Virus record (IMG/VR): IMGVR_UViG_3300005529_000654
Location: 1 to 33,219 of that record
Direction: 5' to 3' (one strand)
Origin: a virus
DNA length: 33,219 bases
Part shown: piece by piece, positions 1 through 33,219 of the stretch
Layout of the letters: each line of letters opens with the position of its first letter
Numbering within the stretch: position 1 is the first letter of the stretch
Program-made: the position numbers and the translations under genes
The notes under the pieces: generated by a model
The model's input: the letters and a program-made list of their open reading frames with translations, nothing else
Told to the model about the DNA's origin: nothing
The model's database searches: none

Positions 1-300
1 TAATGCATAATGAAGGATTGCACTCACGGTGCGCGGCTCGCTAATCGGCGTCGCTGTGAGACTAGCTCGCAGTTCGTCAAAGGCGTTCACGAAACGTGGC
101 GATGCTCTGAGTCCCCCAGATTCCACACGCTTCACATAGGCGCGTGAGAAGGTTGTCCCCTTGCTCGCGTCTTTGATTAAATGTTTGGCAAGTTCGTTCG
201 CGCTCAGTCGGTGCGTCTTGCGAAAAGCGCGCACTTCTACCCCACGCAAGAAACGGGTCAACATGAGTTTTTGAGGTTGGCTGTGCATATTTCTAACCAT
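1..300 (-). CDS. XRE-type helix-turn-helix regulator, partial
   Basis: The minus frame is open from an ATG at 300 to base 1 with no stop, so 100 codons are visible and the C-terminus lies outside the window. Residues about 18-75 match the lambda-repressor-like HTH pattern: RAFRKTHRLSANELAKHL, then a recognition-helix-like SRAYVKRVESG and SPRFVNAF. Such proteins are DNA-binding repressors or activators of mobile elements. A second in-frame ATG lies at 286, and neither start has a clear Shine-Dalgarno. It is separated from the upstream operon by the terminator at 402-431, so it is probably transcribed on its own. Its target is unknown; it is a candidate control gene of the accessory module. Confidence 0.75.
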   Translation of the reverse strand, partial: MVRNMHSQPQKLMLTRFLRGVEVRAFRKTHRLSANELAKHLIKDASKGTTFSRAYVKRVESGGLRASPRFVNAFDELRASLTATPISEPRTVSAILHYAL

Positions 301-401
301 GTCGCTGTAACTAGTTAAAGGGTGGTTAAAACGGGCTGTACGCTCGCTCAATGGCGATTTGTGTATGGCTTGGTCTCGACATGATTTATGGCTCATAGAA
401 A

Positions 402-431
402 GTGAAAAGGGCGAGTTCATCGCTCGCCCTC
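402..431 (-). terminator. Rho-independent terminator after the 442-828 gene
   Basis: Arms 409-415 and 423-429 (GGGCGAG/CTCGCCC, 7 bp, 7-nt loop) are followed on the minus strand by TTTT from 408 downward. It lies 13 nt beyond the stop of the minus-strand operon and should end that transcript before the XRE gene. Nothing else is recognised between 300 and 440. Confidence 0.75.
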
Positions 432-441
432 GTTGGCTGGT

Positions 442-828
442 CTAGTTGATGTGTTCTATCAGGTCGAACAAGTCCACGTTGCGTAAGGCGAATGGCACAT
501 CGCTGGCGGCGAGTTCGTCCACGTCTTTGAATTCCAATTCGACTTGTGCCGCGATAGCCTGCAACAATTCATCAAGGACTACGGGCGCAAGTTCGCGGAA
601 CAATTCATCGGCGCGCTCCCATGCGTGTAGCTTTGCCTTGCTGTGCTTGACGACGTTCGGGTGATGGGTCAATTCAAGGTCGTACCTCTCGTTTCGCATT
701 TGTGCGGCAAGCCAGTTGATGTAGCAATTGGTCAGCAGGGGTGTTGTGTTGGCAACGGACTGCATCAGCGAATCCTTGAACGCTTGAACTTGGCTTTCAG
801 TTTTGAGAATGAGAGTTTGCTTTTTCAT
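442..828 (-). CDS. Hypothetical acidic helical protein of accessory operon
   Basis: 128 aa, starting MKKQTLILKTESQVQAFKDS. The ATG at 828 is chosen over an in-frame start at 861 because AGGAG (837-841) sits 8 nt upstream and because the ATG overlaps the stop of the preceding gene as ATGA, a coupling arrangement. The protein is soluble, rich in Glu, Asp, Leu and Ala, and predicted mostly helical; I see no catalytic motif, cysteine pair or membrane segment. It is the last gene of the operon that begins with the zinc-ribbon protein (1714-1953) and is followed by a terminator. Function unknown. Its position after two nuclease-like genes suggests an accessory or regulatory role in the same element, which is inference only. 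Confidence 0.7.
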   Translation of the reverse strand: MKKQTLILKTESQVQAFKDSLMQSVANTTPLLTNCYINWLAAQMRNERYDLELTHHPNVVKHSKAKLHAWERADELFRELAPVVLDELLQAIAAQVELEFKDVDELAASDVPFALRNVDLFDLIEHIN

Positions 829-1139
829 TTTGTTTTCTCCTGTGAGAGTTTGGCGTGACAAAGTGGGCAGAGCTGCGCCGCGTTCTTGCGATTCTTGAGC
901 TTGCGTTCGTCCTTGCGAGTGGCGCTCATCCAGATTTGCGCGGGGATGAGCTGGATGCCGGCGTTGACGGCGACTTGGGTTAGGCGCGCGCCCTGTCCCT
1001 GCTGGTGCTGTGTGATGCGTTCATACGGGTCGCGTTTCGAGTAACCGAGATAGTGATTGACCACCTGCACGCGCTTGGCATTCGGATTGCGCCGCTGTCC
1101 GATGTACGGACGACTAAAATGCAGAAGGTAACAAGACAT
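825..1139 (-). CDS. GIY-YIG-like nuclease family protein
   Basis: 104 aa, from ATG 1139 with AAGGA 9 nt upstream. The fold-defining pattern is visible: MSCYLLHFSRPYIGQ at the N-terminus, then HYLGYSKRDPYERITQHQQG and GARLTQVAVNAGI, and a C-terminal LKNRKNAAQLCPLC. This order (CYLLHF, HYLGY, R..QHQ.G.GARL, LK.RKN...LCP.C) fits small GIY-YIG superfamily proteins found in phages, plasmids and actinobacterial elements. Compared with classical GIY-YIG nucleases there is an insertion (QRRNPNAKRVQVV) between the two tyrosine motifs. As sequenced, the frame is fused to the HNH gene upstream, but its own start and ribosome site argue for a separate protein. Its stop overlaps the start of the next gene. 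Activity on DNA is inferred from the family. Confidence 0.7.
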   Translation of the reverse strand: MSCYLLHFSRPYIGQRRNPNAKRVQVVNHYLGYSKRDPYERITQHQQGQGARLTQVAVNAGIQLIPAQIWMSATRKDERKLKNRKNAAQLCPLCHAKLSQEKTK

Positions 1140-1141
1140 GG

Positions 1142-1649
1142 TTAATCGTCCTTCGTCTCTCGCCAATACCTGCCAAACGCAATGTCTTTGGCATGGCTTA
1201 GAGATTCCAAAGAGAGATGCAATCACCCGATAGACAACGCCTTGGTTTCGCATCTCGCGAATTTGTGCGGCTTGCCTCGCGGTGAGTTTGGCGGCGTGGT
1301 GGCGTTCACACTTTAGCACGCGTTCGGGGTGTGTATGTGTTCCATTCTTTTCGCCGCGTGCCGTTCGTCCTTTCCGGGCTGCGTCTTGCAGATTGTCCGC
1401 GCGTGTCCCAACAAACAAATGAATTGGATTGACACATTTGCGGTTGTCGCACGTGTGACAAACATCTAACCCGTCAGGAATTTTGCCGCAATAGATTTCA
1501 AATGAAACGCGGTGGGCATAGTGATTTCGTCCATTGACGGTGAAAACGCCATAGCCATTCTCTTTGATGGCTGCGCGCCATTCCCAACAACCATTAGGAT
1601 TGACGCTCACTTTTTGCATGAATCGTTGTTTGATTCGTTCGTCGCTCAT
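1142..1649 (-). CDS. HNH endonuclease with apparent +1 frameshift near its 3' end
   Basis: The core from ATG 1649 (MSDERIKQRFMQKV) contains GCWEWRAAIKENGYG, a YAHR motif, and the HNH centre DVCHTCDNRKCVNPIHLF, typical of phage HNH_3 endonucleases. A C-terminal helix-turn-helix follows (LTARQAAQIREMRNQG...IASLFGIS). After GISK the frame becomes unlike the family. One base later, the neighbouring frame gives AKDIAFGRYWRETKDD and a stop at 1144-1142, which is the expected family ending, 2 nt before the next gene. I therefore read an extra base near 1190-1200, either a real mutation or a sequencing error. The start is uncertain: an in-frame ATG at 1730 overlaps the previous gene, and neither has a good ribosome site. 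Such enzymes are often homing or packaging-associated nucleases. Confidence 0.75.
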
Positions 1650-1713
1650 TGGGAGTAGAGAGGGGGCGAACTTCGCACCACGTTCCGTCGGTGTGAGGTT
1701 CGCCCATTGTCTT

Positions 1714-1953
1714 TTAGGCGTCGAGTTCATCGGGGAATTCGGTGCGCTGGGGTCGTGCGGCTTGCGCTTGCTGCTCCCGTGCCGCGAGGATTTGCTCGGA
1801 GCGTTCGCGTTCGGCTTGGAGCTGTGTGGCGCGTTGGCGGGCGTGTGCGGCAAGGTGAATCGGACACAAGACACCCAGACCGACAAAGGACGCGCCACAA
1901 ATGCGACAATGGCGCGGGTGGTATCCTGTCGAAAACGGTGCGGGGTGTAACAT
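1714..1953 (-). CDS. Small zinc-ribbon/coiled-coil protein, first gene of a switch-controlled operon
   Basis: 79 aa. Residues about 15-35 (HCRICGASFVGLGVLCPIH) carry C-x2-C and C-x2-H pairs that could bind one zinc. The rest is a charged Gln/Arg/Glu/Ala helix likely to form a coiled coil. The ATG at 1953 is preceded 5 nt upstream by a perfect AAGGAGG, which is itself part of a 10-bp inverted repeat that can hide it (see leader). The gene heads an operon with the HNH, GIY-YIG-like and 128-aa genes; the HNH frame may begin inside or just after it. No relative is recognised. Control by an antisense RNA suggests that its level matters to the element, but the role is unknown. Confidence 0.65.
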   Translation of the reverse strand: MLHPAPFSTGYHPRHCRICGASFVGLGVLCPIHLAAHARQRATQLQAERERSEQILAAREQQAQAARPQRTEFPDELDA

Positions 1954-2087
1954 AAATGCCTCCTTCGGCTAGACACCGTTGGAGGCATTTGCTATACTCC
2001 GCAGCAGTCTCCAACGTGGTCACTTCACGTTTGGGGATTAGCCGTTAGAGAGTGCTCCACCACTCCCTAGCGGCGTTTTTATTGGAC
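1954..2087 (-). promoter_or_regulatory. Switch-like mRNA leader that can hide the ribosome binding site
   Basis: In the minus-strand leader, segment C (1963-1954, containing GGAGG and ending next to the ATG) is perfectly complementary over 10 bp to segment B (1990-1981), with a 17-nt loop, so B:C hides the ribosome site. Segment A (2016-2009) is perfectly complementary over 8 bp to 1984-1977, which overlaps B. A:B and B:C therefore exclude each other, and A:B frees the ribosome site. A further 14-bp hairpin (2074-2041) lies near the 5' end. The sequence shows the pairings; the switching behaviour is inference. Confidence 0.7.
2005..2080 (+). ncRNA. Predicted antisense RNA (about 76 nt) against the operon leader
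   Basis: A plus-strand sigma-70-like promoter, TAGACA (1970-1975) - 17 nt - TATACT (1993-1998), places a start near 2005. A strong terminator follows: arms 2041-2054 and 2061-2074 (14 bp with two non-Watson-Crick positions, 6-nt loop CTCCAC), then GTTTTT to 2080. No protein frame fits between them. The RNA is fully complementary to the 5' part of the minus-strand leader, including segment A (2009-2016), the strand that would otherwise free the ribosome site. By analogy with plasmid copy-control RNAs and phage c4/CI immunity RNAs, it should repress translation of the operon. Promoter and terminator are seen; the function is inferred. Confidence 0.65.
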
Positions 2088-2093
2088 ACACTG

Positions 2094-2139
2094 ATTATAG
2101 TCCATTCAGTGGTCAATGTCAATAGTCCATTTAATGGAC
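2094..2139 (-). promoter_or_regulatory. Consensus sigma-70 promoter with two palindromic operators
   Basis: On the minus strand TTGACA (2122-2117) and TATAAT (2099-2094) are separated by exactly 17 nt, a perfect consensus promoter for the operon starting at 1953; the transcript should begin near 2087. A perfect 7-1-7 palindrome, GTCCATTTAATGGAC (2125-2139), abuts the -35 box. A degenerate copy, GTCCATTCAGTGGTC (2100-2114), fills the spacer; centres are 25 bp apart. A repressor dimer at these sites would block the polymerase. The XRE protein (1-300) and the HTH protein (2188-2415) are the candidate binders visible here. Confidence 0.75.
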
Positions 2140-2149
2140 AATTTAGCTA

Positions 2150-2178
2150 ACAAAAAACGCAAGACGTTATGTGCGTCC
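2150..2178 (-). terminator. Rho-independent terminator of the excisionase-like gene
   Basis: On the minus strand AACGCAGGACG and CGTCTTGCGTT form an 11-bp stem (one G-U pair) with a short loop, followed by TTTTTT. It sits 10 nt after the stop at 2188 and separates this gene from the promoter at 2094-2122. The plus-strand version also ends in TTTT and could work weakly in the other direction. Confidence 0.8.
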
Positions 2179-2187
2179 TGCGTTTTC

Positions 2188-2415
2188 TTATTTCGTTGCG
2201 GCTGCCAGTTTTGGCTTTCCACTGCCGGGCTGTCCGCTCGGTGCTTTGCTCCGGTAGTATTCCTCAATGGATGGCTTGAACACGAGCCATGTTCGCCCCA
2301 CCTGTTGCGCTTCAAGTTTGCCGCGTGCGATAAGGTGATTCACCGTATTAACTTGAATTCCCAAGAGGTCGGCGGCTTCGCGGGTAGTGCAATAGTCCTT
2401 AAGAATTTCACTCAT
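2188..2415 (-). CDS. Excisionase/MerR-type helix-turn-helix protein
   Basis: 75 aa from ATG 2415, chosen because AGGAG lies 9 nt upstream; a longer in-frame start at 2529 adds a basic, unconserved extension and has no good ribosome site. Residues 8-55 (CTTREAADLLGIQVNTVNHL...GRTWLVFKPSIEEYY) are the classic HTH_17/excisionase pattern: helix-turn-helix, then a wing with GR.W...IE.Y. Family members either assist phage-type excision or act as small repressors. It lies between tRNA-Leu and the switch-controlled operon and has its own terminator. It could be the recombination directionality factor of an element integrated at the tRNA, or the repressor of the palindromic operators; the sequence does not decide. 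Confidence 0.8.
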   Translation of the reverse strand: MSEILKDYCTTREAADLLGIQVNTVNHLIARGKLEAQQVGRTWLVFKPSIEEYYRSKAPSGQPGSGKPKLAAATK

Positions 2416-2604
2416 CGGCGTTTGCTCCTGTGTCAGTGCGGGCGCGCGTGCCACGTTTGCTCGAACGTTGTCCGTTCGTTGTGACGCGCTGCGCCTCTTG
2501 CCGTTTGGGTCGTTTCGCTTCTTTTCCATTGTTCTTTACGTCTGCGCGGTGTCGGTAGTAGGCGGGCGGGACAATCACCAACACCGCCGGGTCTATGCTA
2601 GAGA

Positions 2605-2689
2605 TGGGGCTGAAGGGACTCGAACCCATACGGAGGATCACTCCAGCGGATTTTAAGTCCGCCGCGGCTGCCAATTTCGCCACAGCCCC
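2605..2689 (-). tRNA. tRNA-Leu (anticodon UAA)
   Basis: 85-nt class II tRNA read on the minus strand. Acceptor GGGGCTG pairs with CAGCCCC, the discriminator is A, the T-loop is GGTTCGAGTCC-like, a long variable arm is present, and the anticodon loop CTTAAAA gives anticodon TAA. CCA is not encoded. Its 3' end points to the accessory module at 1-2600, the usual orientation for integration into tRNA 3' ends, but the other attachment site is not in the window. Confidence 0.95.
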
Positions 2690-2732
2690 AATTTTTCCAA
2701 TTGTACTGTCCTTGATTCTTTTGTCAATCTGC

Positions 2733-2760
2733 TTGACCTAATTTAACCTTTCGCTATAAT
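2733..2760 (+). promoter_or_regulatory. Sigma-70 promoter of the T-box/valS transcript
   Basis: TTGACC (2733-2738) and a perfect TATAAT (2755-2760) are spaced by 16 nt, placing the transcript start around 2767, just before the T-box leader. Confidence 0.75.
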
Positions 2761-2769
2761 CAATCTCAA

Positions 2770-3066
2770 TTGAACACGACCGACGTTGACGCGGAGGAGT
2801 ACGCATTCGGGCGTGCTAGCGAAGAGTGGTCATCGGGTGCAAGCCGCTCCCACCGACGAATGCCGAAGGTCGCCGCCGAGTCCAATTTGCGAACAATGTT
2901 TCACTTTCACTAGCAAATTGCGGGAACGCCCGATACAGCGCAAGAGATAGAGATCAAGTCAGAGCGTAAAAGTTGAATTCTAACTTCTAACCTCTAACTT
3001 CCAGTCTTTAAACAAGGTGGTACCGCGAATCCCTTTCGCCCTTGAGGTGAAAGGGATTTTGTTTTT
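2770..3066 (+). promoter_or_regulatory. T-box leader controlling valS (valine tRNA sensor)
   Basis: Stem I begins around 2785 with an AGTA specifier-loop motif (GGAGTACGC) and contains the GGTGCAAGCC apical motif. Its 3' side reads GAAGGTCG, where GTC (2869-2871) is a Val specifier codon followed by a purine. The T-box proper, AAGGTGGTACCGCG, is at 3014-3027. The terminator hairpin (arms 3028-3037 and 3049-3058, AATCCCTTTC/GAAAGGGATT) is followed by TTTTGTTTTT. Uncharged tRNA-Val should stabilise the antiterminator and switch valS on. The linker holds three tandem 7-nt repeats (2981-3001). Confidence 0.93.
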
Positions 3067-3100
3067 CATTTTCAATTCTAGATTTTTTATCAATCTTCTC

Positions 3101-3140
3101 TGGCTCCCCTCTCCGTGTCGGAGAGGGGCTGGGGATGAGG
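3101..3140 (+). repeat. REP-like hairpin repeat upstream of valS
   Basis: CCCCTCTCC (3106-3114) and GGAGAGGGG (3120-3128) form a perfect 9-bp hairpin, followed by CTGGGGATGAGG. This layout is like dispersed repeats common in Chloroflexota and some cyanobacteria. Its GATGAGG tail supplies the only Shine-Dalgarno-like bases for valS (GAGG, 8 nt before ATG 3149). Membership in a genome-wide family cannot be tested here. Confidence 0.55.
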
Positions 3141-3148
3141 TTCCGAAA

Positions 3149-5818
3149 ATGTCTAACGAAATGCCAAAAACCTACGACCCACGCGAAACCGAACAGCGTC
3201 TGTACGATTGGTGGGAATCGCAAGGCTATTTCACGCCCACAATTGACCCCAATAAAGAACCATTCGTCATCGTCATCCCCCCGCCGAACGTGACCGGCGA
3301 GCTCCATCACGGTCACGCCATGTTCATCACGTTCGAGGACATGCTCATTCGCTGGCATCGCATGTTAGGCGAGCCGACCCTATGGCTGCCCGGCACCGAC
3401 CACGCGGGCATTGCGACCCAAAACGTAGTCGAGCGCGCCCTGCTCAAACAAGGCATCCATCGCAAAGACATCGGGCGCGAAGCATTCGTACAGCGCGTAT
3501 GGGAATGGAAAGACGAATACGGCGGAATCATCACCCGCCAGATTCGACGCATGGGCGCGTCGGTAGACTGGACGCGCGAACGCTTTACGATGGATCAACA
3601 GCTCTCGCGCGCCGTACGCGAAGCGTTTGTACGGCTGTACGAAAAAGGACTCATCTATCGCGGACCTCGCCTCGTCAACTGGTGTCCCAAAGACGAATCC
3701 GCCATCAGCGACCTTGAAGTAGAACACGAAGAGGTGCAGGGCAAACTCTACTTTATCAAATATCCCATTCAAGACATGCCCGACACATTTATCAGCGTCG
3801 CTACCACGCGCCCCGAAACCATGCTCGGCGATACGGCAGTGGCAGTGCATCCCGACGACGAACGTTACAAGCACCTCATCGGCAAGACTGCAATTCTGCC
3901 CGAACTGAATCGCCCCATTCCCATCATCGCCGATGAAACCGTCGAAAGAGAATTCGGCACGGGCGCAGTCAAAGTAACGCCCGCCCACGATCCCACCGAT
4001 TACGAGCTCGGCATCAAACACCATCTGCCGTTCATCAACATTATGAACACCAACGCCACCATCAACGAGAACGGCGGACCCTATGCGGGATTGGATCGTT
4101 ATGACGCGCGCAGCCGACTCGTCACCGATTTGGAACGCGATGGGCTTTTAGCTAAAGTAGAAGACTATACACTCTCCGTCGGAACTTGCCAGCGCTGTCA
4201 CACCGTCATCGAGCCGCTCATCTCAACCCAATGGTTCGTCAAGACCAAACCCCTCGCCGAGCCGTCTATCGAAGCAGTACACACAGGCAAAATCAAAATC
4301 GTCCCGCAGCGTTTCGAGAAAATTTATTTTCAATGGATGGAAAACATCCGCGATTGGTGCATCTCGCGCCAACTGTGGTGGGGACATCGCATTCCGGTGT
4401 GGTACACGCCCGATGGGACAGTGTTCTGCGCCCGCAGTGAAGAAGACGCGTACGCCCAAGCGCGCGCCAAATTCGGCGATGATGTACAGCTCGAACAAGA
4501 CCCCGATGTTCTGGACACGTGGTTCTCATCAGGCTTGTGGCCCTTTTCCACGCTCGGCTGGCCCGACGACACCGAGGACCTCCGCTATTTCTATCCAACC
4601 TCCGTACTGGAAACGGGTTACGACATTTTGTTCTTCTGGGTCGCCCGCATGATTATGCTCGGCATCGAGCTCATGGGTGAGGTTCCGTTTCACACCGTGT
4701 ATTTGCACGGCATCATGCGCCACACCGACGGAACCAAAATGTCCAAATCCGACTTTCGCCCCGGCGACAACCCGCTCGATGTCATCGCCGAATACTCCGC
4801 CGACGCGCTGCGCTTTTTCATCCTCACCAGCAGTTCGCCCGGCAACGACGTGCGCATGAATCTCGACAAAGTGGCGGACGCGCGCAACTTTGCCAACAAA
4901 ATCTGGAACGCCGCGCGCTTTGTCATTTCCAATCTGGGCGATAACCCCGCGCAATACGCAATCTGGCACAGACCCGACGCCAGCGAATTGTCCCTCGCTG
5001 ACCGCTGGATTCTTGCGCGCGAGCATAATTTGCTCAACCGTGTAAATCAATTGTTCCAAGAATATCGCTTCAACGAGGCGGCGCAAGACCTCTACCATTT
5101 CTTGTGGGACGAGTATTGCGACTGGTATATCGAGGCATCAAAAGTCACACTCAATGGTAATAATGAATCCGCGAAACAGCACATGCGCGGAGTGCTGGTG
5201 CATGTCTTGGAACACGCGCTACGGCTATTACATCCAATGATGCCCTTTGTCACGGAGGAAATCTGGCAGCACCTCCCGTACAAAGGCGAAGCATTGATCG
5301 TCGCCAAATGGCCCGAAGGCAATAAAGTAGTTGACCATGCCTCAATCGAGGAATTCGAGCGTGTGATGAATACCGTTCGCGCCATTCGCAACGCGCGTTC
5401 CGAATTCAACGTCGAACCTGCGCGCCGCATTGCCGCCATTATCGTCGCAGGTGAATACACCACATCGCTCGAATCACAGCGCGCAGTGCTCGCATCACTT
5501 GCCCGGCTCGATTCGGCACACCTCCAAATTATCCCAACCCTTGCATCCAAACCCGAACAAGCATATTCCGCCGTGCTTGATTCCGGCATCCAGATTTATC
5601 TGCCGCTCGCAGGCATGATTGACCTCGAAAAAGAACGTAAGCGTCTCGCCACCGAGCTCGACAAAGCCCGCGCCGATGCCACCCGCACACAAGCGCGCCT
5701 CGACAGCGATTTCGCCACCCGCGCGCCCACCGAAGTCGTCCAGCGCGAACGCGAACGCCTCGACGCCACCCGCCAACGCATCACCAAATTAGAAGAACAG
5801 CTTGCAGGCTTGAGATAA
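3149..5818 (+). CDS. valS: Valyl-tRNA synthetase
   Basis: 889 aa, a normal length for ValRS. This class I synthetase charges tRNA-Val with valine in the cytoplasm. The HIGH motif appears as HHGH (residues 53-56, after PPPNVTGEL) and the KMSKS motif as DGTKMSKS near residue 530. The editing domain carries [19 protein letters not shown], and [17 protein letters not shown] follows. The C-terminus is the expected coiled-coil arm rich in Arg/Glu/Ala. The frame is open upstream to 3017, but that part lies in the T-box terminator, so I take ATG 3149, which has GAGG 8 nt before it. Expression is controlled by the T-box. rsmD follows after 62 nt, probably in the same transcript. Confidence 0.97.
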
Positions 5819-5826
5819 AAGGATAC

Positions 5827-5880
5827 TGTCATTTCGAGCCGTTCCCTCAATCCTTCAGGACAGGCTTTGCGAGAAATCTC
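5827..5880 (+). repeat. Dispersed-repeat-like spacer between valS and rsmD
   Basis: The spacer reads TGTCATTTCGAGCC...GCGAGAAATCTC, running exactly up to the rsmD ATG. This resembles a frequent intergenic repeat of environmental Chloroflexota-like genomes, and its GCGAGAAATCTC end provides the only weak ribosome-site bases for rsmD. The resemblance is from memory and only one copy is present in the window. Confidence 0.4.
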
Positions 5881-6459
5881 ATGCGAGTTATTGCTGGAAC
5901 TGCCAAAGGTCGTACTCTCAAATCTCCACCCGAATCCACGCGCCCTATCACCGACCGCGTCAAAGAAAATCTATTCAACATTCTCGGCACCGATGTCATT
6001 GACGCCAACGTGCTAGACCTCTTTGCGGGTGCGGGCAGCGTCGGCATCGAAGCATTATCGCGCGGCGCGAAACATGCCACCTTTGTCGAATTCAACGACG
6101 ACGCGCTCAAAACCATCCGTGCCAACTTGCAGCTCACCAAACTCGCGCCCCGCGCGACCGTCGTCCGCGAAAACGTCTATCGCTTTCTCAAAAAACCGCC
6201 CGCTACGCCCTACGACCTCGTCTACGTCGCGCCGCCGCAATACCGCGAAATGTGGAAAGAAACACTCAAGCTGCTCGACGCCCGCCCCCAATGGCTCTCT
6301 GAACAAGGCATTCTCGTCGTCCAAATCCACCCTACCGAATTTGAAGAATTAGCATTACAATCGTTCGAGTTAGAAGATGAGAGGAAATATGGCAGTACAT
6401 TGTTATGTTTCTACCAACCCAAATCAACCAATTCAACATCAAACGATAAGCTTCCCTAG
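5881..6459 (+). CDS. rsmD: RsmD-family 16S rRNA guanine-N2 methyltransferase
   Basis: 192 aa. RsmD methylates G966 (E. coli numbering) of 16S rRNA using S-adenosylmethionine. The N-terminus MRVIAGTAKGRTL...TRPITDRVKENLFNIL is diagnostic, and the SAM site is VLDLFAGAGSVGIEALSRGA. At the place of the catalytic DPPY motif the protein reads YVAPPQY, so the Asp and the stacking Tyr/Phe are both replaced; I treat this as a divergent RsmD branch rather than a dead gene because the rest is intact. It follows valS closely. A 7-bp hairpin without a T-tract overlaps the stop (6458-6476). Confidence 0.88.
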   Translation: MRVIAGTAKGRTLKSPPESTRPITDRVKENLFNILGTDVIDANVLDLFAGAGSVGIEALSRGAKHATFVEFNDDALKTIRANLQLTKLAPRATVVRENVYRFLKKPPATPYDLVYVAPPQYREMWKETLKLLDARPQWLSEQGILVVQIHPTEFEELALQSFELEDERKYGSTLLCFYQPKSTNSTSNDKLP

Positions 6460-6525
6460 CTCATCATCAATGAGCTGTCATCCGCTTATCCGCTCGAATC
6501 CGCTGGCAGCCCTTCCGTCGTCTCA

Positions 6526-7350
6526 ATGAGCATCGTCTTTGACCGCGCGGTAGAATTCTACGACCAGACCCGCGCCGTTCCTTCCCAAATTCTCGACAAG
6601 GCGTTCGACGCGCTGATCCGGGAAACGGGCATCACACACGAATCGCGCGTCCTCGAAATCGGCATCGGCACGGGGCGTATCGCCCTGCCCTTGAGTGAAC
6701 GCATCGGGCGCGTCTTTGGCGTTGACCTTTCGCTCGGCATGATGAGCGTCCTGCAAAACAAAATGCGCGCGGGTCACGGCAATGTCTTGCTCGCGCAAGC
6801 CGATGTGTTGCATCTCCCATTTCCCACCAAGACATTCGACCTCATCTACGCGGTACACGTCCTGCACCTCGTCATGGGTTGGCAAGCGGCGGTAACCGAA
6901 TCGTGGCGCACCCTAAAACCCGACGGCCGCTTTGTTGCCAATTACCACCGTCGCGGGCCTGACATGCCGAATGTCGTATTACGCAAGGAACTCCACAAGC
7001 TCGTAGAACCGTATGGAGTAAGCACCAAGCGCCCCGGCGCACAGTCCGAAGAAGAAATTTACGAGGAACTAAGCAAGTGGGATCCAAACCTGCGTGTCAT
7101 AGATGTCACCGATTGGACAGAACCCGACACGCCCAACAACGTGCTTTGGGAAATCGAAAACCAGATTCATTCCGAAACCTGGTCAATCCCGCGCGACGTG
7201 CTTGCCCAAGTCATGCCGCAGCTCCGCGCATGGGCAATTGCGAATTACGGCAATCTCGACCAGACCTATGATGCAGCGTACAGCTTTCGCTGGCTCATCG
7301 CGCAAAAAAATGATGACAAGAACCGTCGTCATTCCTCTCAAAATATCTGA
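6526..7350 (+). CDS. Class I SAM-dependent methyltransferase (UbiE/Methyltransf_11-like)
   Basis: 274 aa. The Rossmann-fold signature is VLEIGIGTGRIALPL (motif I, about residues 43-57), followed by VFGVDLSLGMM (motif II), ADVLHLPFPTKTFDLIYAV (motif III) and SWRTLKPDGRFVANY (motif post-III). This order is typical of small-molecule or lipid methyltransferases related to UbiE. The substrate cannot be told; the C-terminal 120 residues (WEIENQIHSETWSIP..., WAIANYGNLDQ) look like a substrate-binding cap. No clear Shine-Dalgarno is seen and an in-frame start further upstream was not supported. Its 3' end overlaps the convergent gene at 7338 by 13 nt. Confidence 0.85.
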   Translation: MSIVFDRAVEFYDQTRAVPSQILDKAFDALIRETGITHESRVLEIGIGTGRIALPLSERIGRVFGVDLSLGMMSVLQNKMRAGHGNVLLAQADVLHLPFPTKTFDLIYAVHVLHLVMGWQAAVTESWRTLKPDGRFVANYHRRGPDMPNVVLRKELHKLVEPYGVSTKRPGAQSEEEIYEELSKWDPNLRVIDVTDWTEPDTPNNVLWEIENQIHSETWSIPRDVLAQVMPQLRAWAIANYGNLDQTYDAAYSFRWLIAQKNDDKNRRHSSQNI

Positions 7351-7622
7351 ACGCTCGCCTCATTCTTTTCAATCGCTTCGTGGATGCGTCGTGCGGATGG
7401 CTGTCCCAAATAAATATCCACATTGGAAAGTTCATCGTGGATTTGGAGCAACGGATTTTCATCCCGATTCCAATTCTTGTATGCCTTGCGAAAATCGTCG
7501 CGATTCACCAGATACTCAAAGCTTCCCGTCAATTCATCTTCAGGACTTTCCAGCGTGTCTACATCCGTCCCGCGTTCCAGCGTCCGCAAATCCCGATTCG
7601 CATACACCGTAATTGGCTCCAT
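7338..7622 (-). CDS. Hypothetical protein, 94 aa
   Basis: 94 aa from ATG 7622, with AAGGGTGA upstream; a TTG-started extension at 7646 is less likely. The sequence begins MEPITVYANRDLRTLERG and is acidic, soluble and without cysteines or membrane segments. No family is recognised. It converges on the methyltransferase with a 13-nt overlap and lies directly downstream of the tRNA-Arg gene on the same strand, separated by an 18-bp inverted repeat. A small antitoxin-like or DUF protein is possible, but nothing in the sequence proves it. Confidence 0.6.
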   Translation of the reverse strand: MEPITVYANRDLRTLERGTDVDTLESPEDELTGSFEYLVNRDDFRKAYKNWNRDENPLLQIHDELSNVDIYLGQPSARRIHEAIEKNEASVQIF

Positions 7623-7654
7623 ACAATCACCCTTTCTGCCTCTCAAGGCGTAAA

Positions 7655-7697
7655 CAATAACTCCTCTTTCATATAGAAAATGAAAGAGGAGTTATTG
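7655..7697 (-). terminator. 18-bp perfect inverted repeat between tRNA-Arg and the 94-aa gene
   Basis: Arms 7655-7672 and 7680-7697 (CAATAACTCCTCTTTCAT and its complement) flank a 7-nt loop. On the minus strand the stem ends in TTATTGTTTAC, a weak T-tract, so it may terminate the tRNA transcript or protect RNA ends. Its A/T base and G/A-rich arms are terminator-like. Confidence 0.5.
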
Positions 7698-7712
7698 CGG
7701 ATAATAAATTCA

Positions 7713-7786
7713 CGTCCTCGGGGAGGCTCGAACTCCCAACCTTTACCTCCGCAGGGTAACGCGCTATCCAATTGCGCTACGAGGAC
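7713..7786 (-). tRNA. tRNA-Arg (anticodon GCG)
   Basis: 74-nt tRNA on the minus strand. Acceptor GTCCTCG pairs with CGAGGAC, discriminator G. The D-arm is GCGC-AATTGGATA-GCGC with the arginine identity base A20, the anticodon stem is TTACC/GGTAA with loop CTGCGGA, and the T-arm is GGGAG-TTCGAGC-CTCCC. The anticodon is therefore GCG, reading CGC/CGU, rather than the usual bacterial ACG that is edited to inosine. CCA is not encoded. Confidence 0.93.
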
Positions 7787-7795
7787 AGACCGAAT

Positions 7796-7864
7796 TTCAG
7801 ATTTATGATTTCAAATTTACGATTTTGATTCGGTGAGTTCCCTCAAATCTGAAATCATAAATTC
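7796..7864. repeat. AT-rich inverted repeat between the two tRNA genes
   Basis: ATTTATGATTTCA (7801-7813) is repeated in perfect inverse orientation at 7850-7862, with AT-rich sequence and GATTTTGATTCGGTGAG between. Such ATTTATGATTTC-type spacers are frequent dispersed repeats in this kind of genome (from memory). No gene is seen here. Confidence 0.45.
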
Positions 7865-7868
7865 AGAG

Positions 7869-7949
7869 CGGAGGGGGCGGGATTTGAACCCGCGCTACCG
7901 GTATTACCCAGTAGAGCCGCTTAGCAGGAAGCTCTACGGCTCCTCTTCC
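7869..7949 (-). tRNA. tRNA-Ser(GCU)-like gene with aberrant 5' half
   Basis: The 3' half is a good class II tRNA-Ser: loop CTGCTAA (anticodon GCT at 7925-7923), 6-bp variable arm TACTGG/CCGGTA, T-arm GCGGG-TTCAAAT-CCCGC, acceptor strand CCCCTCC and discriminator G. The 5' half does not fit. The acceptor strand GGAAGAG has two A-C mismatches, a normal D-arm is missing, and AGCCG, which should pair with CGGCT of the anticodon stem, is separated from the loop by about 9 extra bases (TAGAGCTTC). A TATAAT box lies at 7975-7970. I read it as a tRNA-Ser damaged on the prophage side, or a remnant left by integration; a very unusual functional tRNA is possible. Confidence 0.6.
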
Positions 7950-7995
7950 GCTTGGCATCGAGTTCGTAAATTATAGCATAGTCTGAAAGTGGCGC

Positions 7996-8029
7996 AAAGC
8001 GCCGCGGTGATCACCGCGGCGCTTTTTTT
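7996..8029 (+). terminator. 30-bp perfect palindrome followed by seven T
   Basis: AAAGCGCCGCGGTGA (7996-8010) is followed at once by its exact complement (8011-8025), with a T-run to 8029. It is a strong plus-strand terminator although no plus-strand gene lies just upstream. On the minus strand it is downstream of the integrase and ends in only TTT, so it may act there as a bidirectional terminator. Confidence 0.7.
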
Positions 8030-8057
8030 ATTCATCCGCGCCTCCCGCGACGCATCG

Positions 8058-8113
8058 TTTGACGCTGCCGGCAGCGTCAAACCTAGGTCTCAGAATTGGG
8101 TCTTCGGACCCAA
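8058..8113. repeat. Two more palindromes at the prophage left end
   Basis: TTTGACGCTGCC|GGCAGCGTCAAA (8058-8081) is a 24-bp perfect palindrome. TTGGGTC-TTCG-GACCCAA (8096-8113) is a 7-bp stem with a UUCG tetraloop. Both lie between the integrase stop and the tRNA-Ser-like gene, where the attachment site is expected. They could fold in the 3' end of the integrase mRNA or bind recombination proteins. Confidence 0.6.
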
Positions 8114-8136
8114 ACTTGGCGAAGGCGTGGATGAAT

Positions 8137-9081
8137 TCAGGCATAGCGCAGATGGGCATCGCGCGCTTCACCGTCCTCATAAATTCCATAAAACTCATGC
8201 GTCACGCGAATCCCGCTATGACCCAGCACTTTAGAAACGGCGGACAGATTTGCACCGCGCCGCAGCATTCGTTTGGCAAGCCGGTGCCGTAGCGCGTGCG
8301 GATTGAATCGCCCGGTCACTCTGGCTCGTTTCGCAATGCGGCGGAATTGCGCATAGATGGTCTTTTCGCATAAGGCAGTGCCGCCACCCTGCCCTGCCAT
8401 GTTGGGAACGGTTGTGAAGGCATGGTCGGTCGTGGGTTGTAACTGAGCACGCACCAACAGCCATTCGTGCATTGCCCGAATCGCTTCAGATTTCAGATAG
8501 ACCGTGCGCGTCTTTCCACCACCCTTGCCCTTTTCCGTGACGATGGCTCGAGCGCAGGAGAGTTCCAGATGTTCCATCTTCAATTTCGCTGCCCCGCCGA
8601 GGCGACAGCCAGTGGACGCGAAAAACCAAAGCAATGCCCGATCTCGAACGCGCTCCGGACTCTCGCCCATCGAGGCATCTAGCATTTTTTGAAAGTCAGC
8701 ATCGGTCATGGTCCGGTTGGAAGTTTCGTGGGTGATTGGAACTTGTTTGAGGCGCGCAGCTGGGTTTGCCGGAATATAACCTTCCTCAAAGAGCCAGCGG
8801 AAGAGCTGCTTGCAGTTGCGTACGTGACCGTGAACGGTGTGCGGTGAAAGGTGTTCCTGGACAAGCTTGCGCCTTCCCTGACCACCATATTTCATGGGGC
8901 GCTCGACCAACATCTTACGCCAGTCACGCAGGTCCGCGAGCGTGATGCTCGCGATGTCACGGTCATGGAAAACGTGTTCGAGTGATTTTAGATAGTGTTT
9001 GTTGATTCTAGCGGTCTTTGCCGTAACGAGTCCCACGCGGGAATCTAAGAAGATTGCAACGGAGTCGGCAACGGTCAGCAT
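8137..9081 (-). CDS. int: Tyrosine recombinase / phage integrase
   Basis: 314 aa. The N-terminal SAM-like core-binding domain (about 1-115; TLADLRDWR, HLSPHTVHGHVRNCKQLFRWL) is followed by the catalytic domain. It carries R160 (STGCRLGGAAKL), K190 (GKGGGKTRTVYL), H262 and R265 (HALRH), H288 (VLGHSG) and nucleophile Y298 (THEFYG). All six active-site positions are present, so it should be active. ATG 9081 is chosen because AGGTGA lies 5 nt upstream; a GTG at 9090 is in frame. It integrates or excises the element and points away from the phage genes toward the damaged tRNA-Ser, the usual layout when the attachment site lies between int and a tRNA. A long hairpin upstream may attenuate it. Confidence 0.95.
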   Translation of the reverse strand: MLTVADSVAIFLDSRVGLVTAKTARINKHYLKSLEHVFHDRDIASITLADLRDWRKMLVERPMKYGGQGRRKLVQEHLSPHTVHGHVRNCKQLFRWLFEEGYIPANPAARLKQVPITHETSNRTMTDADFQKMLDASMGESPERVRDRALLWFFASTGCRLGGAAKLKMEHLELSCARAIVTEKGKGGGKTRTVYLKSEAIRAMHEWLLVRAQLQPTTDHAFTTVPNMAGQGGGTALCEKTIYAQFRRIAKRARVTGRFNPHALRHRLAKRMLRRGANLSAVSKVLGHSGIRVTHEFYGIYEDGEARDAHLRYA

Positions 9082-9104
9082 AGCGATCACCTATCAATCT
9101 TCTG

Positions 9105-9161
9105 AAAAAGAAAAAGCCCGGTCCGCGACATAACCTCCGAGTGGAGGCGCGCGGATCGGGC
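9105..9161 (-). terminator. Terminator/attenuator hairpin upstream of the integrase
   Basis: Arms 9116-9127 and 9150-9161 (12 bp, one G-U pair on RNA) enclose a second hairpin CCTCC-GAGT-GGAGG (9134-9147). On the minus strand the stem is followed by TTTTTCTTTTT (9115-9105), a textbook terminator. No minus-strand gene lies upstream for it to end, and the integrase ATG is only 24 nt downstream, so it probably attenuates integrase transcription or insulates it. The remaining spacer to 9330 has no recognised gene. Confidence 0.75.
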
Positions 9162-9358
9162 GAGACCGGGGAGTGGCACATTGCCAACACATATAGAAGT
9201 CATGCTTTGCGAATGGGCTTGGCGGCATATTCACAAAGCACGTGAGGTGATGTGTCCCCCCGGCACAATGGAAATTTAAGTTTTGTGATTTTCGCGCCGA
9301 ATCGGACGCGATTCAATAGAACAAAATTTTCAAGCCGCAATGCGGCAGAGGAGGCAGC

Positions 9359-10147
9359 ATGGATACATTAGTCGCCTATCACGGCGATCCAGAAGTCAAA
9401 GAAAAATATCTCGCGCGAGTGCGTGCGCATCGTGCCGCGGATCAAATCATTCACGGCGCATACTGGCAAGGCGGAAAAGGTTGCGCCGTTGGCTGCACCA
9501 TTCATGGTGATGATCACAGCGCGTACGAACGCGAGCTGGGAATCCCTCGCATTATTGCCAAACTCGAAGATCGGATCTTTGAAGGAATGTCGAATAGCGC
9601 TTCGCTTATGTTCCCCGAACGGTTTCTCGATGCGATCCCTGTGGGTGCTGACCTCTCGATGGTTTGGTACAAATTCGCGCACTGGCTCTTGGTTGACCCT
9701 GAGCATGGCGTGATTTGCTTTGCAAACGAAAAGACCCGACCCGCGATTGAAAAGGTGGCGCTGTTGTATCAACGCAAAATCGAAGGGCATTACATCTTCG
9801 AGGAGGAATGGAAAGACGCTCATAGGCACGCCGCCGACGCCGCCGACGCCGCCTACGCCGCCGCCGACGCCGCCTACGCCGCCGCCTACGCCGCCTACGC
9901 CGCCGCCGACGCCGCCTACGCCGCCGCCTACGCCGCCGACGCCGCCGCCGCCGACGCCGCCTACGCCGCCTACGCCGCCGACGCCGCCGACGCCGCCGAC
10001 GCCGCCGACGCCGCCGCCGCGCGTTACAAACACTATGAGATCATGGCAGAGAAATTAATTGAACTCTTGGAAGCGGCTCCCATCACGGAGCCGGAATTGC
10101 GCGCCAGCCACTTGAACCCACTGGGGCAAGCAACCGAAGCGCGCTAA
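9359..10147 (+). CDS. Phage protein with long Ala-Asp/Ala-Tyr repeat
   Basis: 262 aa, ATG preceded by AGAGGAGG at 4 nt. Residues 1-155 form a conserved-looking domain: HGAYWQGGKGCAVGCTIHGD with a C-x3-C pair and nearby His/Asp, ERELGIPRIIAKLEDRIFEG, and FPERFLDAIPVGADL. I recall relatives in other bacterial phages and plasmids, without known function. Residues about 158-220 are an almost pure Ala/Asp/Tyr repeat (ADAADAAYAA units), predicted to be a long helix with Asp and Tyr stripes. The C-terminus (RYKHYEIMAEKLIELLEAAP) is helical. It is the first rightward gene after the integrase. A structural or DNA-mimicking role for the acidic helix is speculation. Confidence 0.8.
   Translation: MDTLVAYHGDPEVKEKYLARVRAHRAADQIIHGAYWQGGKGCAVGCTIHGDDHSAYERELGIPRIIAKLEDRIFEGMSNSASLMFPERFLDAIPVGADLSMVWYKFAHWLLVDPEHGVICFANEKTRPAIEKVALLYQRKIEGHYIFEEEWKDAHRHAADAADAAYAAADAAYAAAYAAYAAADAAYAAAYAADAAAADAAYAAYAADAADAADAADAAAARYKHYEIMAEKLIELLEAAPITEPELRASHLNPLGQATEAR
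9829..10020 (+). repeat. In-frame GCC-based microsatellite/minisatellite
   Basis: About 190 bp built only from GCC, GAC and TAC codons (GCCGAC, GCCTAC and GCC units) within the gene at 9359. All units are multiples of 3, so gain or loss of units keeps the reading frame. The complementary strand is a run of GGCGGC/GTCGGC. This is a likely slippage hotspot and an assembly risk. Confidence 0.9.
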
Positions 10148-10157
10148 TACAAGGACG

Positions 10158-10266
10158 CTGTTCATTGGTGCGGCCCGATGAACAGTGAAGAGGAACCATA
10201 GACGAGACAACAATTCTAAAACCCCGAGAGCGCTGCGCACGCGAGGACGCCGCTAATCGCGTGCGC
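10158..10266. repeat. Two inverted repeats in the gap before the replication gene
   Basis: CTGTTCAT (10158-10165) pairs with ATGAACAG (10178-10185). GCGCACGCG (10235-10243) pairs with CGCGTGCGC (10258-10266). They lie in the 165-bp gene-free stretch 10148-10312 and may be operator or mRNA structures controlling the replication genes. No clear promoter was found here. Confidence 0.45.
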
Positions 10267-10312
10267 GGCGAAGCAATCTCAAAGTCGAGACCGACTTAGA
10301 ACGGAACAGCAC

Positions 10313-11245
10313 ATGGCAAAGTTTAAAGGGTTCTCGCAGGCGAATGAAAATTGGTTCAAGTTCCCACTTGAATTTATCGAGGCGATGCCGCTGATCGAAA
10401 CGCTGGGCGAGGCGTTAGTAGTGCTCTACGTCATCCGGCACACGTGGGGCTATGGGGATGATGAAAAGCGCATCACGGAGGATGAATTTATCAACGGTCG
10501 AAAGAAGCGGGATGGCTCGCGGATTGACAATGGCACCAAGCTCACGGCTCCCACCGTCCGTGATGGGATTCGGCGCGCGCTCAAGCATCGCTTTATCTTC
10601 GTCGAAGTGGATGATCGGGACCGCGGCCGCATCAAAAAATTCTACCGCTTGAATGTAAAACGTGCGCGAAAACTGATCGCGAAGGTGGGGGTAAATCTTT
10701 TGCCCCCTGACGGAAAGAAAGGGCGGGGGGAAAACAATTTGCCCTCTGACGATAAGAATAATTACGCTAGGGGGCAAAAGATTTACCCCGTGACGGAAAA
10801 CAATTTGCCCTCTGACGTAAAAAAAGTTGCCACCGTACAGAGAAAGAACTCTAGAACGAAATTCAAGAAAGAGACTATTGGGAAAGAACTAGAAGATAGA
10901 ATGGCGGTCTTCGATTCATCGCTTCTATCCAATCAAGATTTTCAAAATGCGGTATCGAGCTTCGAGCGCGAATTCTTTCCACTCACAGGATCGAATTGTC
11001 ATTTGTTTGAGAAAGCATGGCGCAACTATCCCGACCTCACTGCGCACAAACAAGCCATCGCGCGGATGAAGACCGAGACGGAGAATCCGAACCTCAAATT
11101 CTTCACCGCGATCGTACGGCGAATCTACAATGGCAAGAAAGCCCGGACCGCACAAGCACCGGAACGACGGCAGCGCAGCTTTATTCGACTTTCGGACCGG
11201 ATGCGCGAACGAATGGGAAGCGGTGAAACCTTCACCGCGCGGTGA
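10313..11245 (+). CDS. Phage replication protein with N-terminal winged-helix domain (O-like)
   Basis: 310 aa. Residues 10-115 resemble the phage replication protein O / DnaT-like winged-helix domain: NENWFKFPLEFIEAMPLI, ALVVLYVIRHTWGYGD, then TAPTVRDGIRRALKHRFIF and a wing. The middle (about 125-190) is a charged, low-complexity linker with the near-repeats NLLPPDGKK, NNLPSDDKN and NNLPSDVKK. The C-terminus (NAVSSFEREFFPLTG...FFTAIVRRIYNGKKAR) is helical and may recruit the helicase. In lambda-like phages such a protein binds origin iterons inside its own gene and loads the helicase; similar DNA repeats are present here (10687-10905). The start is supported by GGA 8 nt upstream. Confidence 0.75.
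   Translation: MAKFKGFSQANENWFKFPLEFIEAMPLIETLGEALVVLYVIRHTWGYGDDEKRITEDEFINGRKKRDGSRIDNGTKLTAPTVRDGIRRALKHRFIFVEVDDRDRGRIKKFYRLNVKRARKLIAKVGVNLLPPDGKKGRGENNLPSDDKNNYARGQKIYPVTENNLPSDVKKVATVQRKNSRTKFKKETIGKELEDRMAVFDSSLLSNQDFQNAVSSFEREFFPLTGSNCHLFEKAWRNYPDLTAHKQAIARMKTETENPNLKFFTAIVRRIYNGKKARTAQAPERRQRSFIRLSDRMRERMGSGETFTAR
10687..10905 (+). other. Candidate replication origin inside the replication gene
   Basis: Four direct repeats of TTT(G/A)CCC(C/T)(C/G)TGACG lie at 10699-10712, 10738-10751, 10782-10795 and 10804-10817. A 21-bp perfect inverted repeat (10688-10708 and 10769-10789) overlaps two of them. An A/G-rich, AT-rich stretch follows (about 10838-10905). Iterons within the initiator gene followed by an AT-rich region is the layout of the lambda origin. 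The repeats also encode the NLPSD repeat, so protein-level selection is an alternative. Confidence 0.55.
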
Positions 11246-11251
11246 ACAACG

Positions 11252-11650
11252 ATGCTTGCCACAAAGCCCTCGCCGGTTCACAGCACTCTGGCTTTGCAGA
11301 CGCCGCCCGCGCGCTACACGCTAGGGAATCTCGCGCGGGAACTGCGAACCCTCGCCGAGCGCAATCCCGGATCGAGCGTGCCGCACGTGTTTGCGCCGGT
11401 CTCGTTTCTCAAACTCATGTGTCACGGGGAAATGTGGACGCTGCGCATTTTCTTTGGGAACGCCCAGCGTCCATTGCCCGGTTCCGTCGAGGACCGGCAC
11501 TTGCAAGAGAAAATCGAAATCATTTGCAATTACTTGGCGGTGCCGCTCGGCGCGCTGCGAATCTGGGATGAAGTGCCGGAGCAAAAATGCTTCTGGGTAG
11601 ATTTTGAGTGGCGCGAAATTCCGAATGGGCGAACGATGGAGCATGGATAA
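11252..11650 (+). CDS. Hypothetical phage protein, 132 aa
   Basis: Starts ATG 11252, 6 nt after the stop of the replication gene. The N-terminus is Pro/Ala-rich; the rest (LGNLARELRTLAERNPG, FLKLMCHGEMWTLRIFFGN, LQEKIEIICNYLAVPLGALRIWDEVP) looks like a small alpha/beta domain. No family is recognised. Its stop overlaps the start of the helicase fragment by 5 nt, so the two are probably translated together as part of the replication block. Confidence 0.65.
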   Translation: MLATKPSPVHSTLALQTPPARYTLGNLARELRTLAERNPGSSVPHVFAPVSFLKLMCHGEMWTLRIFFGNAQRPLPGSVEDRHLQEKIEIICNYLAVPLGALRIWDEVPEQKCFWVDFEWREIPNGRTMEHG

Positions 11651-12400
11651 CGAATTTCAAACGGCTTTGGGCGAATTGCAAAACGCCCTGACGCAAACGC
11701 GGCAGGCGCGCACGCTCGCGGAGAATGCGCTCGTCGTGCTCCAGCAATACGAAACCGACACCGCTGCCACCATTGCCAAGTATCTGCGGTCCGCAGGCGG
11801 AGTGGAACTCGACGTGGACGCCATCAAGCAAACGGTGACGCGTCCTTACACCTTGATTCCGCAAAACGAGCAAAAAGCATTACTCGTGCATTGGCGCGGT
11901 GTGAAACTGCCGATTTTCGGATGGGTGAAAAAGCAAGAGGGCGCGTTCACCATCGCCGAAGTTTCACGCGGCATGGACCTGCTGACGCCGTTTCCAGACT
12001 GGCTGAAATCGGAAATGGGTTGGCAACCGCCCGCGCACGCGGCATTAATTGATGGAACGCACACGAGCGTGCGCGTCACGAGCGGCGATTCGGACTCTTT
12101 CAAAAAACGATACGACGCTCATTTAGGTTCGCAGCAACAAGACGGCAGTTTCAAAATCAAACCCGGCGATGCGTGGATCAAGCTGGTCGCGCAACTGGTC
12201 AAGGATGGAATTCTGCCTTGGCAACCGCAGCCGGTCGCGCGCGAGGATTGGGATGCCAACGTGCCCTGCTCTATCGAACTGCGCGACTATCAAATTCCGT
12301 TCGAGCGGGAATTTCGGGACAAGGGCGCGGTCTTTTTCAATCTACCGCCGGGCGGTGGGAAAACCTACTTGTCGCTTTACCTCATGGCGCACCTACGCGG
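11646..12400 (+). pseudogene. SF2 DNA/RNA helicase, truncated after the Walker A motif
   Basis: ATG 11646 overlaps the previous stop. About 210 residues of N-terminal region (coiled-coil start MDNEFQTALGELQNALTQT) lead to ELRDYQIPFEREF, a Q-motif-like region, and the Walker A box NLPPGGGKTYLSLYLM near residue 235. This is the standard start of a superfamily II helicase core. Soon after (MAHLRG, about 12400) the frame turns into Arg/Ser/Pro-rich sequence with no DExH box or motifs III-VI and runs out at 12695. The adjacent frame instead holds the end of a different small protein. I infer an internal deletion joining two genes; enzyme activity is not expected. Confidence 0.7.
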
Positions 12401-12430
12401 CAGCTGGTGCAGCGCATTCGGCGCTACGAA

Positions 12431-12670
12431 ATGGAACGCGAGGCGCGTTACGGGCATTACTTTGAAATCACCATCACCGTGCCCACCAAACTGCCGAAGC
12501 GGTTCCGCATTGCGGTTGCGCCGCGTCCGTGCGCTGGGCATCGGCAGCCGACGCTCTTTGCGGATCCCAAACAACAATTTTGCAATGATGAATGCCGCGA
12601 TTTGTATCTCGCGCGCAGTACGCGCACACGCCAAGCGCGCCAGCGCAAACCGCGACAGAAGGGGAAATAA
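12431..12670 (+). CDS. Small Cys-containing protein, possibly lacking its N-terminus
   Basis: 79 aa from ATG 12431, but the frame also reads sensibly a little upstream (QLVQRIRRYEMERE), so the original start may have been lost at the helicase junction near 12400. The sequence has ITVPTKLPKRFRI, a Cys/His group (CAGHRQPTLFADPKQQFCNDECRDLY) that could bind zinc, and a basic tail. No family is recognised. The ribosome site is weak. It ends 2 nt before the next gene's start. Confidence 0.5.
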   Translation: MEREARYGHYFEITITVPTKLPKRFRIAVAPRPCAGHRQPTLFADPKQQFCNDECRDLYLARSTRTRQARQRKPRQKGK

Positions 12671-12672
12671 CT

Positions 12673-13338
12673 ATGCAGCCATCCAGAGTGAATGAGTTAG
12701 TCACGCAAGCCATTCGAGAAACGAGTGGACTTGTGACGCATCGCCCGTATCTGGGTATGTCGCAGATTGCGCGGTGCTCGCGTCAACTCTATTTCGATTT
12801 CGTGGAAGGGCGCGAGCATCAATCGGACCGTGCCCATCAAAATTGCAAGCGCGGTTACTTGATTGAAGGCGAGTTCAAGACCATGCTCGCGGCGATGGGC
12901 GTTATCCGAGTCGTCACCGGATTCCCAGCGCAAGACCATGAGACCGGTGCCCTGCTCTATGGCTGTGAACGGGAAATCATTGCGCCCTTTGATTCCCGTT
13001 TTCGCGGGCATACCGATGGGGAAACGGTGGACGGCGATCTCTTGGAAATCAAGAGCATGACCCAAGAGAAATTTGAGAAAGCATTACAGCTCAACCGCAT
13101 TGATGTCGCCCACTATTGGCAAGTGCAAGCCTACATGCGCTATGGCGAATACTCGACCGCGATTGTGGAATATGTATCGAGTGAGACGTTTGACCATCAC
13201 GCCTTTCGCATTGCGATCAATCCGCGCCTCGGTGCCGAGATGGAAGCCAAAGCGAAAGCGATTTTGGCAGCGATTGACACTCATAATGCGCCGCGCTGCG
13301 AGTGCGGCAAGTGTCAACGGAATGGGAGTCGCTCATGA
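12673..13338 (+). CDS. PD-(D/E)XK nuclease of the Cas4/RecB type
   Basis: 221 aa from ATG 12673, with AAGGGG upstream. The nuclease motif is GHTDGETVDGDLLEIKSM, where the D and the E-x-K of PD-(D/E)XK are visible, preceded by CEREIIAPFDSRFRG. A lone N-terminal Cys (QIARCSRQLYFDF) and a C-terminal cluster (RCECGKCQ) supply four cysteines placed as in Cas4 and AddB, where they hold a 4Fe-4S cluster. In phages such enzymes act as 5'-3' exonucleases in recombination or replication. There are no cas genes nearby. Its stop overlaps the next start (ATGA). Confidence 0.85.
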   Translation: MQPSRVNELVTQAIRETSGLVTHRPYLGMSQIARCSRQLYFDFVEGREHQSDRAHQNCKRGYLIEGEFKTMLAAMGVIRVVTGFPAQDHETGALLYGCEREIIAPFDSRFRGHTDGETVDGDLLEIKSMTQEKFEKALQLNRIDVAHYWQVQAYMRYGEYSTAIVEYVSSETFDHHAFRIAINPRLGAEMEAKAKAILAAIDTHNAPRCECGKCQRNGSRS

Positions 13339-14111
13339 GTGCAGAACAACGAATTCATTTTGATTCGCTCACCGAGAGCGAAAAGATTAGGTTGGCGGAG
13401 GGCATCCTACGCTATCTCAAAGAAGATGTGCCGCTAATCAAGGAATTGCAAGCAATGAGCAACGCAGAACTCGCCGATCTCTTGCTCAATCGCGTTTGGG
13501 CATACATTCCCGTGACCAATCCGCTCTCCTATCTGTTGGATGAAGTGATGGAGCGCCTGGACCCCGACAGCCGCGAAGAGTCGCTTGGCGAAGCCAACCA
13601 AGGAGTCGCGGAAAAACCGATTACCGATTTGGAATCGCTGATGTCAAAGTTCGCCGCCGCCTTGCTCGAAAAAGCGAAGGCAGCCGAAACCAAATACGGA
13701 TACTTACCCAATTCCTGGATGAACGATGATTGGGCGGATATGTTGCCGATGCGCTTGATGGAACATATTGCGAAGGGCGACCCGCGCGACGTAGCGATTT
13801 TCTGTGCCTTCGCATGGTATCACGGCTGGAGTGTGGCGAGCGATGCGACGTACGCGCAGCAGATTGTATCGTTCGAAGGACAACTCGCCGCCGCCAAACA
13901 ACGCGCCCAGCAGGCGGAGAAACTTCTCGCGGAAATCGCACCGCAATTCCTCAAGGGCTTTTTGTATCAGCCCCATATTATGGGAATGGACGATTGGGCG
14001 ATGAAGGCACGTGAGCAGCAGGACAAGGTGAAGGAAGAGTTTGACAGCGCAAAGGAAAAGGCACGGGCTTACCTAGACACGCTTGCGGAGGCGCGCGGGG
14101 AGGGTCAATGA
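13335..14111 (+). CDS. Hypothetical phage protein with C-terminal coiled coil
   Basis: 258 aa from ATG 13335, overlapping the previous stop by 4 nt and preceded by GGGAG. The protein is acidic and mainly helical. The segment YAQQIVSFEGQLAAAKQRAQQAEKLLAEI and the tail KVKEEFDSAKEKARAYLDTLAEARG form likely coiled coils; the middle (YLPNSWMNDDWADMLPMRLM) is Trp/Met-rich. No family is recognised. Its place between a nuclease and the Gp37/Gp68 gene suggests a replication or accessory role, not proven. Confidence 0.7.
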   Translation: MSAEQRIHFDSLTESEKIRLAEGILRYLKEDVPLIKELQAMSNAELADLLLNRVWAYIPVTNPLSYLLDEVMERLDPDSREESLGEANQGVAEKPITDLESLMSKFAAALLEKAKAAETKYGYLPNSWMNDDWADMLPMRLMEHIAKGDPRDVAIFCAFAWYHGWSVASDATYAQQIVSFEGQLAAAKQRAQQAEKLLAEIAPQFLKGFLYQPHIMGMDDWAMKAREQQDKVKEEFDSAKEKARAYLDTLAEARGEGQ

Positions 14112-14191
14112 GTAATTCCACCAACGAGGAATGGACCGCCGGGAGCATCCTGATTGACTTTCGAGCGCTTCGCGAGGAGTCGAATGGATAA
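14108..14191 (+). CDS. 27-aa microprotein overlapping both neighbours
   Basis: ATG 14108 overlaps the preceding stop (ATGA) and has GGAGGG 4 nt upstream. The product MSNSTNEEWTAGSILIDFRA... ends at 14191 after overlapping the next gene's ATG (14184) by 8 nt. The ribosome site of the next gene (GAGGAG, 14174-14179) lies inside it. Good ribosome site and double coupling argue that it is translated. Function unknown; it may serve mainly to couple translation. Confidence 0.6.
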   Translation: MSNSTNEEWTAGSILIDFRALREESNG

Positions 14192-15044
14192 ATCAAAAAT
14201 CTCTTGGACGGATGCGACGTGGAATTTCATCGTTGGCTGCTCGCGGGTGAGTCCCGGCTGTGAGCATTGCTATGCGGAACGGCTTGCCCTGCGCTATGGA
14301 TGGAGTACAAAGCCGTGGAGCGCGCAGAACGCCAAAGAGAATGTCATCATCAAAGAAAACAAACTGGAATTGCCGCTCAAGTGGAAAGAGCCGCGCCGCA
14401 TTTTCGTCAACTCGCTGTCGGATTTGTTTCACGAACAAGTGCCCGACGTAATCATTGACCGCGCGTTCGCAGTCATGGCGCTGTGTCCGCAGCACACGTT
14501 TCAAATCTTGACGAAACGACCGATGCGGATGCTGGAGTATTTTTCTGCTGGAGATGATCTGTGGGGGGAGCGGTGGGTTGAACCACAGATGGAACTTGTG
14601 GGCGAGTGTGAACCGACCGTATTTCCGTTGCGGAATGTGTGGCTGGGCGTCAGCGTCGAAGACCAACGCCGCGCCGATGAGCGGATTCCCCTGCTCTTGC
14701 AAACACCTGCGGCGGTTCGCTTTCTCTCGTGTGAGCCGCTTTTGGGCGAGATTGATTTGCTGTATCAACGTGACTACTTACAAGAGCGTGAACACGGCTA
14801 TTACGACGAAGACACAGGCGACCCGAAATACTATTGGGAACAAGATATTCATTGGGTCATCGTCGGCGGCGAGTCGGGTCCGAACTTTCGACCCATGAAT
14901 CTCGATTGGGCGCGCAGCATCCGCGATCAGTGTGTCGCGGCAGACGTTCCGTTCTTTTTCAAGCAGCAGTCCGGTATTCGCTCGGAAATGAATCCCACGC
15001 TCGATGGCGTGGAATGGCATCAATATCCAAAGGAGGATGAATGA
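14184..15044 (+). CDS. Phage Gp37/Gp68 family protein (DUF5131), radical-SAM-like
   Basis: 286 aa from ATG 14184, with GAGGAG 4 nt upstream. Family hallmarks: SKISWTDATWNFIVGCSRVS, the Cys cluster GCSRVSPGCEHCYAE (C-x6-C-x2-C), RIFVNSLSDLFHE, FQILTKRP, VWLGVSVEDQ, RFLSCEPLLGEI, HWVIVGGESGP and PFFFKQ. The C-x2-C arrangement and fold prediction of this family suggest an iron-sulfur radical-SAM-like enzyme; its substrate is not known. The family is widespread in phages and mobile elements. The ATG overlaps the 27-aa gene, and its stop overlaps the next start (ATGA). Confidence 0.93.
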   Translation: MDKSKISWTDATWNFIVGCSRVSPGCEHCYAERLALRYGWSTKPWSAQNAKENVIIKENKLELPLKWKEPRRIFVNSLSDLFHEQVPDVIIDRAFAVMALCPQHTFQILTKRPMRMLEYFSAGDDLWGERWVEPQMELVGECEPTVFPLRNVWLGVSVEDQRRADERIPLLLQTPAAVRFLSCEPLLGEIDLLYQRDYLQEREHGYYDEDTGDPKYYWEQDIHWVIVGGESGPNFRPMNLDWARSIRDQCVAADVPFFFKQQSGIRSEMNPTLDGVEWHQYPKEDE

Positions 15045-15802
15045 ACGATCATATGAGTCGCAACGAAAAAGCGTTGCATTACTTGCTCGTCGGCGCTGCC
15101 TATGTCGTTTACTGTCTGGCAGTCGCCTATGGTGATCTCATGTTTTTGCAGGTTGTCAGTGTGATGTTCTCTAACGATCCCCTGCTCCACACGCTCGCGT
15201 TTGGCGGTGCGATTATGACCGCCGCGAGCGCGATCCTGTTACCGCTGGCAAAGATTCGCTGGCTGATGCCGGGCAATCAAATGATCGCGGGCTGGCTCTT
15301 TTGGCTGGTGGAAGTCAGCTTGCTCGCCGCCAATGCAGTCCTCGCCTACTCGCTGGCTAACAATCTCTCCAATGAACTGACCGCCGATTGGCGTCCGTTC
15401 TCGCCCGCAACCCCCATGATTGCGGTCATCGGCTGGGGCGTTTTGTTCATGCTGGACCCGCGCAATCAGATGCGGCACGCTATCTTTGAGGGATTCGCCG
15501 ACCAAGTCACCCACTATTCCAAACGGATGCGCGAGGTTAACGCCAGCGGCGAAGTTCAGGATATTATTGATGCGCGCGCCAAGTATTGGGCGAAGGTAAT
15601 GGCGGACGAATCCATTCCGCGCATGATGGGCATTCCCGAAGATGTGATTCGACGCCACGCGCTACCTGCCGTCGAACCGACATCGCCCCCAAATGAGAAT
15701 TCTTCACCGCGCGGTGAAAATCTGCTAGAACCCCGAAAGTTCGTTCCGCCGTTCACAATCGAGGCAGCCCCAGGCCGCAACGGCGACAGCCCAAAAGCCT
15801 GA
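15041..15802 (+). CDS. Membrane protein, four predicted transmembrane helices
   Basis: 253 aa; ATG overlaps the previous stop, with AAGGAGG upstream. Hydrophobic segments are visible at about 14-36 (LLVGAAYVVYCLAVAY), 45-70, 80-105 (GWLFWLVEVSLLAANAVLAY) and 124-140 (MIAVIGWGVLFML). A soluble C-terminal tail of about 110 residues ends in a Pro/Asn-rich region. Topology resembles conjugation or phage accessory membrane proteins, but no family is recognised. It might anchor a complex at the membrane. Confidence 0.75.
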   Translation: MNDHMSRNEKALHYLLVGAAYVVYCLAVAYGDLMFLQVVSVMFSNDPLLHTLAFGGAIMTAASAILLPLAKIRWLMPGNQMIAGWLFWLVEVSLLAANAVLAYSLANNLSNELTADWRPFSPATPMIAVIGWGVLFMLDPRNQMRHAIFEGFADQVTHYSKRMREVNASGEVQDIIDARAKYWAKVMADESIPRMMGIPEDVIRRHALPAVEPTSPPNENSSPRGENLLEPRKFVPPFTIEAAPGRNGDSPKA

Positions 15803-15810
15803 CGCCCTCG

Positions 15811-16368
15811 GTGGGGCAGGTCGCACGTACGCTCTCCACGAACGAACTGGACGCGCGGGAGATGAAAACGGGAGAGCGTGCGTGCGAGGAGCGCATTGAG
15901 GGCGAATCCGAAACGCTCCCGCTGGTGCAGCGCGCAAATAACGACGCGCAGGATATAATAGCGTCGGTCAGCACCGGAGCCGAACCCATCGATGCGTCCC
16001 CCACGCATGGGGGACGAAATTTTGACATGGGGGACGACGTGGGGGACATGGACGATTTCGGCATTTTCGACCCCCACGCGGACAATCTTCGCGCGCTGGC
16101 AAAAGGAGGACGCATTGAACACAAGCCCTATTCCAATAAAGACGGATCAAAGCGGTGGTATTGGGTCTTCCGATGGGAAGCTCGATACCGCGACGATTGC
16201 CGATACCGCCCAACCGAATACATTGGGAAATCCGTCACGAACGGATGGAACAGCAGACGCCGATGGGCCGAAGACGGAATCCGTCCACCATGCCCCAAGC
16301 ACGAGCGCGCCGAGCACCGCGAGTGGCAAGCGGCTCGCGAGCCTGTCCGGTCTGTTGAAAGCGGATAA
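15811..16368 (+). CDS. Hypothetical phage protein with Trp/Tyr-rich C-terminal domain
   Basis: Up to 185 aa if started at GTG 15811, which has no ribosome site; ATGs at 15862 and 16027 are alternatives, so the N-terminus is uncertain. The C-terminal part (KPYSNKDGSKRWYWVFRWEA, YRPTEYIGKS) resembles short YWYFRY...YIGK domains of phage and plasmid DNA-associated proteins and ends HREWQAAREP. The N-terminal part contains DNA-level repeats of ATGGGGGAC. From 16115 on it overlaps, in another frame, a second gene with a better ribosome site. Function unknown. Confidence 0.55.
   Translation: MGQVARTLSTNELDAREMKTGERACEERIEGESETLPLVQRANNDAQDIIASVSTGAEPIDASPTHGGRNFDMGDDVGDMDDFGIFDPHADNLRALAKGGRIEHKPYSNKDGSKRWYWVFRWEARYRDDCRYRPTEYIGKSVTNGWNSRRRWAEDGIRPPCPKHERAEHREWQAAREPVRSVESG
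15997..16077 (+). repeat. Clustered TGGGGGAC repeats inside a coding region
   Basis: ATGGGGGACGA occurs at 16007-16017 and 16027-16037, 20 bp apart, and GTGGGGGACATGGACGA at 16039-16055. Reverse copies are GTCCCCCAC (15997-16005) and CCCCCAC (16071-16077). The first two copies fall in different reading frames of the surrounding gene, so the repeat is conserved as DNA rather than as protein. It may be a protein-binding site cluster. Confidence 0.55.
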
Positions 16369-16555
16369 TGTGGACGGCATTCTCTATCTTGGCGATTATG
16401 AGAGTGTCCGTATTGAGGTCACGTTTCAAAACGGCGCTAAGGATTCAAAGGTGATTGCGGTCGGCGAGCAGCGCGATGCTGCACTTGCCTTGCTCTTGTT
16501 GAATGACAACCCGTTAGCTGCGCGCAATTCCTTTTTCGAGGTCAGCGCCAAATGA
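16115..16555 (+). CDS. Overlapping gene with Ser/Thr-rich linker and C-terminal domain
   Basis: 146 aa if it starts at TTG 16115, which has a perfect AAGGAGG 5 nt upstream. Residues 1-82 are a disordered-looking Ser/Thr/Ala/Asp/Pro segment overlapping the previous gene in another frame. Residues 83-146 (NVDGILYLGDYESVRIEV, DSKVIAVGEQRDAALALLLL, ARNSFFEVSAK) look like a folded alpha/beta domain. A GTG at 16370, directly after the other gene's stop, would give only the folded part. The low-complexity overlap is typical of overprinted sequence. No family recognised. Confidence 0.55.
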   Translation: MNTSPIPIKTDQSGGIGSSDGKLDTATIADTAQPNTLGNPSRTDGTADADGPKTESVHHAPSTSAPSTASGKRLASLSGLLKADNVDGILYLGDYESVRIEVTFQNGAKDSKVIAVGEQRDAALALLLLNDNPLAARNSFFEVSAK

Positions 16556-16572
16556 AATGTAATTCAAACCTC

Positions 16573-16601
16573 TTGACCGCGCGCGCGGGCAGTGCTATAC
16601 T
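16573..16601 (+). promoter_or_regulatory. Sigma-70 promoter for the 77-aa gene
   Basis: TTGACC (16573-16578) and TATACT (16596-16601) are separated by 17 nt of GC-rich sequence. Transcription should start near 16608, only about 16 nt before ATG 16624. Confidence 0.75.
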
Positions 16602-16623
16602 CTCTGCGTCCTGATTGGTGGAC

Positions 16624-16857
16624 ATGGCTCTAGCCGACAACGCAACCCCTCCTCAACCGACCAAGCAAGTTTCCCTGGCGACCAAAATTTACGATGAGGA
16701 ATGGTCGCTCGTTAATTTCATGCGTTTCACGCGCAGTCAACTTGCCAAAGGCGAAGCGGCAGTCATTCAGGTCATTATTCGCGAAGACACCAAAGACCTT
16801 CAAATTTTATTATCCGAGCAAGCGCTCAAGCACATTGTCTTTGTGGCGGTATCCTAA
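16624..16857 (+). CDS. Hypothetical small protein, separately promoted
   Basis: 77 aa from ATG 16624, with GGTGG 2 nt upstream. N-terminus Thr/Pro/Gln-rich, then TKIYDEEWSLVNFMRFTRSQ, and two probable beta-strands (AVIQVIIRED, HIVFVAV). No family is recognised. It has its own near-consensus promoter and a strong terminator about 60 nt after its stop, so it forms an isolated transcription unit inside the phage genome, as morons or small regulators do. Confidence 0.65.
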   Translation: MALADNATPPQPTKQVSLATKIYDEEWSLVNFMRFTRSQLAKGEAAVIQVIIREDTKDLQILLSEQALKHIVFVAVS

Positions 16858-16917
16858 AGTCGAATAGACTTCCCGCACAACACGACGTGTGTAATCGCTA
16901 GAGATCAGAAAGACTCT

Positions 16918-16966
16918 AGGCGGCAGTTCTACCCGAACCGGGTAGGGTTGCCGCCTTTTTTATTTT
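16918..16966 (+). terminator. Rho-independent terminator
   Basis: AGGCGGCA (16918-16925) pairs with TGCCGCCT (16949-16956), with a further inner stem CTACCC/GGGTAG around the loop GAACC, and is followed by TTTTTTATTTTCTTTTC. It ends the 77-aa gene transcript and lies just before the gene at 16990. Confidence 0.9.
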
Positions 16967-16989
16967 CTTTTCTTGCCGAGGTCAATGCT

Positions 16990-17361
16990 TTGGATCCAAC
17001 GTTGGTTACAGCCATTACCGGGGGTGCCGTTGCCGTGATCACTGCCATCCTCACTATTCCACCCGCCATCTCTGCGTATCGTACGGCAAAACTCGCCGCG
17101 AAAAGAGACGAGGTTCAACTACTGCGCGATGAAGTCATGCGCTTGCAGGGTAGGGTTGAGCAATTGTCCAGAGCCAATGAACGCCTCGAACACGAGAACA
17201 CGCTACTCCACATCAAGATTGTTTACCTCGAATCGGAAAACCAATGGCTGCGCGATCAGCTCCGCATGAATGGCATTGCCATTCCCCGTTTGCCCGATGC
17301 GCTCCGCGCCGCGGACCTCCAAACCCGGGATGAGACGACCGCAGCAGAAGGAGCCAGTTAA
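16990..17361 (+). CDS. Small membrane-anchored coiled-coil protein
   Basis: 123 aa from TTG 16990, with GAGGT 7 nt upstream; earlier in-frame codons fall in the terminator. One transmembrane helix (ITGGAVAVITAILTIPPAI) near the N-terminus is followed by a charged heptad-rich helix (LLRDEVMRLQGRVEQLSRANERL...) and a polar tail. The layout resembles small phage envelope proteins such as spanin-like or lysis accessory proteins, but no signature proves it. The gene starts the small-protein cluster 16990-19256. Confidence 0.7.
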   Translation: MDPTLVTAITGGAVAVITAILTIPPAISAYRTAKLAAKRDEVQLLRDEVMRLQGRVEQLSRANERLEHENTLLHIKIVYLESENQWLRDQLRMNGIAIPRLPDALRAADLQTRDETTAAEGAS

Positions 17362-17363
17362 AT

Positions 17364-17720
17364 ATGCGACGCGCCCAATCCTTTCCTTGTCCTTGGTGTT
17401 CGCACACCAGCGAGACGCGCAAAAAGGCGCAAGACCACGACACAACGCATTTGAAAGCCATCGGCAAGCGCTACGTGATGAAGAATAAACAGGGCTTTCA
17501 GTACACGTGGAAAGCAAACGGTCGCCTGAAGAAAACGCCCTCGAAAAATCTTTCGTTTGAAGAGCGCGTCCAGCGCGTCTTTCCCAATGCTATTGTATTT
17601 CGCGGCATCACGCCCAATCTTGACCCCGGCGGGCGCGGCATTGGCTTTGAAATTTCACAACCAACCACCCTCGCGGACGGTGATCCATACGATGCGGTCT
17701 TCGTTCCGGGTGAGGGATAA
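17364..17720 (+). CDS. C2H2-zinc-finger-like phage protein
   Basis: 118 aa; ATG 2 nt after the previous stop, with AAGGAG upstream. Residues 9-29 (CPWCSHTSETRKKAQDHDTTH) have C-x2-C and H-x3-H spacing of a classical zinc finger. The rest (FQYTWKANGRLKKTPSKNL, GITPNLDPGGRGIGFEI) is a small mixed domain. It could bind DNA or protein. Function unknown. Confidence 0.65.
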   Translation: MRRAQSFPCPWCSHTSETRKKAQDHDTTHLKAIGKRYVMKNKQGFQYTWKANGRLKKTPSKNLSFEERVQRVFPNAIVFRGITPNLDPGGRGIGFEISQPTTLADGDPYDAVFVPGEG

Positions 17721-17728
17721 GATTTTAT

Positions 17729-17747
17729 CGTTTGGCTTTGCCAAACG
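17729..17747 (+). promoter_or_regulatory. Stem-loop directly before a ribosome binding site
   Basis: CGTTTGGC-TTT-GCCAAACG is a perfect 8-bp hairpin, immediately followed by AGGAGG (17748-17753) for the gene at 17759. A similar GCCGC-AAT-GCGGC hairpin (9334-9346) abuts AGAGGAGG of the gene at 9359. Such stems may keep the ribosome site exposed or protect the mRNA end. Confidence 0.5.
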
Positions 17748-17758
17748 AGGAGGATTTT

Positions 17759-18241
17759 ATGAAGGGTCTTTCACGCTTGCTCATGTTCGTCTTGATCGGA
17801 GTCATTGCTGGGTTTCTCACACCCTGGGTGACGTATGCGGCAGGACCGGCCGTGCAGACCGCGCCGATTGAAGGCTCGATTTTTCCCGCGCTCCTACAAG
17901 TCGCCATGATTGTGCTCGTGGCCGAAGGGATTAAATCGCTCTCCGCCGCATTTGGCTGGAAGAATCCTGACGGCACACCCAAACTCTCTGACCGCGCGGC
18001 AGCCCTCGCCTACATCATCGTCGGCATTGGCATCTATGGAATTCAAACATTTCTTTTGCCCGCGCTGCCGCCCAATGTGGCTGACGCGCTGACGCAATTT
18101 CTCGCGTCAGCGGCGGTCATCATCGGTGGGAGCGGCCTGTTCTCGATGACCAGCGCACTGCGTGTGCCAACCTTGCTCGTACGGGCAGATGCGCTCAAGC
18201 CGCTCAACCGCACTGGATATGTTCGAGAAAAGCGACTCTAA
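17759..18241 (+). CDS. Membrane protein, holin-like by size and position
   Basis: 160 aa from ATG 17759, with AGGAGG 5 nt upstream. Hydrophobic stretches: 4-25 (LLMFVLIGVIAGFLTPWV), 42-62 (ALLQVAMIVLVAEGI), 83-105 (AALAYIIVGIGIYGIQTFLL), 115-135 (FLASAAVIIGGSGLFSM). With three to four helices, short loops and a basic tail it resembles phage holins, but no holin signature is certain and no endolysin is adjacent. It sits in a cluster of small membrane genes. Confidence 0.65.
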   Translation: MKGLSRLLMFVLIGVIAGFLTPWVTYAAGPAVQTAPIEGSIFPALLQVAMIVLVAEGIKSLSAAFGWKNPDGTPKLSDRAAALAYIIVGIGIYGIQTFLLPALPPNVADALTQFLASAAVIIGGSGLFSMTSALRVPTLLVRADALKPLNRTGYVREKRL

Positions 18242-18362
18242 GCTGCTCGACGCGCTATGGTTTTTCGCCGTCTGCATCTGTCTCGTATGCGCCTTTCTCG
18301 GCGGCATTGATCGCAGCGATTTAATGCCGCAGTGTGTCGGGTGCATCGTAAGAGTCAAATGA
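18219..18362 (+). CDS. Small single-span membrane protein, 47 aa
   Basis: ATG 18219 overlaps the end of the previous gene by 23 nt. The sequence MFEKSDSKLLDALWFFAVCI continues with LVCAFLGG, a clear transmembrane helix, and ends in a Cys pair region (MPQCVGCIVRVK). Its stop overlaps the next ATG (ATGA). The ribosome site is weak, but the coupling on both sides supports it. Function unknown. Confidence 0.5.
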   Translation: MFEKSDSKLLDALWFFAVCICLVCAFLGGIDRSDLMPQCVGCIVRVK

Positions 18363-18493
18363 AATTCATCTTGCGCTGGCTGTTTGGTTTGCTCGAAGTC
18401 CTTGCCGAATGTGGACAGGAGTTAGAGACCACAGAAAGCATGGGCGTCATGCGCGCCAAACTCATGGAGGAGTATGACCGACCCAAGAATTGA
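18359..18493 (+). CDS. Small phage protein, 44 aa
   Basis: ATG 18359 overlaps the previous stop as ATGA. It begins MKFILRWLFGLLEVLAECGQ, an amphipathic helix, followed by a polar Glu/Met-rich tail, and overlaps the next gene's start (18474) by 20 nt; the next ribosome site GGAGGAG lies inside it. Related small proteins occur in phage structural or lysis clusters, but I cannot name a family. Confidence 0.55.
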   Translation: MKFILRWLFGLLEVLAECGQELETTESMGVMRAKLMEEYDRPKN

Positions 18494-18998
18494 CCTACGC
18501 GCTGCTGATCTCGGCATCAGCATCACCGAAACGCCGAATGCCAAGTTCCGCATCGTCAAGGTGGACTATCAAGATGAAGTGCAGGCGAAAGGGCAGCATA
18601 CGATTTGGTTCACCGTGCTCAATGAGCAAGGGAAACCCCTCGTCGGTCAACAAGTGTGGCAAGACTGGATCGGTCGCAATCCCGCCGAAGACCCGCCCGC
18701 GAAAGCGCACACCAACCTGGAGGGGCGCTGTGACATTCCGATGTTCCATATCTTGCATCTGGACAAGAAAGACGGTCCGTATTTTGCCTTTGCGGGACGC
18801 TCGGATGGGTCGAATAGCGATCATGTCAACGGGATGGGCTTGCCGGAAAACCATCACGTGAATTTCCTGCTGACCTTTCAACGCGTCGCGCAATCACCGC
18901 CACCGCCGCCTACCAAGTCAGCGCATCTTTCCATCAGTGTGGATGGCGCAGCGCCTGAGGTCGGTTCGAAGGTGGTCATCGAGGTCATGAACGAATGA
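18474..18998 (+). CDS. Predicted beta-sandwich (Ig/transthyretin-like) protein
   Basis: 174 aa; GGAGGAG directly upstream of ATG. The segment HTIWFTVLNEQGKPLVGQQV followed by TNLEGRCDIPMFH is the pattern of Ig-like or prealbumin-like beta-sandwich domains, and GLPENHHVNFLLTFQRV matches an ending I associate with Chloroflexota extracellular and lysozyme-linked domains. A Pro-rich linker (PPPPPT) precedes a short second strand pair. It may be a virion surface or host-wall-binding protein, or an accessory to a cell-wall hydrolase; no catalytic residues are seen. Confidence 0.7.
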   Translation: MTDPRIDLRAADLGISITETPNAKFRIVKVDYQDEVQAKGQHTIWFTVLNEQGKPLVGQQVWQDWIGRNPAEDPPAKAHTNLEGRCDIPMFHILHLDKKDGPYFAFAGRSDGSNSDHVNGMGLPENHHVNFLLTFQRVAQSPPPPPTKSAHLSISVDGAAPEVGSKVVIEVMNE

Positions 18999-19120
18999 GC
19001 GCACAACCAACGCGGAATCTCGTCATCTTCGGCGCGGGTGTTGTGTGCGGCGTCATAATGTGCTTTTTGGGGAGTGCCCTCGTGACGATCTGCGAGCTCC
19101 AGACTTGCTGTTTTTGCTAG
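18995..19120 (+). CDS. Small Cys-rich membrane protein, 41 aa
   Basis: ATG 18995 overlaps the previous stop (ATGA). It begins MSAQPTRNLVIFGAGVVCGV and has one transmembrane helix running through IMCFLGSALV, then a Cys-rich end (TICELQTCCFC). Six cysteines in 41 residues and the overlap argue for a real gene; function unknown. Confidence 0.5.
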   Translation: MSAQPTRNLVIFGAGVVCGVIMCFLGSALVTICELQTCCFC

Positions 19121-19139
19121 CACGGGTGAATCGGAAGTT

Positions 19140-19256
19140 ATGACCGTTGTCATCATTCTCATTCTGGGCGCGGCGGTGCTCCTCGTGCTTTCGGAAGGCG
19201 ATGAGGGAAAAGAGGCACTACGCGATTTATGGCAAAAAGTTATTCGCGACGAGTGA
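19140..19256 (+). CDS. Small membrane-anchored protein, 38 aa
   Basis: ATG 19140 has GGAAG just upstream. The sequence starts MTVVIILILGAAVLLVLSEG, one transmembrane helix, followed by a charged tail (DEGKEALRDLWQKVIRDE). It overlaps the ParB-methyltransferase start (19229) by 28 nt. The pattern TM plus charged tail is common for phage lysis-cassette and superinfection proteins; no evidence decides. Confidence 0.5.
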   Translation: MTVVIILILGAAVLLVLSEGDEGKEALRDLWQKVIRDE

Positions 19257-20637
19257 ACGGTCACGCGCGAACATTGAAATTCGACCCGCGCAATGCGCGC
19301 CTTCACGGTGACCGCAATAAGCAGGTCATTCGCCAATCACTGCAAGAGGTCGGTGCTTTTCGCAGCATCGCGGTGGATGGAGAGAACATTGTCCGCGCCG
19401 GCAATGGCGTGCTCGAGCAAGCCCAAGGACTCGGCATCAAGGTCAAGGTCGTGGATGCCAAGCCCGACGAACTGATTGCCGTCCGCCGCAAAGACTTGCG
19501 CGGCAAACTCGCCGAGCGCGCTGCCATTCTGGATAACCGGGCAGGGGAGCTTGCCGAGTGGGATCCGCAAGTCATTGCCGACCTGGCGCAATCCAATCCT
19601 GCGGCGCTAGAGGGGTTGTGGAGTCAGCGCGAGCTCAAGGATTTATTGTCCGCCTTGCTCGATGCCGAGCGGGAAGAAAAAGTCAGCGACGTCGAGCTCT
19701 TGGAACGCGCAAATGAATTGCAGCGGAAATGGCAGGTGAAACGCGGCGATATCTGGCAAGTGCCTAGCCTGATCACACGCGGCAAAGCGCACCGCATTCT
19801 GTGCGGCGATGCGCTGTCTATCCAAGACCTAACCAAACTCTTGAACGGCACACAGGCAGCGCTTTCGTTTACCTCACCGCCATACTGGGTTGGCAAAGAG
19901 TTCGAGCGCCAGCGCACCATTCAAGAGATTGAATCCTTCATCCAACAAGCTGCCGCAAGCATGGCCCGCGCGGTCCGGCGCGATGCTTCCCGCATTGTCA
20001 TTAACACCGGCACTGGCTTTACAACGAGCTTTGCCAAGCACAAGAAACGGCACACGCTCTTGCTCATAGACAAGTGGTCAAACGCGCTGTTCGCGCAAGG
20101 TTGGAATCTCCGACACATTCGGCACTGGCTGAAATCGGGGCAGGCGGATCATCCACTCTCGCCCGCGTCCGACCTCATTGATCAGCACAGCGAATTCCTT
20201 GGCACCTTTGAACACGACCAAGGCAAGCCCATCCAGTTTGATGATTTGCTCTCAGAGACCGAAGTCGGCATTCTCGAAACCTTTTATCACGCCGAAGGCA
20301 AACAGCGCGGACAAGAGCGCGTTGGCAAGAGTGCGAACAAGTGGATTTTCAAATCCTATGGGATGATATTCGCGGCGTCGCCCGACAATACGGGCATCCC
20401 GCTTCCTTTCCCATCGAGCTCGCGGCGCGGCACATTTTGCTTTACACCAAGGCGGCGGAGTCCGTGATTGATATCTTTCTCGGGGCCGGCACAACCATCG
20501 TTGCCGCTGAAATGCTGGGGCGAATTGGCTATGGGATGGAACTCGATCCGAAATATGCGGCGGTGACCTTGGAACGGCTCTTGAATCTCGGCTTGAAACC
20601 GCAGCGACTCATGGAGTCGAAGCATCCAGCGCGGTGA
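19229..20637 (+). CDS. ParB-domain DNA methyltransferase, frameshifted near 20340
   Basis: N-terminal ParB/sulfiredoxin-like domain (LKFDPRNARLHGDRNKQ, IRQSLQEVGAFRSIAVD, RAGNGVLEQAQ, about 12-105) is fused to a beta-class DNA methyltransferase. Motif IV is SFTSPPYW near residue 215, typical of N4-cytosine or N6-adenine enzymes. The first frame loses homology after SANKW (20340), while the next frame continues perfectly: FQILWDDIRGVARQYGHPAS, then SAM motif I DIFLGAGTTIVAAE and GYGMELDPKYAAVTLER, ending at 20637. One missing G near 20340-20345 would join them to about 469 aa. Such orphan methyltransferases protect phage DNA or mark packaging and replication sites. It precedes the terminase genes. 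Confidence 0.85.
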
Positions 20638-20660
20638 CCCCATGAGGGCATGAAAACCCC

Positions 20661-21308
20661 ATGGCGGTTCTATGCGGAGCGAAAACGCGGGCAGGTGGGA
20701 CTTGCAAACAGCCTGCGCTAACGAACGGGCGCTGTCGCTATCACGGCGGGAAAACGCCGCATGGCGTAGAGTCGCCGCATTTCAAACACGGGCGCTACTC
20801 GAAATATCTGCCAACGAAACTGGCGGCGCGCTACACCGAAGCGGCAGCCGACAAAGATTTGTTGGAGCTCCACGCCGAGATTGCGCTGATTGATGCGCGA
20901 TTGTCCGATGTCTTGGAGCGCATTCACAAGGGCGAAAGCGGCACGCTGTGGGAACAAATTGGTATCGAGTTCGACAAGTTCAAAAGGGCGCAAGTCATCA
21001 AGGACACCGATGAAGCGCGCGCCGCATTAGCAGCCCTCGACCGCTTAATCACCGAAGGGATTGCCGATTACGCGGCGTGGAAAGAAGTCTTTGAGCTCGT
21101 AGAGCAGCGCCGCAAACTGGTGGAAAGCGAGCGCAAGCGCATGGTCGAAATGCAGCAGATGATTTCGATGGAACGGGCGCTCATTTTGATTGGGGCAATT
21201 GGTGAAACGATCCGCCGGCATGTTGCCGATAACCAGTCTCGGCAACGCATCGCCGCCGACATTGCACGACTTGTTGGTAGCGCGCCTAGCACAATCATTG
21301 ACGGATGA
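20661..21308 (+). CDS. terS: HGGXR-motif protein, probable small terminase
   Basis: 215 aa. The N-terminus CGAKTRAGGTCKQPALTNGRCRYHGG is the HGGXR signature (two Cys, CRYHGG) seen in phage proteins encoded next to large terminases; 26 residues shown by position 5-30 with key C, C, C and H. The rest is helical (LLELHAEIALIDARLSDVLERI...) and would suit oligomerisation. Its location immediately before the large terminase and its size support a DNA-recognition subunit role. The terS label is inference from position. Confidence 0.75.
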   Translation: MAVLCGAKTRAGGTCKQPALTNGRCRYHGGKTPHGVESPHFKHGRYSKYLPTKLAARYTEAAADKDLLELHAEIALIDARLSDVLERIHKGESGTLWEQIGIEFDKFKRAQVIKDTDEARAALAALDRLITEGIADYAAWKEVFELVEQRRKLVESERKRMVEMQQMISMERALILIGAIGETIRRHVADNQSRQRIAADIARLVGSAPSTIIDG

Positions 21309-21309
21309 T

Positions 21310-22803
21310 GTGCTTTTCGAGGAGCCGCGCACAAAGAGTCCGCTTCCGTCCAGCACCTTTCAAAAAACATATCGCGCCGACCCGATTGCCTTCACGCACG
21401 ATTGTTTTTATTGGAAGCGGGGTGATGGGCCTGCCTTTTACCAAGACGAGATTCTTGCCGACTTGGTGACATACAAGCGGGAAGCGGTGCGCGGGCCGCA
21501 TGCTCTGGGCAAGACCGCCGCTGCCTCGTGGCTCGTGCTTTGGTTTGCGCTCACGCGCGACGGCGACGATTGGAAGATTCCCACAACCGCCTCGGCGTGG
21601 CGACAGCTCACCAAGTATTTGTGGCCCGAGATTCACAAATGGTCGCGCCGCTTGCGCTGGGACGTGATTGGTCGGGGACCGTTCGATCCACGCTTAGAGC
21701 TGCAAACACTCTCACTGAAACTCGCTACAGGCGAAGCATTCGCGGTCGCGTCGGATGATGAAACGCTCATCGAAGGCGCGCATGCCGACCATCTGCTATA
21801 CATCTTTGATGAAGCCAAGTCCATTAAAGGGGAATTGTTCGATGCGGCAGAGGGGGCATTCGCCAACGCGGGCGAGGACGCGGCAGGCGAGGCGTATGCC
21901 ATTGCCATTTCGACACCGGGTGAACCGAACGGCCGCTTTTACGACATTCACAAGCGCAAGCCGGGCTATGAAGATTGGCATCCAAAGCACGTCACGCTCG
22001 AGGACACGATTCTGGCGGGGCGGGTCAGCCGCGAATGGGCCGAGCAGCGCCGCAAGGAATGGGGCGAGAAAAGCGCGGTCTATCAGAACCGCGTCGTCGG
22101 AGAATTCGCGGCAAGTGAAGCGGACGGCATCATTCCGCTGGCATGGGTTGAGCTCGCGAATGAACGCTGGCACGCCTGGCGCGAGCAAGAGTTCATCGGT
22201 GAGTTTGCTTCGCTCGGGGTAGACGTGGCGCGCTACGGCACGGACAAGACGGTATTCGCGGTGCGCAAGAAAGTGCCGCCGAAAGAAAATCCAGAAGACC
22301 CCAATCCGCCGTGCAAAGAGGGCATTGAGGAATTACGACGCTATTCCAAAGAAGACACGATGGAAGTGGCAGGGCGCGTCAAAGGATTCTTAGATGCGCA
22401 TGGCGGACGCGCGGTGATTGATGTGCTCAATATGGGCGCGGGCGTTGTGGACCGCTTGCGGGAACTGGGGTATGCCGTGCTCGCCTTTAATGCGGGAGAG
22501 CACACCAATGCCAAAGACAAAAGCGGCGAGCTGGGGTTTGTGGATAAACGGGCGCACGCTTGGTGGAATATGCGCGAGCTATTGGATCCCGCGAATGGCG
22601 CGGATATTGCGCTACCGCCAGAGGATACATTGATAGGAGATTTAACCGCGCCGCATTGGCGACCGATGAGCGGCGGCAAGATTCGGGTTGAGAGCAAAGA
22701 CGAACTGCGCAAGCCGGAACGGTTAGGACGTTCGACCGATGACGGAGATGCGGTCGTCATGGCGTTCTATGATGAGCTCGAAGCGGATTGGCTTTTGCAC
22801 TAA
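21310..22803 (+). CDS. terL: Terminase large subunit
   Basis: 497 aa from GTG 21310, one base after the stop of the previous gene; the frame is open further upstream but overlaps terS. The ATPase part has an atypical Walker A RGPHALGKTAAAS (residues about 61-73) and Walker B LLYIFDEAKS near 170. The nuclease part has SLGVDVARYGTDKT (first metal Asp), VIDVLNMGAGVVDRL and a final DDGDAVVMAF. This arrangement fits the ATP-driven DNA packaging motor that cuts and translocates the genome into the prohead. The portal gene follows after 3 nt. Confidence 0.93.
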   Translation: MLFEEPRTKSPLPSSTFQKTYRADPIAFTHDCFYWKRGDGPAFYQDEILADLVTYKREAVRGPHALGKTAAASWLVLWFALTRDGDDWKIPTTASAWRQLTKYLWPEIHKWSRRLRWDVIGRGPFDPRLELQTLSLKLATGEAFAVASDDETLIEGAHADHLLYIFDEAKSIKGELFDAAEGAFANAGEDAAGEAYAIAISTPGEPNGRFYDIHKRKPGYEDWHPKHVTLEDTILAGRVSREWAEQRRKEWGEKSAVYQNRVVGEFAASEADGIIPLAWVELANERWHAWREQEFIGEFASLGVDVARYGTDKTVFAVRKKVPPKENPEDPNPPCKEGIEELRRYSKEDTMEVAGRVKGFLDAHGGRAVIDVLNMGAGVVDRLRELGYAVLAFNAGEHTNAKDKSGELGFVDKRAHAWWNMRELLDPANGADIALPPEDTLIGDLTAPHWRPMSGGKIRVESKDELRKPERLGRSTDDGDAVVMAFYDELEADWLLH

Positions 22804-22806
22804 ACG

Positions 22807-24267
22807 ATGAACTCAAATTCTGCATTGTTCTTTGATGGACTCAAGTCCATTCCCCTCAACGAACTGCCTGAGGAAGCGTGGAAGATTGTTAGTGGCGGCA
22901 GCGGGCAGGGCGAATTGCGGGACGTGTATCGGCAGGTGCCGTGGCTCTTTCGCGGCGTCGAATTGCGCGCGCAAGGCGTCGCGTCACTCCCGTTTGGCGT
23001 GTTCAACGGCAACACCGAAATTGATTCGTCAAAGGACTGGCAGAACAAAGTCGGGTTTCTCCCCGATCCGAAACGCTTGTTCTACCAGCTTGAAGCGTCA
23101 CTGACGCTGGTGAATCGAGCGTATGCGTTCCGCGAATACAACTTGTTGAAGACGTTGAATCTCCGCTATCTCGTGCCGACGACCATCCGTGAAGAGATCA
23201 ACGAAGAGTCGGGAACGATTCAATTCATTCGCTCGCTGGGCGGTCGGACGAAGACCTTAACAACCGACGACATTATTTATTTTTGGAAACCCAGCGCGTT
23301 TACCGAGTTGGGATACAGCGACGATTCGCCCGCGCAAGCGGCATTGAATGCAGCCAATGTTGTTTTGAACCTTGATAAATTCGTATCGCTCTTTTTCAAG
23401 CGCGGCGCGATTAAAGCGACGCTGCTGACCGTCGAGGGCAGTCCGAAGGAACCCGAGAAAGACAAACTCAAGGCTTGGTGGAATCGGATGTTCAGCGGCG
23501 TCAAGGAAGCCTGGCAGACCGAAGTCGTGAATTCCTCCGTCAAGCCTGTGATTGTCGGCGAGGGCGTGAAGGAATTGGAAAACGAAACTCTCACTAATGC
23601 GAAGCGGCAGGACATTGCGACAGCGCTAGGCATTCCGCAGACAAAATTGTTTTCGGATTCCGCGAGTGGGTTAGGTGGCGGTGGGGTTGTCGAGCAAGAC
23701 GATATTCGCTTTTTGAATGACACCATCATTCCCGAAGCGACGTTCATTGCCGACACGCTGAATGAACAGCATTTCCGTCCGTCAGGGCTTTCGCTGCGGT
23801 TCAAGCCCGAAACCCTCGATGCATTCCAAGCGGATGAAGCGGACCGTGCCGGGGCGCTCGATCAATTGGTGTCTGCGATTAACAACGCCGACGATCCCGA
23901 CACGTTGCGCGCGGCAATGATGATTCTCGGGTACGAGATTCCCCAAGAGGTCGAGCCGCTTTTATTCAAGCCGCGCCTGCCCAAGCCGCAGCCACAAGTA
24001 TTGTGGACATCGAATCAACCGCCTGTAGATGTGCGGAATGGCAATGACAATGCCGCGAAGACCGTCATTGGGGCCGAGCTCGTGAAGTGGCAGCGCAAAG
24101 CCATCAAGCATTTGAAAGAGGACCGCCGTGCGGCGTGTGAGTTCGAGAGCGACGCGCTACCGCGCCAGTTGAAATCGGCAATTGCGGGCGCGCTGGAGCA
24201 CTCGACGAACGACGCGCAGGTGCGCGCGGTCTTTACGAATGCGATGCAGTGGGTGAGGTATCCGTGA
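22807..24267 (+). CDS. Phage portal protein (HK97-like)
   Basis: 486 aa. Typical HK97-family portal features: FRGVELRAQGVASLPFGVF near the N-terminus, FYQLEASLTLVNRAYAF, YLVPTTIRE, DDIIYFWKPS and LGIPQTKLFSDSASG followed by EQDDIRFLNDTIIP. The last 100 residues (VIGAELVKWQRKAIKHLKED) are charged and helical and resemble the extension linking the portal to head morphogenesis proteins. It forms the dodecameric vertex for DNA entry and tail joining. Its 3' end overlaps the minus-strand gene at 24233 by 35 nt. Confidence 0.93.
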   Translation: MNSNSALFFDGLKSIPLNELPEEAWKIVSGGSGQGELRDVYRQVPWLFRGVELRAQGVASLPFGVFNGNTEIDSSKDWQNKVGFLPDPKRLFYQLEASLTLVNRAYAFREYNLLKTLNLRYLVPTTIREEINEESGTIQFIRSLGGRTKTLTTDDIIYFWKPSAFTELGYSDDSPAQAALNAANVVLNLDKFVSLFFKRGAIKATLLTVEGSPKEPEKDKLKAWWNRMFSGVKEAWQTEVVNSSVKPVIVGEGVKELENETLTNAKRQDIATALGIPQTKLFSDSASGLGGGGVVEQDDIRFLNDTIIPEATFIADTLNEQHFRPSGLSLRFKPETLDAFQADEADRAGALDQLVSAINNADDPDTLRAAMMILGYEIPQEVEPLLFKPRLPKPQPQVLWTSNQPPVDVRNGNDNAAKTVIGAELVKWQRKAIKHLKEDRRAACEFESDALPRQLKSAIAGALEHSTNDAQVRAVFTNAMQWVRYP

Positions 24268-24574
24268 GAGGTTTCGCTCGCTGTCGCTCTATGCGATTGA
24301 CAATTTCCGTTACACGGGCACGGGTAACCTTAAATTCTGCTGCGACTTGGGAAAGGGGTTTGCCTGACTGGATTGCTTCGAACATTTGCTGATTGCGGAA
24401 TTGTTTGTTGCGAGGGTCAACCGGGCGGTGCTTTTTGCAGAACCATTCGCGCCCTTCCCATTGCTTAATTTGGGATGGACTTTTATAAGGGCTCTCGGTC
24501 CCGCAAACCGAGCAAACGATGACGCGGTGTTCGATAGTCTTGGTTTCGACGGAGCGCAACTTGGTCTGTGCCAT
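24233..24574 (-). CDS. Minus-strand moron: zinc-ribbon HTH regulator
   Basis: 113 aa from ATG 24574. An N-terminal zinc-ribbon-like part (VCSVCGTES...WFCKKHRP; Cys-x2-Cys and Cys-x2-His) is joined to a helix-turn-helix (MFEAIQSGKPLSQVAAEFKV-TRARVTEIVNRIERQR). It is the only minus-strand gene in the structural module, between portal and head morphogenesis genes, and has a TATAAT box 11 nt upstream of its ATG with almost no leader and no ribosome site. This isolated, self-promoted layout is typical of morons expressed from the prophage. It probably binds DNA; the target is unknown. Confidence 0.75.
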   Translation of the reverse strand: MAQTKLRSVETKTIEHRVIVCSVCGTESPYKSPSQIKQWEGREWFCKKHRPVDPRNKQFRNQQMFEAIQSGKPLSQVAAEFKVTRARVTEIVNRIERQRAKPLTDTSPTASHS

Positions 24575-24585
24575 AGGTCAATTGA

Positions 24586-24591
24586 ATTATA
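24586..24591 (-). promoter_or_regulatory. -10 box of the moron gene
   Basis: TATAAT on the minus strand (24591-24586) with a weak -35 (TTAAAG, 18 nt upstream). Transcription would start a few bases before ATG 24574, giving a nearly leaderless mRNA. The promoter lies over the start of the plus-strand gene at 24604. Confidence 0.6.
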
Positions 24592-24603
24592 ACACACCGT
24601 CCT

Positions 24604-25266
24604 ATGCCCGACTTTAACAATCGCACCGATTGGGAAGACAAGCTATCACGGCAGCTGGCTCGCTTGCAGCAGCGCGAATTAACGCGGCTGATTGAAGCGT
24701 TGGGAGAGCCGCCTTCGCTCGACAACTTGCATCCGGAATTTTGGAATGAGTTCTCGACAACGCTGCGCGGCGAGCTGATTCCCACGCTCGAAAGGATTTT
24801 TCTCGACGGGGCGGAGCAAACGCTTGGCACAACGTCCATCGGCGTGGATTGGGCGCTGATTAACCAAGCCGCCGCGCAATGGGCGCGATCGTACGGCTAC
24901 GACTTGGTGCAGGACATTACGACGAATACGCGCACGGCGCTCCAAGAAAAATTGCCCGCCTATTTTGAGCAAGGGCAAACCATCGGGCAATTGCGGGAGT
25001 CATTACAACCGCTGTTCGGACCGGTGCGCGCCGAGCTCATTGCGACAACCGAAGTCACACGGGCAGCGGTGCAGGGCGAATTGGAAACGGCGCGGCAGAT
25101 TTCGCAAGCGGGCGTGCAGATGGTCGCCATTTGGCAGACCAACAACGATGATTTCGTATGTCCGATCTGCGCGCCGTTGAATCAAAAACGTTACGGCGAC
25201 GGTTGGACGGTGCCCCCGCCCGCGCATCCGCGCTGTAGATGCTGGATTAGTCACGAATTTTCGTGA
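24604..25266 (+). CDS. Phage head morphogenesis protein (SPP1 gp7 / Mu gpF type)
   Basis: 220 aa. The N-terminal 120 residues are helical (LSRQLARLQQRELTRLIEAL...). The C-terminal module is diagnostic: ELIATTEVTRAAVQGE, WQTNNDDFVCPICAPLNQ and PPAHPRCRCWISHE, with Cys pairs C-x2-C and C-x-C. These minor head proteins associate with the portal inside the prohead. It follows the portal as expected, with the moron inserted between. The stop is followed closely by the next gene. Confidence 0.92.
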   Translation: MPDFNNRTDWEDKLSRQLARLQQRELTRLIEALGEPPSLDNLHPEFWNEFSTTLRGELIPTLERIFLDGAEQTLGTTSIGVDWALINQAAAQWARSYGYDLVQDITTNTRTALQEKLPAYFEQGQTIGQLRESLQPLFGPVRAELIATTEVTRAAVQGELETARQISQAGVQMVAIWQTNNDDFVCPICAPLNQKRYGDGWTVPPPAHPRCRCWISHEFS

Positions 25267-25280
25267 CGAGGTTTAAGACA

Positions 25281-25796
25281 ATGGCTGATGGAATCACGCT
25301 CAGTAGCGGTTACGACGAAACGCTGGGGTTGCTGAAATCGCTGGACGATTTCAGCTTTGCGAATCGCGTGCTCATGGCAGGCGGTCAAGCGATTCAACGC
25401 CGCATGGCAACGTATCCGCGCTCGCGGTCGGTGCCGGGACGTGTTTCGCTCAAAACGCACAAGCCGATGGGCTATTACAAGCGCGGCACCGGTTGGTTTT
25501 ACCCAATCATGCGCAAGGGCAAGGTGCGCGGCTATCGGAACACGCACGCGACGAGTGAAACGTTGGGACGCCGCTGGGCAATCTCTTCGCGCGGTCCGCT
25601 GACGGTTGTCGTTGGCAACAATGCGAGCTATGGACCGTGGGTGCAGAGTGCGACCAAGCTTGGCGATGGGCGCGGTCCGCAGGCGCGCGTTCACACCGCA
25701 ACAGGTTGGAAGACAGACCAACAAGTGCTCAATGAGGAAGGCAAGAACATTGTCGCAAACATGGAGCGCGAGTTCCAAAAGAGATTTGGAGGGTAG
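25281..25796 (+). CDS. Head-tail joining / HK97 gp10-like protein
   Basis: 171 aa from ATG 25281 (GAGG 9 nt upstream; an overlapping GTG at 25263 is the alternative). Visible motifs are AGGQAIQRRMATYP near the N-terminus and RRWAISSRGPLTVVVGNNASYGPWVQ and NMEREFQKRFGG at the end. The combination of a basic, Tyr/Gly-rich middle with N..SYGPWVQ and a terminal amphipathic helix is common to HK97 gp10 and related virion neck proteins. The exact family is inferred. It overlaps no other gene and precedes the capsid gene by 2 nt. Confidence 0.65.
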   Translation: MADGITLSSGYDETLGLLKSLDDFSFANRVLMAGGQAIQRRMATYPRSRSVPGRVSLKTHKPMGYYKRGTGWFYPIMRKGKVRGYRNTHATSETLGRRWAISSRGPLTVVVGNNASYGPWVQSATKLGDGRGPQARVHTATGWKTDQQVLNEEGKNIVANMEREFQKRFGG

Positions 25797-25798
25797 AC

Positions 25799-27970
25799 AT
25801 GCCGTACAAGGTCGAGAAAAAGGGCGACAAGTTCTGTGTCGTCAAAGAGTCGAGTGGCGAAGAGATTGGATGCCATAACACGAAGGGCGCGGCAGAAGAC
25901 CAAATGGCAGCGCTCTATGCCAATGAAAAAAGTGTTCCCAACTTTCACCGCGCGGTGAAATCCATCACCGATGCGCCGAACCTGCGCGACCAAAGCGCGC
26001 AGTCGTGTTGGAGCTGCCAATTCTTTCAACGTGTGGAGGGGGATTGGGAAACGCGGCGCGGCATGTGCCAAAAGTTTGACTTTGAGACGAACGAAAATTG
26101 GGTCTGCGATGCGTGGGAAGAACGCCCAGCCGAACCGTTGCAGGTAGAAGTTGTCGCGGCGGATGGCGATGCCGTGATTGAGATTGATGCCGCGAAAACA
26201 TTGGTGGCCTATGGCGGTGAAATCAAAGCCCTCGAGGGCGGGAAGGTCGGCGGGTATCTCGTGCGGTTTAGCTCTGCCGCGCAACCCGACTTAACCGGCG
26301 ATTACTTTGATGCATCCACCGATTTCGGTTTCCCGAAGGGCGAGACCATCAAATCAGCGGTTTGGTTCAATCATCGCTTGCCGATTGAGACCAAGAATGG
26401 GCGACAGGTCTGGATTAAGGAAAAAATCGGCGACAGCCTTCTTAAACAAGTGGACGACGGTGTATTAATCGAAGCGGTCTTTTACAACCATCAGCGTTAC
26501 GAGAAGATGCTGGGTCAGCTGGGATGGTCAAGCGGCACGGCAGCGCATCTTGTCGAGCGCGAGGCAGTTGGCAAAGCCTATCACGTCAAGCGTTGGCCGC
26601 TGGGACTCGATGCGTCGGTGACGCCAGAACCTGCCGAGCCGCGCAATGAAGTAATTCCACTTAAATCTTTGAAATCGAAACCCCTCACGGGGATTGACGA
26701 TCTACAGGCAACCGCGAAGGACGCGGCGAGCGCGTTAGACGGTGCGACAGATCGTGCAGCGAAAACAAACATTTCGGTTCAGGGAGCAAATGCTCCAACG
26801 GAGGGAAATCCTATGGGTGAAGGAACTCAAACCCAAACAACTGACGCCCGCTACGACGCGCTCGAAAAGGAAATGAAGGCGTACGGCGAACGGGTGGAAA
26901 AATTGCTCAAGTTCATGGAAGACTCGCCCGCGTTGAAAAACGCCGGCTACTTCACACAGGACGGCGGCAAAGCAGATAAAGAGGTCAAGTCGTTCGGTGA
27001 CTTTTTGCTGGCGGTAAAACGCAACGACGTGAAACGCTTGCACGAAGTCTATGGCAGCGTGAAAGCGCAAGGCGAAGACAGTGGTCAGGCAGGCGGTTAT
27101 CTCGTGCCCACCATGTATTCGCCAGAGCTCTTGCAAATCTCGGTGCAGTCGAGTCCGCTTGTTGCGCTTGCATATCGCATTCCCGTCTCGGTGCGGTCCG
27201 GGGAATGGCCGATGCTCGATTATTTCACGACACCGACCGCCGGCGTCGGAAACACTGCGTTCGCGGCAGGCGTCACCGCTGCCAAACGCGCGGAAGGTGG
27301 AGCGTTCGCGGCGACGCAGGCGCAGTTCCAAATGCTCAAGTGGCAGGTCAATTCGGTGGGCGGCATCGTGCCCGTCAATAAAGAATTGAATGCCGATTCG
27401 CCGCAGTCCATCGAAGCGTTGCTAAAAATGCTCTTTGGCATCGCCATCGGCGCGAAGAAAGAATATTTCATGCTGCGCGGGAATGGTGTTGGTGAGCCGT
27501 TAGGCATTATCAATGCGGACTGCACCGTATCGGTGAGCGCCGCAGCGTCGGGAACATTCGCGTATACCGATGCGCTGAAGATGGCAGGGTTCTTGAAGAA
27601 ATTCACGGAAAAGGTGCGATGGGTGCTTCATCCCTCTGACCTCGTGGATTTTGGCGGGGCCTCGTGGACGCAGGGCAATCAGATCATCAAACTGGATGAT
27701 CTCGGTTACGGCTCACCGGTCCTCTCGGAGCACTTGCCCCAAAAGAACAACGCCGGGACCGCGCTGCTTTGCGATTTCGGCGCGTATTTGCTGTTTGAAA
27801 ATGGCGATCTGGAAGTGGCTTATAGCGAGCATGCCTACTTTACGACAGGTCAAGTCGCGTGGCGCTTTGACCAACGCATTGACGGCATGCCGTGGCTCAA
27901 GAACCAAATCACGCTCGCCGATCCGCAAGGCACGTATAAGGTCTCGGCGTTCGTCAAATACAACAATTAA
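25799..27970 (+). CDS. Prohead protease-major capsid protein fusion (HK97 fold)
   Basis: 723 aa, with GGAGGG before ATG. Domain order: 1-43, small domain (GDKFCVVKESSGEEIG...ALYANE); 70-103, Cys cluster C70, C73, C90, C103 (CWSCQFF...MCQKFDF...VCDAW), probably metal-binding; 148-290, serine prohead protease with VGGYLVRFSSAAQPDLTGDY, H192 (NHRLP), S244/S245 (GWSSGTAAH) and SVTPEPAEPR; about 350-385, scaffold-like coiled coil; about 395-723, HK97 capsid (GQAGGYLVPTMYSPELLQ..., AFVKYNN). The protease would cut the scaffold during maturation. A strong in-frame ribosome site at 26800-26813 allows separate capsid synthesis. Confidence 0.9.
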   Translation: MPYKVEKKGDKFCVVKESSGEEIGCHNTKGAAEDQMAALYANEKSVPNFHRAVKSITDAPNLRDQSAQSCWSCQFFQRVEGDWETRRGMCQKFDFETNENWVCDAWEERPAEPLQVEVVAADGDAVIEIDAAKTLVAYGGEIKALEGGKVGGYLVRFSSAAQPDLTGDYFDASTDFGFPKGETIKSAVWFNHRLPIETKNGRQVWIKEKIGDSLLKQVDDGVLIEAVFYNHQRYEKMLGQLGWSSGTAAHLVEREAVGKAYHVKRWPLGLDASVTPEPAEPRNEVIPLKSLKSKPLTGIDDLQATAKDAASALDGATDRAAKTNISVQGANAPTEGNPMGEGTQTQTTDARYDALEKEMKAYGERVEKLLKFMEDSPALKNAGYFTQDGGKADKEVKSFGDFLLAVKRNDVKRLHEVYGSVKAQGEDSGQAGGYLVPTMYSPELLQISVQSSPLVALAYRIPVSVRSGEWPMLDYFTTPTAGVGNTAFAAGVTAAKRAEGGAFAATQAQFQMLKWQVNSVGGIVPVNKELNADSPQSIEALLKMLFGIAIGAKKEYFMLRGNGVGEPLGIINADCTVSVSAAASGTFAYTDALKMAGFLKKFTEKVRWVLHPSDLVDFGGASWTQGNQIIKLDDLGYGSPVLSEHLPQKNNAGTALLCDFGAYLLFENGDLEVAYSEHAYFTTGQVAWRFDQRIDGMPWLKNQITLADPQGTYKVSAFVKYNN
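26813..27970 (+). CDS. Major capsid protein from internal in-frame start
   Basis: ATG 26813 is in the same frame as the 723-aa fusion and has GGAGGG 6 nt upstream, better than most starts in the window. It would yield 385 aa beginning MGEGTQTQTTDARYDALEK, i.e. scaffold-like delta helix plus HK97 capsid fold, the normal length of a free capsid precursor. The ribosome site sits in a linker between protease and capsid, where no protein constraint would be expected to create it. Nested production of protease-capsid and capsid in different amounts is inferred. Confidence 0.65.
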   Translation: MGEGTQTQTTDARYDALEKEMKAYGERVEKLLKFMEDSPALKNAGYFTQDGGKADKEVKSFGDFLLAVKRNDVKRLHEVYGSVKAQGEDSGQAGGYLVPTMYSPELLQISVQSSPLVALAYRIPVSVRSGEWPMLDYFTTPTAGVGNTAFAAGVTAAKRAEGGAFAATQAQFQMLKWQVNSVGGIVPVNKELNADSPQSIEALLKMLFGIAIGAKKEYFMLRGNGVGEPLGIINADCTVSVSAAASGTFAYTDALKMAGFLKKFTEKVRWVLHPSDLVDFGGASWTQGNQIIKLDDLGYGSPVLSEHLPQKNNAGTALLCDFGAYLLFENGDLEVAYSEHAYFTTGQVAWRFDQRIDGMPWLKNQITLADPQGTYKVSAFVKYNN

Positions 27971-27991
27971 ATCGTTCGTCGAGGGTCGTTT

Positions 27992-28014
27992 GGGCATCAG
28001 CGCCGCTGATGCCC
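27992..28014 (+). promoter_or_regulatory. Hairpin after the capsid gene
   Basis: GGGCATCAGC-GCC-GCTGATGCCC is a perfect 10-bp stem 22 nt after the capsid stop, without a T-tract. It could slow exonucleases and stabilise the abundant capsid mRNA or partially terminate. Confidence 0.55.
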
Positions 28015-28039
28015 CTCCCTTCGCCAAGAGGATAGCAAG

Positions 28040-28489
28040 ATGGAATACACAGAGCGAATTACCGAAAATCTCGCGCTGCTGGGCGTGGTCAATCCGCAAT
28101 CTGCGAACAATACCACGCTTTCGACCGGTTGGATTGATGCCAGCCGCTGCAAACGCCTCGCGGGTTTGCTGATGCTCGGTGCCGACACGGGGTGCACGGT
28201 GGATTTCAAGATTCAGTCCGCCACATCAGCGGGCGGCGCGAACGCCGCGGACATTCCGGGCAAAGCCATCACGCAGCTACAAGCTACCGATGCGAACAAG
28301 CAAGCATGGCTTGAAATCAAAGGGGAAGAAATTGGCGCGCTCGGGCCGACTCGCCAATGGATTCGCTATCAGGCAGTCGTTGGCAACGGCACATCAGTCT
28401 TGGTGTCCGTTGCGGTCATGGGCGAAGTCTTGCGCTTCTCGCCAGCGGCAGATTTCGACGCTGCCACCGTCGCGCAGATTGTCGCGTAA
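28040..28489 (+). CDS. Capsid-accessory (decoration-like) protein
   Basis: 149 aa. Pattern ITENLALLGVVNPQSANNTT...GWIDASRC, VDFKIQSATSAGGANAADI, GKAITQLQATDANKQAWLEI, WIRYQAVVG, then VAVMGEVLRF. I recall this family directly after major capsid genes in many bacterial prophages. The beta-rich layout fits a small virion surface or head accessory protein. The role is inferred from position. Confidence 0.65.
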   Translation: MEYTERITENLALLGVVNPQSANNTTLSTGWIDASRCKRLAGLLMLGADTGCTVDFKIQSATSAGGANAADIPGKAITQLQATDANKQAWLEIKGEEIGALGPTRQWIRYQAVVGNGTSVLVSVAVMGEVLRFSPAADFDAATVAQIVA

Positions 28490-28526
28490 GAGATTGTGAT
28501 TTGTCATTTCCCGTAGGGAAACAAAT

Positions 28527-28568
28527 TCATTGGGGGGCGTAATCACCGTTGATCACGCTCCTCAATGA
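28527..28568 (+). promoter_or_regulatory. Long imperfect hairpin before the connector gene
   Basis: Arms around 28527-28544 and 28551-28568 form an 18-bp stem with one mismatch and two G-U pairs and a 6-nt loop (ACCGTT), ending 9 nt before ATG 28578. There is no T-tract, so it is not a normal terminator; it may affect ribosome access or mRNA processing. Confidence 0.5.
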
Positions 28569-28577
28569 AACCTGGAC

Positions 28578-29399
28578 ATGGCGTATTACAACGAGCTCAC
28601 GACTGTCGCGGACCTACGCGCGGCCTACTTGAATAGCACCAAGTCAACGCAAGACGCATTGATGCTGGACATGATCCGTCAGGCGTGCCGCGAAATCGAA
28701 GAGGCAGCAAACCGGCGGTTTGTGCCGCGCGTGCAGACGCGCCACTTCGATGCAGTTGCCAATATCGAGCGGGAACAGCGCAGGCTTTGGCTCGATGAGG
28801 ACTTGCTTGCCGTGCTCACGTTAACGAATGGCGATGGCACGTTGATTAGTTCCAATCAGTATGTCTTGGAATCGCCCGATGAAACGCCGTATTGGGCAAT
28901 CAAGCTCTTGGCATCGGCGGGCATCGCGTGGACGTACGAAGACGATCCCGAAAATGCAATACTGCTGAATGGCATCTGGGGCTATCACCGTCAATACAGC
29001 GAAGCGTGGGGCGACGTGGGTGCGCAACTCACGGGTGATATCAATTCGACGGTGACCGCGCTTTCGGTGACGAGTGGGATTCTCAAAGCGGGGCAGCTGG
29101 GCAAGATTAGCGATGAGTTCTTTTACTTTAGCGCTGCCAGCGGGGTTAATGCGACAGCGGTGCGCGGCGTCAATGGTTCAACGCCTGCGCTGCATTCTGC
29201 TGGATCCACAATCTACGTCTGGGATGCTGGTCAGCACTTGGAAATGCTCGCGCGCCGTGCCGCCGCGGCCTACTTCAAGCTCCGCGAGAATCCGATTGCG
29301 GACACGATCGTGATTGACGGTCAAACCTTTGCGACGCCCAAGGACGTACTGAAATGGATTGGTGCGCAGCTCGACATGCTGGGACTAGTGAGGAAGTGA
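28578..29399 (+). CDS. Head-tail connector protein
   Basis: 273 aa. The N-terminal part (TVADLRAAYLN, LMLDMIRQACREIEEAANRR) matches the helical start of gp6-like connector proteins, and the C-terminal part (ARRAAAAYFKLRENP, VLKWIGAQLDML) the ending helices. A beta-rich insert (TGDINSTVTALSVTSGIL...) lies between. Connectors of this class sit between portal and tail. Position after capsid and accessory protein agrees. Confidence 0.75.
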   Translation: MAYYNELTTVADLRAAYLNSTKSTQDALMLDMIRQACREIEEAANRRFVPRVQTRHFDAVANIEREQRRLWLDEDLLAVLTLTNGDGTLISSNQYVLESPDETPYWAIKLLASAGIAWTYEDDPENAILLNGIWGYHRQYSEAWGDVGAQLTGDINSTVTALSVTSGILKAGQLGKISDEFFYFSAASGVNATAVRGVNGSTPALHSAGSTIYVWDAGQHLEMLARRAAAAYFKLRENPIADTIVIDGQTFATPKDVLKWIGAQLDMLGLVRK

Positions 29400-29400
29400 C

Positions 29401-29658
29401 ATGGCCGAGATAGGAACGGTGTCGGTCAACGCAGAAGAATCGCTTCGCCAAGTGCAAATGAAGATTCGAGTGACCCACTACCAGCGGATGCGCGTGCGCT
29501 TGTGGCTTGCGATTCGTCTCATCCAGCTCGCAGCGTTGGTGAGTGGCATGGGAATTCAGGTCGCAAGTCATCACGCTCAGCCTGAATCGCGCAGAGAGCG
29601 TGATGACTTGCGAGTAGAGCAGCATGAGTCTCGACGCAATCAAGGCCCAACTGAATAG
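29401..29658 (+). CDS. Hypothetical small protein with hydrophobic helix
   Basis: 85 aa; GGAAG 4 nt upstream of ATG, 1 nt after the previous stop. A basic stretch (IRVTHYQRMRVRLWLAIR) leads into a hydrophobic helix (LIQLAALVSGMGIQV), then a polar His/Arg/Glu-rich tail. It overlaps the next gene by 35 nt. No family recognised; it may be a tail-completion or membrane-associated protein. Confidence 0.55.
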   Translation: MAEIGTVSVNAEESLRQVQMKIRVTHYQRMRVRLWLAIRLIQLAALVSGMGIQVASHHAQPESRRERDDLRVEQHESRRNQGPTE

Positions 29659-30067
29659 TGAGTTTCTCGCCATCACTGGCGTGCAGACCGCGCCGAGCGA
29701 TTTACCGGATACGCCGCCCATCAGTCCCGACAATCCAAGCATCCTCTTGGATTATCAAGAGGAATTTCTGACGACCGAGAGTGTGCTCAACGATCGAATC
29801 CGCTACACGTGGCACTTTTTGGGAAAGTTCCTTTACAAGCCCATCGGCGAGGGCGCAGAGGATGAAGAGGATGCGGAGCTCGAACCGTTTATGAAACGCA
29901 TTGCCGACAAGCTGTATTCGACGTTAAGCGGCAATGCCAATTGGACATTGATTGGCAATCTCATTCGCTGGACGCGCGGTCCGGTGGACTATGAGGGGGA
30001 ATGGTTTCGCGGTTTTACGTTCGCATTTGACATCTATGAGGACGTGACAACCGCTTTTGGAGTCTAA
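29624..30067 (+). CDS. Phage tail-completion-like protein
   Basis: 147 aa. Starts MSLDAIKAQLNSEFLAITGV, then DTPPISPDNPSILLDYQEEF, RIRYTWHFLGKFLYKP and WFRGFTFAFDIYEDVTTAF. The acidic, helix-plus-strand layout and the place between the connector and tail tube genes fit tail terminator or neck proteins of siphoviruses. Family not certain. ATG overlaps the previous gene by 35 nt. Confidence 0.6.
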   Translation: MSLDAIKAQLNSEFLAITGVQTAPSDLPDTPPISPDNPSILLDYQEEFLTTESVLNDRIRYTWHFLGKFLYKPIGEGAEDEEDAELEPFMKRIADKLYSTLSGNANWTLIGNLIRWTRGPVDYEGEWFRGFTFAFDIYEDVTTAFGV

Positions 30068-30069
30068 TC

Positions 30070-30300
30070 ATGCAAACTTTGAAAGTGCGAAATGAAGAGA
30101 CGGCGCGCACGTTCGGCTTTGCGCCTCAAGATACCGACGTGGAGACCGAAGTCAAGCGGATCGTGAAAGCGCAAGGCTGGAGCGAACACGAAGCACGGGC
30201 GTATGTGCAATGCGCCATCGAAGCCGGTGCCTTCACCGTCGTGGAGATCGTGGGCAAAGCGGCCGAGCGCGCGCACATCGAAGCGTTGAGGGAGGAATAA
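30070..30300 (+). CDS. Small hypothetical tail-region protein, 76 aa
   Basis: ATG 2 nt after the previous stop. Begins MQTLKVRNEETARTFGFAPQ and then is helical and charged (TEVKRIVKAQGWSEHEARAY, TVVEIVGKAAERAHIEAL). No Cys or membrane segment. GAGGAA at its end serves as ribosome site for the tail tube gene. Function unknown. Confidence 0.6.
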   Translation: MQTLKVRNEETARTFGFAPQDTDVETEVKRIVKAQGWSEHEARAYVQCAIEAGAFTVVEIVGKAAERAHIEALREE

Positions 30301-30303
30301 ATT

Positions 30304-31293
30304 ATGGCTGAAAAACGATTAGCCTACGCACAGCACGGTCTCGAAGCCACGCCCGGCACGGCGGTGCCCGCCACGTTCAAGTGGCTTGGCGATGCGATGA
30401 GTGAATTTCTCGACGCCATTGCGACGCCAAAACGTGACTCGCCCGGTGGGGTCTTCGGCGGCATCATTGAAGGGGCCTTCGTGCCCGAAACCGGAACTGA
30501 GATTGTGTTACCGGACACTCCGTTTTCCTTCGAATACATGGTCTGGGTGCTCAATCATTCCGTCAAATCAAATGTAGGTCCCTTGACGACATTCCCATTC
30601 CCGCTGCCGACGACTACGCCGAACACCATCAAGACCTTCACCTATGAATATGTCACGCGCACGCAATCCTACCAGGTGCCCTATTGTTTTATTCCCGAAT
30701 GGGAAGTTCACGGCGATGTGAATAATGACAATGGGAAAGTTCTCTTGAATGGGCGCGTGCGCGGACGCAAGGCAGTGCCCGCCTCGCCAACCGCTGGCTT
30801 GGGATATATCCCCAGCTTGGATTTTGCCAACGTCAATAACTCCACCATTCATTTTGACAGCCTTGGCACCGCCGCAGGCTCTGCGGCCGCGCGCACGGGC
30901 TTCATGAAGGGTTTCTCCATCAACAACAAGACGGGATGGAACGAAGGGCGCTATGGCGATGGTCGCCCGGCCGCAGATTTCGCGGTGCATGAATTCAGCG
31001 ATTATGAAATCAGCGGCACGGTGAAAGCCCTCTTTAATGCCAACGCCGCGACAGAGCTGGCGAACGCGCGTGCAGGCAGCGGACGCATCATGGCAATCAA
31101 AATTAACGGCAACACGTCCCGCGTGATGGTCTGTAAACTGCCTATCATCTTCGACAAAGCGCCGAAGCTCGGCGATGAAGAGAACGGCTTGGTCTTGGTG
31201 ACATTCCCCTGGCACGCGGGCTATTCGGAAACGGCGACTGCGCAACCGCCCCAGTTCGATGTCACACTCTCCGGCGCAACAACCGTCACATAG
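30304..31293 (+). CDS. Major tail tube protein
   Basis: 329 aa; GAGGAA 7 nt upstream. N-terminus KRLAYAQHGLEATPGTAVPATFKW, with the GLEATPGTAVPA motif shared by siphovirus tail tube proteins, followed by beta-rich sequence (FVPETGTEIVLPDTPFSFEY, TYEYVTRTQSYQVPYCFIPE, GFSINNKTGW) and a final WHAGYSETATAQPPQFDVTL. It polymerises into the tail tube. The downstream G/GT chaperones and tape measure support this. Confidence 0.85.
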   Translation: MAEKRLAYAQHGLEATPGTAVPATFKWLGDAMSEFLDAIATPKRDSPGGVFGGIIEGAFVPETGTEIVLPDTPFSFEYMVWVLNHSVKSNVGPLTTFPFPLPTTTPNTIKTFTYEYVTRTQSYQVPYCFIPEWEVHGDVNNDNGKVLLNGRVRGRKAVPASPTAGLGYIPSLDFANVNNSTIHFDSLGTAAGSAAARTGFMKGFSINNKTGWNEGRYGDGRPAADFAVHEFSDYEISGTVKALFNANAATELANARAGSGRIMAIKINGNTSRVMVCKLPIIFDKAPKLGDEENGLVLVTFPWHAGYSETATAQPPQFDVTLSGATTVT

Positions 31294-31302
31294 GAGCAAA
31301 GC

Positions 31303-31650
31303 ATGTCCAATCCCAATCTTGAAACGATTCAGCAGTTGGCGGTCAAAGTAACGCGCCCCGTAGACTTGGGCGAATATGCGGATGACTATGCCGGTAAACA
31401 GCTCCAAGTCTGGGTCAATTGTCCCGGCGTCGTAGAAGAGTCGTTCAAAGACCACGACGACGAAACTTTTTATCCCGCCGCGCGGCGCTCCGTTGCCATG
31501 CTCTATGAGCTCCCGTTGGAACTCGTGGAAACGCTCGATGATGGGTTTGTCTTTTTCCTCTACATCAAAGGGACGGACCTTTACGGCGAATATCACAAGT
31601 CGCTGAAAAAAAAATCAGCGGAGCCATCGAATACCGCCAAGAGCGAATGA
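31303..31650 (+). CDS. Tail assembly chaperone (G-like)
   Basis: 115 aa; AGGAGC 5 nt upstream of ATG. It lies between tail tube and tape measure genes, the standard place of the G chaperone, which wraps the tape measure during tail assembly. Short beta/alpha core (VKVTRPVDLGEYADDYAGKQ, RRSVAMLYELPLELVETLDD). Near the end, KSLKKKS is encoded by CTG AAA AAA AAA TCA, a slippery site. Without a shift the protein ends at TGA 31650. Confidence 0.8.
   Translation: MSNPNLETIQQLAVKVTRPVDLGEYADDYAGKQLQVWVNCPGVVEESFKDHDDETFYPAARRSVAMLYELPLELVETLDDGFVFFLYIKGTDLYGEYHKSLKKKSAEPSNTAKSE
31608..31614 (+). promoter_or_regulatory. Slippery heptamer A-AAA-AAA for -1 frameshifting
   Basis: Nine A residues (31606-31614) contain an A-AAA-AAA heptamer in the right register for the 31303 frame. 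A -1 shift enters the frame that stays open to 31829 without a stop (ISGAIEYRQERMNAP...). Tail chaperone genes of many siphoviruses use exactly this mechanism. Confidence 0.8.
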
Positions 31651-31829
31651 ACGCGCCCGCGATGAAAGATGGACGCAGCCGCTTGCCGCCGCTGCCAGAG
31701 GAAACCCGCTGGATCCAACTCACGCGGGCAGTCAATCTCTACCTGCAAGCGTCGTACACAATCGAGCAAGTGCAATTCATGCCGAGTGACCAATTAACGG
31801 TCATCGAGGCGTTGATGGAATCCCCATAG
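31614..31829 (+). CDS. T-domain of the frameshifted tail chaperone (GT)
   Basis: The -1 frame gives 71 codons after the shift, ending ...LTVIEALMESP at 31829. The part starting at ATG 31647 (MNAPAMKDGRSRLPPLPEET) could also start by itself because it overlaps the G stop as ATGA. The fusion protein (G 1-104 plus about 71 residues) would be made at low level; the T part usually recruits the tail tube protein. Helical, with TRAVNLYLQAS and QVQFMPSDQL. Confidence 0.75.
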   Translation: MSGAIEYRQERMNAPAMKDGRSRLPPLPEETRWIQLTRAVNLYLQASYTIEQVQFMPSDQLTVIEALMESP

Positions 31830-31835
31830 TCCGAT

Positions 31836-33219
31836 ATGGCTGCTAATTTCGAGATTCTGGTATCCCTTAAAAACTCTGCGAGTCCGGGTGCGCGCCAAAT
31901 CACCAAGGACATCACGGACATTGGCGCTGCCAGTAAAGCCTCCTCTGCTTACCTCCAGCAGATGGCGCAAAAAGCGAAGGCCGCTTACGACTCGCTGCGT
32001 TCGCAGGGCAACATTGCCAAGAGCTTGGAAGCGGCGGACCGAGCCGGTCGCAACCTGCGCGTGGGGCTTTCGTCGGTGGATCAAGTCGCGCGGGTGCTCG
32101 GCGCGGACTTGAGCGGCGTCATTGCTCCCATCACCGGCATCGCGGACGGCATTGGAGATATCTCCGGCGCGATTAATGAGTTAGGACTGGGCGTCGGCAT
32201 CATCGGCGGGTTGGTCGCGGCGTTTGCTGCATTGAATTCCGTCATGCAGCAGCGCAATCAGCAAATTCGAGACCAAATCCTCAAGAACTCGGAACTCGCC
32301 AAGTCCATCCGCGAGCTCGGACTGGCGGAAACGGAGGCTCAGAAAAAGCTAGAAGAGCTTGCCGACGCGCAAGCCAAAGTGCAAACGGGTTGGTCGTTTG
32401 ACCTGGGCGACATTCTTGCGAATTGGGAAAAGTTCGATATTCAGGGGCGAACTCTCGCGATTGCGCTACATGCAGTGGGCATCGAGCTCAAAGATATTAA
32501 TCCCGCGTTTGAGAGCTCTGCCGAAAAAGCCGCGCGGCTGACGAAAGAACTCAAAGACCAAACCGACGCTGCTTATAAAGATGCTTATGCGTTAGCTGCC
32601 GCGCAGCGCGTGGCAGAGAGCATTGGCGATACCCGCAAGGAAGCGATTCAGGACTATCACGATCTGTCTAAGGGATCGTACGACCTTTATCAGAACACGT
32701 GGCTGGCGACGCACGAGTTCAAAGAGGGTGTTGGTTGGGTTCACAAGCTCACGGCGGAGGAACAGCAGGCGGTGGATCAAGCCAAGCGCCTGCGCGAGCA
32801 ATGGCAGAACGTCGTCAAGAGCATTGCCGCGTCGGTGCTCAAGCCCACCGAAGTCACCGAAGCCGAGCAGAAGCGCATGCAGCTGCAGGCACAGCTCGCC
32901 AAGATTCAGCAGCGGCTGAACAATGACAATCTCGGTCCGCAGCAGTCACGCATTCTCCAACAGCAAGCTACCGACATTCAGAACGCGTTGAATGTCATGG
33001 GGCCCTATGTGGATCAATGGGATGAATATGCGCGCCGCCTCGAAGCCATCAAAGCGGCGGCGCAAGAGGGCGTGGTCAATCCCGATTGGGCGAAGATGAT
33101 CCCGCCTGACATTCTGGCGCAAGGCACGCAAGCCATTTACGCGTGGGCGGATGCAGAAGAAAAAGCTTTTTATAACGGGCAACGGCTCAATGAAATTAAC
33201 TACAGCGGACTTGCCGACC
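31836..33219 (+). CDS. Tape measure protein, partial (runs off the window)
   Basis: The frame is open from ATG 31836 to the window end, 461 codons so far with no stop. N-terminus MAANFEILVSLKNSASPGAR, long helices (AYLQQMAQKAKAAYDSLRSQ), a Gly/Ala-rich hydrophobic segment near residues 95-140 (GVIAPITGIADGIGDISGAI, LGVGIIGGLVAAFAALNSV), then charged coiled-coil sequence (AEQKRMQLQAQLAKIQQRLN). This, directly after G/GT, identifies the tape measure, which sets tail length and helps eject DNA. There is no clear ribosome site; the start follows the GT stop by 6 nt. Confidence 0.85.
   Translation, partial: MAANFEILVSLKNSASPGARQITKDITDIGAASKASSAYLQQMAQKAKAAYDSLRSQGNIAKSLEAADRAGRNLRVGLSSVDQVARVLGADLSGVIAPITGIADGIGDISGAINELGLGVGIIGGLVAAFAALNSVMQQRNQQIRDQILKNSELAKSIRELGLAETEAQKKLEELADAQAKVQTGWSFDLGDILANWEKFDIQGRTLAIALHAVGIELKDINPAFESSAEKAARLTKELKDQTDAAYKDAYALAAAQRVAESIGDTRKEAIQDYHDLSKGSYDLYQNTWLATHEFKEGVGWVHKLTAEEQQAVDQAKRLREQWQNVVKSIAASVLKPTEVTEAEQKRMQLQAQLAKIQQRLNNDNLGPQQSRILQQQATDIQNALNVMGPYVDQWDEYARRLEAIKAAAQEGVVNPDWAKMIPPDILAQGTQAIYAWADAEEKAFYNGQRLNEINYSGLAD

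Follow-up and report, generated by a model that had tools for sequence, protein, structure and literature searches.

The window analyzed here, the whole 33,219-base stretch of IMG/VR record IMGVR_UViG_3300005529_000654, holds near its left end two promoters that face each other across a short leader, which raises the question of how the operon behind that leader is controlled. The most likely answer, in the absence of expression data, was that the first operon is held off by a small opposite-strand RNA transcribed within some 130 bases of the element. The left 2.5 kb of the window was the terminal part of an integrated element adjoining tRNA-Leu (2603-2690, minus strand), and the element carrying the antisense-RNA switch is a mobile element with a Chloroflexota bacterium as host. 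Read outward from the tRNA-Leu, the HTH_17 gene was followed by the leader and then by the zinc-ribbon, HNH/GIY-YIG, 128-aa and Xre-like genes:

2188-2529, minus strand: excisionase-like HTH_17 protein, upstream of the leader; a neighbor kept in relatives
1714-1953, minus strand: zinc-ribbon protein of 79 aa, the first controlled gene; CxxC...C...H, then a 36-residue helix
825-1649, minus strand: HNH gene (HNH_3, E 7e-12), next in the operon; a weak GIY-YIG domain follows in the same frame
442-828, minus strand: 128-aa protein, family unknown, further along the operon
1-300, minus strand: Xre-like HTH protein (HTH_31, 3e-7), truncated by the contig end

The GIY-YIG part of the 825-1649 gene may have its own start at 1139, and no Rep protein was present in the operon as far as the contig extends. 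The 79-aa protein was predicted to be soluble-looking, with a short zinc motif and the 36-residue helix; its C-terminal DELDA was invariant, and the protein was found in only one GTDB family, of Chloroflexota. A BLASTn comparison of the element with phage records gave no match, and no relatives of the 79-aa, 113-aa or 128-aa proteins were found in viral contigs. HNH relatives in viral contigs were too widespread to serve as a guide, and the antisense RNA was absent from all 38 HNH-bearing viral-contig loci searched. A defense role was unsupported, because a PADLOC scan returned only homing-endonuclease and generic HTH matches. Beyond the tRNA-Leu, the valS leader (2770-3060) was T-box-like (AAGGTGGTACCGCGA, then a terminator at 3027-3059), without a report from the Rfam T-box model at gathering.

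The leader itself was resolved into the following parts:

2094-2122, minus strand: sense promoter TTGACA-17-TATAAT of the leader and operon, a 12/12 consensus match
2097-2117 and 2122-2142: two 21-nt palindromic operator-like repeats, over the -10 and -35 of the sense promoter
2041-2074, minus strand: hairpin II of the sense leader, complementary to the terminator hairpin of the antisense RNA
2006-2039, minus strand: sense leader hairpin I (the target hairpin, from folding), which contains A
2009-2016, minus strand: A, the pre-emptor, CGTTGGAG, which pairs with 1984-1977
1977-1990, minus strand: B, AAATGCCTCCAACG, partner of either A (via 1984-1977) or C (via 1990-1981)
1954-1963, minus strand: C, GGAGGCATTT, which holds the ribosome-binding site
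1970-1998, plus strand: antisense promoter TAGACA-17-TATACT, facing the sense promoter
2006-2083, plus strand: antisense RNA of about 78 nt, with hairpin I at 2006-2039, hairpin II at 2041-2074, then GTTTTTATT

An earlier, sequence-only reading had proposed an antisense-controlled leader with mutually exclusive hairpins, and its anatomy was confirmed. The pairings it described were exact, 10/10 for C (1963-1954, GGAGGCATTT) with B (1990-1981, AAATGCCTCC) and 8/8 for A (2016-2009, CGTTGGAG) with 1984-1977 (CTCCAACG), and a blind promoter scan recovered both the sense promoter (2122-2094) and the opposite-strand promoter that it had named (1970-1998). Its terminator was present, as hairpin II of the antisense RNA (2041-2074) with the T-run that follows, set off from hairpin I by a spacer; the stem was not the clean 14-bp helix described, having 13 pairs with one mismatch. 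Likewise, the RNA of about 76 nt placed at 2005-2080 exists as a fold, with best bounds of 2006-2083 and a length of about 78 nt. Allowing one bulged base, A:B pairing reached 10-11 bp (2021-2009 with 1984-1972). B imitates the 5' part of the antisense RNA, which starts about 40 nt upstream of the zinc-ribbon ribosome site, and the palindromes at 2097-2142 are probable repressor sites.

Both strands folded far better than expected by chance: free energies were -67.6 kcal/mol for the leader (z -6.3) and -37.3 kcal/mol for the antisense strand (z -6.1), and in neither case was any of 200 shuffles as good. Pairing of A with downstream sequence gave p values of 0.004-0.017 by shuffling, and the downstream hairpin of the window leader had a z of -4.3. 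The evidence that settles the matter beyond chance is that relatives have conserved the device. No T-run followed B:C in the window, leaving no attenuator-formed intrinsic terminator before the gene. As for leader-peptide control, a GTG frame at 2023 overlaps the region; no conserved leader peptide was found, by eye only.

By the mechanism proposed here, the first operon would be transcribed from the repressor-type promoter at 2122-2094, and an antisense attenuator in the leader would provide a second lock. The plus-strand promoter, which looks constitutive, would yield the RNA of about 78 nt, whose two hairpins are complementary to hairpins I and II of the leader. During leader synthesis, A, within hairpin I, would pair with B and keep it off C, and this open A:B state would expose the ribosome-binding site for as long as translation needs to start. 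Once the antisense RNA occupies A, B would be free to pair with C, burying the ribosome-binding site from which the zinc-ribbon protein is translated. In most relatives, the A/B step would govern the formation of an intrinsic terminator ahead of the first gene. It was inferred, not observed, that the RNA is made and that its binding flips the switch. The purpose was inferred as well, and it is likely that early and mobility genes are kept low by a copy-number-sensing RNA, that is, one whose dose tracks the copy number of the element. Judged from sequence comparison and without transcript or binding data, we consider it highly probable that an antisense-RNA attenuator explains the leader of the window and those of its relatives.

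Folding of the growing window transcript predicted A:B at about 112-124 nt, displaced by B:C after C was made. At equilibrium, the closed B:C form of the window was 16 kcal/mol more stable than the open A:B form, while the corresponding gap in the relative L137 was only 2 kcal/mol. With B:C favored by 16 kcal/mol, the open A:B state could be only transient and kinetic, or basal expression would be very low. This kinetic open state is the weakest step of the attenuator argument; in the absence of a kinetic effect, the ribosome site of the window would be hidden even without the antisense RNA.

Three other genomes, all members of a family of six genomes, encoded relatives of the 79-aa protein (66-76% identical), which a whole-genome search recovered; a peptide-pattern search for the zinc ribbon in genome contigs found none. 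Four homologous leaders were compared (L125/L135, L126/L136, L127/L138 and L134/L137). The leader of L134/L137 (G251:C390), whose first protein was 66% identical, was the most similar to that of the window, with A, B and C nearly letter for letter the same (A GTTGGAG, B CTCCAAC, C GGAGGCA). Loss of the A/B/C complementarities in homologous leaders would have spoken against the sequence-only reading; this closest leader keeps them all. In the subgroup of the window, A, B and C were conserved and not covarying, so that the case for pairing there rests on conservation; the RNA of the wider family does covary. In the other three leaders the sequences differed and the logic was kept, one leader using a transcription terminator and not a ribosome-site hairpin. 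By keeping this logic, the homologous leaders supported the antisense-controlled A/B/C reading, with antisense binding itself inferred.

Each of the five leaders (window plus four) combined a shared 5' hairpin and target hairpin with the opposing promoter and the two-hairpin RNA; each also had a sense promoter, usually with surrounding palindromes. When the part covered by the antisense RNA was masked, the ribosome site was hidden in four of the five (window, L134, L126 and L127), and L125 formed an intrinsic terminator abutting the start codon. The attenuator of L135/L125 was a terminator whose T6 end lies directly before the ATG; that of the window and L134 was of the ribosome-site-hiding type. 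The read-out was switched within one protein family (L135/L125 versus the window and L134). The sense-promoter palindromes differed by element (GTCCATTTAATGGAC in the window, TCCACAATATGGA in L127, CCTTAATTATTAAGG in L125 and ACATCAGTTTCCTGATGT in L126), and these may perhaps be element-specific repressor sites, that is, separate immunity groups. The elements of these relatives carry a primase or DnaB-like helicase plus an integrase, and that of L137 also carries a tail tape-measure gene.

A covariance model, R1, was built from the five antisense RNAs (window plus four relatives) and, at E 0.1 or better, had matches in 28 of 396 Anaerolineae genomes, the majority of which lacked the zinc-ribbon gene. 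Alignment of 37 matches, followed by removal of three without an antisense promoter (L186, L202 and L204), left 34 credible members. Re-trained on 32 members, the model (R2) matched 23 of 400 Chloroflexota genomes, giving about 26 members beyond the roughly 34 in Anaerolineae, and had no matches in 80 control loci totaling 1.22 Mb. Loci L223-L228, scoring 31-33 bits and without promoters, were discarded as false matches. In the alignment of 37, 91.9% of cells were paired, compared with 72.0% for shuffled partners and 39-45% for slid partners, and 23 of the 28 base pairs showed double (compensatory) changes. The alignments used for these pair counts were fitted to the structure of the model, which favors that structure, and the paired share was partly built in; double changes at the observed level are not explained by this fitting. 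The second set, left out of the training of R2, showed similar covariation.

The flanking signals were conserved along with the RNA. The antisense promoter matched at least 8/12 positions in 32 of the 34 credible members (mean over all 37, 8.5/12, against 4.7 in shuffles), and the sense promoter at least 9/12 in 28 of 34. An antisense 3' T-run was present in 25 of 34 members, against 12 of 34 at a control position. Within 130 nt downstream, 26 of 34 members had an intrinsic terminator, where 2.2 were expected, and in the second set, terminators were found in 16 of the 20 best members, where 4.0 were expected. Pairing of the attenuator 5' arm with the target hairpin averaged -20.0 kcal/mol for matched loci and -17.5 kcal/mol for mismatched ones; none of 10000 permutations reached the observed locus-specificity (p<1e-4), and the second set gave a p of 0.0006. 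Singly, A:B was significant (<0.05) in just 11 of 34 loci, with clear examples in L180 (GCCAACGGTTCAGGC with GCCTGTCGTTGGC), L176/L179 (GCTGTGGGC with GCCCACAGC) and L230. Both promoters, the conserved two-hairpin RNA, locus-specific A:B complementarity and an attenuator (terminator or ribosome-site hairpin) were established by sequence and comparison, and the homologous loci mark the arrangement as a real, conserved device. Most members are predicted to stop transcription, and the window and its closest relatives to hide the ribosome-binding site.

The genes behind the RNA were diverse. They encoded serine recombinases (L178, L180, L182, L187 and L205), tyrosine recombinases (L194 and L197), an actin-like protein (L174, ALP_N) and DUF6011-type zinc proteins (L177 and L181), in addition to the zinc-ribbon group. 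In other Chloroflexota, antirepressor-like genes of the P22_AR_N or Bro-N type followed the RNA at a distance of a few hundred bases (L216, L232 and L215), at Pfam scores under the curated cut-offs, and the antisense-strand T-run was missing in several of these three loci. The sequence-only reading had noted that the target was not a known antirepressor gene, which is true of the window and does not extend to relatives of the RNA, some of which precede antirepressor-like or recombinase genes. The common thread of the targets is that they are early or mobility genes of mobile elements.

Comparable known systems are found among plasmids. In pSK41, binding of the antisense RNA induces a stem-loop that hides the ribosome-binding site of the rep leader (PMC5703833); the pre-emptor/attenuator arrangement has been described for pT181, pSK41 using ribosome-site hiding instead of termination (PMC5703833). 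The pSK41-type analogy made in the sequence-only reading was the right one. Like pSK41 RNAI (about 80-83 nt, of staphylococcal RepA_N plasmids), the window RNA has two stem-loops, a short spacer and complementarity to its leader, with binding inferred. Unlike pSK41, its target is not a Rep/RepA_N initiator, it belongs to a Chloroflexota mobile element, and loci related to the window swap the ribosome-site hairpin for a terminator. The A, B 5' arm and 3' arm logic of pT181 and pIP501 was the design of 26 of 34 relatives; unlike those plasmids, the window is without a terminator, and the targets are recombinases, zinc-finger proteins and others, not replication initiators. Without expression data, the window RNA is placed by its predicted structure with the pT181/pSK41 copy-number RNAs in how it works, and as distantly SymR-like. 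No Rfam family reached its cut-off in the window or in the members tested, and plasmid ctRNA families gave no match at gathering nor at E<=10. The best sub-threshold match of the window was FinP (RF00107; 23.5 bits), also a two-hairpin antisense RNA; unlike FinP, the window RNA lacks traJ or FinO context and lies far under the gathering score of 45.

SymR is a type I antitoxin, antisense to symE and overlapping the symE start. Its antisense transcript in E. coli has been proven experimentally (PMC1891008). R2 aligned end to end with E. coli SymR (RF01809) from its annotated first base at 36.2 bits, above the ceiling of about 31 bits in 38 Bacillota genomes, where matches of 27-31 bits were treated as noise. 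The R2 family shares with SymR the AGUC start, the spacer GAUUAG and hairpin II GGUGUGUU..GCACA, meeting the criterion of a two-hairpin antisense RNA of about 77 nt with an AGYC start, RUUAG spacer and GUGUU-GCAC hairpin. By recovering a proven antisense RNA, R2 gave independent support for strand, 5' end and shape. The Rfam symR model (cut-off 61 bits) had no match in the window and none over the cut-off in 33 genomes or records (best, 38.3), and symR was the best sub-threshold Rfam match of L230, at 38.2 bits. Unlike SymR, the window RNA faces a zinc-ribbon gene, not a SymE/AbrB-type gene, and would act through an attenuator, not through start-codon overlap.

This match raised the alternative of a type I toxin-antitoxin pair, with the antisense RNA as antitoxin and the 79-aa protein as toxin, as in SymR/SymE. 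That pairing was judged very improbable, as the targets of other members are recombinase, actin-like and antirepressor-like genes, and the 79-aa protein, which looks soluble and combines a zinc-binding motif with a long helix, is encoded at the head of a longer operon with HNH and HTH genes. The same match with SymR, which comes from the antisense strand with the same 5' end, also bears on whether the sense leader is excised and acts on the B region downstream on its own strand, as an immunity RNA of the c4 or P4 CI type. The c4 (P1/P7) and P4 CI RNAs are processed from the same strand as their target, and antirepressor genes are the classical c4 target. In the window, hairpin I of the leader is complementary to B on the same strand, and some distant relatives adjoin antirepressor-like genes as c4 does, which favor such an RNA; against it stand the conserved opposite-strand promoter, the antisense-strand T-run after hairpin II in 25 of 34 members, and the c4 model (RF01695, 45 bits), with nothing over cut-off in the five member genomes tested and no match in the window. 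We regard a c4-like RNA as quite unlikely, and the comparison drawn in the sequence-only reading holds for purpose (a small two-hairpin RNA holding down early genes of a mobile element) and fails for anatomy.

The two RNAs are fully complementary over 78 nt and their promoters converge from about 100 bp apart, which would also suit a mechanism in which duplex formation with RNase III cleavage, or promoter collision, is the main effect and the A/B/C hairpins are secondary. This remains improbable without being negligible, as it would leave without a purpose the conserved placement of a terminator or ribosome-site hairpin and its locus-specific match to hairpin I. That the hairpins arose by chance beside spurious promoters, with no regulation at all, is left standing only by the lack of expression data, and the covariation, the two conserved promoters and the attenuators seen across about 60 loci make it scarcely credible. 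Attenuation by an antisense RNA remained the preferred reading.

A few model plasmids and phages, from Proteobacteria and Bacillota, were the known cases of antisense-RNA attenuation. No description of such an RNA in Chloroflexota or before recombinases was found in the open literature searched, the coverage of which was incomplete, and on that literature alone the switch family is apparently undescribed. As predicted here and untested by experiment, the mechanism is a variant of known attenuators, and the novelty lies in the RNA family itself, the range of its hosts, the genes it targets and the swapping of read-outs. About 60 covarying Chloroflexota members point to attenuation as a control device in general use among integrative and phage-like elements, with site-specific recombinases under its control and terminator and ribosome-site read-outs interchanging among close relatives. 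The SymR link suggests a common origin of a chromosomal toxin-control RNA and mobile-element control RNAs. It is possible, a little short of an even chance, that all belong to one ancient antisense-RNA superfamily, with SymR as one branch, serving as a plug-in off-switch for mobile elements of several phyla. In such a superfamily, the two-hairpin RNA and opposing promoters would be constant, and the read-out and target gene (recombinase, antirepressor, partition-like protein or early zinc-finger operon) would be exchanged. The family also supplies ready-made RNA switches.

Two observations stand apart from these arguments. In a Domibacillus genome (Bacillota), a 30-bit match (L240, 1501-1574), within the range treated as noise, immediately preceded a plasmid-like gene in the neighborhood of a ParA-like gene, and it had the full attenuator architecture, with an 11-nt match between the target hairpin (ACGGTAAACAC) and the terminator arm (GTGTTTACCGT). 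In the window itself, a second, separate tailed prophage without a copy of the antisense RNA occupies 7712-33219, with these features:

7712-7787: tRNA-Arg, adjoined by the integrase
8140-9090, minus strand: tyrosine integrase
21190-22800: terminase large subunit
22807-24264: portal
24604-25263: head morphogenesis
25799-27967: major capsid
28578-29396: head-tail adaptor
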